Part shown: positions 1 through 64,000 of the stretch, piece by piece
Position numbering within the stretch: the stretch's first letter is position 1
How the letters are laid out: each line of letters opens with the position of its first letter
Assembly: GCA_947477565.1 (NCBI GenBank)
Contig: CANJUR010000002.1
Coordinates: forward strand, 124,001 to 188,000
Origin: Deltaproteobacteria bacterium
GTDB taxonomy: Bacteria > Myxococcota_A > Polyangia > Polyangiales > Ga0077539
Reading direction: 5' to 3'
Length of the DNA: 64,000 nt
Program-made: the position numbers and the translations under genes
Notes under the pieces: model-generated
Told to the model about the DNA's origin: nothing
Seen by the model: the letters and a program-made list of their open reading frames with translations, nothing else
Databases searched by the model: none

Positions 1-321
1 GACCCGCTTGGTCACGAAGTCGTACGCGCCCTCCCCGATCGCCGCGATGGCGGCCTCCATCGAACCAAACGCGGTCAGCATGATCACGGGCAAGTCAGGA
101 TGCACGGAAACAGCGCGCTCGCTGATGGCTATGCCGTCCATACCGGGCATCCGTACGTCTGTCAGCACCACGTCGAAATGCTCCGCTGCGAGGGCCTACA
201 GCGCCTCGCCACCCGAACGCACACCCATAGTTTCGATGCCCTTTCGGGTGAGGACGAGCCCAAGGAGCTTCATCAACTCGGCGTCGTCATCCACCATCAC
301 CGCGCGTCCTTGCATGGGCAT
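1..321 (-). pseudogene. Response regulator receiver domain, interrupted by an in-frame TAG and truncated by the window edge
   Basis: Minus-strand translation MPMQGRAVMVDDDAELMKLLGLVLTRKGIETMGVRSGGEAL*ALAAEHFDVVLTDVRMPGMDGIAISERAVSVHPDLPVIMLTAFGSMEAAIAAIGEGAYDFVTKRV. Acidic pocket (DDD), DVRMPGMDG, T and K motifs all lie in one frame across the stop at 196-198. Confidence 0.75.
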
Positions 322-409
322 CTTCTTAGCCCTGCCTGCTTTGCCGCGCTCCGTGAACAAGTCAATGCGACGCCGGCGGCGGCAGGTCGATGGGATATGT
401 TCGGTCGGC

Positions 410-862
410 ATGATCTCGCCGACCGCCCCGAAGCCCCGGAGCACCGTCCACATTCGCGTCAACTATGCCGACGTCGATCGGATGGGACTGCTCCACCACA
501 GCGTCTACTTGAAATACATGGAGCGCTCGCGCGAGGAGTTTATCCGCCGTCGCAACGGCGCATATGCCGCAATGGAAGATGCCGGGGTGCTCATCGTCGT
601 CGTCGAGGCCAACCTCCGATACAAGCGCCCCGCGCGCTTCGACGACGTCCTTGCGATCACCCTCGAACTCTACGAGGTCGGCGCGGCCTCACTGCGCATC
701 GCATACGAGTTTCTACGGGTCGGCGAAGAGCAACCGATCGCCACCGCGACGACGCGCCACGCGCTGGTGTCCCGCGAGGGGCGGGTACTGCGTCTGACAG
801 ACGAAATCCGTGAACTGTTGACGCGCGACGAAGCAGTCACCCGCGACGGCGAGCTGGGCTGA
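410..862 (+). CDS. Acyl-CoA thioesterase, YbgC/4-hydroxybenzoyl-CoA thioesterase-like hotdog fold
   Basis: HIRVNYADVDRMGLLHHSVYLKYMERSREEFIRRRNG matches the YbgC-type motif. The ORF is longer upstream (8..) but that part is antisense to the receiver gene. Confidence 0.8.
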   Translation: MISPTAPKPRSTVHIRVNYADVDRMGLLHHSVYLKYMERSREEFIRRRNGAYAAMEDAGVLIVVVEANLRYKRPARFDDVLAITLELYEVGAASLRIAYEFLRVGEEQPIATATTRHALVSREGRVLRLTDEIRELLTRDEAVTRDGELG

Positions 863-962
863 AGCCTACGGCAACCCGTCTGCCCGATCGACGGCGTTCC
901 GTCGCATCGTCCCGTTGCAATCACTTCGGCGACGGCTCTACCTTGCGGCCCCGGAGGATCCG

Positions 963-2708
963 ATGCGTACCTCGAGACTCGCTACCCGTCTCACACTCGC
1001 CGCCGCCCTTTGTATGGGCACGGCCACTCTCGCCGGCTGCGAGAACGAAAACGACCCCGCAACCTGGGTCAGCAAGCTGAGCGCGACCAACAAGCGTCCC
1101 GCCGCGATGCGCCGTCTGCGGCAGATGTGGGAGTCCAAGCTCGCCACCACCACACCGCCCAACAACGTCCGCGACACCACCGTGCAGGCGTTCCTCAACA
1201 CGGTGCTTCCCACGGTCAGCGACTCGTTCGTCGATCACCGCGACGAGATCGCTGTGCGCAAGGAGGCCATCGAGATCCTGGCCGGCAGCGGTGACCCACG
1301 GGCCATCCCGGCGCTGCTCAACGCGCTGGAGTTCAGCCCCGGCAACACTGAGAGCGAACGCATCGCCTTGCGCGCTGCGCAGGCTCTCAAGGAGTTGCAC
1401 CCGGCGAGCAACCCGCTTGTCGTGCAGCGCCTCCTCGCCACCATCGACCGCGCCTCGGGTAACTCGGGATCCGCTCCGGCCATCCGCGAGGCAGTCATCC
1501 TCGCCCTCGGCGCCATCGGTGACCGCAGTGCCGTCGATGTTCTTGTGCGAACGCTGAAGCGGCCCATCGACCAGCAGGAGATTCGCACCGCGCGTGCCGC
1601 CGCCGACGCCCTCGGCCTCCTCGGCGACGCCTCGCAACCCGTCGTCGATGCGCTCATCTATGGGCTTTACCTCAACGTCCGCCGCGCCAACGCGTTTAAC
1701 AACTGCGGTCGCGCGCTCACCCGCCTCGGTGCCGCCGCGGTCGTCCCGCGCCTCATCGCGACGGTCAATAACCAAAACCCCGAGGTCTCGCTCCTCATCC
1801 TCTCCTTCGCGTCGGTGCCCGGCATGCCGGCGGTGCCGCCTGGGCTTCAGCAGTCCACGGCCATCGACGTGCTCCGCAACTTCGCCGACCGCACCGCGGC
1901 GCCAGCCCTCATCGGGTTGTTGAACAACCGCGAGACCGTCGCCAACGTGCGCGGCGCCGCAGCGGAGACCCTCGGGTACACCGGCCTCGCGCTGCCCACC
2001 GATGCACCGGAGCGGGCCTCGATCTTCGACGCCCTCTCCACCGTCTTCAACGAAGGAACGCCCGGCGGCGAAGACGACATGGCCCCCACCGTCGCCCCGG
2101 CGCTCGTCCTGCTCGGCGACGCCCGCACGGTGCCGCTGCTCGTGCGGCGCATCAACACACCGCAGATGAGCGCGGCGGCGGCAGTGTCGTACCGCCTCGG
2201 GCTTCTCATGCCGCTCGCCAGCGCAGTGCGACGCGACACCGTGCGGGAGTTCGACACGCTCGCCGAGCGGGCCGCCACGCAACTTGCCGCGATGGTCGCC
2301 GAACAGCCCGACGCAGCCTCGGAGATCGCTCCGGTGCAGGCACAACTCGCGACCATCCGGCAGGTCGCCAGCGTCGCGCGCGAGTGCGCGGACGGCGATC
2401 TCGCTTGCTACCAGCGCAGCCTCGCCAGCCCGGAAAAGAACGTCGTCCGCAAGGCCGCCTACATGATCGCGTGGACCGGAGGCGCCAACCCCGCAGCCCG
2501 CCAGGCGCTTCTTGCGCAGGCCAGCAACGCCGATCTACTCGTGCGTCGCTCGATTCACGTCGCCATCGACGCGCTCTCGCCGCACGGCTGCGCGGAGTGC
2601 ATCACGCGCCTCGAGCAGGTCATCGACAGCGAGCGCGGCCAGGAGAGCAAGTCGCTCTTGCACCTCGAGGCGCAAATGCTCATCTCGCGCCTCCGCGGCC
2701 GCACCTGA
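963..2708 (+). CDS. HEAT-repeat lipoprotein
   Basis: Lipobox signal MRTSRLATRLTLAAALCMGTATLAGC followed by repeated HEAT-like helices (AIPALLNAL, AVDVLVRTL, AAPALIGLL). Confidence 0.75.
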   Translation: MRTSRLATRLTLAAALCMGTATLAGCENENDPATWVSKLSATNKRPAAMRRLRQMWESKLATTTPPNNVRDTTVQAFLNTVLPTVSDSFVDHRDEIAVRKEAIEILAGSGDPRAIPALLNALEFSPGNTESERIALRAAQALKELHPASNPLVVQRLLATIDRASGNSGSAPAIREAVILALGAIGDRSAVDVLVRTLKRPIDQQEIRTARAAADALGLLGDASQPVVDALIYGLYLNVRRANAFNNCGRALTRLGAAAVVPRLIATVNNQNPEVSLLILSFASVPGMPAVPPGLQQSTAIDVLRNFADRTAAPALIGLLNNRETVANVRGAAAETLGYTGLALPTDAPERASIFDALSTVFNEGTPGGEDDMAPTVAPALVLLGDARTVPLLVRRINTPQMSAAAAVSYRLGLLMPLASAVRRDTVREFDTLAERAATQLAAMVAEQPDAASEIAPVQAQLATIRQVASVARECADGDLACYQRSLASPEKNVVRKAAYMIAWTGGANPAARQALLAQASNADLLVRRSIHVAIDALSPHGCAECITRLEQVIDSERGQESKSLLHLEAQMLISRLRGRT

Positions 2709-2759
2709 GTTGCGCGGGGGCCGCCCCGTGGCGTAGGCACCGACGCCCGAGCCACCGCG

Positions 2760-3719
2760 ATGCCCCCTTCCCTTACCGATCCTGCTGAACTCCTTCGCCG
2801 CTGGCGCCTGCCCGTCGTCACCCTCGCAGACGTGGCTGCAGCGTCGGCGCGCTTCCCGCTGAAGGTCTCCGACCACCTCGCCGGGCGACTTGCCGAACTC
2901 GGGGCGGAAGACCCCCTCGTGCGGCAGTTTCTCCCCTCCGCAGACGAACTCACAGAACGCACGGGCTTCGTCAGCGACCCGGTGGGCGACACAAACGTCC
3001 AGCGAGCCTCGGGGCTGCTCCAGAAGTACCGCGGCCGCGCGCTGGTGATCGCCACCGCCGCGTGCCCGGTGCACTGCCGCTACTGCTTCCGTCGGGAGTA
3101 TCCGTACGCCGACGCGAGCGCCGTAAACCACTGGCCCGCAGTGCTCGACGCCCTTCGCGGCGACCCCTCCATTCACGAGGTCATCTTGAGCGGCGGCGAC
3201 CCTCTCTCGCTCTCCAACACCGTGCTCGCCCGCATGGTGCGCGACCTCGAGGACATCCCCGCTCTTACCCGACTTCGTATTCACACCCGCTTTCCGACCA
3301 CCGCCCCAGATCGTATCGACGCCGAACTCTGTGCGCTGCTAGGCGGTACCCGCTTCGCCCCGGTCGTGGTGGTGCTCCACGTCAACCACGCGAGCGAACT
3401 CGACCCCGCGGCCTCCGTCGCAGTGGCCCGACTTCGGGCGACCGGCGCGGTGCTGCTCAGCCAGTCGGTGCTGCTCCGCGGCGTCAACGACTCCGAAGAG
3501 GTTCTCGCGGCGCTGAGCGAGGCCCTCGGAGCGCGCGGCGTGGTGCCCTACTACCTCCATGTGCTTGATCGGGTGCGCGGCGCGGCCCACTTCGAGGTGC
3601 CCGAGGCCGAAGCCGTGGCGCTCGTGCGCGCGCTCACCCTCCGCCTCCCAGGTTACCTCGTGCCGAAACTCGTACGCGAGATCATCGGCGAGGGTGCCAA
3701 GACGGCCATCACCGGCTGA
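2760..3719 (+). CDS. epmB: KamA/EpmB-family radical SAM protein (EF-P beta-lysylation-like)
   Basis: Radical-SAM motif CPVHCRYCFRR, VILSGGDPLSLSN, LRIHTRFPT. Length and N-terminus fit EpmB better than a full lysine 2,3-aminomutase. Confidence 0.8.
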   Translation: MPPSLTDPAELLRRWRLPVVTLADVAAASARFPLKVSDHLAGRLAELGAEDPLVRQFLPSADELTERTGFVSDPVGDTNVQRASGLLQKYRGRALVIATAACPVHCRYCFRREYPYADASAVNHWPAVLDALRGDPSIHEVILSGGDPLSLSNTVLARMVRDLEDIPALTRLRIHTRFPTTAPDRIDAELCALLGGTRFAPVVVVLHVNHASELDPAASVAVARLRATGAVLLSQSVLLRGVNDSEEVLAALSEALGARGVVPYYLHVLDRVRGAAHFEVPEAEAVALVRALTLRLPGYLVPKLVREIIGEGAKTAITG

Positions 3720-3832
3720 CTGCACCACTTCGGTTTCCGGGGAATTAGATCCCCCGTCCCGCGGGGTGCCGGGCTTAGGATTCGAATCGTGGGTCGGACG
3801 TTTCAGTCCTTCCTGCACAACACGGCATCACT

Positions 3833-3890
3833 GATGGCCCAAAAGGCCATCGGGACGAGCGAGTCGCTCATGGCAGTCGTGAGCTCACGA
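3833..3890. promoter_or_regulatory. Cluster of three inverted repeats upstream of the TPR-kinase gene
   Basis: GATGGCC-N5-GGCCATC (3833-3851), GAGCGA-g-TCGCTC (3857-3869), perfect palindrome TCGTGAGCTCACGA (3877-3890). Confidence 0.55.
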
Positions 3891-3908
3891 ATCGATGGAG
3901 CGTAGTCG

Positions 3909-6674
3909 GTGCATAACCCAGTCGTCGTCGCGGTGATTCTGGCAGTGGTGGCAGGGATCGCAGTGCTCCTCACGTGGCAAAGGACGCGTGCGACGAAGGC
4001 CGCCCGTGGCGAGCATGGCGACTCCGAGGCGCTGATCGCAAAGGGCCTCTATGCGGAGGCCGCACAGCTCGCGCTCAAGCACGACCGCTTCGACGACGCG
4101 ATGGATCTCTACCTCCGCGGCAACGATCCAGGGAGCGCGGCGCAGGTCGCGGTGGGGATGGGCGACCATCGCCTGGCGGCAGAACTCTACGAGCGCACGG
4201 ACGACAGGGAGAATGCCGCGATGGCCTACGAGAGGGCCGGGATGGGCGAGCAGGCGAAGAAGTTACGAGCGTCACTGCAGGAGCGCCCAGAAGAAGAGGC
4301 CGAGAAGGACCCGCAGGCGGGCGTGGCAGACGCGCGGTTCATGGCGCTGCGCAAAGCGGTCGGGGGAGATCTGACGCGATCGATTGAGGTGCAGCAGGAA
4401 GCGCAGTTGACGGCGGAGGCGCTCATCGCCGTTGGCGAAGTGGCCCGCGCGGCGGAGGTCTACCGAGATGCCGACATGATCGACGAGGCGGTGCAACTTT
4501 ACGTGAACGTGCTCGGGACTCCGGGCATCGCGGCGCCGCTGGTGCTTGCTCGCGGGTTTCACGAGCGCGCGGCAGAGTTGTACGAGATGGCCGGTCAGAT
4601 GGATCAGGCGGCGATGCTCTGGGCAGGCCTCGCTCGCAAGGCGACAGAGCCGGACAAGTTGCTCGATCGCGTCGAGGCGCTCTCCCTCTTCGTGGCGAAA
4701 GGGGTGCTGCGCGATCTCACCATCGCCCAGCCGTTGAGCAAGGCGACGGCGCCGCTGCACTATCGCTACGGCGCGGTGCTCGAACGCGACGGCGAGGTCG
4801 ATCGCGCGATCGAGGTCTTCCAGGCGATGCAGCGCTCCGTCGGCAACTATCGCGACATCGAGGTGCGGGTGCGGCGGCTCGCGCGCGGTGAAGGCATTTC
4901 GATGAAGGCCCCAGGGGTGCCTCGCGACCTCCTCAAGACGAGCCTCGGGACCTTTGCCGTCGCGCCGACGGACACGGCCATGGGGCCGGCGGATGCGTCG
5001 CGGATGCTGCGCGATGCCGCGAAGGCCGCCGCAGTACGGGCGCGACGAGCGAGCAGCCTGCCACCGCCGGTGGATCCGAAGGCGGCGGTGACGCCGGCGC
5101 CGACATCCGCCGCAGTGGTGGTGCAGGTCACGCAACTGGTGGTTCCCGGGCGGCCGGGGCACCCCGACAGAACGCTAGCGCGCGGCCTCGAGGACGGACC
5201 GATCGGGCTCGGCGCCCTCTACGACGACTCGGTTCGCGCGGCGAAGGACGGCCCCTCGGTGGAGTCACTCGAACTGATGATCGCGGGCGGCCGTTGCGAC
5301 TTCGGCAACATCGAGTTGTTTTACGGGCTCGGCCTGGCGGCGCTCGCGTCGGGCGACTGGCCCCGCGCGCAGGAGTGCTTCTCCGCAGTGGAGGACGCCT
5401 CGACGGGGTACCGCGACGCAGCGGAGAGGGTGCTCGAACTCGCCCGGTGGCAATCGATGCTGGCGCTACGGATGACAGTGGTGGGTGCACCGCGGCCCTC
5501 CGCGCTCGAGGCCGGGGCGCGTCGCTACGAGGTCAAGGGAGAGCTTGGTCGCGGCAGGATGGCGGTCGTGTACCGCGCGCGAGACACACTGCTCGAGCGC
5601 GATGTGGCGTTGAAGTTCGTCTCGGAAGAACTCGGCAGCCGAACCGAAGTGAGGGAGATGTTTCTGCGAGAGGCGCGCTCGGTGGCGCAGCTCAACCACC
5701 CGAACATCGTGACCATCTACGACAGCGGCGTGATCAACTCCCGGGTGTTTATGTCGATGGAGCGAGTGGAGGGGCGCACCCTCGACGCACTCCTCGGCGC
5801 GGAGGGGAAGATCGCTGTGCTGGAGTCCCTGCGCATCGCACGACAGGTGCTCGAAGCGCTGGATTTCGCGCACGAGCGTCAGATCGTCCACCGGGACATC
5901 AAGCCCTCGAACATGATGCGAAGCACCGCCGGGCTAATGAAGCTGATGGACTTCGGGCTGGCCAGGGCTCTCTCGTTCGAACCGAAATCGTCGGTCATCG
6001 TGGGCACTCAGTCGTACATGTCGCCCGAGCAGATGCTGGGCGTCGGCATCGACAACCGGAGCGACCTCTTCGCGATGGGCGCGACGCTCTACGAGATGTT
6101 GACCGGCGTGCTGCCGTTCGCGGGCATCGATCGCACGAAGCGGCCTCGGTCACTGCGGGACTTCACCCCCGGCGTGCCGGAGATGATCGACAAGATGGTT
6201 CTGCAAGCCCTCGAGCCCGAACCCGCGAAGCGATTCCAGAGCGCGGCGGAGTTCATGGTGCCGATCAAGCGCGTGCTCTTTGCGATCGAGAAGGCGACGC
6301 GCGGGAATGGGCCGACAGGCGAAGAGCACCGCGTGGCGGTTCCCGTCGTAGAGGAGACTCGATCGGAGGTGCACGTCGGTCAGTCCGAGCCTCTCGTGAG
6401 CTCCTGGCCGCCCGCGGTCACTGAATCCCATGGGCCGGAAGATCTGCCGGTGCCGGAAGAGTTCGCGCCGGACGCGGGCTTCATCGACTTCAGCTCGCCG
6501 CCCAGCGAGACGGCGCCGCACGTCGCCGCGATGAGCATCGATGGGGAAGATCACCCGCTACTGCCGACGCCGCCCGCGGGAGCGTCCTCGACCAAGAAGA
6601 CCGAGACCGGCATCGTGCCGTTGCAGTTTGATTCGGAAGGTCAGGTGATCCGCCCAGATCCGTCGCAAGGGTAG
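3909..6674 (+). CDS. N-terminal TM plus TPR repeats plus C-terminal Ser/Thr protein kinase
   Basis: TM segment VVVAVILAVVAGIAVLLTW; TPR-like repeats; kinase motifs GELGRGRMAVVYRA, ALKFV, IVHRDIKPSNMM, MDFGLAR, MSPEQ. Confidence 0.88.
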   Translation: MHNPVVVAVILAVVAGIAVLLTWQRTRATKAARGEHGDSEALIAKGLYAEAAQLALKHDRFDDAMDLYLRGNDPGSAAQVAVGMGDHRLAAELYERTDDRENAAMAYERAGMGEQAKKLRASLQERPEEEAEKDPQAGVADARFMALRKAVGGDLTRSIEVQQEAQLTAEALIAVGEVARAAEVYRDADMIDEAVQLYVNVLGTPGIAAPLVLARGFHERAAELYEMAGQMDQAAMLWAGLARKATEPDKLLDRVEALSLFVAKGVLRDLTIAQPLSKATAPLHYRYGAVLERDGEVDRAIEVFQAMQRSVGNYRDIEVRVRRLARGEGISMKAPGVPRDLLKTSLGTFAVAPTDTAMGPADASRMLRDAAKAAAVRARRASSLPPPVDPKAAVTPAPTSAAVVVQVTQLVVPGRPGHPDRTLARGLEDGPIGLGALYDDSVRAAKDGPSVESLELMIAGGRCDFGNIELFYGLGLAALASGDWPRAQECFSAVEDASTGYRDAAERVLELARWQSMLALRMTVVGAPRPSALEAGARRYEVKGELGRGRMAVVYRARDTLLERDVALKFVSEELGSRTEVREMFLREARSVAQLNHPNIVTIYDSGVINSRVFMSMERVEGRTLDALLGAEGKIAVLESLRIARQVLEALDFAHERQIVHRDIKPSNMMRSTAGLMKLMDFGLARALSFEPKSSVIVGTQSYMSPEQMLGVGIDNRSDLFAMGATLYEMLTGVLPFAGIDRTKRPRSLRDFTPGVPEMIDKMVLQALEPEPAKRFQSAAEFMVPIKRVLFAIEKATRGNGPTGEEHRVAVPVVEETRSEVHVGQSEPLVSSWPPAVTESHGPEDLPVPEEFAPDAGFIDFSSPPSETAPHVAAMSIDGEDHPLLPTPPAGASSTKKTETGIVPLQFDSEGQVIRPDPSQG

Positions 6675-8554
6675 TGAACCGCGCACCCATCGGTGCTACC
6701 GCGACGGCCGTGTCACCGCCGTTTGAGCCGATTGAAGGAAAGCATGTGCCGTTCGGGTGGCGTGAGCGCTGGAAGGCGGCGCCGGAGGTCGGGGCCAACG
6801 CGTGGCGAGCACTAGGACTCGTCGCGCGGGCGGACAAGGGTCTGCTGGTGCAACTACTGGCGGGGCAGCTCATCGACGCGACGCTGACTGTGGCGATCAC
6901 CGCGGTCGGACCGAAGATCATCGATGCCATCGTCGGCCACGCGGCGCGCACGGCGATCATCTGGGTGGTTCTAGAACTTCTGCTCGTCCTCGCGAAGACC
7001 GCCGCCGGCCAGTGGAACACCTTCACCGGCGTGATGCTTCGCTCGCGTCTCGGGCTCCACGTCAACCTGTTGATCTTGCACAAGGCCGCGAGCGTCTCGT
7101 ACCCGCACTTCGAAGACCCGACCTTCGTCAACCAGCTTACGCAGGCGCGTCGCGAGGCGACTGCGCGCCCGGTGGACCTGGTCAATCAGCTCCTGCTGGT
7201 GCTGAAGAGCGCGGTCACGCTCACCGGGTACGCCGCACTGCTCTGGCATCTCGGGCCGTGGGCTTTGGTGGTGCTCGTGCTCACCGGCGTGCCGCCGTTT
7301 CTCTCCGAGATGCGCCACGGGCGCGATCTCTTCGTGCTTCAGCGCGCGCGCACACAGCGCAACCGACAAGGCGCCTACCTGGAGACGACGCTCACCACCG
7401 AGACGACAGTCAAGGAAGTGAAACTCCTCGGCCTCTCGCACTGGATCATCGAGCGCTATCGCGTCGTCCACGAGGGCTTCCACCAGGAGGAGGTCGCCCT
7501 GCACCGACGCCGCGCGAGATGGTCTGTCGCGCTCTCCCTCTTGTCGTCGGGCGCGTTCTACCTCGCGTACATCACCATCGTCCGCGATGCCCTCGCCGGA
7601 TCGATCACCCTCGGCGCGATGACGTTGTACCTGATGGTGTTTCGCCAGGGGCAGACGGCGATGCAAGCTGCGCTCTCGGGCCTCGCGCGCATCTACGAAG
7701 ACAACCTCTTCATGGCCAACCTGTTCGAGTTTCTGGGCATGCCCGACGACGAGCCCGACGCGCCACCGATCGACGCGCCGGATTCCGCGCGGCCGCCGGA
7801 GGTGCGCTTCGACCACGTGTCATTCCGCTACCCGGGCGCTACCCGCGACGCGCTGACGGACATCTGCCTCACACTGCAACCGGGCGAGACCGTCGCTCTT
7901 GTGGGCCGAAACGGCGCCGGCAAGACCACGCTGGTAAAACTTCTCACAGGGCTCCACCGGCCGACCTCCGGGCGCATCCTGCTCGATGGCGTTGACCTCG
8001 CGACGATGCCCGCGCACGCCTACCGCGCGCGCCTCGCGGTAGTGCTGCAAGACTTCGCGCGGTTCCAGTTCACCGTGGCGGAGAACATCGGTGTCGGATG
8101 GCTGCCCGCGCGGGAAGATCGTTCGTCTATCGAACGATCGGTGCGCGACGCCGGGGCCGAGGAGTTGGTGGCCCGGCTACCGCAAGGCATCGAGACGCCG
8201 CTGGGCCGAGCCTTCGGGGGCGACGACCTCTCCGTTGGGCAGTGGCAGCGGGTGGCGCTGGCGCGCGCGTTCATGCGGCGCAGCGGGCTCCTGGTGCTGG
8301 ACGAGCCGACGGCGGCGCTCGACGCGGAGGCCGAGCACGAGGTGTTCGAGCGGCTGCGGGCGCTGAAGGCGACGCGCACGGCGGTGCTGATCACGCACCG
8401 GTTTTCGACCGTACGAATGGCCGACCGCATCGTCGTCGTGGAGGGCGGGCGCATCACCGAAGAGGGACCGCACGCCGCGCTGATGGCCCACGGAGGAACG
8501 TACGCGACGTTGTTCAACCTCCAGGCGGAGGGCTACCGGGAGATGGGCGGATGA
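6674..8554 (+). CDS. ABC transporter, fused permease/ATPase
   Basis: Walker A GRNGAGKTTL, signature LSVGQWQRVALARAF, Walker B LLVLDEPTAALD, preceded by a multi-TM region. GTG start overlaps the previous TAG. Confidence 0.92.
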   Translation: MNRAPIGATATAVSPPFEPIEGKHVPFGWRERWKAAPEVGANAWRALGLVARADKGLLVQLLAGQLIDATLTVAITAVGPKIIDAIVGHAARTAIIWVVLELLLVLAKTAAGQWNTFTGVMLRSRLGLHVNLLILHKAASVSYPHFEDPTFVNQLTQARREATARPVDLVNQLLLVLKSAVTLTGYAALLWHLGPWALVVLVLTGVPPFLSEMRHGRDLFVLQRARTQRNRQGAYLETTLTTETTVKEVKLLGLSHWIIERYRVVHEGFHQEEVALHRRRARWSVALSLLSSGAFYLAYITIVRDALAGSITLGAMTLYLMVFRQGQTAMQAALSGLARIYEDNLFMANLFEFLGMPDDEPDAPPIDAPDSARPPEVRFDHVSFRYPGATRDALTDICLTLQPGETVALVGRNGAGKTTLVKLLTGLHRPTSGRILLDGVDLATMPAHAYRARLAVVLQDFARFQFTVAENIGVGWLPAREDRSSIERSVRDAGAEELVARLPQGIETPLGRAFGGDDLSVGQWQRVALARAFMRRSGLLVLDEPTAALDAEAEHEVFERLRALKATRTAVLITHRFSTVRMADRIVVVEGGRITEEGPHAALMAHGGTYATLFNLQAEGYREMGG

Positions 8555-8955
8555 TCGATCAAACAAAGCTGACTGCGTTCGAACGGCTGGGCGGCGAGGC
8601 GAAGGTTCGGGAGATCTCCGGCCGCTTCTATGACGCGATGGACGCACACGAGCCCGCGCTCGCGGCGCTGCATCGGCTCGACGAGGCAGGCAAGGTGCAC
8701 CCCGAGGCGCGGGAGAAATTCGCGCTGTTCTTCATTGGCTGGCTGGGCGGCCCGCAGACGTACGTGGCGCAGCACGGGCACCCGCGGCTGCGCATGCGCC
8801 ACGCGGGCGTCCTGGTGAGCCCGGAGATGCGCGATGCATGGATGCGCGCAATGACCCGGGCGCTCGGCGAATCGGGAGTGGAGGGCGACCTCCGAACGTT
8901 CATGGAAGAGAAGCTCGGCGACGTGGCGACGATGCTGCGCAACACGCCCGGCTGA
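8551..8955 (+). CDS. Truncated haemoglobin (group II-like)
   Basis: MIDQTKLTAFERLGGEAKVREISGRFYDAM...FALFFIGWLGGPQTYVAQHGHPRLRMRHAG. ATGA overlap with the ABC gene. Confidence 0.88.
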   Translation: MIDQTKLTAFERLGGEAKVREISGRFYDAMDAHEPALAALHRLDEAGKVHPEAREKFALFFIGWLGGPQTYVAQHGHPRLRMRHAGVLVSPEMRDAWMRAMTRALGESGVEGDLRTFMEEKLGDVATMLRNTPG

Positions 8956-9020
8956 GGCGATTGCGGGCGAGACGCGCGGGGCCGACCTGCAACGGCGAAC
9001 CCGTCCCACCCAGCCGAGTC

Positions 9021-11240
9021 CTACTCGCAGGCTCCGTCGGCGGCGCGCCCCGTCGGGTCTACGATCACCGCGCGCCCGGTGCGCTGGAGCGTCTGCACGA
9101 AGCACCCGTACTGCACCTTCACTGCGTCAAGCTGGGTGAAGATCGCGTGCGGGTCATACACGCCGTCACCCTCGTACTGCACCACCGCGCTGGTGATCGT
9201 CGTCGCGGGCGTGCCCCGCATCAGGTTGCCCGCGATGGGGTACGGCACGAGCCCCGCGCGACCATCGAGGCCGAGGGAGGTCTGCATCCCCGGCCAGACC
9301 GCGCGGCCGCCCTGCGGGTGCCCGTACGCGAGCGCGACCTCGTCGAAGGTGCTCGTCGAGAAGTACGAGTCCCCACGCCCGACGGGAACATACGTGGACA
9401 CCGCCGTCTTCCCCGGCAGCGGATCGCGCGAGATTCGCGGCACATACACGATCGGATCGACCGGCTCCCAGAGCGTCTGCAACAGGCCCATCGCGGGGTG
9501 CACGAAGCTGAGCGAGCGGCCCTGCAGTAGCGTTCCAATGAGCGATCCGACGCCGGGGATGATCTGCGACTCGAAGATGAAACGCGACCAATGTCCGCCG
9601 CCGCCGGTCGGGACGGCCCCGCGCACCCGCGGCTCCGTCGCTGCGATGAAGTGCGTGTACATCCCGCCCATGGACTGCCCCATGATGACGAACTGCGCCG
9701 CGTCGAAGCGCGCCTCGGTCACCCCGGCGGGCAGCGAGGCGCCCGTGCAGGCCGCGACGGTCGCCGCGGGAATACGCATCCGGGTAAGCGCCTCGAGGAG
9801 CAGGCGCTGCTCGAAGAGGCCTTGTCGGAAGGTGTCGCGCATCGCGGCGGGGTTTGTCAGGTTGAGGTAGGCGATGTCCGTGGCGCCCGGGAGGCGCTCG
9901 GGGTTCACGGGCATCGCCGCGCCCACGACTGCGAAGCCGCGAGGCGCGAGGTGGAAAGCCGTCCCCTCGTCGGGCGTGTAGCAACCCATGACGCCCTGGT
10001 ACATCCCCGGTCGGTTGTAATAGCTGGGCCGCGTCGTGGTGCAGGGGTGCGTCGCGCTCAGCGGACGCCACGGTCCGCGTGAGACGGCCTCGTCGCTGTA
10101 CCCGCCGGAGCCATGGATATTCATCACCAGCGGATAGCCCTCGGCGGGCATCGGACCTCGCGGGAGCGTCAGCACCACGGGGACGTGGTCGTAGTTGGCG
10201 ACGCCCGGGTAGGTCGTGGTCATGGGAACGCCGTCGGCCCCGAGGCGCATCAGTCCATCGGTGTTGAACGGCGGCGCGCCAAACTGAAACTGCGGCATCG
10301 TCACCGTCGCCCGAAGCTCGCAGTACCGCGGGTGCAGCGTCGGAGTGTCACCCGGCGCGAGCGCGACACCGTCCACCGTCACGTCGAAGCGCTCGACCAC
10401 GCGGTCGCCCAGCAGCGCGGTCTCCGCAACTACATCGCCGGTCGTAAACACCGTCGCGGCCACCACCGTCGCGGCGTCGATGCTGCGCAGGCGCAGCGTC
10501 TCCCACAGCGGCGCATACAGAGCGGCAGCGGCCCCCGCGCGACGCCCCGCGGGGGTACGCCCGGCGCGCAGATCGTCGAGCGCCGCGCTCGCTGCGACGG
10601 GTCGACCGCCGGCGTCGCGAAGGGCGCTGGTCAGCACGAAAGCGTAGGTTCGCCGAGGGTGCAGCACGAAGCCTGGCACTGCCGCGACGGCGAGTACGTT
10701 CTCTGCGGTGTAGCCGTCCTCGACCAGCGTAGAGGCCACCGTAGGAATGAACTGTCCGCGCTCAGAGGAGCGCGCATCGATGTCGATGAGCCACGCCGGC
10801 GAGGTGGCCGCCGGGGGAATGACCTCCGCCAGCGCCCGCGCCGCGAGCGCCCCGTCAAAGCGAAACCAGCCCACCGGAACCACCGGAAAGCCTGTTCGCA
10901 GCTGCGCCACCGGCACCGCCGAGCGCACCAGCGCCGCGGTCGCCGGAATGGGGAGGCCGGCGTAGTCCGGACCACCCGCGGCCGTGCGACGCAGGTCCGA
11001 CGGAAACGGGAGATCGTAGAAGTGCGCAGGAACCGTCGTGTCGGCGTCGAGGTCGAAGAGCGACCGCGCGGGACCAGTGCTTACATCATCATGTAAAACA
11101 TCGTGACCCGGGGAGCCGTCCGGGGATCCGCCCTCGGCTGCGTCCGTCGCCACCGCGGCGTCCACCGGCGCGGGCGCCGGGTCGGAGGAGCATCCAGAAG
11201 CGAGGGCGGTCGCCAACAACATCACCGACAGTGCGCGCAT
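9021..11240 (-). CDS. Lipoprotein with alpha/beta-hydrolase-like domain
   Basis: Lipobox ALASGCSSDP; nucleophile elbow VIMGQSMGGMYTHF; VMNIHGSGGY oxyanion-like motif. Confidence 0.7.
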   Translation of the reverse strand: MRALSVMLLATALASGCSSDPAPAPVDAAVATDAAEGGSPDGSPGHDVLHDDVSTGPARSLFDLDADTTVPAHFYDLPFPSDLRRTAAGGPDYAGLPIPATAALVRSAVPVAQLRTGFPVVPVGWFRFDGALAARALAEVIPPAATSPAWLIDIDARSSERGQFIPTVASTLVEDGYTAENVLAVAAVPGFVLHPRRTYAFVLTSALRDAGGRPVAASAALDDLRAGRTPAGRRAGAAAALYAPLWETLRLRSIDAATVVAATVFTTGDVVAETALLGDRVVERFDVTVDGVALAPGDTPTLHPRYCELRATVTMPQFQFGAPPFNTDGLMRLGADGVPMTTTYPGVANYDHVPVVLTLPRGPMPAEGYPLVMNIHGSGGYSDEAVSRGPWRPLSATHPCTTTRPSYYNRPGMYQGVMGCYTPDEGTAFHLAPRGFAVVGAAMPVNPERLPGATDIAYLNLTNPAAMRDTFRQGLFEQRLLLEALTRMRIPAATVAACTGASLPAGVTEARFDAAQFVIMGQSMGGMYTHFIAATEPRVRGAVPTGGGGHWSRFIFESQIIPGVGSLIGTLLQGRSLSFVHPAMGLLQTLWEPVDPIVYVPRISRDPLPGKTAVSTYVPVGRGDSYFSTSTFDEVALAYGHPQGGRAVWPGMQTSLGLDGRAGLVPYPIAGNLMRGTPATTITSAVVQYEGDGVYDPHAIFTQLDAVKVQYGCFVQTLQRTGRAVIVDPTGRAADGACE

Positions 11241-11358
11241 GGGTCGGCATCTTCACCACCAAGCCGCCGAGCGAATCAACCCGCGCGTGGAGGACACCCT
11301 CCCCCCCGGTTGGTTGGACGCCGCTGTCATCCGATGCTACCCCTCAATCGGCCGAGTG

Positions 11359-11372
11359 ACTGACACGTCAGT
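11359..11372. promoter_or_regulatory. Candidate operator ACTGAC-AC-GTCAGT
   Basis: 6-bp arms with 2-bp spacer in the divergent intergenic region 39 bp upstream of the activase start. Confidence 0.45.
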
Positions 11373-11410
11373 TCAGTGGCTCGACAGCAGGCGATTGCCG
11401 GGAGAATTCG

Positions 11411-15009
<3,599 letters not shown>

Positions 15010-15013
<4 letters not shown>

Positions 15014-16989
15014 GTGACGTTCAACGAGTGCAGAGGAGCGACGCGATGGTGATGCAGACCGAAGGTTCGAAGGTGCGGCTACCGGTGATGGGCAACCCGA
15101 TCGCGGCGAAGCCCGCTGCGCCCGACGTCGTCGACGTCGACGTCGAGGCCGAGCTCAAGGCGTGGGAAGACGCAGAGCGCGAGCGGCTCGGCATGCGGGA
15201 AGACCGTCGGCAGTGGGCCGACGGCATGCTCAAGCCGACGATGACCAAGGCCGAGAAAAGCAAGGTCACCCTGCTCATCTCGGGCCTCACCGCCGCGCAA
15301 GACTTCCTCACCGAGGGCGCCCTCCGGGGCCTCGGATACAACGTCACGTATTTCGGTGTCGCCAACAGCGCGGGGCTGCAGACGGGCAAGGAGTTCGGCA
15401 ACCGGGGCCAGTGCAACCCGACCTACTTCACCGTCGGCTCGCTCGTGAAGCACCTCATCGACCTGCGCGACGTCGACGGGCTCTCGAGCGAAGAGATCGT
15501 GAAGAACTACGTGTTCTTGACGGCCGGCGCGTGCGGGCCGTGCCGCTTCGGCATGTACGTCACCGAGTACCGCAAGGCCCTCCGCGACGCGGGCTTCGAC
15601 GGCTTCCGCGTGATGCTCTTCCAGCAGCAGGGCGGCCTCTCGCAGGCCACCGGCGACGACGTCGGGCTGGAGATGAACCCGGAGTTCTTCATCGCCATCA
15701 TCAAGGCCATCGTCTGCGGCGACGTGGTCAACGCGATGTCCTACCGCGTGCGGCCCTACGAGGTCGTGCAGGGATCAACCAACGAGGCGATCAAGCAGGT
15801 GAAGCAGATCCTCTACGAGGCGCTTTACCAGAAGACCAACATCTTCCTGGCGCTCTTCAAGGCGCGGAAGATCTTCGAGGCCGTGCAGGTCGACAAGCTG
15901 CGGGTGCGCCCGAAGGTCTGCATCATCGGCGAGTTCTGGGCGATGACCACCGAGGGCGACGGCAACTATCACCTGCAGAAGTTTCTCGAGTCCGAAGGGG
16001 CCGAGAACGACATCCAGCTGACGACGTCGTGGCTGCTCTACAACATCTGGGAAGTCGCTCGCGACACCCGCGAGCGTCGCGACCTGCGCGAGTCTGACGG
16101 CGGCCAGTACGGCCTCAGCGGCTTCGAGGGCTTCGGCGTTGCCAAGCGCCTAGCGACGATGCGCCTCGCCGAGACTGCGCTACGCGTAGGGTTCCAGTGC
16201 TTCGCGCAGCCGCTGGGCCTGGGCGGCTACACCCTGCCCGACATGGACCACGTCGCCGAGGTCGCCTCGGGCTTCTACTCCAACGACCTGCGCGGCGGCG
16301 AAGGGCACATGGAGGTCGGCAAGCTCATCGTCAACGTCGTGGGACAGAAGGCCCACATGACGCTCAGCGTGAAGCCCTTCGGCTGCATGCCCTCGTCCGG
16401 CGTCTCGGACGGCGTGCAGTCGCTCATCACCGCGCGCTTTCCCGGAACCATCTTCTGCGCGGTGGAGACCAGCGGCGACGGCGCCACGAACTTCTACTCG
16501 CGCGTGCAGATGTACATGTTCAAGGCGCGCCTCGCGGCCGAGGAGGAGTACCGCAAGACCCTCGTCGCCTGCGGCGTCACCGAAGTGCAGTTGCGTGAGT
16601 TTCTCGCGAAGAACCCGAAGTACGCCTCGGCGCTGCACAAGGCGCCACACCGGGCAAACGGCTCCACGGCGGACCTCATCTACCAGGTGGCGCCGTACAT
16701 CACGCAGACCCGGGCGCAGCGCACTCTGGGCTCGCTGAAGAGCATCGTGGCGAGCGCGCGTACGGCCGCGACGACGGTTCCGGTCGTCGCCCGCAAGGTC
16801 GTCGCGAGCGTGCGTTCGGAGGACTTTCGCTCGCAGGTGCGAGCCGACGCCGAGCTTCTCACCGACCTCGTCCGCGGCCGCGTGAAGGAACACTACGGAC
16901 CGCTCCTCGAGCGCCTCGCGACGCGCGCGATGTTCGACAAGGACCCGCTTCCGACGACCGCCTCCGGGCAGCCCGTCGCGCAGGCGTAG
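15010..16989 (+). CDS. CoA-dehydratase/activase-associated partner protein (COG3581-like)
   Basis: ATGA-coupled to the activase; GNRGQCNPTYFTVGSLVKHL, TAGACGPCRFGMYVTEYRKAL, MPSSGVSDGVQSLI motifs. Confidence 0.78.
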
Positions 16990-17041
16990 CGCCGGTCGAG
17001 ATCCCACCGTCCTCGCGGACGATGCGCTACAACCACCACCG

Positions 17042-17422
17042 ATGCAGTTGCTCTTCGTGGTGGTCGGCGCGGTCGCCATCTTCTGGTGGTTTGACATCCA
17101 TTCCGACCTCTTCTGTCTCTCCATCCTCGGTGGCCGCGTGCTTGTTGTGCGAGGTCGCGCCCCGGCGCGCTTCGTCGTAGACGTCCGCGACCTCATCGCC
17201 CGCGCGGGCGTCGTCAGCGCCAGCATCCGCGCGCGGCCCACGGAGCGGGGCGGTCGATTGGTCTTCTCCGGCGACCTCGACGAGGGTACCCAGCAGCGCC
17301 TGCGCAACGTATTCGGGCTCATTCCAGCGGTGCAGCTACGGACGGCGCCCGCCATCCCACGACCGACGCCGGGCCAGCGCCTCGGCATCGCCTGGGTGGC
17401 CTGGCTCTTCAATCGCCCCTAG
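17042..17422 (+). CDS. Small membrane protein, DUF3634-like
   Basis: N-terminal TM then GGRVLVVRGRAPARFVVDVRDLIARAGVVSASIRARP...GTQQRLRNVFG. Confidence 0.6.
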   Translation: MQLLFVVVGAVAIFWWFDIHSDLFCLSILGGRVLVVRGRAPARFVVDVRDLIARAGVVSASIRARPTERGGRLVFSGDLDEGTQQRLRNVFGLIPAVQLRTAPAIPRPTPGQRLGIAWVAWLFNRP

Positions 17423-18177
17423 CGCGTCGTCAGCGCTGCAAACGGATCGGGTCCGGCGACCAGCGCCCCGAGCGTCTCAGCCCCGGCAACCTCCCGAATC
17501 TCCATCCGTTTTGGGCCGATCTGGTGAATCGTGGCGACGAGCGCGCCGGTGGAGAGTCGAGTCCAGCCTTCCCAGGTCGCCTCGAGGCCGCCGATGGGCA
17601 ACACGGACACCCACATTCGCCACGCCCGTGGGCGACCGCTCGCATCGAATATCCAGAGGTAGCTGTCGCCCGGCGTCACACCGCCGGAGTGATATCGCAA
17701 CAGCAGCGCGTCCTGCCCATCGGGACCGCGCGCTACGGCACGGATCACGCCGTCGTCGAAGGCCTTCGCGGTCGGGTTGAGCCAGAACGAGTCGTTGATC
17801 CACCGACGCCAGGTGGTGTCGAGGGCCGCGTCGAGTTCGTGGCCGCTAAGGGCCTGCGCACCCCGCCAGGCGAGTCCGCGGCGCGTCGTGAGGTTGAGCA
17901 GCACCCGCTGGTCGCCGTGCTCGAAGCGCTCGAAGCCGCGGGCGCGGTCCCACAGATGGCGGTCGCCGTTGAAGAAGGTCCATCGGACGGCGTCGGTGCG
18001 GGCCCAGGCGTCGGCGTTTACGGCCGCGAGCATCCGCCGCGCGAGTGCGTCGCCGTCGCCGGCCACCACCGTGGGCATCGGGTGTCGAAAGAACCCCCAC
18101 GCTGCCACGACAAGCCCCCCGAGCAGCGCCACAAGGGCCAGCGCGGCGCGCAGTACTCTCTTCAATATCTTTGGCAT
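17419..18177 (-). CDS. Hypothetical membrane-anchored protein
   Basis: N-terminal TM (LRAALALVALLGGLVVAAWGFF) and a long open frame; convergent with the previous gene, sharing CTAG at the stops. Confidence 0.6.
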   Translation of the reverse strand: MPKILKRVLRAALALVALLGGLVVAAWGFFRHPMPTVVAGDGDALARRMLAAVNADAWARTDAVRWTFFNGDRHLWDRARGFERFEHGDQRVLLNLTTRRGLAWRGAQALSGHELDAALDTTWRRWINDSFWLNPTAKAFDDGVIRAVARGPDGQDALLLRYHSGGVTPGDSYLWIFDASGRPRAWRMWVSVLPIGGLEATWEGWTRLSTGALVATIHQIGPKRMEIREVAGAETLGALVAGPDPFAALTTR

Positions 18178-18297
18178 CGTCGGTGGTCCTGTGCTTCGGT
18201 AACAGGCTTCATACAGCCACGGAAGCGATGGCGTAGATCACGGCCGACCGCGCGCTTGTAGTACGATCGAATACCGAGATTTTGAGCATGCGAGGTC

Positions 18298-18846
18298 TTG
18301 TTCATCATGGAAGTCACGATGGTTTTGAAGCTCCTCTTGACTGGCTGTCTCATTGGAGTCAGCAGCGGACTCCTGGGCACTGGCGGCGGCGTACTGGTCA
18401 TTCCGGCTCTGGTGATGTTCTTCGGGTTTTCCCAGCAGCGTGCCGTCGGTACAAGCCTCGCGATGCTACTCCCGCCCATCGGAGTCCTTGCGGTCTTGCG
18501 TTATGCCCGCGCCGGCCAAGTCGATTGGAGCGTCGCCATGGTGATCGCCGCCGCCTTCGCCGTCGGTGCCTCGCTCGGCGCCTGGATCATCACCCAGGGA
18601 TGGATCTCCGAGCGGATCATGCGCCTCCTTTTCGTGACCTTCCTGCTGGTCATCGCGGGAAACATGTTATTTCGCAGCGAGCGCCGGGTCTGGGCGGCCC
18701 TCTCCACCCTCGCCCTGGGCAGCGCCTACGGCCTCGCTTACCTTGTACTTCGCCTACTGGGCAAGCACTGGGAGAGCGACCTTCGACTCTCGACTCGCTA
18801 TCGGGCGCAAATCGACACTCCGATCGCACCCGACTACGAAATCTGA
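18298..18846 (+). CDS. Half-length TauE/SafE-like membrane protein
   Basis: LTGCLIGVSSGLLGTGGGVLVIPALVMFFGFSQQRAVGTSLAMLLPP is the TauE/SafE N-terminal motif; the protein ends after about four TMs. Confidence 0.75.
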   Translation: MFIMEVTMVLKLLLTGCLIGVSSGLLGTGGGVLVIPALVMFFGFSQQRAVGTSLAMLLPPIGVLAVLRYARAGQVDWSVAMVIAAAFAVGASLGAWIITQGWISERIMRLLFVTFLLVIAGNMLFRSERRVWAALSTLALGSAYGLAYLVLRLLGKHWESDLRLSTRYRAQIDTPIAPDYEI

Positions 18847-19032
18847 GGGGGTCGGGCTACCGATTTTCCGGCGTCAACCGGGACACTTTCTCGTGTTTCG
18901 TAGGGCGTTCGGGTGTTCGTGGAAGACCCCATGTGCGCGGCAAACATGGGTGACTATCTGCCTCGTGCAGACTGCCAGCGGACCGAAAGTCACTGTAGTT
19001 TACGAGTCTACCGAGGACGCATTAGAGCGGAC

Positions 19033-20238
19033 TCAAGCGCTCGCGGCGGTGGCTTCCGGCGAGTGCTGAGCGTCTTCGTCCACGGGATCCGGGGCGACGA
19101 CGACCTGCGGATGACCGGCGCGCTGCGCTGCGAGGTACGGCTGATAGTGCCGCTCTTGAAACCTATCGGCAAAGTCGCGCCACGCGGTCACTCCGCCGAG
19201 CAGGCGATAGAGTCGAATGAACGCAAACGAGATATCGGGCTGCCACCAGAGGAATCCAGCGCGCACGCTCTGCGGAAAGAGGTGGTGGTTGTTGTGCCAC
19301 TCGCCCGCGACGAGTCCCGGCCAGAACGCGTTGATGGAGAGGTTGCGACGGTCGAACTCGATGCCATCGCGCCGACGGTCTTTGCCGCCGGCATGGAGGT
19401 CATAGTTGTGCGCGCGAATGCCGATGCCCCAGACGGCGGCCCAACCGAAGAGTGCAGTCGCGAGCGCATGGCCGCCCATCATGTAGAAGATGGTGTACCA
19501 GGCCGCCCAGTTGAGCGCGAAGTGGGCCCAGGTGCGCGCCGGGTGCGCGATGCTTCCCCAGTGTTGGTATTGCTCATACGAGTTGAGCTTTACCCCGGTA
19601 TGACCAATGAGCGCAGCGACGCGCTCATAGTCCCTGGGGGAGAGGGTCTTGCTGATGGGCTGGTGAAGCTCCGCCGCGAGGAAGCAATAGAGCAATCCCG
19701 CCTGCGCGTTGTACGGATCGCCCGGCATATCGGAATAGGCGTGGTGCACATGGTGAGAGACCACGTAGGTCTCTTCGGGGACGATCTTGATCGAGAGATC
19801 GCGACACAGGGCGCGGGCGAAGCTGTTGCGGAAGGTAAACGCGCGGTGCGTGGAGTACCGATGCAACCAGACGGTGCCGTGGGTGCCGATCCACACCATG
19901 CTGTAGAGAAAGCCCGCGAGCATCAGCTTCCAACTGAAGTATCTGGTCAAGAACACCAGGCCGAAGGGGATGAGCGAGAGGGTCCAGAACCAGCCGGTGA
20001 TCGCGAGCCAGCGCTTGCGATTGCCGAATACGTTCATCCGAGAGCGCCATTCCCGCATGATTTCCGCGGTGGTGGGCTTGAAGAGAGCACCGTCCCTGGT
20101 CCAGCCGTAGCTGGGTTCCTGGAGCACACGGGCGAGCAGTGGGAGCGCCATCAATCGGAACCTCTCGCGATCGACCGCACGGTCGCGCCAGGCCGATCGC
20201 GGTAGCCGGAGCGCGCGCGGATACTCCCACGCACTCAC
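19033..20238 (-). CDS. Fatty acid / acyl-CoA desaturase
   Basis: Three histidine boxes: HRYSTH, HHVHH and HNNHH, between hydrophobic segments. Confidence 0.88.
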   Translation of the reverse strand: MSAWEYPRALRLPRSAWRDRAVDRERFRLMALPLLARVLQEPSYGWTRDGALFKPTTAEIMREWRSRMNVFGNRKRWLAITGWFWTLSLIPFGLVFLTRYFSWKLMLAGFLYSMVWIGTHGTVWLHRYSTHRAFTFRNSFARALCRDLSIKIVPEETYVVSHHVHHAYSDMPGDPYNAQAGLLYCFLAAELHQPISKTLSPRDYERVAALIGHTGVKLNSYEQYQHWGSIAHPARTWAHFALNWAAWYTIFYMMGGHALATALFGWAAVWGIGIRAHNYDLHAGGKDRRRDGIEFDRRNLSINAFWPGLVAGEWHNNHHLFPQSVRAGFLWWQPDISFAFIRLYRLLGGVTAWRDFADRFQERHYQPYLAAQRAGHPQVVVAPDPVDEDAQHSPEATAASA

Positions 20239-20386
20239 GCCGCCCCGCCATAAGGTCGAATGACGAAATCGGTGCGTCAGGGGTTACGCACGCTTCGCCC
20301 CTTCGCTCGACGGCCACGGCGGGTTGGAGTAGTGAAGCGCCGCCTCTGATCAACCCCCGACACTTCCCGTACCCGAAGGACCTCCG

Positions 20387-21484
20387 ATGGCGCTGAAAGT
20401 CGCAATCGTGGGCCTGCCCAACGTGGGCAAGTCCACCCTGTTCAACGCGCTCACGCAGACCGCGGCGGCGCAGGCCGCCAACTACCCGTTCTGCACCATC
20501 GAGCCCAACGTCGGCGACGTCGCCGTCCCCGAAGGGCGCCTCGACGTGCTCGCGAAGATCGTCGGCTCGAAGGAGATCATCCCGGCGCGAATCAACTTCG
20601 TGGACATCGCGGGCCTGGTGCGCGGCGCGTCCAAGGGCGAAGGGCTGGGCAACCAGTTTCTCGCGAACATCCGCGACTGTGACGCCGTCGCCTTCGTGGC
20701 GCGCTGCTTCATCGACGACGAAATCATCCACGTGGAGAACCGCGTCGATCCGATTTCCGACCTCGACATCATCGAGACCGAGTTGATGCTCGCCGACCTT
20801 GAGAGCCTCGAGAAGCGCACCATCACCCTGGAGAAGCGCGCGCGCGGCGGCGACAAGGAGGCCATCTCCACGCTGCGCCTCGTGAAGGTCGCCCTCGATC
20901 TGCTCAACGCGGGCCGCCCTGCCCGTGCCGCGGTCATCGCGCCAGAGGACGAGAAGGCCTGGCGCATGCTGCAGTTGCTCACCTCGAAGCCATCGCTCTT
21001 CGTTTGCAACGTCGATGAGGGCTCCGCCGATCTGGGCAACGATCTCTCTGCGAAGGTGGCCGCGCGGGCCGCCCAGGATGGCAGCCGCTCCGTGGTGATC
21101 TCCGCCCGCATCGAGAGCGAGATTGCCCTGCTCGCGGCGGACGACCGCAAGGACTTCCTGGACACCCTCGGGCTGACGGAGCCCGGGCTAAACCGCCTCA
21201 TTCGCGAGGCATACGCCCTGCTCGGACTTCGCACCTACTTCACCGTGGGCCCGAAGGAGGCGCGCGCCTGGACCATCCAGGCGGGAGCCACCGCGCCGGT
21301 TGCCGCGGGGGTGATTCACACGGACTTCGAGAAGACCTTCATTCGCGCGGAGACCATCGCCTACGATGATTTCGTGCGCCTCAAGGGTGAGTCCGGCGCG
21401 CGCGACGCCGGTCGCCTCCGCCTCGAAGGCAAGGAGTACGTGGTGTTGGACGGCGACGTGATGCACTTCCGCACCGGCGCCTGA
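20387..21484 (+). CDS. ychF: Redox-regulated ATPase/GTPase YchF
   Basis: VAIVGLPNVGKSTLFNALTQTAAAQAANYPFCTIEPNVG; TGS-like C-terminus GPKEARAWTIQAGATAPVAAGVIHTDFEKTFIRAE. Confidence 0.97.
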   Translation: MALKVAIVGLPNVGKSTLFNALTQTAAAQAANYPFCTIEPNVGDVAVPEGRLDVLAKIVGSKEIIPARINFVDIAGLVRGASKGEGLGNQFLANIRDCDAVAFVARCFIDDEIIHVENRVDPISDLDIIETELMLADLESLEKRTITLEKRARGGDKEAISTLRLVKVALDLLNAGRPARAAVIAPEDEKAWRMLQLLTSKPSLFVCNVDEGSADLGNDLSAKVAARAAQDGSRSVVISARIESEIALLAADDRKDFLDTLGLTEPGLNRLIREAYALLGLRTYFTVGPKEARAWTIQAGATAPVAAGVIHTDFEKTFIRAETIAYDDFVRLKGESGARDAGRLRLEGKEYVVLDGDVMHFRTGA

Positions 21485-21574
21485 CCGCAGCGGAGTTGTC
21501 GTCCTTCAGACGTCTGCATCCAACATGGCGGTCCCCGGGGCGGCCCGGTCGGTGATACGATATCGCCCGTTGCC

Positions 21575-22687
21575 GTGACCCTCTTGCCCCCGCCCTGGCT
21601 CGTAGATCCGTTGCCCTGGCATGCCGCGGCGTCCCCGCTTGAGATTCCCCGTGCGCCCATCGATCCAGAGACCGAGTCGGCCCTGCATTTGGGTCGGTAT
21701 GTTCCGGTGTTTGGGTGGGGCGCGACGGAGGACGAAGCACGACGGGTGATCGCCCTGGTCGCCCGGGCCTACTCCACCGAGGCCGACCCCGGGGCCATGG
21801 GCATCCTCTCCGCGATGCTACTGCACCCCACCCTCGGGACGCGACCGGTGACCTGGCTGGCGGACGCCATTCGGGCAGGCACCGCGCCCACGGCGTGGGG
21901 CAAGGTTGCACTGGCCGCAGCGGGCCTGCTCGGCGCCGGCGACTCCGTCCGCGCGGAGTTCGGCGAGCCTCTATTGGACTGTCCCGCGCTGCGTGCCGAC
22001 GCGCTCCGCACCGTGGCCGTCGGCGGCGCCGAGCAGTACACGTTTCCCGAGGCTTTCGCGCGGCTTTGCGCTGCGGAAAAGGAGTTTGCGGGCACCCGGG
22101 GGGCCGAGTCGTTTACGGCACTCCGAGCGTGGTTTGAGTTGGTACTTGCGCGACGCTGGGCGGCGCTTGAGACCCTGCGGGAGATTCGGGTCGAGTCGCT
22201 CCCGGCGGCGGATGCCTGGCTCGTGTCGGCGGGGTTATTTCTTGTCGGTGACGATGGTGCCAAGGGGCGGATGACCGAGTACGCGAGCCTCGCCCTGGAG
22301 GGCCTCTCGCCGGTGGCGCCGCGGGTGGTGCCGATTCTCGCGCGGGAGCTCGCGGAGCTGGTGTCGCACTCCTGGGCGCGGCGCTGGGACCACCTGCGGT
22401 GCGCGGCGGCGAAGGACCACGCGGCGGCGGCGGTGCGCGCGTGGCTGAGCGCGGCGCTGTATGAGCCGCACGATGAGGGCACCGATCACGACACGCTCGG
22501 CCCAGAGATGACCAAGGCCGCCAAAGAGGCGCGCGCGCTCGTCGGAGGCTTCCTCCTCGACTGGTTTGTCCCCGACCGCGAAGCACGCTCCCGGGTTGAC
22601 CGCTGGGCGGGCGACGTACTGCGGGTCTACCATCGACTCCACGGCGCTTCGATGCTCGGCGGCGTGCTCGACGAGGTGATCGGATGA
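21575..22687 (+). CDS. Hypothetical protein
   Basis: Long open frame, ATGA-coupled to the next gene; no recognised domain. Confidence 0.6.
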   Translation: MTLLPPPWLVDPLPWHAAASPLEIPRAPIDPETESALHLGRYVPVFGWGATEDEARRVIALVARAYSTEADPGAMGILSAMLLHPTLGTRPVTWLADAIRAGTAPTAWGKVALAAAGLLGAGDSVRAEFGEPLLDCPALRADALRTVAVGGAEQYTFPEAFARLCAAEKEFAGTRGAESFTALRAWFELVLARRWAALETLREIRVESLPAADAWLVSAGLFLVGDDGAKGRMTEYASLALEGLSPVAPRVVPILARELAELVSHSWARRWDHLRCAAAKDHAAAAVRAWLSAALYEPHDEGTDHDTLGPEMTKAAKEARALVGGFLLDWFVPDREARSRVDRWAGDVLRVYHRLHGASMLGGVLDEVIG

Positions 22688-23733
22688 GCGCTTTCGACGA
22701 CGCCATCGATGCCCTCCACGAGAGCATCGCCGGATGGAATCGCGGCGCGGTCCCGGGGACCATCTCGCGTTGCGCGATGTGCTTCGACGCCGCGGCGAAG
22801 GAGGGCGATCCGCGCGCTGCGGTGGGCGCCGCGGTCGCGCGAGGGCTTGCGGGCGACCACGAGGGAGCGCGTCGACGGCTGCTCGAGGCGACCGCGCGCT
22901 GGCCCGAGGCAGCGGGGGCGTACGTAGCGCTGGGGATGCTCGCGCTGCGCTCGCCCGATGTCCTGGCATTCGCAGCGGAGGCGTCGTGGGCCCTGATCGC
23001 AGCCCGGTCATTGGCCCCTGCGGTGGGATGCATCGAGCGCGCGCTGGCGGTGGCGCTCGCGGCGCAGGGCGAGTTCATGGGCGCTCTGCAGTGCGCGCGG
23101 GCGGCCCTGGTCATCGACCCCGACGACGAGGAAGCGCGGCTCTGGTCGGCGCTGATGCGGCTCTATTTTGGCGGCGACGTGACGTCAGCCTCGGTGCTCG
23201 TGGAACTCCCCACGGAGGCGCTGCTGCGGGGGCGCTCGACGGCGGTGTGGCTCGGGGCCGTCGCGGGCAACTACGCGCGGGGGGAATTTCACGAAGCGCG
23301 GGTGTCGCTGCGCAAGGCTATCGGTGTGTTCAAGCAGGGCGCGACGCCGGAGAAGCCGCTGGTTGACAGTGCGCGCCGGTGGTTTCGCGAGCTGCGTGGC
23401 TTTGGCGCGGGCGTTCCGATGACGGGGGAGCGCTGGGTGTACGACGTGGGCGGAGCGCAGAGCGAGTACGTCCGCACGCGGGCGGCGATGTCGGCGTTTC
23501 GCGATGCCATTGTGCAGTCCGGGGGGCGGGCAACGGCGGACGTGGTGACGGTGCTCGACATCGACTCCGCGCTGGGCGCGATGGAGGCGCGAGCGCGACG
23601 GGGTATGCTGGAGTACGGCGCGCGATTGATGGTGCGCGGTTTCGCTGAGGCGTACCTGCCAATGGTCGCCTGCCTCGAACCGCCTTCGCTTGAGTTGCTG
23701 GCGGCGATGGGTCTGGTGCGTCTCGATGGCTGA
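22684..23733 (+). CDS. Hypothetical TPR-like protein
   Basis: Ala-rich helical repeats; overlaps the preceding gene by 4 nt. Confidence 0.55.
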   Translation: MSAFDDAIDALHESIAGWNRGAVPGTISRCAMCFDAAAKEGDPRAAVGAAVARGLAGDHEGARRRLLEATARWPEAAGAYVALGMLALRSPDVLAFAAEASWALIAARSLAPAVGCIERALAVALAAQGEFMGALQCARAALVIDPDDEEARLWSALMRLYFGGDVTSASVLVELPTEALLRGRSTAVWLGAVAGNYARGEFHEARVSLRKAIGVFKQGATPEKPLVDSARRWFRELRGFGAGVPMTGERWVYDVGGAQSEYVRTRAAMSAFRDAIVQSGGRATADVVTVLDIDSALGAMEARARRGMLEYGARLMVRGFAEAYLPMVACLEPPSLELLAAMGLVRLDG

Positions 23734-23772
23734 CGATTACCCGGGTTTCCCCGGGGGATTAAGGGTTCCGGC

Positions 23773-25803
23773 GTGATCCGATTGGAGGTCGAGCAGGGCG
23801 AGGCGAAGGGTCGGGTCTTCGACGAGGACGCGGAAGAGATCACGTTGGGGCGCGCGCCCAACGCCGACCTGCTGCTCCCCGACTGGCACGTCTCGGGTTC
23901 TCATGGGGTCATCACCGTCGAGGAGGGCAGCGGCACCGTGCGCTACCGGGACCTCAAGAGCACCAACGGTTCGCGAATCATCCGCGGCAAGCAGACGCTC
24001 CCGGTCGATTCCACGGTGGGCTTCGAGATCACGCTGAAGCACGGCGACCGGCTGCAGCTTGGCGACCACGAGCGCCCGGTGCTTGTGGGCGTTTCCATCG
24101 CAGTGCTTCCGGCGACCGCGCCGTTTCTGCCGACCACCGGATCGATGCTGTCCGCGACGATTCCGCCGCGGGCGGATGGGTCGTCGGTGCTTCGCGCGCC
24201 GACGGTTCCGCAGGTGGAGGAGCCCGAGGCCAAGGTGCTCGCGATACGGCCGGTGGAGACCGTCGCGGAGGTGCAGCGCACCGTCGAGAGCGACCCGGGC
24301 TCGCTCAAGGGGTTGCTCTCGGTGCTGCGAAAACTGACCGCAGCAATCGAGCTCGACGAGGTGTTCGATGCGATCGAAGAGGCGGTGTTCGAAGCGGTGC
24401 CGAAGGCGACGCACCTGACGCTGGCGCTGCGGGATGACAGCACCGAGAAGCCCACCTATGTGGCCGTGACGACGCGGGTGCGCGGGCGTACGGACAAGAC
24501 CGGCGAAGCGGTGCCCATCTCCAGGAGCGTCGTGCGCAAGGTGGTCGAGCAGCGGGCGGCGGTGCTGGCAGCGGACGCACCGCGCGAGGTCGGCGAGACC
24601 GCGAGCATCATGGGGGCGAAGATTCTCTCAACGATGGGGGTGCCGCTGTGGCGCGGCGAGGTGATTCTCGGGGTGTTGCAGGTGGACAACCGTGCGCATC
24701 CAGGGATGTTCAAGGACCATGACCTCGACCTGCTGATGCTGGTGGGGCAGCAGGCGAGCCTTGCAGTTCACAACGCCCGACTTTATCGGCAGCTCAAGGT
24801 GGCGGAGATGAGCGCGCGGACGGAGAACTCGTTTCTCAAGCAACGCGCGCAGAAGAAATTCGAGGGAATCATCGGCGACTCGCGCGAGATGAAGAACCTC
24901 TTCGACAAGATGGCGAAGGTGGTCGATACGCGCGTGAGCGTGCTGATCGAGGGGGAGACCGGCACCGGCAAGGAGCTCGTCGCGAGCGCGGTGCACTACC
25001 AGTCGCGTCGACGCGACCGGCTCTTCATCGCCCAGAACTGCGCGGCGCTCCCGGAGACGCTCCTGGAGTCCGAGTTGTTTGGGCACAAGAAGGGCGCGTT
25101 CACGGGCGCGACGGAGGACAAGAAGGGCCTCTTCGAACTGGCCGACGGGGGCACGCTCTTCCTCGACGAAATCGGCGAGATGCCGCTCGGATTGCAGGCA
25201 AAGATCCTGCGGGTTCTCCAGGAGGGCGAGCTGCGCCCGCTCGGGAGCGGCACCGTGAAGACCGTCGATGTGCGCATCGTCGCGGCGACCAACCGCAAGC
25301 TCGAAGACGAGGTCGCGGCGGGGCGATTCAGGCAGGACCTGTACTATCGGCTGCAGGTGTTTCCCGTGCGGATTCCGGCGTTGCGCGAGCGGCGCGAGGA
25401 CATCCCGACGCTCGCGACACACTTCCTCAAGCGGTACACGCGGGAGCTCGGCAAGGCCGTCGCGGGATTCTCTCAGCAGGCGATGGAATTGCTCATGTCG
25501 TACAACTTCCCGGGCAACGTCCGGGAGTTGGAAAACGAGGTTCAGCGGCTCGTGATCCAGTGCGAGCCGGGTGGGTACCTCATGCCGGAACACCTCTCGC
25601 CCCGCATCCGCAACATCGAGGGGTTGCTCGACAAGATCCGTGCGCCGCGCGGCACGCTCAGGGACATGATCGAGCACATCGAGAAATGGCTCTTGATCGA
25701 GGCGCTGCGCGAGCACGGCAATAACAAAAGCGCGACCGCGAAGACTCTGGGCATCACCCGGGAAGGCCTCCACAAGAAGCTCAAGGGCTACGGCATCAGC
25801 TGA
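23773..25803 (+). CDS. Sigma-54-dependent regulator: FHA-GAF-AAA+-Fis HTH
   Basis: FHA (LGRAPNADLLLPDWHVSGSHGVI...DLKSTNGSRI), GAF region, GETGTGKELVASAVH, ESELFGHKKGAFTGA, DEIGEMP, C-terminal NKSATAKTLGITREGLHKKLK. Confidence 0.93.
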   Translation: MIRLEVEQGEAKGRVFDEDAEEITLGRAPNADLLLPDWHVSGSHGVITVEEGSGTVRYRDLKSTNGSRIIRGKQTLPVDSTVGFEITLKHGDRLQLGDHERPVLVGVSIAVLPATAPFLPTTGSMLSATIPPRADGSSVLRAPTVPQVEEPEAKVLAIRPVETVAEVQRTVESDPGSLKGLLSVLRKLTAAIELDEVFDAIEEAVFEAVPKATHLTLALRDDSTEKPTYVAVTTRVRGRTDKTGEAVPISRSVVRKVVEQRAAVLAADAPREVGETASIMGAKILSTMGVPLWRGEVILGVLQVDNRAHPGMFKDHDLDLLMLVGQQASLAVHNARLYRQLKVAEMSARTENSFLKQRAQKKFEGIIGDSREMKNLFDKMAKVVDTRVSVLIEGETGTGKELVASAVHYQSRRRDRLFIAQNCAALPETLLESELFGHKKGAFTGATEDKKGLFELADGGTLFLDEIGEMPLGLQAKILRVLQEGELRPLGSGTVKTVDVRIVAATNRKLEDEVAAGRFRQDLYYRLQVFPVRIPALRERREDIPTLATHFLKRYTRELGKAVAGFSQQAMELLMSYNFPGNVRELENEVQRLVIQCEPGGYLMPEHLSPRIRNIEGLLDKIRAPRGTLRDMIEHIEKWLLIEALREHGNNKSATAKTLGITREGLHKKLKGYGIS

Positions 25804-25887
25804 CGAGCCGCCTTTCGTCAGTTCGTCGTTCGCTCTCCTGTCGGTTACGTCCATCGCCGTCTGATCCGGCGATACACTCGACACCCC

Positions 25888-27600
25888 ATGCTCGGCTCTT
25901 CACCCCGATCGCTTGTCCTCTTTCTTGCCCTGGCCTCTTGCTCCACGGGCCGCTCGGTCGTCGGCGGACCCGCAGACGCTGGGGATCTCCCGGACCTCGC
26001 CGACGTCTCCGCGCCACTCGACGCGATGGACGTCGCAGTGGTCCCCGATGTCCCGATCGCCGCCGACGTCCCCATCGACGTGCCCGATGCCCCCGCGGAG
26101 GTCTTCGTCTTCCGCTGCACTGTGGACAAGGACTGCATCGGCACTGGCGCCGGCCTCGCCTGCGACGTCGCGAGCGGCCGTTGTGTTCCGTGCACGGCCA
26201 CGTCCGATCGTTGCCCGAGCGGTCAGTACTGCGTCGCTGCCCTGAACCGCTGCGACAACGGCTGCCGCGACGACGACGCTTGCTCCTCGAGCGGCTCGCG
26301 CTCGCACTGTGATCCGTCTGTTCACGCGTGCGTCGCGTGCCTCACGGACGACCACTGCCCCGCCGGCAACCTCTGCGTCGGCAACGTCTGCGTGATGGGC
26401 TGCAACGCCGCCTCGCGCTGCCCTGATGGCCAGTCGTGCTGCAGCGGCGCGTGCGTCGATACGCAGGCCAATACCGCCAATTGCGGCCGATGCGACAACC
26501 AGTGCGCTCTCGAAAACGCAAACGCCGTCTGCCGTAACGCGGCCTGCGCGGTCATGGGTTGCACCCTCCCTTTTGGCGACTGCGACACCCTCGCGGCGAA
26601 CGGCTGCGAGACCGACATCACCCGATCCGTCGCTCACTGCGGCACCTGCGGGCGGCCGTGCGAGGTGCGCGCTCAAGGCACTGCGACATGCACCGACTCG
26701 ACGTGCTCGTACGCCCCGATGGAGGGGTTCGCTGACTGCGACAACGCCACCTCCACGGGCTACGAGACCGACACGCGCGTCAGCCCCGACCACTGCGGCA
26801 ACTGCATGACACGCTGCTCCCTCGCGGGCGCCACTGCGGGGTGCGTGGGCGGGCAGTGCACGGTTGCGAGCTGCAGCGCCGGTCGCGCGGACTGCAACCG
26901 CGTTGCGAGCGATGGGTGCGAATCCATCAGAGCCAGCGACCCGCTCAACTGCGGCGGCTGCGACACGGTGTGCCCGGAGGTCGGCGGGCAGCGCAGTTGC
27001 TTTGCGGGACAGTGTTCGGCGCCAAGCTGCGCGGCGATTCTGGCGTTGGTGCCGACTGCCCCCAGCGGGCCGTACATCCTCGATCTCGACGGAACCGGCC
27101 CCGGCGTCGCGCGAAGTTACTACTGCGACATGCGCGAAGGGGGATGGACCGTGGTCGCCAACCAGGTCCCGGCGGAGCTGCTGGCGGATAGCAACGCGAC
27201 GCTGGGCGAGACGGTTTTCGGAGACATCACGCACAGTTGGCGGCTGGGCAATCCGGAGATCACGCGGGTGAATCCAACCGTCGCGTGGCGGCTCTCCGAC
27301 GACGTCACCAACGTCTACGTGGCACGCGGCTGCGTCGTCGATTGGACCCACGAGTACATCAACGACGTGTCCGCGACGGAGTGCACCACCGGGTACACCA
27401 CCGCGGCGCTGAACGTCGTCGTCAACGGCCGGTGGACCAACTGCTCTGCACGCGGCATCGGGATCAACTACACCGGAGCCAACTGCTCGATTCGTATGAA
27501 CGAAGGCGGCTTCGGTCGCGGCGTCGGGGCGCTCGCCAACGGGCGCGCGTACTCCTGCGACTACACGACTTCGAGGCGCGTCTCGCTGGCCTTCCGCTAG
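25888..27600 (+). CDS. Cys-rich repeat lipoprotein with C-terminal fibrinogen-like domain
   Basis: Lipobox LALASC; tandem F.DCD....GCETD....HCG.C...C units; C-terminal SYYCDMREGGWTVVANQ. Confidence 0.7.
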   Translation: MLGSSPRSLVLFLALASCSTGRSVVGGPADAGDLPDLADVSAPLDAMDVAVVPDVPIAADVPIDVPDAPAEVFVFRCTVDKDCIGTGAGLACDVASGRCVPCTATSDRCPSGQYCVAALNRCDNGCRDDDACSSSGSRSHCDPSVHACVACLTDDHCPAGNLCVGNVCVMGCNAASRCPDGQSCCSGACVDTQANTANCGRCDNQCALENANAVCRNAACAVMGCTLPFGDCDTLAANGCETDITRSVAHCGTCGRPCEVRAQGTATCTDSTCSYAPMEGFADCDNATSTGYETDTRVSPDHCGNCMTRCSLAGATAGCVGGQCTVASCSAGRADCNRVASDGCESIRASDPLNCGGCDTVCPEVGGQRSCFAGQCSAPSCAAILALVPTAPSGPYILDLDGTGPGVARSYYCDMREGGWTVVANQVPAELLADSNATLGETVFGDITHSWRLGNPEITRVNPTVAWRLSDDVTNVYVARGCVVDWTHEYINDVSATECTTGYTTAALNVVVNGRWTNCSARGIGINYTGANCSIRMNEGGFGRGVGALANGRAYSCDYTTSRRVSLAFR

Positions 27601-27610
27601 TCCGGGAGCG

Positions 27611-28225
27611 CTACTGGGGCGGCGCCGAAATCGGAATGCCCCACGTCCGCTCTCCGTTGGTCGGCGCGTGAAACTGCACCGTGCGTGCGGCGGCGAGCAG
27701 GCACCGATCGATGCCAAGGCCAGCATCCACCGAGAGGTGGGCTTCCGTGACGTGCCCGCGGTCGTCGAGGGTGATCCAGACGTTCGCCGACGTCGGAGGC
27801 GTCGAGCCAGACTCCGCGAGACATCGCTCGAGGGCTGGAATTGCAGGGCGAATCACCACAGCGACGTCCATCGAAGCCTCCCCGTACCGCGGCTGCACAG
27901 GGATCGTGGGCCGCGGAGGAGGCATCGGCGCGTTGCGCGGACGCTCACTAAAAGACGGCATTCCCGGATCTTGGATGTGGAAGTCGTTCGCGATGCGCAC
28001 CGGGGGCGGGACATCGGTCGGCCGCGGGACATCGGTCGGCCGCGGGGCTGGCGCTTCAGCGGGGATGCGACTCGCCGATGCGACGGGACGAGGAAGCGAG
28101 GGCGGTGCTGGGCGACGTCCGCGCATCCCCAGGAAGAGCGCGCCGAGCGCAAGCACAGCGACTGCGCCGAAGAGGACACGTTGATCGATGGCACCGCGCT
28201 GCGAGGAGGGTCTACGATCGTTCAT
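27611..28225 (-). CDS. AgmX/PglI C-terminal (TonB-like) domain protein with Pro-rich linker
   Basis: Single TM, Pro-rich region, then IRPAIPALERCLAESG...NVWITLDDRGHVTEAHLSVD...IDRCLLAAARTVQF. Confidence 0.7.
   Translation of the reverse strand: MNDRRPSSQRGAIDQRVLFGAVAVLALGALFLGMRGRRPAPPSLPRPVASASRIPAEAPAPRPTDVPRPTDVPPPVRIANDFHIQDPGMPSFSERPRNAPMPPPRPTIPVQPRYGEASMDVAVVIRPAIPALERCLAESGSTPPTSANVWITLDDRGHVTEAHLSVDAGLGIDRCLLAAARTVQFHAPTNGERTWGIPISAPPQ
28008..28043. repeat. Two perfect 18-bp tandem copies of gggacatcggtcggccgc
   Basis: Seen directly; encodes PRPTDV twice in the AgmX/PglI-like protein linker. Confidence 0.9.
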
Positions 28226-28271
28226 GGTCGGCGCGGAGGGTACTACGCGCGGACGCCGTGGTGCAGCGCTC

Positions 28272-28844
28272 TCACGGAGACGTCGGGAGGCTGCCGCGCA
28301 GCATCACGAAGACCAGCACACCTGTGATGGAAACGTAGAGCCAGATGGGGGCGAGCCAGCGGGTGACCTTCCGATGTCGGTCAAACTGCCGCCGAAACGC
28401 GAAGTAAAACGCCACCAGGGCCATCGGCACCACAGGCATGGAGAGCAACACATGGCTCGCCAGCAGCAGGAGGTAGGCGGCCTTCCACGCACCAGCGCCG
28501 GCGTATCGCGTGTCCCCGTGGACGAAGTGATACGTGAGGTAGCTGACGAGAAAGAGCGCGGACGCCGTGAAGGCACTGACCATGAAGATCTTGTGGGCAA
28601 GGAGGTTCTTGCGTCGTACGGCGATCCAGCCTGCGAGGAGAAGAGTAGCCGCGGTGCCATTGAGCCCAGCGTTGACCGCGGGCAGGAAGCGCAGGTCAAC
28701 GCCCCCGGCGCCGCCGCGGCGGATGAGCAGAAGCCACGCAATGAACGCGAGGGCGATGGTGGAAACCACCGCGGTAAACGCGAAAAACGCGCGGTCATGA
28801 GCCGTCGGGGAAGTGGAGTGATCGGGCGCAATCAAGGCTGACAT
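28272..28844 (-). CDS. DUF420 membrane protein
   Basis: LPAVNAGLNGTAATLLLAGWIAVRRKNLLAHKIFMVSAFTASALFLVSYLTYHFVHGDTRYAG. Confidence 0.82.
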   Translation of the reverse strand: MSALIAPDHSTSPTAHDRAFFAFTAVVSTIALAFIAWLLLIRRGGAGGVDLRFLPAVNAGLNGTAATLLLAGWIAVRRKNLLAHKIFMVSAFTASALFLVSYLTYHFVHGDTRYAGAGAWKAAYLLLLASHVLLSMPVVPMALVAFYFAFRRQFDRHRKVTRWLAPIWLYVSITGVLVFVMLRGSLPTSP

Positions 28845-28886
28845 CAGTCCCTCTATAGGTCGCTCCAAAGAGAAAGGCGACCGCCC

Positions 28887-30251
28887 TCAGGTCATCCGTC
28901 GCCACCAACACGAGACCCGCTGCCAGGGCGTCATCGGTCCACGAATCGCCTTGTACGCACGCACCGCATGCGTCTCTAAGGCCTCTAGCGTGCCGACTGG
29001 AATGCCCAGCCCGAAGCGCACCCGATCGACCTCCGCCGCGGCCGCGCCCAGCTCTGGAATCGATGGCAATCCCCGCGCCTCGCGCTGCGCACGCACCTTC
29101 TCGACAAGCTCCTCGACGGTGTCGCCCGGCAGCACCCGGATGCCCACATCGCCGAGCGCGACGGTCACGTACTCCCAACGCCGAAGGGCGCGCTTGGTTG
29201 GTTCTTCCGCGCGACCGCCCCGACGCAATCGACGCAGGCGCCACCATCGCCGCACCGGCCGATTGAGGAAGAACAACGGAAAGAATGGCAGGACTGCCTC
29301 AGCCTGCTCGCGGGCACGGCGGGCCGCGCGACTGAGGGCGTCGCGAAGTGCCTGGGCATCGAGGCGGGGAGCGCTGCGTCCCGGTCGGTCGGGATCACCC
29401 GCGGGGAGCCGACGGTCATGGCCGCGCGCATCGCTGGTGCCTTCGCCTGGGCGGTGGCCGTCACGCTCGCCGGTGCGCCAGAGGTATGGAGCGACCGCCG
29501 CAACCGCCGCCGTGACGATCATTGCAAGCAGGATGAGCGAGAGTCCGCCGCGACGGGTCATGCGCAGCGCAGCGCCTCGCTGGTGCTGCGTAAGCGTGGT
29601 TTGCGTGTCCGTCGCACCAGCGGCCCACACCGCGTGGTGATAACGCGCCTGCCCCGCGAGGAAAGCGAAGTACAACATCACCAGCATTGCGAGGAGGGCC
29701 AGCGTGGTTGGGTCCCACACGCCGTCCTTGAGACCGATCTCCCAGTGACGGACCCCGCCGTGCTGATCGATCACCGTGAGCATCGCGCCCACCCAACACA
29801 GAGCGGGGATCCAGAGAGTGGTCAGAAGCGCGCGTCGCTGCATCGCCGCATGCCCGCAACTCACGCTCGTGAGGAACGCAATGGCCCCGCCCGCGAGCAG
29901 TGGCCCCGCCGCGATGGCCACGGTGCAGGTGAGCGTGACGATCGAAAACCACACGACGGAGTGCACCATCCAGGCCCGTAAGCGCAGCAGGGCGAGCAGG
30001 TTACCCAGCGCTACCCCGAGGGTGCTCGCACCCACCAGCACCGGCAGCAGCACGAGCAACTCCTCGGCGGGTCCCCAATAGCGAAACGCCACGCCCAGCA
30101 GCAAGACGTAGCCCGAGACCAGCAGCAGCCAGTACGTCGCGAGAAGCCAGCGCGCGCGACTGAAGGCCTCGGACAGCGGCTCCCGGGGTGCTCCGCCGCG
30201 CCACCATGGCGGCAAGATCATTGGGCGCCGCAGGTCGTCGGCGGAGTTCAC
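28887..30251 (-). CDS. Multi-TM membrane protein, unknown function
   Basis: Several TM segments; GTG start overlaps the pyruvate kinase TGA (GTGA). The listed ORF extends upstream only as a frame antisense/overlapping to pyk. Confidence 0.6.
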   Translation of the reverse strand: MNSADDLRRPMILPPWWRGGAPREPLSEAFSRARWLLATYWLLLVSGYVLLLGVAFRYWGPAEELLVLLPVLVGASTLGVALGNLLALLRLRAWMVHSVVWFSIVTLTCTVAIAAGPLLAGGAIAFLTSVSCGHAAMQRRALLTTLWIPALCWVGAMLTVIDQHGGVRHWEIGLKDGVWDPTTLALLAMLVMLYFAFLAGQARYHHAVWAAGATDTQTTLTQHQRGAALRMTRRGGLSLILLAMIVTAAVAAVAPYLWRTGERDGHRPGEGTSDARGHDRRLPAGDPDRPGRSAPRLDAQALRDALSRAARRAREQAEAVLPFFPLFFLNRPVRRWWRLRRLRRGGRAEEPTKRALRRWEYVTVALGDVGIRVLPGDTVEELVEKVRAQREARGLPSIPELGAAAAEVDRVRFGLGIPVGTLEALETHAVRAYKAIRGPMTPWQRVSCWWRRMT

Positions 30252-31651
30252 GTCGCCTGGAGCGTATGGAGGGTAAACGACTTGATTCCGGTGTCCTTCT
30301 GGTGTCCGGCGACGATGCCAATGGTGTCGCCGTCGCGCATCGGAAGGGTCTCTCGCGCGATGCGAGCCGCCAGCGCGAGCGTCTCGTTGGGCATCTCCGG
30401 CAGCGCGTGAACCACGGGGATCACGCCCCACTGCAGTGCCATTCGCTGAGCTACATCGCGGAGCGCCGTGACCCCGATGATGGGGGCGCGCGGACGAAAC
30501 TCCGCCACCATGTCCGCGGTGTGCCCAGCGCGCGTAAACACTACGATCGCCGCGAGCTTCGCGTGCCGTGATGTGAGCGACGCGGCCGCCGCGCACGCGT
30601 GAGTGAAGTCCCAGTCCATCTTCTGCAACGGTGGCTCGGTGAGCTGCTCGTAGAGCGTAGAACCTTCGATTTCCCGGATGATGGTGTCCATCATCTGAAC
30701 CGCGAGCACAGGGTACCGCCCGCTCGCAGTCTCGCCGGAGAGCATCAGCACATCGGTGCCGTCGAGCACGGCGTTGGCGACGTCCGCAGCCTCTGCGCGC
30801 GTCGGCCGCGGCGAGCGGATCATCGAGTCGAGCATCTGCGTCGCCGTCACCACCAGCTTGCCGTGCGTGTTGGCCAGCAGGATCGCCCGCTTCTGCGCCA
30901 GCGGAACCTTCTCCGGGCCGAGTTCAACGCCCAGGTCGCCGCGCGCCACCATGATGCCGTCGCACGCCAGGATGATCGCCTCGAGGTTGTCGATCGCCTC
31001 GGGCTTCTCGATCTTCGCGATGATCGGAATCCCTTCGCCCACCGCGAGGCGCGCCTCGTGGAGATCGTTGGGGTGGCGAACAAACGACAGCGCAAGGAAG
31101 TCCACCCCGAGTTCGCGCGCGAGCAGCACGTCTTCCTGGTCTTTCTCCGTGAGCGCCGGCACCGAGAGCCTCGCGCCCGGCACGTTGATGCCCTTCCGAT
31201 CCGAGAGCGTACCGCCCACCTCCACGATGGTCTCGAGGTCCTCGTCGTGGATGGCCGTCACGCGCAATCGCAGCAGCCCGTCGTCGAGGAGCACCGGATC
31301 GCCGACGCGGAGGTCGCGCCAAAGGGGATAGGTGATGGACACCGCGTGGACGTCGCCCGGCACCGCGCGCGTGGTCAGCAGGAAGGCCGCACCCTCGATG
31401 AGTTCGACCGGCCCGTTAGCGAACGTGCGACAGCGAATCTTCGGCCCGGAGAGATCGCCCAGGATGGAGATGTTGCGTCCAGCACGGGCCGCGGCCGCGC
31501 GGAGGTTGTGCACTGCGACACGGTGATCGTCAGGCACCCCGTGGGAGAAGTTGACTCGGAAACCGTCGACGCCGGCCGCGATGAGGGCGTCGAGGACGGA
31601 CGGATCACGACTGGCCGGGCCCACGGTCGCTAGAATCTTCGCTTTGCGCAT
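30248..31651 (-). CDS. pyk: Pyruvate kinase
   Basis: KILATVGPAS, FRVNFSHG, DLSGPKIR, IIAKIEKPEAIDNLEAI, GIMVARGDLGVELG, ATQMLDSMIRSPRPTRAEAADVANAVLDGTDVLMLSGETASGRYP. Confidence 0.97.
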   Translation of the reverse strand: MRKAKILATVGPASRDPSVLDALIAAGVDGFRVNFSHGVPDDHRVAVHNLRAAAARAGRNISILGDLSGPKIRCRTFANGPVELIEGAAFLLTTRAVPGDVHAVSITYPLWRDLRVGDPVLLDDGLLRLRVTAIHDEDLETIVEVGGTLSDRKGINVPGARLSVPALTEKDQEDVLLARELGVDFLALSFVRHPNDLHEARLAVGEGIPIIAKIEKPEAIDNLEAIILACDGIMVARGDLGVELGPEKVPLAQKRAILLANTHGKLVVTATQMLDSMIRSPRPTRAEAADVANAVLDGTDVLMLSGETASGRYPVLAVQMMDTIIREIEGSTLYEQLTEPPLQKMDWDFTHACAAAASLTSRHAKLAAIVVFTRAGHTADMVAEFRPRAPIIGVTALRDVAQRMALQWGVIPVVHALPEMPNETLALAARIARETLPMRDGDTIGIVAGHQKDTGIKSFTLHTLQAT

Positions 31652-31766
31652 GCGCGGACGATGGCACGCGGCGAACGGCCCGGACAGTGCTCGACGCGCG
31701 GTGGCACTACCGCGATGTTGCGGGGCTGTGCTAGTCCCCGCCCCGAAGAGGAGCGAAGAATACGCG

Positions 31767-33167
31767 ATGATGCACGGCGCCCGAGCAAACATCCTTGATG
31801 CGGTCGGCAATACCCCGATCGTCCGCTTGAACCGGGTGGTACCGCCCGACCTTGCGGCGGAGATCTACGTGAAGTGCGAGTTCATGAACCCCGCGGGTTC
31901 GATGAAGGACCGCATCGCGATCAACATCATCAATCGCGCAGAGGCCGAAGGGCGGCTGAAGCCCGGCGGCACCATCGTGGAGGCGACCAGCGGCAACACC
32001 GGTGCGGGCCTCGCGATGGTCGGGTCCGTGCGCGGCTACCGCTCGATCTTCGTGATGCCCGACAAGATGTCGCAGGAGAAGATCTCGTCGCTCCGCGCCT
32101 GGGGTGCCAAGGTGGTGGTTTGCCCCACGGCGGTCGAGCCCGCGGACCCGCGCAGCTACTACTCCGTCGCGCGGCGGCTCTCCGAGGAGACCCCCAACGC
32201 GATTCTCGCGAACCAGTATCACAACCCCGCCAACCCCGAGGCTCACTACCTCTCGACGGGCCCCGAGATCTGGGAGCAGACCAACGGCGAGTTTGACGCG
32301 TTCGTGTCGGGTATGGGCACCGGCGGCACGCTCTCCGGCACGGGCAGGTACTTCAAGGAGAAGAACCCTGCGATCCAGATCGTGGGCGTCGATCCGGTGG
32401 GTTCGGTCTATTACGACTTTGTCAAGCACGGGCAGGTGACCCGCGCGTTCTCGTACAAGGTCGAGGGCATCGGCGAGGACTTCTTCCCGACCACGATGAA
32501 CCTAAAGATTCTCGACGACTGCGTGCGCGTCGATGACCGCGAGTGCTTCATGATGACCCGCGACCTCGTGCGCCTCGAGGGCATTTACTGCGGTGGATCG
32601 TGCGGCGCGGCGGTGGCCGGCGCCATCAAGTGGGCGCAGGGGCGCAACAAGAAGGAGCGCATTCTTGTGATGCTCGCGGACAGCGCCGGCCGGTACCTCA
32701 GCAAAATCTTCAACGAAGACTGGATGCGTGAGAACGGCTTCTCGGGTACGGAGCCCTCCCTCGGCACCGTGCGCGAGATGATGCTGACCCGCAGCCAGCA
32801 GCTGGTGACGGCGCGCTCCGATGACACGCTGCGTCAGGTTATCGCGAAGATGAAATCGCTCGGAATCTCGCAGCTGCCGGTGGTCGATGGAGACCACATC
32901 CGCGGCATCGTCACGGAGGTCGATGTGCTCCGCAACCTCGTCTCCGGCGAGGCCAACATGGACGGCACCATCACCAACATCCTCGACAGCGACTACGCCA
33001 CGGTGACCCCGGAGACGCGCGTCGATTTGCTGCAGAGCGTGCTTGCGGAGGCGAAGGTCGCACTGGTCGCGGACGGCACCCGACTCCTCGGGCTCGTCAC
33101 GAAGATCGACCTCATCGACTACCTCTCGAAGCGCGTCACCGCGGTGGCCGAGTCGAAGACCGGCTGA
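31767..33167 (+). CDS. cbs: Cystathionine beta-synthase (PLP domain plus CBS pair)
   Basis: ILDAVGNTPIVRLN, NPAGSMKDRIA, EATSGNTGAGLAMV, SGMGTGGTLSGTGRY; C-terminal tandem CBS motifs. Confidence 0.92.
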   Translation: MMHGARANILDAVGNTPIVRLNRVVPPDLAAEIYVKCEFMNPAGSMKDRIAINIINRAEAEGRLKPGGTIVEATSGNTGAGLAMVGSVRGYRSIFVMPDKMSQEKISSLRAWGAKVVVCPTAVEPADPRSYYSVARRLSEETPNAILANQYHNPANPEAHYLSTGPEIWEQTNGEFDAFVSGMGTGGTLSGTGRYFKEKNPAIQIVGVDPVGSVYYDFVKHGQVTRAFSYKVEGIGEDFFPTTMNLKILDDCVRVDDRECFMMTRDLVRLEGIYCGGSCGAAVAGAIKWAQGRNKKERILVMLADSAGRYLSKIFNEDWMRENGFSGTEPSLGTVREMMLTRSQQLVTARSDDTLRQVIAKMKSLGISQLPVVDGDHIRGIVTEVDVLRNLVSGEANMDGTITNILDSDYATVTPETRVDLLQSVLAEAKVALVADGTRLLGLVTKIDLIDYLSKRVTAVAESKTG

Positions 33168-33183
33168 ACCGAGCACTGACGCC

Positions 33184-34200
33184 ATGGCCCTTCCCCCCGT
33201 CGCACTCATCACTGGCGCCAACGGCGAGATCGGTCGCTCGTTGCTCGAGCGGCTCCACGCCGACGGCCGCTACCGCGTGGTCACCCTCGACCTGACTCCG
33301 CTGCCTGAGCACTTTCGACCGATGTGCCACGAGACCTACGCGGGCAACATCCTCGATCGCGACCTCCTCAATCAGCTCGCCGCGCAACACGAGATCGAGG
33401 TTGTCTTCCACCTCGCGGCGCTGCTCTCGACCCGCGGCGAGCGCGACCCAGACCTCGCGCACCAGATCAACGTCGAGGGCACGCTGCACCTGATGCGCAT
33501 GGCGCAGCAGCAGTCTGCGCGCCTCGGCAAGCCCGTGCGCTTCGTGCTGCCCAGCTCCATTGCGGTTTACGGCATGCCTTCGCTCGAAGCCAAGGCGGCC
33601 CATCTTCGCGTCACCGAGGAGCAGTTTCTCGAGCCGATCACGATGTACGGCTGCAACAAGTTGTACTGCGAGCATCTCGGTCGGTACTTCATGCGCCACT
33701 ACCGCTCGGTCGGGCCGGTGTCCGCCAACGCGCGGCTCGACTTCCGTGCGATCCGCTTCCCGGGGCTCATCTCCGCCGACACTGTCCCCTCTGGCGGCAC
33801 GAGCGACTACGGCCCGGAGATGCTGCACCACGCTGCGCAAAACAAGCCCTACGCGTGCTTCGTCGGCCCGGAGGCGCGGCTGCCGTTCATGGCCATGCCC
33901 GACGCAGTGCGCGCGCTCTTGCAGCTCCTCGACGCGCCCGCCGAAACACTCAGCCTACCCAGCTACAACGTGGGTGCATTCAGTCTCTCGGCGGAGGAAT
34001 TCGCCGATCGCGTGAAGCGCGCCTTCCCCCACGCGGACATCACGTTCGCACCAGACGCGGGGCGCGCCGGTATCGTTGACTCGTGGCCCGGCGATGTCGA
34101 TGACGCTCGCGCCCGCGCCGACTGGGGCTGGCAGCCCACCTATGACCTCGACCGCGCCTTCGACGACCTGCTCGTCCCCGCCGTGCGCGCTCGCTACTAG
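33184..34200 (+). CDS. NAD-dependent epimerase/dehydratase (SDR, UDP-glucose epimerase/threonine dehydrogenase-like)
   Basis: ALITGANGEIGRSLLERL, VVFHLAALLSTRGE, VLPSSIAVYG, MYGCNKLYCE (YxxxK). Confidence 0.85.
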   Translation: MALPPVALITGANGEIGRSLLERLHADGRYRVVTLDLTPLPEHFRPMCHETYAGNILDRDLLNQLAAQHEIEVVFHLAALLSTRGERDPDLAHQINVEGTLHLMRMAQQQSARLGKPVRFVLPSSIAVYGMPSLEAKAAHLRVTEEQFLEPITMYGCNKLYCEHLGRYFMRHYRSVGPVSANARLDFRAIRFPGLISADTVPSGGTSDYGPEMLHHAAQNKPYACFVGPEARLPFMAMPDAVRALLQLLDAPAETLSLPSYNVGAFSLSAEEFADRVKRAFPHADITFAPDAGRAGIVDSWPGDVDDARARADWGWQPTYDLDRAFDDLLVPAVRARY

Positions 34201-34254
34201 ACGTAGTCCCCGCTTTCCGCGAACTGCCTCGGTGACGTAAGTTCGTGCGAAGGC

Positions 34255-37200
34255 ATGTCGACGGCCAATCCACAGCGCCTCGGTCGATACATCGTCACGC
34301 GGCGCCTCGGGGTGGGCGGCATGGCGGAAGTTTTCCTCGCCCGCTCGCGCGGCGCGGAGGGCGTCGAGAAGTCACTCGTGGTGAAGCGAATCCTCCCGGA
34401 TTACGCTGAAAATCCGCACTTTCGTACGATGTTCGTGGACGAGGCGCGGGTCGCGATGCGCCTCAACCACCCCAACCTCGTGCAGGTGTACGGCTTCGAG
34501 TCCGACGGCCCGACGCTCTTGCTGATCATGGAGCACGTCGATGGGCCCGACCTCGGGCTGCTCCTCGCGACGGCGCGACGAGCGGGTGAAAAGGTTCCGC
34601 CGGTGGTGGCCGCGCACGTACTCCGAGAGCTCGCCCGCGCGCTGCACTACGCCCACGAACGCCTCGACGAGCAAGGCCGTCCGCTCGAGATCGTGCACCG
34701 CGACGTCTCTCCCGCCAACGTGCTGCTCTCTTACGAGGGAGCGGTAAAGCTCGGTGATTTCGGCATCGCGCACGCGCGGTCGGCATCCTTTACCGAGACT
34801 GGGATGGTGCAGGGCAAGTACGGCTACATGGCGCCGGAACAGGCCCGTGGCGAGCCCGTCGATCGCCGTACGGACGTCTTCGCGCTCGGCGTGGTGTTGC
34901 TTGAACTGCTGCTCGGTCGGCCGTGGTTCGCGGACGTCCCGGACTCGGACACGCTCCTCGCGCAGGTGCGCGAAAACCTCCTGCCCGATGCCGACGTGCT
35001 GGTGCCCGATGCGCCCGACGCCCTGCGCGCCGTGGTGCGTCGCGCGATGCGCCCCAACCGCGACGAGCGGTTCGCCACGACGCGGGAAGTCGCGCTGACA
35101 CTCAACGCCTTCCTGCACGTGGCAGAACAGCAGCCCGACGCCATCACCCTGGAGCAGTTCCTTGAGAAGGTGATGCCACGTCGGCCTTCGAGCGGATCGC
35201 CCGCGTCACTCTCCTCCCATCCACCCCCGTTGGGTCCGCAGGAGTCGGCTCCGACGGTCGGCCCGGGGGTGTTCGTACCCGACGATTTTGGCGCGGCGAG
35301 CGTCCACACGATCTCGACCTCCGATCACTACGCGAGCGTCACCCTCCCGGAGCTGATGCTCCTGTCCGATGTCGCAGCACCGCGGCCGCCGCGCGTTGAG
35401 ACCCAGGGCGCTGTACGCGAGCGCGTCAACGTCGCGGTGATCGTCGGGCGTATCTCCCGTCCGGCCACGTCTCCAGAGACCCGCGAGCTTGTCTCCCTCA
35501 TCGACGCCCTCGCCTTCAAGGCCGCCGCCACCCTCGAATGGAACGGCGACGATCACTTCACCCTCCTCGTCGGCGTGCTCCGTCCGCAGGTTGATGACCC
35601 GCTCCGGGCGGCGCGTCTCGCACTCGATCTCCTCGACGCCGCACGCACCCTCGCGGCGGACCTCGAGAGCATCGATGTGGCCCTCGTCGAATTCGCTCCC
35701 ACGCTGAGCCTTGGGCTCGCGCGCGGACTCGTGGCGTGCGCCTTCGACGCCGACGGCATCCCGATTCGCTTCGAGCCGGTGGACGACGCTCTCACCGTCG
35801 CGAATGGGCTTGCCGGCGCCGCGCGCCCCGGTGAGGCTCTGCTCGGCGCCGCGCTCGCCCGGTTTGTCCGCCGTGCGTTTGTTCTGCGCGAGGCAACTCC
35901 AAGGGGCGCGAGCGTCGGTCGGGCGTGGGCGCTCGAACGCCTCCGTGGGCGCGCCGAGCGCGACGCCTCCGCGGAGGTGCAGGGCTTTGCGCTCCTCGGG
36001 CGGGAGGTTCCGATGGTCGACCTGCGCGATGCGTACGCCGCGGTGATATTCACCGAACTTGGCGCTGCGCGGCGGGTGGTCGGCGAGCTTGGAATCGGTA
36101 AGTCCACGTTATTAGGGGCATTTGCGGAGGGTCTCCTCAGCGGCGCGACCCCGACGCGGGTGCTGCGCGTCGAGGCGTCGCTCGGCACCAACCGCGTGCC
36201 CTTCGCATTCATCGCGCAGCTCCTACAGCAGTTGCTGGTACTCCAGCGCAGCGGTGCGCCACTGCTGCCGTCCGACCTCGCAGACCGCGATGAACTCGGC
36301 CGCGCGCTCGATCGCGCCGTGCAGCGCGGAGGCGCAGGAACCCTAGGGCGACGGGCCGCCGTTCGCGCGCTTCGGTCTTGCCTCGGGCTCGAACCGCACG
36401 ACGAATCCGCAGAGGTGGCCATCACACGCGAGCTTGCGCTGGTGCTCCGCCCGATGCTCTCTGAGACCGCCGCGGATGGTCCGATGGTGCTGCTCCTCGA
36501 CGGGCTCGAACTGGCCGACCCACCGAGCCGCGCGCTCGTCGCCGACCTCGCCCGGCGGCCCCCCGGTGCGCCGGTGTTGGTGGTGCTCGGACTCCGCGAT
36601 GACGACACGCTGCAGACAGAACTGGGCGGCGTGCCGGAGATCGAGGTCGGGCCGCTCGACAACGAATCGCGGCGGCGGCTCATCGCGCAGTCACTCGGGG
36701 CCGACTACGCCTCGGATGCGCTGGTGCGGGAGGTCAGCGCTGTGGTCGGGGGCAACCCCCTCGCGATGCTGGAGGTGGTCGAGGCGCTGAGTGAGCGCGA
36801 TCGGGTGCGCGCGCGGGCGCAGATCGATGGCGCGGGGGAGATCATCGCCGACCTCGTCACCGACGACCGCGGCGAGGCCCTGCTGCCAGGGACCCTCGAC
36901 GAGGTTCTCGCCGCCCGCATCGACGCGCTACCGCCGACGAGCCGCGCGCTGCTCCGTTGGTGCGCGCTCTGCGAAGCGGAGCTCACCCGCCCGCTCGTCG
37001 ATGCCCTCGGCGGACCGGAGGGCTCCCGAGTGCGCGCTCGGCTTGTGACCGACGGAATCCTGGTGGAGCCCGCCGGGGCGCTGGAGTCGACCACGGTGCT
37101 TTCCTTTGCGCACGCAGCCCTTCGGCGGCTGCTACGCGCGGCGGTGGACCCGACGGCGCTGCCGGCGATGCACGCGCGGCTCTCGGAGGTGCTCGAACGC

Positions 37201-38679
37201 CATGACGTGGCGCCCGCAGCGGCGGTGCGACTGCAGACCGCTCTGGCCATCCACCGCGAGTCGGCGGGTGCAACGCGGCCCGCGGCCCGCGCCTGGATGG
37301 AGGCCGCGCTAGGACTCTCTGGCGGAGGGGCACGAGGACAGCGCGAGGCCGTCACAGCGCTTGAGCGGGTGTTGACGCTCTGCGCGGGTACGCGTGACCA
37401 GGAGGGTCTGCGGCTGCAGGCGATGGCCTGGGAGGGGCTCGAAGAGGCTGCGCGGGGCGGTGGGCACGACCGGCAGCGTCGGCGGGCACTGCTGGCGCTA
37501 CGAGAGGTAGCCGTGGCCTCGCAAGACCCGGGAGTGATCGCGCGTGCGCTCACCCGGCAGGCCCGCTTCAAGATTGAGATCACGCCCGGGCTCGACACTG
37601 CGCGGGACGTCGTCGCGGCGGTGCGGGCTGCGCGGCGGGCGGGCGACGCGCGCACGGAGGCTGAGGCGCGTTGGGCCTGGTCGGTGCACCTGGGGCACCG
37701 GGGAGAGTTTCGGTCGGCGATCGAGCAGGCCGACGCGGCGCTGGTGGCACTGCGAGGCCAGGCGGAGATTCCCCACGCGCTCGAGGTCGAGGTGCTGGTG
37801 ACGCAATCGAGCACGCGGCGCTGGGTGGGCGAGCATTCGGCGGCGCTCGAGATCGGGGCGGAGGCGGTAGCGACGGCGACGCACTTTGGTCCGCGGTGGC
37901 TGCTCGGGGCGGCGTACGACGCTGTGGGGATGGCGTGCCTGGCGGCCGGGGCGCCGGCGGAGGCACTGCGGTTTTTCCGAACTGCGATCTCGCTCGAGCG
38001 CGAGGTGGGCGGGCGCGATCGGCTCGCGCGCACAGTGCTGCACGCGGGCAAGGCGTGGGGTGCGCTGGGCCGCTCGACGAGGGCGCTGCAGTTCGTACAG
38101 CGGGCGGTGTCCCTCGCCGCGGCAGTGCGCCACGGGTTCAGCGGAACCCTTGCGGAGTCGCTCGTCACGCTCTGTGAGCTACTGGTGGACCGCGGGGACA
38201 TCGACGACGCGGCGGCAGCGATCGAGCGTGCGCGCGCGCTGCTCGGGACGACCGGCGGGCGCTACGCATACGTGCGCCTCTGCCTCGGCGACGGGCGGGT
38301 GCTGCTCGCGCGGCGGCAGTACCGACTCGCCCGCGTGGCGACGGAGAGCGCGGAGGAGGCGGCGCTGGAGTCGGGTATTTCGCTGGAGGGGCTGCGTGCG
38401 CGGGCGAGTACGGCGCTGGCGACTGCGCACCTCGGCGACCGGGCAGCGGCCCAGGCGACGCTTGAGCGGGTGCTCGCTGATCCGCTGATGGCGAACCCGG
38501 CGCACTTCCACGAAGGAGCGCGGGTGTTGCGGACGTGCGCGGAGGCACTTCGGGTGCTGGGCGCGACGCCAGGCGGGGACATGGCGAGCGCCGAGGCGAT
38601 GGCGCAACGCGCGGGTGCACTCGAGCAGGCAGTGATGGCGACGTGGCGCGTGGCGCCGCGGGAGGTTTCGACGACGTGA
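34255..38679 (+). CDS. Ser/Thr kinase - degenerate cyclase-like - AAA/STAND-like ATPase - TPR fusion
   Basis: Kinase LGVGGMAEVFLA...VHRDVSPANVLL...GDFGIAHA...YMAPEQ; P-loop GELGIGKSTLLGAF; LLLDGLELAD; C-terminal TPR-like repeats. Confidence 0.85.
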   Translation: MSTANPQRLGRYIVTRRLGVGGMAEVFLARSRGAEGVEKSLVVKRILPDYAENPHFRTMFVDEARVAMRLNHPNLVQVYGFESDGPTLLLIMEHVDGPDLGLLLATARRAGEKVPPVVAAHVLRELARALHYAHERLDEQGRPLEIVHRDVSPANVLLSYEGAVKLGDFGIAHARSASFTETGMVQGKYGYMAPEQARGEPVDRRTDVFALGVVLLELLLGRPWFADVPDSDTLLAQVRENLLPDADVLVPDAPDALRAVVRRAMRPNRDERFATTREVALTLNAFLHVAEQQPDAITLEQFLEKVMPRRPSSGSPASLSSHPPPLGPQESAPTVGPGVFVPDDFGAASVHTISTSDHYASVTLPELMLLSDVAAPRPPRVETQGAVRERVNVAVIVGRISRPATSPETRELVSLIDALAFKAAATLEWNGDDHFTLLVGVLRPQVDDPLRAARLALDLLDAARTLAADLESIDVALVEFAPTLSLGLARGLVACAFDADGIPIRFEPVDDALTVANGLAGAARPGEALLGAALARFVRRAFVLREATPRGASVGRAWALERLRGRAERDASAEVQGFALLGREVPMVDLRDAYAAVIFTELGAARRVVGELGIGKSTLLGAFAEGLLSGATPTRVLRVEASLGTNRVPFAFIAQLLQQLLVLQRSGAPLLPSDLADRDELGRALDRAVQRGGAGTLGRRAAVRALRSCLGLEPHDESAEVAITRELALVLRPMLSETAADGPMVLLLDGLELADPPSRALVADLARRPPGAPVLVVLGLRDDDTLQTELGGVPEIEVGPLDNESRRRLIAQSLGADYASDALVREVSAVVGGNPLAMLEVVEALSERDRVRARAQIDGAGEIIADLVTDDRGEALLPGTLDEVLAARIDALPPTSRALLRWCALCEAELTRPLVDALGGPEGSRVRARLVTDGILVEPAGALESTTVLSFAHAALRRLLRAAVDPTALPAMHARLSEVLERHDVAPAAAVRLQTALAIHRESAGATRPAARAWMEAALGLSGGGARGQREAVTALERVLTLCAGTRDQEGLRLQAMAWEGLEEAARGGGHDRQRRRALLALREVAVASQDPGVIARALTRQARFKIEITPGLDTARDVVAAVRAARRAGDARTEAEARWAWSVHLGHRGEFRSAIEQADAALVALRGQAEIPHALEVEVLVTQSSTRRWVGEHSAALEIGAEAVATATHFGPRWLLGAAYDAVGMACLAAGAPAEALRFFRTAISLEREVGGRDRLARTVLHAGKAWGALGRSTRALQFVQRAVSLAAAVRHGFSGTLAESLVTLCELLVDRGDIDDAAAAIERARALLGTTGGRYAYVRLCLGDGRVLLARRQYRLARVATESAEEAALESGISLEGLRARASTALATAHLGDRAAAQATLERVLADPLMANPAHFHEGARVLRTCAEALRVLGATPGGDMASAEAMAQRAGALEQAVMATWRVAPREVSTT

Positions 38680-39887
38680 CGACGGAACGATGGAGCAAGC
38701 CGGTGGTCCCCCGGTCCGTGGCGCTGGTGCTGTCCGGAGGAGGCGCGCGCGGGGCGTACGAGGTGGGGGTGCTGTCGTACCTCTACGGCGAACTCACGCG
38801 ACTGCGAGGCAACGTGGTGCCGCGGGTGGACGTCATTTGCGGGACGAGCGTCGGGGCGATCAACGGGTGCTACCTCGCGTCGCACATGGCTGACCCGGTC
38901 TCCGGCGTGAAGCGTCTCATCGACCTCTGGACCTCCATGGCCTTTGAGCAGGTGCTGCGCTTCGACCTTCGGCAGGCGATGCGGCTGCCGCGGATGCTGA
39001 CCGGCGGCAGCCAGGCCACCGGGCTATTCGATGTGCAGCCGATGGTCGATCTCGTCACTCGCGAGATCAGCTGGAAGATGGTCGCCCGTTCGCTCAAGCG
39101 GGGGCTCCTCCGGGGGCTCTCGGTGAGCGCGACGGAGATCACCACGGGGCGCACCACGCTCTTCATGGACACCGCGCCGGACGTGCCGCTGCCGTCCGGG
39201 CTCGGCGCCCGCGTAGTGGTCGAGCGCCAGCCCATCGGACCCGAGCACGCGCTGGCGAGCGCGGCGATCCCGCTGGTGTTTCCGCCGGTGCGCATCGGGT
39301 CGATGCTCTACTGCGACGGCGGACTGCGGCAGAACACCCCTATCGCACCCGCGATTCGCCTCGGAGCAGAGCGCATCCTGGTGATCGGGCTCGCGCGCGA
39401 GTCACACGGCGCCGTGGTCAACGAGTCCCCGGTCGGTCGCTTCAACGAGTCGCCGGGCGCGCTCTTCCTTTTGGGCAAGGTGCTCAACGCGTTTCTCCTC
39501 GACCACGTGCAGACTGACATCGAGTTGCTCGAGCGCATCAACCAGATTCTGGCGGACGGCGAGAGCGCCGCGGGCCCGGGCTTCGCCGATCGACTAAGCG
39601 CGCAGGCGCTCGCGCGCGGCGGGGAGCCGTATCGGCGGGTGGAATCGCTGGTGGTGCGACCGAGCCAGGACATCGGTCGGCTTGCGGCGCAACACGTCCG
39701 TCGGGGCAAGCTCTCGGGCTCGCTCGTGGCACGGCAGCTTCTCAACCTGCTCGACAACACGATGAACGACGAGAGCGACCTCGCCAGCTACCTGCTCTTC
39801 GACGGCGCGTTCGCGCGCAAGCTCATCGACCTCGGGCGCGCTGACGCCGAGGCACAGCGCGACCGACTCCTGGCGTTTCTGGAATAA
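38676..39887 (+). CDS. Patatin-like phospholipase
   Basis: LVLSGGGARGAYEVGVL, CGTSVGAING (GxSxG), CDGGLRQNTPI (DGG). GTGA overlap with the kinase gene. Confidence 0.93.
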   Translation: MTTERWSKPVVPRSVALVLSGGGARGAYEVGVLSYLYGELTRLRGNVVPRVDVICGTSVGAINGCYLASHMADPVSGVKRLIDLWTSMAFEQVLRFDLRQAMRLPRMLTGGSQATGLFDVQPMVDLVTREISWKMVARSLKRGLLRGLSVSATEITTGRTTLFMDTAPDVPLPSGLGARVVVERQPIGPEHALASAAIPLVFPPVRIGSMLYCDGGLRQNTPIAPAIRLGAERILVIGLARESHGAVVNESPVGRFNESPGALFLLGKVLNAFLLDHVQTDIELLERINQILADGESAAGPGFADRLSAQALARGGEPYRRVESLVVRPSQDIGRLAAQHVRRGKLSGSLVARQLLNLLDNTMNDESDLASYLLFDGAFARKLIDLGRADAEAQRDRLLAFLE

Positions 39888-39912
39888 TCCGCGGCGGGGA
39901 GACTGCCCGCGA

Positions 39913-40551
39913 TCAGATACGCAGCGCGGCGTGCAGCCCGAGGGTGAGCTGAAGCCCGACGCTGTCGCCGGTGTTGCTGAACATCAGGCTGGTCGGCGAT
40001 GCCGCGCGCGTGAGGTTGAGAAACGTCATGTCGAGGTTGGCGCCGAGGGTGAAGTGTCGGCTGAAGGCGAGGTCGATACCGCCGCCGACGGAGGCAAACC
40101 ACCCGGACACCCTTGGGCACTCCGCGCGGGTGCCGGTAGCACCGCAGGCGAGATAGCGCGGGTCTGGGTTGAGGTCGCCGAGCCACGCGTACCCTGCGCC
40201 CACCCGACCGAACGGCTGGATGAACGGCACCGGGATGCGCACCTCCACGAAGAGCCCCGCGTCGCCGACGTCGTAGGCGCTGTAGCGGGCGAAATCGACG
40301 CGGACGCCGCCGGTTACAGGGCCGAAGCGCATGCCCGCGAGCAGACCGTATCGCGGGCCGAAGCCGCTGGTGCTTGAAGCGGAGGGGAATAGCCCCGCGT
40401 TGCTCACCGCGACGACGTTGGCGTACGAGACGCCAACCTCGGGCTGCAAAACCAACCAGTCGTGCGAGAGGAGGCTCTGCGCAGACGCGCCAGAACCAGC
40501 GCTCACGAGGACAAACGCGAGCGCCGGGCCCAACCGCCGGGCGCGGCTCAC
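39913..40551 (-). CDS. Outer-membrane beta-barrel-like protein
   Basis: Signal peptide ALAFVLVSAGSGASAQ; alternating strands; C-terminal LQLTLGLHAALRI. GTG start overlaps the yacG TGA. Confidence 0.6.
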   Translation of the reverse strand: MSRARRLGPALAFVLVSAGSGASAQSLLSHDWLVLQPEVGVSYANVVAVSNAGLFPSASSTSGFGPRYGLLAGMRFGPVTGGVRVDFARYSAYDVGDAGLFVEVRIPVPFIQPFGRVGAGYAWLGDLNPDPRYLACGATGTRAECPRVSGWFASVGGGIDLAFSRHFTLGANLDMTFLNLTRAASPTSLMFSNTGDSVGLQLTLGLHAALRI

Positions 40552-40760
40552 GACAACCTCCGCGGGTCCGCGGCGCGCGCGGAGGCGATGGCGATATCCT
40601 CCTCCGAGGGGATCTCGTCGTGCACCGGGATGCTGTACGCGCCGTCGAGCCATCGACCGAGATCGACGTCGCGGCAGCGCGAAGAGCAGAAGGGCGCAGA
40701 GGGGTTTTCCGGGCGACCCGATCGGACGGCGGCCTTGCAGATCGGACAGCGACTCTCCAT
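40548..40760 (-). CDS. yacG: DNA gyrase inhibitor YacG-like zinc ribbon
   Basis: MESRCPICKAAV...NPSAPFCSSRCRDVDLGRWLDGAYSIP. Confidence 0.9.
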   Translation of the reverse strand: MESRCPICKAAVRSGRPENPSAPFCSSRCRDVDLGRWLDGAYSIPVHDEIPSEEDIAIASARAADPRRLS

Positions 40761-40958
40761 GCGACGGAGTGTACCGCGGCGGTGGACTACAAAAAAACCT
40801 ATGGACATGCTCTGCGACGGGGAGTTGCAGGTGAGGCTGTGGACGCCGCCCCGGTTGGATCCCTGCCAGGGCCGCACGATGTCGCCCGTGGGGCAGTTGG
40901 CGGGTCGAGCCAGAGTTCGCCGTGGTAGCTCTTCGGGCGAGCGGTGCGCGGGAGTTCG

Positions 40959-41744
40959 TCAGCGCGAGACGGCGCGTGCGATGGAGGCGAGTAGGAGCAC
41001 CGCGGCGAGCATCGTTGCGCGCCGGTCGGCGGCCGGGACGTTTCGCGCCATCGGCTGTGTGAGCAGCACCATGAGGCCGATGGTGGGCAGCGCAGGGACC
41101 GCCCGTTCCAGCGCGACGGCGATCACGCCGGCGCCGAAGATGCCGAGCCAGAGGGCGACGGAGAGGCGCTGCCGAGGCATGGAGAATCGTTGTCCCGCAG
41201 CCAGATACAGGGCCACGAAGACGGCGTCGCCGAAGCCGATGGCGGGGCGCGGATCGCGGAGGGGAGGAATCGCCACGCTGACAGTGAGCAGCCGCACGAG
41301 AGCGGGTGATTGGACGATGCGATGGGTGGGACCGGACGGCGAGGTGACGCTCCAGAGGTCCACCGCGGCGGAGACGAGGGCGACGGCGGCGAGGTGTCCG
41401 GAGGACTCGATACGCGATCCGATGGCGCCGCCGAGCACTGAGGCGATGGCGATGAGCCCGCACGCGCCGATGAGCCCAGAGGCCAACGGGGGGAGCGCGA
41501 CCGCGAGCGCGACGAGGGCGAGGCCGACGAGGGCGACGAGGGCACCCCGACGCGCGGACAGCGTCGCGGAGGTAGAGAACGCCACGCCGGCGACGATGGC
41601 GAGCGCCACGGCAGCGAGCGCGAGAAGCGTGGAGGCCAGCGGGCCCAGCGGCACCCACGGTGCGATGGCGGCCATGAACCCGAGCGGGAGCATCACCGCG
41701 AGCGCGGGGCGAACGAGGTGCGAGACAAACGGCGACAGTCGCAT
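40959..41744 (-). CDS. Hypothetical multi-TM membrane protein
   Basis: Eight or so hydrophobic stretches (e.g. MLPLGFMAAIAPWVPLGPLASTLLALAAVALAIVAGVAF). Confidence 0.6.
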   Translation of the reverse strand: MRLSPFVSHLVRPALAVMLPLGFMAAIAPWVPLGPLASTLLALAAVALAIVAGVAFSTSATLSARRGALVALVGLALVALAVALPPLASGLIGACGLIAIASVLGGAIGSRIESSGHLAAVALVSAAVDLWSVTSPSGPTHRIVQSPALVRLLTVSVAIPPLRDPRPAIGFGDAVFVALYLAAGQRFSMPRQRLSVALWLGIFGAGVIAVALERAVPALPTIGLMVLLTQPMARNVPAADRRATMLAAVLLLASIARAVSR

Positions 41745-41784
41745 CCGGTGCGGGAAGGATAGTCAATCGGTGGGGTGATGCGGC

Positions 41785-42537
41785 ATGTTCTGCCCGTTGC
41801 GAGGATGTGGACGACAGAAGTTGGGATGGGCGTTGTTGGCCGCGGTGCTCGTGGAAGGCTGCGGCGCGCGGGCCGTGCGCCGGGTGGATGCGACACCGCC
41901 GGGGGGTGTTCCTGGGTTGTACTGGGGTCGCTGGCCGGAGGTGCCCGAGGGGATGCGCGTGGCGGTGTGGCTGCACGAGGACGGCGACGTGCTGCGTGGG
42001 AGTTGGGATTTACCGCCGTGGCACGGCGAGATCGCAGCGCGGCGGGCGGGCGCGATCTACGAGGGTTTGTGGCGTGAGGAGGGCACCGTTGCGATCCAGC
42101 AGGGGCGCGAGCGGCGGGTGCGCCTCGCCTGGAGCGCGGTGGACGGGGCCTTGCGCGAGGAGTCCCCAACAGGCGGTGAGCCGATCGTATTGATGCGCGC
42201 GGGGCACCCAACGTCGCGGCTGCGCGCGGGGCTCTGGCTGGGGCGCTGGACGGGCCTGCCGACGGGCGTCGCAGTCGAGACGCTGCTCACCCCTCTGGAT
42301 GGCGGTCGTTGGCGCGCGACCTACCGCTACCAGGATCGCGAGGGGACTTTTGACGGCGACGCCACTCCTGGGGGCGGGCTTGCGATCAGCTGGCGGGAGG
42401 TATCGCCTCGCGACACGGTGGCGCGCGGTCGGGGCCGGTTGTTGCCTGATGTCCTCGGGCTTCGGGGCACTTACGGCGTTGACGACAGCGCCGCGGGGAC
42501 GGGCCTGTGGACGCTTGAAGCATTGAGGGTTCCATGA
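41785..42537 (+). CDS. Hypothetical lipoprotein
   Basis: Hydrophobic leader then LVEGCGAR; repeated LYWGRWPEVP / LWLGRWTGLP units. Confidence 0.5.
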   Translation: MFCPLRGCGRQKLGWALLAAVLVEGCGARAVRRVDATPPGGVPGLYWGRWPEVPEGMRVAVWLHEDGDVLRGSWDLPPWHGEIAARRAGAIYEGLWREEGTVAIQQGRERRVRLAWSAVDGALREESPTGGEPIVLMRAGHPTSRLRAGLWLGRWTGLPTGVAVETLLTPLDGGRWRATYRYQDREGTFDGDATPGGGLAISWREVSPRDTVARGRGRLLPDVLGLRGTYGVDDSAAGTGLWTLEALRVP

Positions 42538-42836
42538 GCGACGAGACGACTGCCTTGCTGCGGGTGCTGGTGGAAGGCGATGCTCGCGCGGTGGCTGAAG
42601 CGCTGCACGCCGATGTAGTGTTTGTGCAGGGCGACGGCACGGAGCATCGCGGGGCCGAAGCGGTGCTGGAGATGTTTGCGGGCGGCGATGGGGACGTTCG
42701 GTACTCGATGGTGGCCTGGGAGGCCGCGGCGCTGCGAATCGAAATGACCGCCCCGGGGATGCCAGGAGCAGTGTGTTTTACATTGTACGGAACGAGCGAG
42801 GCGGGTCGGTTGGTGCGGGTGCGGGTCGAGGCCTGA
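42534..42836 (+). CDS. SnoaL/NTF2-like small protein
   Basis: ATGA overlap; DARAVAEALHADVVFVQGDGTEHRGAEAVLEMF resembles SnoaL-like proteins. Confidence 0.5.
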   Translation: MSDETTALLRVLVEGDARAVAEALHADVVFVQGDGTEHRGAEAVLEMFAGGDGDVRYSMVAWEAAALRIEMTAPGMPGAVCFTLYGTSEAGRLVRVRVEA

Positions 42837-43094
42837 TCAGCGACGATCGGCGGCGCTTGCGATGGGGATCACCACGTCGCGCTCTTCTGCGGATGGGGTT
42901 TCCATTTCGGCTGAAGCGCGTGCCACGGAGAGGACCTTCATGTCCGGATGCTGGGTGATCGCATCTCGACTGGCCTGCGCGGCGGTGCGGGTTTCGATAA
43001 AGATCGTGATCGGGGCTGCGCCGAGGTCGCGCAGCGGGCGCAAGACGACGGCGAACCGACGAGCCCAGACCCCGGAAACCTTGTTGCGGCTCAT
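42837..43094 (-). CDS. Hypothetical 85-aa protein
   Basis: Short ORF abutting a convergent stop; downstream of the 6S RNA terminator. Confidence 0.35.
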   Translation of the reverse strand: MSRNKVSGVWARRFAVVLRPLRDLGAAPITIFIETRTAAQASRDAITQHPDMKVLSVARASAEMETPSAEERDVVIPIASAADRR

Positions 43095-43163
43095 ATTTTC
43101 GAACGTATGCCCGTGGCGAATGCGATCCGGAAGCGGCGGGGTCGCTATTGCCGGTCGAGTTGT

Positions 43164-43200
43164 GAAAGAAAAGGCGACGACCTCGTTGGAGATCGTCGCC
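43164..43200 (-). terminator. Intrinsic terminator of 6S RNA
   Basis: Minus-strand GGCGACGATCTCCAACGAGGTCGTCGCCTTTTCTTTC: stable GC stem followed by a T-rich tract. Confidence 0.85.
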
Positions 43201-43356
43201 CTGGAAAGTGTCCGTACCGCTTAGACCGTGGGAGCGTAGTGAACCCCTTGGACACGCCAAGGTGGGAGTCGGGTATCGCGACTTAAGGCTTCCCGGTGAA
43301 GAATCCGGGCCTGCACACCGCCACGAGGTTGACCCCCGAGTTCGTGAATAAAGCGG
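43164..43356 (-). ncRNA. ssrS: 6S RNA (mature portion approx. 43215-43356; remainder is terminator trailer)
   Basis: Minus-strand CCGCTTTATTCACGAACTCGGGGGTCAACCTCGTGGCGGTGTGCAGGCCCGGATTCTTCACCGGGAAGCCTTAAGTCGCGATACCCGACTCCCACCTTGGCGTGTCCAAGGGGTTCACTACGCTCCCACGGTCTAAGCGG. Closing stem CCGCTT/AAGCGG, apical CCCGG/CCGGG followed by AAGCCUUAA, and CACCUUGG...CCAAGGGGUUCA resemble E. coli 6S (CCGAGAAGCCUUAAAACUGCGACGACACAUUCACCUUGAACCAAGGGUUCA). Confidence 0.85.
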
Positions 43357-43357
43357 G

Positions 43358-43365
43358 ATTCTATA
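43358..43365 (-). promoter_or_regulatory. Candidate sigma-70 -10 box for 6S RNA
   Basis: Minus-strand TATAGAAT just upstream of the predicted 5' end CCCGCTTTA; no strong -35 seen. Confidence 0.55.
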
Positions 43366-43483
43366 CGCATCCTGCACCTGACCAGCAGAGGGACAAAGGC
43401 ACCATGACCTCGCTCGCGGCAATGTTCAAGCTCGGGCAAAAAAGTTCATGGTGTGCTGTGCGCGCGACCGAAGATTTGCGGTG

Positions 43484-44509
43484 CTATCGGGTCGGGTGAG
43501 GCAACTGCACTGCTTCTGGGGACCACTCGCGCTCGCGGGCGGAAATGAGGTCCGGCTCGCGGTCGTTGACCATCCACTCGACCTCGGAGCGCACGTCCTG
43601 GTCCGTGGGCGGCCAGTGTCCGTACCGCGGCGACTCCCCGGGACCGGAGAAGTCCGTCCAGAACGCCCCACCCTCTCTCGCGTCGCGGGTGTCGAGGTGC
43701 ACGAACACGCTGTTGGGATAGTACCCAACGCCTGCGTCGGGCATTGTTCGGGCGTAGTCGCGAACGTCTTCGTGGCGCACTCCGCGAAGCCGTAGGTCGA
43801 GGGCTCGCGCGTGGGCGTGTCGGCTGGCGCTCTCACCCGGGCGATACCCGGAAATGATCTCCGCGGTGCGCCCAGGGAAGCGGTCGAACAGTCCCTGCAT
43901 CAGTTGGATGAGCCGCGGGTGCAGAACGCGCGCGTTGCGAGAGAGCATGATGATGGGGTCGTGCGTGAGGCGATCGCGCTCGATGCTCGGCGAGGGCGCA
44001 CGGAGGCGGGCGCGGGCGCGAGCGCGGGGGGCAGTCTCGTCGGCCAGGTTGAGGCCCGCCGCGGGGGCCACACGACGGAGTGTGCGGATGGCCGCGTCGA
44101 CGTCGAACTCGGTGAAGCGGCCGGGCTGCGCGAGGAGCGAGACCGCCGCGAGCGCCGCGATGGTGGGACGCCCGGTGCAGTCCGTCAGCGGTCCCGTCCA
44201 GGTGGGCATCTCGCCGTTGCGCAGACGGCGGACGGTCACCACCGGGCGGAGACAGAGACGGGCGTTGCGCACTCCACGGATGGACTCGTCGGAGGCTGCC
44301 GAAGCGCCACGCCGCGCGCGCACTTCGACGCGGGGAAGGATGACCTCGTCGATCGCGCTTTGCGCTGCTGCGAGCGCCAGGCGACCGGGCCCGACGGGCC
44401 GTGCGGTGGTCGCGTTGGGGCCAGCGCCCGGACGCGGCTGGGCGGACGCAACAGACGACGCGCAGAGCGTGAGGGCGGCGAACATGCAACGGAGCAGCGC
44501 GCAGGGCAT
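43484..44509 (-). CDS. DUF882/YcbK-like murein peptidase (M15-type)
   Basis: ISGYRPGESASRHAHARALDLRLRGV...VGYYPNSVFVHLDTRD. Confidence 0.78.
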   Translation of the reverse strand: MPCALLRCMFAALTLCASSVASAQPRPGAGPNATTARPVGPGRLALAAAQSAIDEVILPRVEVRARRGASAASDESIRGVRNARLCLRPVVTVRRLRNGEMPTWTGPLTDCTGRPTIAALAAVSLLAQPGRFTEFDVDAAIRTLRRVAPAAGLNLADETAPRARARARLRAPSPSIERDRLTHDPIIMLSRNARVLHPRLIQLMQGLFDRFPGRTAEIISGYRPGESASRHAHARALDLRLRGVRHEDVRDYARTMPDAGVGYYPNSVFVHLDTRDAREGGAFWTDFSGPGESPRYGHWPPTDQDVRSEVEWMVNDREPDLISAREREWSPEAVQLPHPTR

Positions 44510-44625
44510 GACGCATGGCGGTGCCACGCGAAGACCGGCGCGGGCAAGTTCCCGTCGGCGAAGGGCCGTGGATTTTTACGAAAGGAGGTAAGGCGGGGAA
44601 GGGGCGGGAGCCGTGAGGCGAGCGA

Positions 44626-44979
44626 TCAGTGGCCGACGACGACGCCGACCTTACCCTGAAGGAAGTACGCGATGAGAAGGGCGTAGAGCACCAGGGACTC
44701 GATGAGCGCGAGCCCGAGAATCATCGGGGTGCGGATCTTGGCGTCGGCGCCGGGGTTGCGGGCGATGCCTTCGAGGGCGGCCGCGGCGACGCGACCCTGG
44801 GCGAGAGCGCCGCCGAGAGCGCCGATGCCGATGGCGAAGCCGGCGCCGAGCGCAGCCGCCATCTGGGCGTCGTAGGCGTTGAAGGCGTTGGCGCCGGCGG
44901 CGGTGGCTTCCTGGGCGAAGGCGACGAAGGTGTAGAGGGTGACGAGCAGGGCGCTCGAGAGTGCGATGAGCTTCTTCAT
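44626..44979 (-). CDS. atpE: ATP synthase Fo subunit c
   Basis: AAALGAGFAIGIGALGGALAQGRVAAAALEGIARNPGADAKIRTPMILGLALIESLVLYALLIAYFL, with a signal-like N-terminal extension. Confidence 0.95.
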   Translation of the reverse strand: MKKLIALSSALLVTLYTFVAFAQEATAAGANAFNAYDAQMAAALGAGFAIGIGALGGALAQGRVAAAALEGIARNPGADAKIRTPMILGLALIESLVLYALLIAYFLQGKVGVVVGH

Positions 44980-45053
44980 GGTGTCGGATTCCTTCTTGGG
45001 TTCGAACTGATCAGTGCCCCAACAGCGGGGCGATGGAACACTCTGGGGGTGGC

Positions 45054-45965
45054 TCAGGCGTGCCCGTGGTTCGCGGGCGCGTTCCCGTGACCCTGCTCGG
45101 CGTGAGCGTCGTGGCCGTGGTCGTCTCCGTGGTCGATGGCGAGCTGGAAATAGATCGTCGCGAGCAGGCAGAACACGTAGGTCTGCAGGACGACCACCAG
45201 CACGCCGAGCACCATGATCGGCACCGGCACGAGGAGGAAGGCGAGGCCGGTGAACACGCTCACGACCATGTGATCGACAAACAGGTTCACGCAGAGTCGG
45301 ATGGCGAGCGAGAGCGGGCGTACGAGATGCGAGATGATCTCCAGCGGGAGCATCAGCGGTGCGAGCGCGGGCATCGGGCCGATGAAGTGCTTGAGGTACG
45401 CGACGCCCTGGTGCTTGAGCCCATAGAAGTGCGTGGCGAAGAAGATCACCAGGCCGCACGCGAGGGTGACGTTGAAGTTGCTGGTCGGCGGCGCGAAGCC
45501 CGGAATCAACCCGAGGGCGTTCGAGAAGAAGATCAGCAGCGCAGAGGTTCCGATGATCGGGAGGAAGTGCCGCGCTTCCTTCTTGCCGAGCACGTCGGCG
45601 AGCAGATCGTAGAAGGTCTCCACGAAGTTCTCGGTGAAGGACGCGACGGTGAGCGACCCTTCCGGCACGACAGCCTCGCTCGTCCTGGAGATTCGGCCGC
45701 GGGTGACGATCACGAAGCCTGCGATGAGCAGCACCACGAAGAGCGCGATGGTGGTGTACTCAAGCGTGACAGGAGTATTGGCGGGGTAGCTGAAGTGGTT
45801 GGGCAGCTCCTGCGCGGGGGCTCCATTGGTGCACACACCTCCGGCCTCCATGGGCGTCTGCTGGCCGGCGGCGTTGACGCAACCGTAGTGGTTGAACATG
45901 GCCCAGAGCGCGCGAAAGTTCGGCAGCGCCAGGAGGTACGTAAACCATGACGTGTGGTCGGGCAT
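45054..45965 (-). CDS. atpB: ATP synthase Fo subunit a
   Basis: ISHLVRPLSLAIRLCVNLFVDHMV and GLIPGF are subunit a motifs. Confidence 0.95.
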   Translation of the reverse strand: MPDHTSWFTYLLALPNFRALWAMFNHYGCVNAAGQQTPMEAGGVCTNGAPAQELPNHFSYPANTPVTLEYTTIALFVVLLIAGFVIVTRGRISRTSEAVVPEGSLTVASFTENFVETFYDLLADVLGKKEARHFLPIIGTSALLIFFSNALGLIPGFAPPTSNFNVTLACGLVIFFATHFYGLKHQGVAYLKHFIGPMPALAPLMLPLEIISHLVRPLSLAIRLCVNLFVDHMVVSVFTGLAFLLVPVPIMVLGVLVVVLQTYVFCLLATIYFQLAIDHGDDHGHDAHAEQGHGNAPANHGHA

Positions 45966-46426
45966 CAGCGCTTTCCTTCGTCGGAGTCTGGAGAGTCGGA
46001 ACCAATGGTGGGCTTCGGGCTGACGGAGTCCCAGAGCCCGCCCCCCGCAATGGCGACAACCACTGCGGTGATGCCGGCCATGAAGCTCCCGCCATGAACC
46101 CACGATCGCGAAATCAGCAGGCCCACCCCCAAAAACAGCGCGGCGGTCTTCGCCAGGAGCAGGGCCATTGCCAGGCCCTTACCTGCCGCAACCCTGGGAT
46201 CGAGCAGCCGTGTGATCACTCGCGCGAGAACCCAGAGGTTGAGCAGTCCGACGGACGTTCCGACCATCGAAGAGATCGCGCCTTGCGGGCCGAACTGCCG
46301 CTCCATGATGACCGCGCTGGCGACTCCAATCACGAGGGCGACCAGTCCGATCCGACGCGCGAGGGCGCCGTCGGAGTCGACGGACTCCTGGGGCGCGATG
46401 CTGGTCTCGAGGGGCGGGTGGCTCAC
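45965..46426 (-). CDS. AtpI-like ATP synthase accessory membrane protein
   Basis: Four TM segments, between atpZ-like and atpB genes, 4-nt overlaps on both sides. Confidence 0.65.
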   Translation of the reverse strand: MSHPPLETSIAPQESVDSDGALARRIGLVALVIGVASAVIMERQFGPQGAISSMVGTSVGLLNLWVLARVITRLLDPRVAAGKGLAMALLLAKTAALFLGVGLLISRSWVHGGSFMAGITAVVVAIAGGGLWDSVSPKPTIGSDSPDSDEGKR

Positions 46427-46671
46427 GGGGTCGTCGGTGGCTTCGGGTCGTTCTGCCTGGGTTCGCTGGGTGTCGAATCGTCGCGGGTGGCGAAGCGGTA
46501 CATCGATCGGAACCCCGCTGCCGCTCCGATCGCGAAGCCCACCAGGAGGAAGGTGGGCTCGGTGTGATACCGCGCGTCGATCCAGCGACCGAGGGCTGCC
46601 ATCACCACGATGGAGATGACGAATTCCATTCCGAGCGACAGTCCGGCCACATCACGGAGGGGGAGCTTCAT
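46423..46671 (-). CDS. atpZ: AtpZ/AtpI-family protein
   Basis: AGLSLGMEFVISIVVMAALGRWIDARYHTEPTFLLVGFAIGAAAGFRSMYR. Confidence 0.8.
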   Translation of the reverse strand: MKLPLRDVAGLSLGMEFVISIVVMAALGRWIDARYHTEPTFLLVGFAIGAAAGFRSMYRFATRDDSTPSEPRQNDPKPPTTP

Positions 46672-46780
46672 CGGGTCTGCTCGGCTCTCCGGTCACGGGG
46701 CAATGGGCCGTTCAAGGCATACAAATCGGCGCGCTTCTATCACCGCGCTCTTTCCCCGGTCAAGCCGCGGGAAAGGCCCG

Positions 46781-48655
46781 TCACGGATCGTCGCGTTCGG
46801 GAAGTTGCAGCACCCCGGGATGCAAGTGCTCGTACGCCGCCCTGGCCCGCATTGGCCCCACCTTCGGCACGCCCGAGAGTTCGGCGTACGTCGCCTCGGC
46901 AACTCCCGCCACGCTCCCGAAGGTCCGCAGCAGGGCCCTCGCCGCCACGGGACCGAGACCTGGCAGATCATCAAGTTCGCTCCGGAGGCGCTTCTTGTGA
47001 TGCAGCGCCTCGCGGGTCTTGTTGGCGAAGCGGTGGGCCTCGTCGCGTGCCCTTGCAAGCAGCACGAGCGCCGGCCCGTTGTCCCGGATGGTCACCGGGT
47101 TCTTGCGGCCCGGCTGATAGACCCGATCGACGACCTTCTCGCCGAGCACGTTCTCCCGCTCCTTCGCCAGCGAACACACGGGCATGTCGGTGATCCCGAG
47201 TTCCTGGAGCACTGTGACCGCGATGTTGAGTTGACCGCGCCCGCCATCGACCACGAATAGGTCTGGCAGTTCCCAGCCTTTCTCGTTGTTCTTGCCTCGA
47301 CGAAACCTCCGGGAGAGCACTTCATACATGGCCCTGTAATCGTCGCCGGTATTCTCCGTGCGCACGTGGAAGCCCTTGTACGCCCGCTTGTCTGCGATGC
47401 CGTCCAGGAGGCAGACCACCGCACCGACGGTTTCGGCTCCGGCGTGGTGCGAGATGTCCACGCACTCGATGGTGCGTGGCGGCTCCTCTAGATCGAGCGC
47501 GCGAGCGAGCGCCTCGGCCTGCCCGCCCGCGCTCGCCACGGCCATGCGCTTCTCCCGGAAGGCGTGTCGCGCGTTCTCCATGGCCATCGCGAGCAGCGGC
47601 GCCGCGCTGCCCTCGGATGGCTTCACGACGACGCGCACCTCCTTGCCGCGCTGCTCCGTGAGCCACTCGGCGATGCCGACGCTCCCCTCGGGTTCGATCG
47701 GCAGCACCACCTCGTCGGGAATCGTAGTGCCCTCCGCGGCGTACCGCCCGGCGATCACCTGCGAGATGAGTTCATCATCGGGGAGTTCTGCGCGGCCGAA
47801 GACCAGCGATTGGGTGTCGCGAACGAAGCCGTTGCGCACGAGCAGCAGCGTGACCACGACGCCATCTCCCTCACGGTAGAGCCCCATGACGTCACGATCG
47901 ACGTCGCTCACCTCCGCGACCCGCTGCGCCTCGGTGACCTTCGCAACGGCGCTGATCTGGTCGCGCAACCGCGCTGCGCGCTCGAACTCCATCGTCGCAG
48001 AAGCCGTACGCATCTCGACCTCCAACGACCCCACCAGTTCCCGCGTCCTTCCGCCGAGAAACATCTCTACGTATTCGACCTGCGCCGCGTACTCCTCGGG
48101 CGCGACCGGTAGCACGCACGGGCCAGCGCAGCGCTTGATCTGGAACTCCAGACATGGGCGCGTGCGCGAGGCGAACTCCTCGTTGTCGCAGGTGCGCAGT
48201 TGGAAGTGCCGATTGATGGTCTTGAGCGTGCGTCGCGCCTCGGTCGCGCTCGGGTACGGGCCGAAGTACACCGCACCATCGACCCGCGGCCGCCGCACCA
48301 CCTCCAACCGCGGCCAGGCAACCCGCTTGTCGAGCCGCACGGAGAGGTAGTCCTTGTCGTCCCGGAGGCGAACGTTATACCGGGGGCGGTGCTGCTTGAT
48401 GAGGGAGTTTTCGAGCAGCACGGCCTCCTTTTCGGAGGCGGTGACCACGGTCTCGATGTCGCCCAGGACGCGGTCGAGCAGAGGAATGAAATATCGGTAG
48501 TCCGAGCTGTTGGCCTGGAAGTACTGCCGTACCCGCTGCCGCAGCGAACGCGCCTTTCCGACGTAGACCACCACGCCTTTCTTGTTCTTGAAGAGGTAGC
48601 AGCCAGGGGACGTGGGCAGTGTGTCGAGCCGCGCCCGGAGCTCTTCCTCTCTCAT
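46781..48655 (-). CDS. uvrC: Excinuclease ABC subunit C
   Basis: GIY-YIG N-terminus TSPGCYLFKNKKGVVVYVGKARSLRQRVRQYF; UVR motif; ECVDISHHAGAETVGAVV; C-terminal HhH. Confidence 0.97.
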   Translation of the reverse strand: MREEELRARLDTLPTSPGCYLFKNKKGVVVYVGKARSLRQRVRQYFQANSSDYRYFIPLLDRVLGDIETVVTASEKEAVLLENSLIKQHRPRYNVRLRDDKDYLSVRLDKRVAWPRLEVVRRPRVDGAVYFGPYPSATEARRTLKTINRHFQLRTCDNEEFASRTRPCLEFQIKRCAGPCVLPVAPEEYAAQVEYVEMFLGGRTRELVGSLEVEMRTASATMEFERAARLRDQISAVAKVTEAQRVAEVSDVDRDVMGLYREGDGVVVTLLLVRNGFVRDTQSLVFGRAELPDDELISQVIAGRYAAEGTTIPDEVVLPIEPEGSVGIAEWLTEQRGKEVRVVVKPSEGSAAPLLAMAMENARHAFREKRMAVASAGGQAEALARALDLEEPPRTIECVDISHHAGAETVGAVVCLLDGIADKRAYKGFHVRTENTGDDYRAMYEVLSRRFRRGKNNEKGWELPDLFVVDGGRGQLNIAVTVLQELGITDMPVCSLAKERENVLGEKVVDRVYQPGRKNPVTIRDNGPALVLLARARDEAHRFANKTREALHHKKRLRSELDDLPGLGPVAARALLRTFGSVAGVAEATYAELSGVPKVGPMRARAAYEHLHPGVLQLPERDDP

Positions 48656-48832
48656 CAGGTCTGGGAGTCTACGGGCCGTGGTGCTCGCGGTCGATCGTTC
48701 GCGCGAGGGGTTGAGCTTGTTGTCGGGAGTCTGTCATCCTGCGGCCGCGCGGCGGGCTCGCCAGGCCGACCCACGGCTGCTTCTCTTCCCCCCCGTATAG
48801 GGCCCGCGGCGCAGCACATGAGGTGTCTCGAG

Positions 48833-49798
48833 ATGTCTTCCGCCCGCGCCTCCTCGATCGTCTTTTCCCTCACGCTCGTGGCGGCGTGCTCGTCGCGTCC
48901 GCCTCCCCGGCCGATCTCCGCGCCGCGGCCCCCCGACCCGATCGCCCTCTCTCTCCCCGAGGTGCGCGTCGCTCACGCGCAGTGGACCTCCCCGACGCCG
49001 CCCACGATGCCTCCGCCTCCGCGCCGCGGTTCGCGCCGCAGCGGGTCGATGTCGCTCGAGCTCGCGCAGCCGATCCTGGTGTCTACCAACGAGCCGGTGC
49101 GCGCCTGCTACAAAGCCTTCCTGGCGTTCTCGCCGCAGGCAGGCGGGTCGATCGTCACCTTGATGCGCATCGGCCCCTCGGGCTCCATCGACGACGTTGA
49201 GACGATCGGCTCCCCCGATCCGTCGCTCACGATCATGTCGCAATGCGTTCTTGCGGCACTGCGGACGCGACGCTTCCCTGGGCTTGGCGCGCCCTCGCTC
49301 GTGTCGTTCCCCTTCAGTTTCCGAAGCGGCGAGATCAACGGCCAGACGGTGCCTATGCCCACCCTCCCCCCGGCCCGGCCTGGCGAGATGCAGGTGCCCA
49401 ACCCCGAGAACATCACGGTCCGCCCCTGGCGTGCCACGCTCATCCCGGCCAGCGCCCCCTCGCCCGTCATGACCCGCGAGTTGGTCGATGCGGTCGTCCC
49501 CGACGTCCAATCCCTCGCGGACACGTGCTTCGCCGCCACGCTCGTCGTAAACCCTGCGGCAGAGGGAGATTTCACTCTGCGTGTGGCTGTCGAGCCTTCG
49601 GGCAACGTCAACCGGCTCGACATCACCCCGCCGGAGTTTCCGTCGCCGATGCGCGACTGTGTCGTGACGCTCGGGCGTCAACTGCACTTCCACCCGAGCC
49701 TCACGGGTGCAATCGTCACGATTCCGGTCTCGCTTCACCACATCGATTCAGACTTGGCCAACCCGATGGGCAACGGCAGCGTGCCCACGACCCGCTGA
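48833..49798 (+). CDS. Lipoprotein with AgmX/TonB-like C-terminal repeats
   Basis: Lipobox SLTLVAACSS; VRACYKAFLAFSPQAGGSIVTLMRIGPSGSIDDVE...CVLAALRTRRFPGL, with a second copy later. Confidence 0.6.
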   Translation: MSSARASSIVFSLTLVAACSSRPPPRPISAPRPPDPIALSLPEVRVAHAQWTSPTPPTMPPPPRRGSRRSGSMSLELAQPILVSTNEPVRACYKAFLAFSPQAGGSIVTLMRIGPSGSIDDVETIGSPDPSLTIMSQCVLAALRTRRFPGLGAPSLVSFPFSFRSGEINGQTVPMPTLPPARPGEMQVPNPENITVRPWRATLIPASAPSPVMTRELVDAVVPDVQSLADTCFAATLVVNPAAEGDFTLRVAVEPSGNVNRLDITPPEFPSPMRDCVVTLGRQLHFHPSLTGAIVTIPVSLHHIDSDLANPMGNGSVPTTR

Positions 49799-49802
49799 TC
49801 GC

Positions 49803-50477
49803 TCACCCCCGCAACTGACGGTACGCGGCAATCACCGCGCTCAATCGCTCGACGCGAGCGCCGGTGTCTCCCTCCGGATGGCGATCGGGGTGCAGCGCGA
49901 GGACGAGTTCCCGATAGCGTCTACGAAGCAATTCAACGCCCGGATCGTGATCAAAACCGAGCACTTCGAAAGCCTTCACGCGTGCAGGATCGGTCGAACA
50001 TCTCTCGTGGTCGCGCCGCCGCGGTCGCCCATGGAAGGTGTCCGCCGGGTCGAGCGGGGCCTGCTCCGCGGAGCCTTCGGGCAATGGTCGGGGCGAACGA
50101 AACCGCAGCACCGCTTCGCCGACGCCATAGAGCGAGTCGAGATGCGCGAGTCGTTGAGCGTTTAGAACCCGATCACACGCCGACGGGCTCACGACCTGCC
50201 GCCAGACCAATGACTGTCCGATCCGCAGCCCTCGCGAGCGGCCGACCCCCCATGCGATCTCGACGGCCTGTCGCGAGGCGAGCCCCTTAGCGACGGCGAT
50301 GTCGCCGAAGCGGCACTCCGCGGCGCTGGACTCTACGGCCTGCACGGCCCCCGCGCGGAGGTGTACGTGGTGCACCCGGTTGGGCTCGATGAGCTCCAGG
50401 GTTCCGGTAGCGTGTAGGCGGCGCAGCCCGGCGAGCAGGTCACCGAGCGTGGTCTCATCGAGCTTTGCGGGGAACAT
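49803..50477 (-). CDS. DUF4388-like domain fused to C-terminal J domain
   Basis: N-terminal TLGDLLAGLRRLHATGTLELIEPNRVHHVHLRAGAVQAVESSAAE; C-terminal AFEVLGFDHDPGVELLRRRYRELVLALHPDRHPEGD (HPD). Confidence 0.75.
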   Translation of the reverse strand: MFPAKLDETTLGDLLAGLRRLHATGTLELIEPNRVHHVHLRAGAVQAVESSAAECRFGDIAVAKGLASRQAVEIAWGVGRSRGLRIGQSLVWRQVVSPSACDRVLNAQRLAHLDSLYGVGEAVLRFRSPRPLPEGSAEQAPLDPADTFHGRPRRRDHERCSTDPARVKAFEVLGFDHDPGVELLRRRYRELVLALHPDRHPEGDTGARVERLSAVIAAYRQLRG

Positions 50478-50524
50478 CGTCACGGCATCGGCACACGTAG
50501 CAGTCGGCTGCGCGGGACCCGAAG

Positions 50525-51295
50525 TTAGCGACGTGAGGCCTGGAGGAGGTCGATCGCAATCTTGACAACGAGACAGAGCACCACGGCGAGTACGACCCAA
50601 CGAACGAAGCGATCGCCGCGCTTGACGGCGAGGCGCGCACCGAAGGCACCGCCTAGAAACTGTGCACCTGCCATCGGCAGCGCCACGTCCCAACGCACAA
50701 CGTCTTGCGAGGCAAAAACGGTGAGCGCGGCGAGGTTGGATGCGAAGTTCACCACCTTGGCGTTCGCGCTCGCGCGGGCCATCGTCTCGCGCAGCCAGGT
50801 CACGTACGAGAGGATCAGGAAAGTCCCGGTCCCGGGTCCGAAGAACCCGTCGTACGTGCCGATGACGAGGGCGATGACCATTGCGCGGCGCTGCGGCGAG
50901 GCACCCGGTGGTAGCGGCTCCGAAGGGCGTTCTTGATTGCCTCGAAACGTGAGCCGCAGCGCCACGAGGACGAGCAGTACGAGGACGACTGGGCGCAGCA
51001 GCGAGCGGGGCACCTGCAGTACGAGTGCAACGCCGACGAGCGATCCGACGAAGCCGAAGAGGAAGGAGACGACGACGCGGGACCGATCGATGACGCCGAG
51101 GCGCCAGTAGTTCACAAGCGCACTGAAGCTACCGAAGGTTGACTGGCCTTTGTTTGTGCCGAGAGCGAGGTGCGTTGGAAGCCCGGCAGCGAGGAGCGCC
51201 GGGAGGGTGATAAGTCCGCCGCCACCCGCGATGGCATCGATGGTACCTGCGGCGAAGGCGGCAGCGATGAGGGCGGCGGTGACCTTGAGGTCCAT
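50525..51295 (-). CDS. TauE/SafE family anion exporter-like permease
   Basis: GGGGLITLPALLAAGLPTHLALGTNKGQSTFGSFSALVNYWR...GTYDGFFGPGTGTFLIL. Confidence 0.9.
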   Translation of the reverse strand: MDLKVTAALIAAAFAAGTIDAIAGGGGLITLPALLAAGLPTHLALGTNKGQSTFGSFSALVNYWRLGVIDRSRVVVSFLFGFVGSLVGVALVLQVPRSLLRPVVLVLLVLVALRLTFRGNQERPSEPLPPGASPQRRAMVIALVIGTYDGFFGPGTGTFLILSYVTWLRETMARASANAKVVNFASNLAALTVFASQDVVRWDVALPMAGAQFLGGAFGARLAVKRGDRFVRWVVLAVVLCLVVKIAIDLLQASRR

Positions 51296-51298
51296 CGC

Positions 51299-52846
51299 CT
51301 AGGCGAGCGCCCCGACTGCGGCCTCGACCGCGACGAGCAGCGACCCGCTTGCGATCGCGGCATCGGCGAGTACGAAGTCTGGTGCGAGCGCGCGATCGGC
51401 GGTCAAGGTTGCCACCATCGAGCGAAGGTGCGCGTGTGCCGCCGCGACACCGCGACCAGGCTTCAACGGGAGTCGCGAGTCGAGGCCCTGCGCAGCGGCA
51501 AGCATCTCGATGGCGACGGCCATTCGAGCGTTTCGGACGACCCGTGAGGCCTTGAGGGCGGAGGTTGCCCCCATGGAAACGTGATCTTCTCGACCTGCGG
51601 AAGACGGGATCGAGTCGACGCTCGCGGGGTGGCAGAGAATCTTATTTTCGGTGACGAGCGATGCGGCCGTGACCTGCGCGATCATGAATCCCGAGTCGAG
51701 CCCGGTGTGCGGTGCCAGAAACGGTGGCAGCCCTGACGAGAGTGCGGGGTTGACGAGTTGCTCGACGCGCCGCTCGGAAATATTGGCGAGTTCGGCACAT
51801 GTCATCGCGAGGAGGTCGAGGGCGAAGGCGAGCGGCTGTCCGTGGAAGTTCCCGCCGGAAACCACCTCCGCACCGTCACTTCCGATGAATACGAGGGGGT
51901 TGTCGGTGACGCTATTCATTTCGCGGGCGAGCACCTCGCGTATCCAGCGCATCGCATCGCGCGAGGCCCCGTGGACCTGAGGCATGCACCTCAGGGAGTA
52001 CGGATCCTGGACCTTCCCGCAGTCGCGATGGCTCTCGGCGATTTCGCTCTCGGCGAGTAACGACCGAAGGTTGCGTGCGACATCGAGTGCGCCGGGGTGC
52101 GGGCGCACTGCGACCACGCGTTCTTCGAAGGGTCTTCCGCTGCCCTTGAGAGCCTCGAGGGACATCGCCCCTGCCACGTCGGCACATCGCGCGAGCGCCT
52201 CTGCGTCGAGCAGCGTGAGGGCCCCATACGCGAGCATGTATTGGGTGCCATTGATGAGCGAGAGGCCCTCCTTGGCTTCGAGCGCGATGACTGCGACCCC
52301 CGCGCGCGCCATCGCCTCGGCGCCGGAAAGCACAGCCCCGCTGAACTCCGCGCTGCCTTCGCCGATGAGCACCGAGGCGAGGTGCGCGAGCGGCGCGAGG
52401 TCACCCGAAGCACCCACGCTCCCCTGCGAAGGAATCACCGGATGGACTCCGCTATTGAGCATCGCGAGGAGCGTATCGACCACCAGGGGGCGCACCCCGG
52501 AGAAACCGAGTGCCAGCACCTGCGCCCGCAGCAGCATCATCGCGCGAACGACCTCCGTCGGCAGCGGATCACCGACACCGCAGGAGTGACTTCGCAGGAG
52601 GTTGTGTTGGAGCCTGCAAATGTCCCTCGGAGAGATGCGGGTCTCGGCGAGTGCACCGAAGCCCGTATTGACTCCGTAAACGCGCGGTGAATCATCGCCG
52701 CCGGCGGCGATCGCGTCGATGGCCGCACGTGCGGTGGATACCCGCTGGCGGGCGTCATTGTCGAAGGCCACAGTCGCGCGTCGACGCGCCACCGCCAGCA
52801 GATCTTCCAAAACCAACGCCGACCCGACTCTCACCAGTTCATCCAT
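51299..52846 (-). CDS. hutH: Histidine ammonia-lyase
   Basis: [11 protein letters not shown] motif [28 protein letters not shown]. Confidence 0.92.
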
Positions 52847-52896
52847 AGAGCACGTGGGTCTACACCAGATCGAGTGGAGCATACGATCTGAGCGCG

Positions 52897-53751
52897 ATGC
52901 AGAAGCGGTGGTGGCTCGTGCTTGCCGTGAACATGGGTTGCACCGAACCGTTGCCGTCGACGTCGACGGTGGATGTACTGCGCATCCTCGCCTTGACTAC
53001 GCCGACCCCTGAGGTGCGACCTGGAATCGCGATCGGGGTGCGAGCGGTCTGGTTCGATCCCATCGGCGGGCGTCGTATCCAATGGCGCTGGCGCCTGTGC
53101 AACGAGGACCTGGCCAATGATCCCCGTTCGTGTGCGCGGGGCATCGGAAGCACCGAACTGGCCTCGGGCGAGGTGGATCACGTCGAGGTGCCCGCCGCGA
53201 TGTTGGCACTGTCTGGGACAGAAAGATCACGAACATGGATGGTCTACGCGCTCGCGTGTCCTTCCTCGGGCGCACTCATCGCACCTGCCGAAGGGCGCCT
53301 GGAGTGTTCCGATGGGAGCGGTTCGGAGTCTTTTCGGAGGGTCACTGTTCACGCACAAGCACCCCTGAACGAACCACCCGCGATCGGAGCATGGACCGTG
53401 GAGCATGCGGGACGATTGAGCTCTCTTGAGGACGGGACGACCGTGGGGGTCGGCTCGCTTGTCGGCTGCGCGGGCGACTGTGCATCGCTGACGCTGACGC
53501 TGACCCCTGCGGCGGGCGCTTCCGAGAGGTTCGGAGAAACCGCGGAGTCCCTGCTCGGGTCGGTCTATGTGAGTTCGGGGAGCGTCTCGCCTCCGAGAGT
53601 TGTGATGGACCCGGGCACCGAGGTGCCCATGGTCATGCACTGGACACCCGGGCGAGTGATATTGGGAGGGGAGGTCGCGCAGGTCTGGGCGGTCTTGCGC
53701 GATCAGCGGGGAGGAGAGAGCGTTCGGTCGGTGACGATCACCGCCCGCTGA
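52897..53751 (+). CDS. Hypothetical lipoprotein
   Basis: Leader [15 protein letters not shown] lipobox; beta-rich secreted-type sequence. Confidence 0.55.
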
Positions 53752-53754
53752 ACT

Positions 53755-54762
53755 TCACTGGCAGCGTGCGTTGACGCACGTGCGGCCAGCCGTGCAGGCA
53801 GCCGATCGAGCGCACTCGGGCCGCTGCTCATTGGTGCTGGTGCACAGCGATCGACCCATCAAGTCAGGGACGCAGAGGTTGAACTGGACATCGACGGTCA
53901 TGCAGGCGCCGTCAGGCATCGTGGTCGGTGTCGGGCAGAGTCTGCGGCACGCGCCATTGTTGCAGACCGAGCCGCTGTTGCACTGTGAGTCCATCGTGCA
54001 GAACGGTCGCGGTCGCGTGTCGACGCGGCAAACTCCACCATCACATCGCTGCCCCGAGCCGCACTGAACGTCGGCAGTGCAGGTCGCGAGGCAGGTACCG
54101 CTGACGCAAAGCTGCGCGCTGGTACACCGGCCTGCGCAGTCGGCTCCAGTCGTCGGATAGCCACAACGACCGCTGGCGCAGACCTGACCCGCGGCACACA
54201 CCGTCGCCGCGTTGGACGCCGTACAACCCACGACGCACTGACCGTCGACACATGCCTGGCCAGCGCCGGTGCACTGGTAATCGAACTGGCACTGGTTGGC
54301 CGTGGCCTGGCAGCTGCCGCCGAGACACACAGGGGTGGTCGCCGCGCACTGTGCGTCGGTCGTGCAACCGCCGCTGGGGACGCACCGACGTGTCGCGGTG
54401 TCGCAAACCAATGCGGCGGCCACGCGTGTGCAGTCCGCGTTCGCGGTGCAGCCGGAAACGCACACACTGCGTGATGTTTCACAATACGAACCCGCGGGGC
54501 AGCCCGCCGTCGCCGAGCAGGTCTGCGACGGAACGCAGCGGTTGGTAGAGTCGCAATATCCGCCCACACAATCCCGACTGGCGGTGCAAGCGCGAGGGCC
54601 GGAATCGACGATGACGGGCGGATTGTCTGTGGTGCCCGCATCGACGAAGGGGATGACATTGGGCCCATCGTTTTGCTCGCTCCACACGGGGCAGCCGAGC
54701 AGCCATGCGCCGAAGGAGCCGACGACCATGAGGGATTGAACAGTGCTGGGGTATTTGCGCAT
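53755..54762 (-). CDS. Cys-rich repeat lipoprotein
   Basis: Signal MRKYPSTVQSLMVVGSFGAWLLGC; many C..D.QC..G..C..G.C units. Confidence 0.7.
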   Translation of the reverse strand: MRKYPSTVQSLMVVGSFGAWLLGCPVWSEQNDGPNVIPFVDAGTTDNPPVIVDSGPRACTASRDCVGGYCDSTNRCVPSQTCSATAGCPAGSYCETSRSVCVSGCTANADCTRVAAALVCDTATRRCVPSGGCTTDAQCAATTPVCLGGSCQATANQCQFDYQCTGAGQACVDGQCVVGCTASNAATVCAAGQVCASGRCGYPTTGADCAGRCTSAQLCVSGTCLATCTADVQCGSGQRCDGGVCRVDTRPRPFCTMDSQCNSGSVCNNGACRRLCPTPTTMPDGACMTVDVQFNLCVPDLMGRSLCTSTNEQRPECARSAACTAGRTCVNARCQ

Positions 54763-55062
54763 AGCGACGCCTCCGGAACAGTGGCCCACCCCGTTGGTTT
54801 CAAAGGGTGCCCTGTGTTTTCTAGGTCGGTACGACGGACCGTTTCAGCATCTCCCATGCCGGGGTTCAAGTCCCATCATTCGGTCCAGAGAGTTGGGCTG
54901 CGATCGAGTGCGTGAATCGTCGTTCATAGGCCCTCCGTGAACGATCGCCGCGGGCTCCGACGCAGCGGGAAGCCCCCCGGATGATCGCTGTCGTTGGTTC
55001 GCCCAGGCGATGGGCAGTCTGTTATCGTCGCTTTCGCCGCGAGAAGAGGGCAGACCAAGCGC

Positions 55063-57378
55063 ATGGACGTCGTATGTGACCGCTGCAAGGCAGAGTACGA
55101 ATTTGACGACGCGCTGGTTTCTGAGCGTGGAACCACCGTTAAGTGCACGAACTGTAGCCACCAGTTCAAGATCTTCCGCCCTACGTCCGAGGCCGACTCC
55201 GCCAAGGCGTGGAACCTCCGGCGACCTGATGGAACGGTCATTCCGTTCGACTCTCTTGCGGTGCTCCAGAAGTGGATTCTCGAGGGCAAGGTCAGCAAGA
55301 TGGACGAGATTTCGAGGGCGGGCGACGGCTGGAAGAGCCTTGGGGCGATCGCAGAGCTCGATAGCTTCTTCGCCACCGCCGAACTCCGCGCCTCACAGAA
55401 TGCGCCCGGTCGCACAGGCCAGCGTTTTCCAAGCATGAGCGGCGTGCGCGCACCGACGCCTGCGCCAGTTACGAACCGCCCACCGCTGCCACGACCTTCG
55501 CCTTTATTGAGTTCACCCACGATTCGTCCCGGCGGCGCGGCGCCACCGCCACCAACACCACCCTTCGCTCTGCGGGCGCCCTCCCATTTCGGCACAAACC
55601 CACCCGTGCCCGGTGGCCTGCGAGGTCCTCCGGTTTTCAAGAGCAACCATGCCGCGCAAAACGCGCCGCCGAGGGGGCAGATCCACCCGCCGCCGAACAC
55701 ATCCGCGGAGATGAACCCGCTCTCGTCCTCCTTCGCAGTCGCCGATCGACATGAGCCACTGGCCGGCGAAGTCGAGCGCATCCGACCGCGGCCACCAAGT
55801 CTGCCGCCGAAGGTGATGCTCCCTTCACTGCCCCCCATCTCGGTAGGCATGCGCGATCTTGTCGATGATCAGATGCCGACGCGGTCTCTTGCTTCCGACC
55901 ACCGGGGGTTGCGGGACACGGCTACGCCAAACCGCCGGAGTGCTCTCGGTGTTGGACTGGTCGCAGGAGCACTGATTGCCGTAGTCGCTGTTCTGGTTTC
56001 TATTCGGTCGGGGGTTTTCGACGCGCCAAACTCTTCGTCGCCGAGCACCACGGCGGCTCGAGACCTCGCACGGCGTGACCGGGTCATCGCTGACGCAACT
56101 GAGCGTTCACGTCGGTACAGTGCCGCAGGGATGGATGAGGCGAGGGAGGAACTGACGGCGGCGGTCGCACTCCGTCCTGATGACTGCGTGCTCGTGGCAA
56201 CCCGCGCAGAAGTTCTCGCGGCGTGGTCGGAAATGCTCACTCAACAGGCCGATGACCTCGAGGCTCAAGCTTCTCTGCCGGGTGTCGATGTGCCTCGACT
56301 GCGAGCATCGGCAGATCTCGTCCGGCGCGATGGCCTGACGCGGAAGGAGCGTGCCCGCACGGACCTCCGTTCCGCAGAGGCAACGCTCGAATCGGTGGCC
56401 GCTTCAGAGCGTTCGATCGTAGAGGCGCGACTCGCGGACGTCGCTCGTGTGGTCGGCGCGGCCACACTCACAAACCACCTGGAGGCCGCCCGTCGGGGCA
56501 CACCGACCCACGAGTCTGCCCTCTACCTAGGACTCGCAACGCTATCCGACGACAGCATGGCCGCCACCGCTGGGTTCAGGACCGCGATCGGTGTGGAGCC
56601 GCAAAACCAGCGAGCGCGCATCGCCCTCGCGCGCGTGCTCCAACGCAACGCAGACGTGAACGGCGCGCGGGAGATCCTGAACGAGGGCCTACAGACCGAG
56701 CCAGAACACGAGGCTCTGCTCGGTCTGTCCCGTGCGCTCGGGCCGATGATCGTGGTGGCAGCGCCGACGGTTATGAACACCGGGAGCAGAACCGTCGTGG
56801 AGGTCGGCTCGACAACAGTGGCCGCTGTCGTACCTGCAGTGGTTGTTCCGGCGCCGATCGACATCCCGCGGCCGTCGACAGCAGCCAACCTCACGACTGC
56901 TGCCCCGACGCCACGTCACAGCAGCGACAACTCCATCGCGATGGTCGCGGCGATGGCCCCTTCCCGTGACTACGACCGATTGGTGCGGGACGCCGACATG
57001 CTTCAGCATGCAGGTCGCACCGCCATGGCTCGAGAACGGTACCAGCAGGCGCTTGCGGTCCGAGCGACAGGCTCTGAAGCACTCACAGGTCTTGGTTTTG
57101 TCGAACTCGACCAGAACGCGGTGGGCACGGCGATTTCGCGGTTTCGGCAGGCCCTCGCGAGCAACCCACATTACTCCGAGGCTTACATCGGCCTCGGCGA
57201 GGCCTATAGCCACCAACGAAGCTATGGTCAGGCGGTGCAGGCGTACCAACAGTACCTCGCGATCAACCCAGGTGGATCGCGCTCGGAGATGGCTCGTCGA
57301 CAGATCGAGTCGCTGCAAGAGCGAATGAACACGGCACGGACCCCGGAGCCCTCGGGCGACGCTGCGACCAGTCCCTGA
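55063..57378 (+). CDS. MJ0042-type zinc ribbon - GYF-like - Pro-rich - TM - TPR protein
   Basis: MDVVCDRCKAEYEFDDALVSERGTTVKCTNCSHQFKIFRP; WNLRRPDGTVIPFDSLAVLQKWILEGKVSKMDEISRAGDGWKSLGAIAELDSFF; TM VGLVAGALIAVVAVLVSI; C-terminal TPRs. Confidence 0.8.
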   Translation: MDVVCDRCKAEYEFDDALVSERGTTVKCTNCSHQFKIFRPTSEADSAKAWNLRRPDGTVIPFDSLAVLQKWILEGKVSKMDEISRAGDGWKSLGAIAELDSFFATAELRASQNAPGRTGQRFPSMSGVRAPTPAPVTNRPPLPRPSPLLSSPTIRPGGAAPPPPTPPFALRAPSHFGTNPPVPGGLRGPPVFKSNHAAQNAPPRGQIHPPPNTSAEMNPLSSSFAVADRHEPLAGEVERIRPRPPSLPPKVMLPSLPPISVGMRDLVDDQMPTRSLASDHRGLRDTATPNRRSALGVGLVAGALIAVVAVLVSIRSGVFDAPNSSSPSTTAARDLARRDRVIADATERSRRYSAAGMDEAREELTAAVALRPDDCVLVATRAEVLAAWSEMLTQQADDLEAQASLPGVDVPRLRASADLVRRDGLTRKERARTDLRSAEATLESVAASERSIVEARLADVARVVGAATLTNHLEAARRGTPTHESALYLGLATLSDDSMAATAGFRTAIGVEPQNQRARIALARVLQRNADVNGAREILNEGLQTEPEHEALLGLSRALGPMIVVAAPTVMNTGSRTVVEVGSTTVAAVVPAVVVPAPIDIPRPSTAANLTTAAPTPRHSSDNSIAMVAAMAPSRDYDRLVRDADMLQHAGRTAMARERYQQALAVRATGSEALTGLGFVELDQNAVGTAISRFRQALASNPHYSEAYIGLGEAYSHQRSYGQAVQAYQQYLAINPGGSRSEMARRQIESLQERMNTARTPEPSGDAATSP

Positions 57379-57380
57379 CG

Positions 57381-60300
57381 ATGACTTCGGTGGCGATGGA
57401 CGACGAGGGCTTCGCACCACTCGGCACCTTCGAGTTGGAGACTCCACCCGCCTCAGGAGAGAACTCCCTGCTGATGGTGCTCCGTCTGCTCGGTGGGGGC
57501 GCTCGAGAAAGCGACGAGGCCGACCGCGCAGAGGCACGCACGCAACTCGCAGCGGTCTGGTACTCGACGGGGTCGGTTGGACTCGAGCGGGATGCGCTCG
57601 CTCTGACGCATTCACCCACAGCCCCGACGCTCCAGCGGTTGCTCGCGTTGTACGTCGAGACCGGTCGCTGGGCCGATGCTGCACGCTGCGCCGAGACCCT
57701 CGCCGCTTCCGAAAACACGCAGGCTCGACGGACCGAGGCATGGCACCGCTGGGCGGCCGCCGGCTGCATGGACGATGCGCGCCGCCTCGCATGGGAGGGC
57801 GATCCAACGTGCGTGGTGTGCGCTTATCTTCTGCGGTCACCAGAGACCGAGGGAGTGTTGTCGGCCGCCGCAGCGGTCGCTCAGCGAGCCGGTGCCACGG
57901 ACATGTACCGAGCGCTTGCCGCGGACGCGTGGATCGAGTCCCAGGGTGTGCTCGGCGCAGACCGACTGGTCGAAGCACTCCGCGCCACCGAACGACCACG
58001 GGCGGCACTGCTCGTCGCACTCGAAGATGCCGCTCGGGCTTACCTCGCGGAGGGCAGTGCGAGTCTGCAACGCAGCACCGAACTCGCAACGCAGGATGCC
58101 GAATCGCTCGCCGTGTGGACGCTGCGTGCGCTTCTGCCCGGCGAGGGCGCCGCGGGTGCGCGAGAGACCGTGCGCGACCTGCTGGCCGACCGCGGACGCG
58201 CCGCCGAACTCGCTGTGAGACTTCGCGTCGATGCATGGGCGGCACCCAGGTCGGCCCGCGCCGCGGCCTGGAAGGGCGTCGCCGCGATGGAACTCCCTCA
58301 CGATCCACTGCTCGCCACCCGCGCGCTGGTTGAAGGAATTCGCGCGGAGCCCGACGACGTCGAGGCGTTGACGTTGCTTCGTGCACTCGCCGCCGAGCCG
58401 ACCGTCGAGGCCGCGACCCGTGACGCAGTCTGGGGGCTGGTGCGCTCGCCCGAACTCAGCGCCGATCGGCGCAGTGAGTTGTTTCTCTGGCTGGGATCAC
58501 TGGAAGAAGCCAGGGGCGACCTCGCCGCAGCAGAGAGTGCCTACGCGAGCGTCGAAGGTGCTGTTCCAGAGGCATTTGAGGGGCTATCGAGGGTGTGCGA
58601 GGGCGCGGCGCGACAGGTTGCGCAGGCAGATTCGGAGTTCGCTCCGCTGGCGGAAATTGCCGCGTATGGACGCGATAAGACCATCAATGATGCCGTAACC
58701 CGCTGCGCATCGACGCCAGGCGCCCTCGCCGCCGCAAGCTCTTCGATGAAAACTCTGGCGGGCATCGCGCTTCACCATCCCGCGGCGGCGGCGCTCTGGG
58801 TTCGAGCAGCCCGGCGCTCGGCCGACCCGGGCACGCTGGCCGCCGTGCTCATACGCCTCGCGACCCGCAGCGTTAACGTGTCTGTGCGACGCGAAGCGCT
58901 CCTGGAGTGCCTCTCGCTACCGCAACTGTCTTCGGGTGGCGGCTCAGACGCCATCGAGCTGCTGCGGTTGTTTCTCGAAGATCACCAGGGCGACGCAACC
59001 GTGGCCGCCGCCCTCGCCGCCCTCGCAGAGCAGCGGCAGGACCATGAGCTGACCCGCGACGCGATCAGGGCGTTGGCCCTCGCGAGCCAGGAACCGCCAG
59101 AACGGGACATCCTGCTCCGCTTCGTGGGCATCCGCAGCGGGGTGTTCGAGGCTCTCGGCGCGGCGATGGAAGAGCCCGTTCCTTCGGCTGGCCGAGGTGA
59201 TCGACTGCGGCGTCTCCATGAGCTCGTTGGGGATAGCGTGACGCTCCTGGCGCTGCGCACCCGCGCTTTGATGGCCTCGTCGGGTGCGCCGGGCGAGGCT
59301 CTCGCAGTGGCGAGGCGCTTCGTCGATGCGGCTCCGTGGTCGCCCGAGGCAGTCTTCGCATTCGCGGGGCTCGCCAGGCTTGGTGACCGTGGGCCTGACA
59401 TCGTGGTGGCCATTCACGCAGCACTCCAATCCTGTGCGCGGCTTCCAGAGCTGGCCTCCCTCGTGCGCGGCGCGGTCGATCGTCTCGCGGCGATTGGCGA
59501 CGAGGCGGCGATCCAGCAGGTACTCGATGCCGCAAGCGAGGCGGGGCTGCTCGCCGACCGAACCATCGCGGAGATCGCGCTCCGGCATCCGCCCGCGGAA
59601 CGGTCTGCGCTGGTGCGACGGCTCGAGGTCGTCATCGCCGCGAGCGACGCGCCAGATCCGAGCTGGATCAACCGATTGGTCAAGTTGCGAGTCGCCGCGG
59701 GTGAGGTGATCGCAGCGCTGGGCGCGAGGATGCGCGGGAACGACCTGCCGCGCGCGAAGGAAGAGGCACTCGACGCCCTCGCGAACGAGGCCATCGATGA
59801 CGACACTCAGGGGCGTTGGGTGCAGTGCGCCCTGGCCTGCGGGCTACCCCAGGCGGCCCTGCGATGGCTGGCACGGTGGGCGGCTGCGCAGGGCGTCGAG
59901 GCGGCTGCACTGCGGCTGCGCTGCGCGGCCCGCGTGGCGTGGACGGTCATGGGCGATGGGGCCGGCGCGCTCGAGTTTTTGCGGACCGCGGTGCGCACCG
60001 AGACGGACGTCGACGAGGTACTTCAGGACGCGAACCAGATTGGCCGAATGTCGGGACAACTCGATGTACTGCTGTCGGTTTATGACGACGCCGTGGACCT
60101 GGCAGCAGGCCAGCATGGGCGATGTGCACTGCGTTACCGTCGCGCTCTGGCGCTCGAGCGCGGCGGGCGGGAGGCAGAGGCCCTCGATGAGCAGTTCGCG
60201 ATCTTCCGGGAGACCCCGACCATCGGTGCGCCGATGCGCGCGATCGAGCGGCTCGCCACCGCTACGAGTCGATGGGCGCCGATGCTTGACGCCTACGAAA

Positions 60301-62297
60301 TACTCGCTCGGGAAGCCCCTTCGTCCGAGTCGAGGATGCAGTTCTTGTTGCGCTGCGCGGAGATCGCGCGTTCGCGACTCAAGTCAACCGAAGGGGCGCT
60401 CGGTTTCGAGGTGCAAGCCTGGCAGACGAGCCGTTCGCGTTCGCTCTGGGACCGGGTGATCGAGCGTGCACGCGCGCTGCGGGGGACGCACCCGACGGCT
60501 GCCACCGCGGCGCTCAACACCTTGATCGATGGCGAACTATTGTCCGCACAGCAAGCCTGGGACGACTCGGTCCGCGGGCTCCACGCTTTGCAGGCCCTGG
60601 ACTGCGCGCTCACGGAATCAAAAGATCTCGAGCGTGCGGTGGCCGCGATCGAACTCTATCTGCGGCATCACGAGGCACCGCGCGCCGGGCGCAGCACGGT
60701 GATGGAGATGATCGGTCGTCCGACGGTCCCGAGCGAACTTCAGGATGCGCTGCGTGCATCGACGGTGCTCACCGCAACCCCACCGAAGGCCGCGACCGAA
60801 TCGCCGGTGCGCGTGGACGCACTGGAGTTGATTCTCGACGAGGGAGACGCGGCGGAGCGGGCAGAGAGAAGGGGCGTCGTCACGCTGAATCCAGGCGCGC
60901 CGTCGCTTCCCACGCGGGAGGGCCAGGAGTGGATCTCCTTCGTCGCCGAGCCGAAGCCCGTCACCCTCCCAACGACGAGGCCGACCGACTCCCAGGCGTC
61001 GCTCGTCAGGCCGGAGACGCTGGAGCCAAGGCTCAAAGTACCGCAGCCGGACGTCGAGATCGATGCCGACGCGGGCACCTTCGTCATCACGCCCATCGCT
61101 CCTGCCGTTGCCCGACGGCCGACCGCTGAACCCTCCATGGCGGCGCCTTCCATGGTCGCCGCGAGGGAGGTGACCGTCGAGCACAACGAGGTGCTGCGTG
61201 AGCGGATCTCTCGCAACGACGACATCGCCGCAGTGCTCCTCGCGGAGCGTTTCGCCGCGGATCCAGATCGGGTGCATGAGGCCGTCGCGATCCAGCGGGC
61301 ACGCTTCGATGCGGATCCGACCCGCCTCGACGCCCTGGACGCCCTCATCGAATTCGCCCGGCTCGGCGAGCGACGCGGCGAAGTGCTCGGCCTGATGCAG
61401 GTGCGCGCGGTCCTACGCGGCGAGGCCGTCGAACTCCACCCGCTGCACCCCGTGGAGCTTGAGGACCCGCCGGATGGCGTCGCGCGGGTGCTGCTGCCGA
61501 CACGCCTCGGCCCCTTTGCGGAGCTCGGCGCGCTGCTCTGGGAGAGCGTGGGCGTGACGTGGCGGCGCGAGATGTTGCGCACCAACACCCGTGACGAAGG
61601 CGCTCGGCTCACGCCGAACTCGAGCGCACTGCGACCGTTTCAGGCAGCGCTGCGCCTACTGCAGTTGCCGCGCACGACGGCGCTGCTGCTCCGCGATGGA
61701 CCCATCGTAGCGCCGACCCTCTCCGCGGCGACAATGCCCGTCTCGCTGGTGATGCAGATCGAGCAAGCCACGGACTCCCCCGCAGGGCACTTCGCAGTGG
61801 GCTATCACCTCGAGGGCGTGCGGACCGGGCACCTCCCGATCACAGCCCTCGCACCCGATGTGGCGGATCGCATGGTCCGGGCGGTGACCTTCGCGTTCGG
61901 CGCAGGGCTTACCGAGCGGGTCGATCCTGCGGTCGCCATCGCAGCGGCGCAGTTGATGGATGCCACGCCGGCGAGGCTTCATCGGCAGATCCGAGCCTAT
62001 GTCGAAGAACTCGGCAGCTCGCTGACCCCGGAGCGCTGGAGAGCGGCCATCGATCAGGCGCGGGCGCGCGCCGGACTACTCGTTTCAGGCGATTTCTTCG
62101 AGTCTTCACGGTGGCTGCTCGCCAGCGCGCCACAAGAAGTTCCGCGCTCGTTGTCGTGGGCGCTCGTCGAGTGGGAGCCGCTGCGCGACCTGCTGCGCTT
62201 CGCAGTAAGCGAGGAGTATCTCATGCTGCGATGGCCGAATTCGGATAGCCGCCGGAGGCGCATCTCTGCGCGCGCTTCCTCGCCCGAGTCGCGCTGA
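57381..62297 (+). CDS. 1638-aa alpha-solenoid/TPR-like protein
   Basis: Continuous ORF with Ala-rich helical repeats; start 2 nt after the previous stop. Confidence 0.75.
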   Translation: MTSVAMDDEGFAPLGTFELETPPASGENSLLMVLRLLGGGARESDEADRAEARTQLAAVWYSTGSVGLERDALALTHSPTAPTLQRLLALYVETGRWADAARCAETLAASENTQARRTEAWHRWAAAGCMDDARRLAWEGDPTCVVCAYLLRSPETEGVLSAAAAVAQRAGATDMYRALAADAWIESQGVLGADRLVEALRATERPRAALLVALEDAARAYLAEGSASLQRSTELATQDAESLAVWTLRALLPGEGAAGARETVRDLLADRGRAAELAVRLRVDAWAAPRSARAAAWKGVAAMELPHDPLLATRALVEGIRAEPDDVEALTLLRALAAEPTVEAATRDAVWGLVRSPELSADRRSELFLWLGSLEEARGDLAAAESAYASVEGAVPEAFEGLSRVCEGAARQVAQADSEFAPLAEIAAYGRDKTINDAVTRCASTPGALAAASSSMKTLAGIALHHPAAAALWVRAARRSADPGTLAAVLIRLATRSVNVSVRREALLECLSLPQLSSGGGSDAIELLRLFLEDHQGDATVAAALAALAEQRQDHELTRDAIRALALASQEPPERDILLRFVGIRSGVFEALGAAMEEPVPSAGRGDRLRRLHELVGDSVTLLALRTRALMASSGAPGEALAVARRFVDAAPWSPEAVFAFAGLARLGDRGPDIVVAIHAALQSCARLPELASLVRGAVDRLAAIGDEAAIQQVLDAASEAGLLADRTIAEIALRHPPAERSALVRRLEVVIAASDAPDPSWINRLVKLRVAAGEVIAALGARMRGNDLPRAKEEALDALANEAIDDDTQGRWVQCALACGLPQAALRWLARWAAAQGVEAAALRLRCAARVAWTVMGDGAGALEFLRTAVRTETDVDEVLQDANQIGRMSGQLDVLLSVYDDAVDLAAGQHGRCALRYRRALALERGGREAEALDEQFAIFRETPTIGAPMRAIERLATATSRWAPMLDAYEILAREAPSSESRMQFLLRCAEIARSRLKSTEGALGFEVQAWQTSRSRSLWDRVIERARALRGTHPTAATAALNTLIDGELLSAQQAWDDSVRGLHALQALDCALTESKDLERAVAAIELYLRHHEAPRAGRSTVMEMIGRPTVPSELQDALRASTVLTATPPKAATESPVRVDALELILDEGDAAERAERRGVVTLNPGAPSLPTREGQEWISFVAEPKPVTLPTTRPTDSQASLVRPETLEPRLKVPQPDVEIDADAGTFVITPIAPAVARRPTAEPSMAAPSMVAAREVTVEHNEVLRERISRNDDIAAVLLAERFAADPDRVHEAVAIQRARFDADPTRLDALDALIEFARLGERRGEVLGLMQVRAVLRGEAVELHPLHPVELEDPPDGVARVLLPTRLGPFAELGALLWESVGVTWRREMLRTNTRDEGARLTPNSSALRPFQAALRLLQLPRTTALLLRDGPIVAPTLSAATMPVSLVMQIEQATDSPAGHFAVGYHLEGVRTGHLPITALAPDVADRMVRAVTFAFGAGLTERVDPAVAIAAAQLMDATPARLHRQIRAYVEELGSSLTPERWRAAIDQARARAGLLVSGDFFESSRWLLASAPQEVPRSLSWALVEWEPLRDLLRFAVSEEYLMLRWPNSDSRRRRISARASSPESR

Positions 62298-62315
62298 GCC
62301 CGTCACGGAACGTCA

Positions 62316-63266
62316 GTGCGCGCGCAGGTCGAACTCACCTCGGAGTGTCCCGAGTGCCACACCCGAAACGTCTGGGTTGAACTCTACGACCCGACGATGC
62401 CGGCCACCGCGCTCGGGCTCCCGGCAGAGGCCCGCTGCAGGCTCTGCGGTGCGGAGCAGCACAGCAAGGTCGCGCCCGGGCACGCAACTCAGGTCACGTC
62501 ACAGCACGTTGGGCAGTGCCCGTTCTGCGCGCACCCGCTCGACAAGGATGAAGTCATCGCGCACTCGTGCAGCGCCTGCGGGGCGAGCGCGTCGATGGTG
62601 CCAGCACGGCCGGGCGCTGCGCTTGGCGACGCGGCGACGTTGGAGCGGGCGGTGCGGGCGCTCATGATCGACGAGGGCGACGATGACCTCGCGGCGTTCG
62701 CCCAACGGACCTTCGGGCAAGATGACCTGTCCGTGCTCGCGGGGCGGTACGCAGAGGGGCTCGCGGTGGACACGACCCTCGACGGCGGCACCGGGTTTCT
62801 TTCCGGAGCCGTCGCGCGGGTGACGCCGAAATTTCGCACCCCAGCGGTGCAAGGGGGGGCGGTGAGGCTCACTGACGATCGACGCGCGATGCTCCTGGCG
62901 CTCGTGAGCGTTCTGATGGCGGACGGGCAACGTGACCCGCGAGAGATGCTGCTGGTGGAGGCGTTTCTGAATACCGAGGGACTGGCCCCATTGTCGGAGC
63001 AAGAACTCCGGGTGCATCGCCCTGTCGAGATCGCCATGCGGGTGCCCGCCAGGCGACGGGAAGAGCTGCTCTCGCTCATGGCGCAGGTTGCCTATGCGAA
63101 CGGCGTCGCCGACCCGAGCGAGGTACGGGTGCTGCGCGCATTCGCAGACGCATGGGGCATCGCGCAGGGAGAGGTTGATCGCTGCATGGAGACCTACCGC
63201 ACGGCGCGGCGTTCGCGGCAGCAACGACTCATCGATCGGCTACGGTCGTTCTTCCTGACGAATTAA
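62316..63266 (+). CDS. Zinc-ribbon plus TerB-like domain protein
   Basis: CPECHTRN, CRLCGAE, CPFCAHP, CSACGA Cys pairs; MLLALVSVLMADGQRDPREMLLVEAFLNTEGL and MAQVAYANGVADPSEVRVLRAFADAWGI TerB-like motifs. Confidence 0.7.
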   Translation: MRAQVELTSECPECHTRNVWVELYDPTMPATALGLPAEARCRLCGAEQHSKVAPGHATQVTSQHVGQCPFCAHPLDKDEVIAHSCSACGASASMVPARPGAALGDAATLERAVRALMIDEGDDDLAAFAQRTFGQDDLSVLAGRYAEGLAVDTTLDGGTGFLSGAVARVTPKFRTPAVQGGAVRLTDDRRAMLLALVSVLMADGQRDPREMLLVEAFLNTEGLAPLSEQELRVHRPVEIAMRVPARRREELLSLMAQVAYANGVADPSEVRVLRAFADAWGIAQGEVDRCMETYRTARRSRQQRLIDRLRSFFLTN

Positions 63267-63290
63267 GCGCTACCATCTCGCACAACAGTG

Positions 63291-64000
63291 ATGAGTGAGA
63301 CCACGACGGGGGTTGGTGGGGGAATGCAGACGTCCGATGCGCAGCGCGATGGCGTGGCGCGCAGCATCGAGCGTGTGCAGAAGCAGTTTGACCTGGTGAT
63401 GGACAACGTGCGCCGGGTCATCGTCGGAAAGGATGACGTGATCGCGCGCCTGCTGGTGGCAATGACCGCACGGGGCCACGTGCTTCTGCGCGACGTTCCG
63501 GGCGTCGGCAAGACCATGCTCGCACGCAGCGTCGCGGCCTCCATGACGTGCCTCTTCAAGCGCATCCAGTTCACGCCCGATCTGCTGCCCATGGACGTCA
63601 CCGGGTCGAACGTCTTCGACATGCGCCGCAGGGTGTTCGAATTCCAGCGAGGACCCGTGTTTACCAACCTGCTGCTCGCCGACGAGATCAATCGTGCGCC
63701 GCCGAAAACCCAGAGCGCGCTGCTCGAGGTGATGGAGGAGCGACAGGTCACCGTCGAGGGAGAGACCCACACGCTCGACGAGCCCTTCCAGGTCATCGCC
63801 ACGATGAACCCGCTCGACCACGAAGGCACCTACGCTCTCCCTGCCGCGCAGATCGATCGCTTCATGGTCATGCTCTCCCTCGGCTACCCCGCGGAGGCCG
63901 CGGAGGTTCACATGCTCAACGTGCACCTGCAGCCCGACGCGCCCCTCGCGCAGCTCCAGCCAGTGATCACCCGCGATGACTTCCTCGGCTGGCAGCGCAC
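63291..64000 (+). CDS. MoxR-family AAA+ ATPase (3' truncated by window)
   Basis: Read directly: VIVGKDDVIARLLVAMTARGHVLLRDVPGVGKTMLARSVA...GPVFTNLLLADEINRAPPKTQSALLEVMEERQVTVEGETHTLDEPFQVIATMNPLDHEGTYALPAAQIDRFMV. Absent from the ORF list because it has no stop in the window. Confidence 0.92.
   Translation, partial: MSETTTGVGGGMQTSDAQRDGVARSIERVQKQFDLVMDNVRRVIVGKDDVIARLLVAMTARGHVLLRDVPGVGKTMLARSVAASMTCLFKRIQFTPDLLPMDVTGSNVFDMRRRVFEFQRGPVFTNLLLADEINRAPPKTQSALLEVMEERQVTVEGETHTLDEPFQVIATMNPLDHEGTYALPAAQIDRFMVMLSLGYPAEAAEVHMLNVHLQPDAPLAQLQPVITRDDFLGWQR

Follow-up and report, generated by a model that had tools for sequence, protein, structure and literature searches.

The closest described system is the 6S RNA family (Rfam RF00013), represented by E. 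coli ssrS and B. subtilis 6S-1. In other bacteria, this small RNA associates with RNA polymerase and lowers transcription during starvation. PMC12005410 describes 6S RNA as an open-promoter mimic, which binds RNA polymerase holoenzyme and is freed by the synthesis of a product RNA (pRNA). A first-pass annotation of the 64-kb stretch of DNA analysed here (the window) had assigned a 6S RNA gene to its minus strand, and had proposed the Rfam covariance model as a check. We compared the complete window with all 4227 families in Rfam. RF00013 gave the sole match at gathering level, located at 43394-43210 on the minus strand and spanning model positions 1-187 of 187, with a score of 53.8 bits (gathering cut-off 46.4, E-value 6.5e-8). 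The same model found its targets in the control genomes of E. coli, B. subtilis, C. vibrioides and S. elongatus, and a genome-wide search identified one copy, at the position of the window. The sequence blocks quoted in the annotation, CCCGG-AUUCUUCA-CCGGGAAGCCUUAA and CACCUUGG...CCAAGGGGUUCA, are present on the minus strand.

Homologues were gathered from related genomes, and a held-out model (R2) was built from an alignment (A2) of sequences of the same order, with the window's own family left out. R2 matched along its full length (1-190 of 190) to the same 185 nt on the minus strand, with 122.1 bits and an E-value of 4.6e-31, where the E-values of purpose-built models are rough and the bit score is unaffected. 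It agreed with RF00013 on both ends of the RNA, and no second R2 match was found in the 64 kb. The E-values of the two models place the 6S identity far beyond chance. The features of the locus are summarized in Table 1.

Table 1. Features of the 6S RNA locus and its neighbours (window coordinates).
Feature	Coordinates	Strand	Basis
6S RNA (SsrS) body, 185 nt	43210..43394	-	RF00013 and held-out model R2
Closing stem, 5' strand, GUCC..CUGCU, partner 43221-43210	43384..43394	-	Covariation, MFE fold
Closing stem, 3' strand, AGCGG-UAC-GGAC	43210..43221	-	Covariation, MFE fold
Inner closing-stem helix, 5' strand GAAUC, partner GGUUC 43245-43241	43357..43361	-	Consensus pairing
Central bubble, 5' strand; predicted pRNA template, start at RNA nt U43-U45 (43352-43350)	43338..43354	-	RF00013 alignment, low local confidence
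Hairpin of the 3' central bubble, CCUUGG..CCAAGG	43246..43262	-	Consensus helix 9
Internal stem and apical arm: GGGGGUC/GACUCCC, UCGUGGC/GUCGCGA, CCCGG/CCGGG	43264..43337	-	Covariation
Likely sigma70-type promoter, TTGAAC-17 nt-CATGGT, 6 nt before RNA start	43401..43429	-	Positional conservation
Intrinsic terminator after the RNA, 14-pair hairpin then TTTTCTTTC	43164..43202	-	Sequence and fold
DUF882/peptidase M15 gene, upstream neighbour, outside the RNA gene	43484..44527	-	PF05951 40.3 bits, PF08291
85-aa ORF, downstream neighbour	42837..43094	-	Congener counterparts

The Rfam score of the window RNA is modest, only a little above the cut-off, which would be compatible with a distinct polymerase-binding RNA or another structured RNA that merely resembles 6S. 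One such RNA is Ms1, which is structurally related to 6S and binds the core enzyme, according to PMC9130861. However, RF00013 alone reached the gathering level, a permissive scan of the window revealed no competing Rfam family of note, and the match covers the entire model; we consider an Ms1-like RNA or another 6S look-alike exceedingly improbable. Rfam match, held-out model, covariation and near-universal presence in relatives all support the 6S gene that had been proposed, and none of the tests run gave evidence contradicting this identity. The locus is thus almost certainly a canonical 6S (SsrS) RNA gene of a Myxococcota-type bacterium, as judged from sequence comparison.

To describe the structure, we counted double-sided changes in two alignments. 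The model-fitted alignment of 30 homologues contained 46 pairs with 93.2% of cells paired, and 189 double-sided changes, compared to 59 ± 6.5 changes and 78.6% pairing in shuffles. Such changes were seen at 27 of the 46 pairs, exceeding every shuffle and slid control, and sliding the partners by 1-3 columns lowered the pairing to 33-47%. Since a model-fitted alignment is biased towards structure by construction, the figures from a plain MAFFT alignment (n = 27) are cleaner: the 46 pairs are formed in 89.5% of cells (79.6% in shuffles), with 128 double-sided changes (42.6 in shuffles). The consensus structure was derived with the aligned sequences in view, which favours the structure; the held-out search was free of the window sequence.

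The strongest covariation was found in the apical helix, with double-sided changes in 7/7 pairs. In the closing stem, the outermost helix (GUCC 43394-43391 with GGAC 43213-43210) is paired in 98% of cells and shows changes on both sides at 4/4 pairs, and the second helix (CUGCU 43388-43384 with AGCGG 43221-43217) is paired in 96%. The inner GAAUC/GGUUC helix is paired in 95% of cells among the 30 homologues, where only one side changes, and the minimum free energy (MFE) fold lengthens it to GAAUCCC/GGGGUUC. Helix 9, the hairpin on the 3' side of the central bubble, is paired in 92.5% of cells and forms also in the fold of a shorter transcript. On the corrected ends, the MFE structure is a closed rod. 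Covariation, the held-out model and the MFE fold all support this rod shape, with its closing stem, large central bubble and apical arm with a terminal loop. The folding-energy z-score was -1.4 for the RNA alone, which is not exceptional, and -2.7 for the originally annotated span with the terminator; single-sequence folding energy is weak evidence either way, and no conclusion rests on it.

These results revise the boundaries of the gene. The annotated span, 43365-43164, comprised part of the RNA together with its 3' terminator, whereas Rfam and the held-out model agree on an RNA at 43394-43210 followed by the terminator. The 5' end had been placed at about 43349-43365; the true start at 43394 is about 30-45 nt further upstream. 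The TATAGAAT box read as a -10 element does exist at 43365-43358. But it is not a promoter, because it occupies nt 30-37 within the RNA, where the GAAUC half forms a conserved strand that pairs with GGUUC in 95% of cells. The proposed CCGCUU/AAGCGG closing stem is a mis-pairing, as AGCGG pairs with the 5' CUGCU (43388-43384).

A shorter 6S RNA would have its -10 element at TATAGAAT, start near 43350 and be closed by CCGCUU/AAGCGG. TATAGAAT is indeed -10-like, and the CCGCUU/AAGCGG stem appears when 43356-43164 is folded alone, that is, only with the first 38 nt removed. However, both models reach 43394, the outermost helix covaries across the order, TATAGAAT overlaps a paired strand kept as GAAUC in distant relatives, and we saw no TTGACA-like -35 element upstream of it at an appropriate spacing. 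There is hardly any chance that the shorter RNA is correct; its start, -10 box and closing stem are ruled out by the covariation and by the agreement of the two models on 43394.

The 6S RNA starting at 43394 has a likely promoter of its own. The strict promoter scan of the window did not find it, and the call rests on positional conservation in place of that scan. Over 30 loci, the best agreement with the -35 and -10 elements averaged 7.2 of 12, compared to 4.95 ± 0.19 for shuffled upstream sequence, and in 21 of these loci TTGAC or TTGAA precedes the RNA by 34-39 nt. In the window itself, the -10 element (CATGGT) is a weak one. Three loci of one genus (g4: L012, L021, L023) are without a TTGAC-type -35 element at the usual distance and carry CTTGC...CAGAGTGA slightly further upstream, which suggests a shifted start or a different promoter in that genus.

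At the other end, the strong hairpin and T-tract described in the annotation were found as described: 14 pairs within 43202-43164, with the hairpin at 43202-43171 and then a T-rich tract. By inspection, hairpins of differing sequence directly follow the RNA in most relatives. Transcription would begin at or near 43394 from the sigma70-type promoter and stop close to 43164, at the intrinsic terminator. The primary transcript would then be about 230 nt long, and may be shortened to a 6S body of 185 nt.

The distribution of the gene was examined in relatives. A lineage model matched 36 of 37, including all 30 good-quality genomes (completeness of 90% or more, contamination of 5% or less), and nine of the matched genomes had contributed no sequence to the model. 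The sole relative without a match is a genome that is 64% complete. RF00013 matched 31 of the 37 at an E-value of 0.001, 21 of them above the gathering cut-off. The remark that 6S genes are easily missed in this group is in part apt, with regard to the Rfam cut-off, which passes just 21 of the 36 and misses over a third of the order's 6S genes; the lineage model finds them. Class-wide, the lineage model matched 89 of 95 genomes, and RF00013 matched 84 (71 above the cut-off). In a sample of the phylum, about 55-60% of genomes were matched with either model. No sampled genome of families f35, f39 and f48 gave a 6S match with either one, where 6S has either been lost or diverged too far for both models.

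Some genomes gave more than one match. G050, G057, G063, G069, G094 (family f19), G056 and G097 have two separate 6S matches each, with different scores and mostly on different contigs. These are possibly 6S paralogues as in Bacillus, with contamination or assembly error as alternatives. Two equal-scoring matches at locus L005 (G022:C83) point in opposite directions and mirror each other around the midpoint of a contig of 11,122 bases, and this looks like a palindromic assembly artefact.

As annotated, the 6S gene lies behind the peptidase gene, between the DUF882/M15 gene and the 85-aa ORF. The ORF has counterparts at the same position in three congeners (46-60% identity) and no Pfam match. 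The named congeners are metagenome-assembled Myxococcales/Myxococcaceae and a delta proteobacterium. A peptidase homologue adjoins 6S in the congeners and, among the other family members examined, in all but G006, where it is about 3 kb away; near 6S in other families of the order, none was seen. Further upstream, genes for ATP synthase subunits c and a (PF00137, PF00119; 44629-46671, minus strand) precede the DUF882 peptidase gene, and this ATP synthase-peptidase order is kept in congeners.

Alternatively, the region could code for a small protein or be a 3' UTR of the peptidase gene. Minus-strand ORFs such as those of 72 aa and 214 aa exist mechanically, and the peptidase gene directly precedes the region in the same orientation. 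But congeners differ in length by two bases with stops in several frames, which rules out the coding reading, the conservation follows base pairs rather than codons, and 6S occurs without an adjoining peptidase gene in other families of the order. A small protein or a 3' UTR accordingly has next to no probability.

The sequence, structure and conservation of the 6S gene are direct observations; its transcription, polymerase binding and pRNA synthesis we infer from family membership. By homology, the RNA, a closed rod whose central bubble is asymmetric, would imitate an open promoter, bind the housekeeping RNA polymerase holoenzyme and repress sigma70-type promoters in stationary phase. It would be released once the polymerase has used the bubble as template for a short pRNA. 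In the Rfam alignment, the start of the E. coli pRNA falls close to nt U43 of the RNA, at low local confidence. A pRNA of the window RNA is predicted to have its 5' end near 5'-A(A)GCGGGAUUC, and would read 5'-AGCGGGAUUC or 5'-AAGCGGGAUUC from U43 or U44, with GG at positions 4/5 or 5/6. GG at such positions has been described for other pRNAs (PMC8414754).

This study adds a well-delimited 6S gene to a group where 6S experiments seem scarce; four papers that mention both 6S RNA and Myxococcus-type organisms carry neither term in title or abstract. A lineage-specific 6S, whose distinct pRNA template GAAUCCCGCUUU and conserved coupling to a cell-wall peptidase gene would link the control of polymerase to remodelling of the envelope in the family, is very unlikely. 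The biology of the gene is otherwise standard, and it is a real, ordinary 6S with corrected ends.

Compared to the 6S RNAs of its own order and class, the window copy shares the structure, the promoter position and, mostly, a following terminator. It is about 91% identical to the 6S of three congeners, and differs from the wider group by a few substitutions and a bubble that is two bases shorter, with no other notable difference. With the RF00013 6S RNAs of E. coli and B. subtilis, it has in common the full-length match, size, closing stem, apical arm, central bubble with a 3' hairpin, and the conserved GCCCGG...CCGGGAAGCCU block. In contrast to these, its upstream neighbour is a DUF882/M15 peptidase gene, whereas the neighbour of E. 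coli ssrS is ygfA, the 5-formyl-THF cyclo-ligase gene. The window copy is also directly followed by an intrinsic terminator, and its predicted pRNA-template sequence (GAAUCCCGCUUU) differs.
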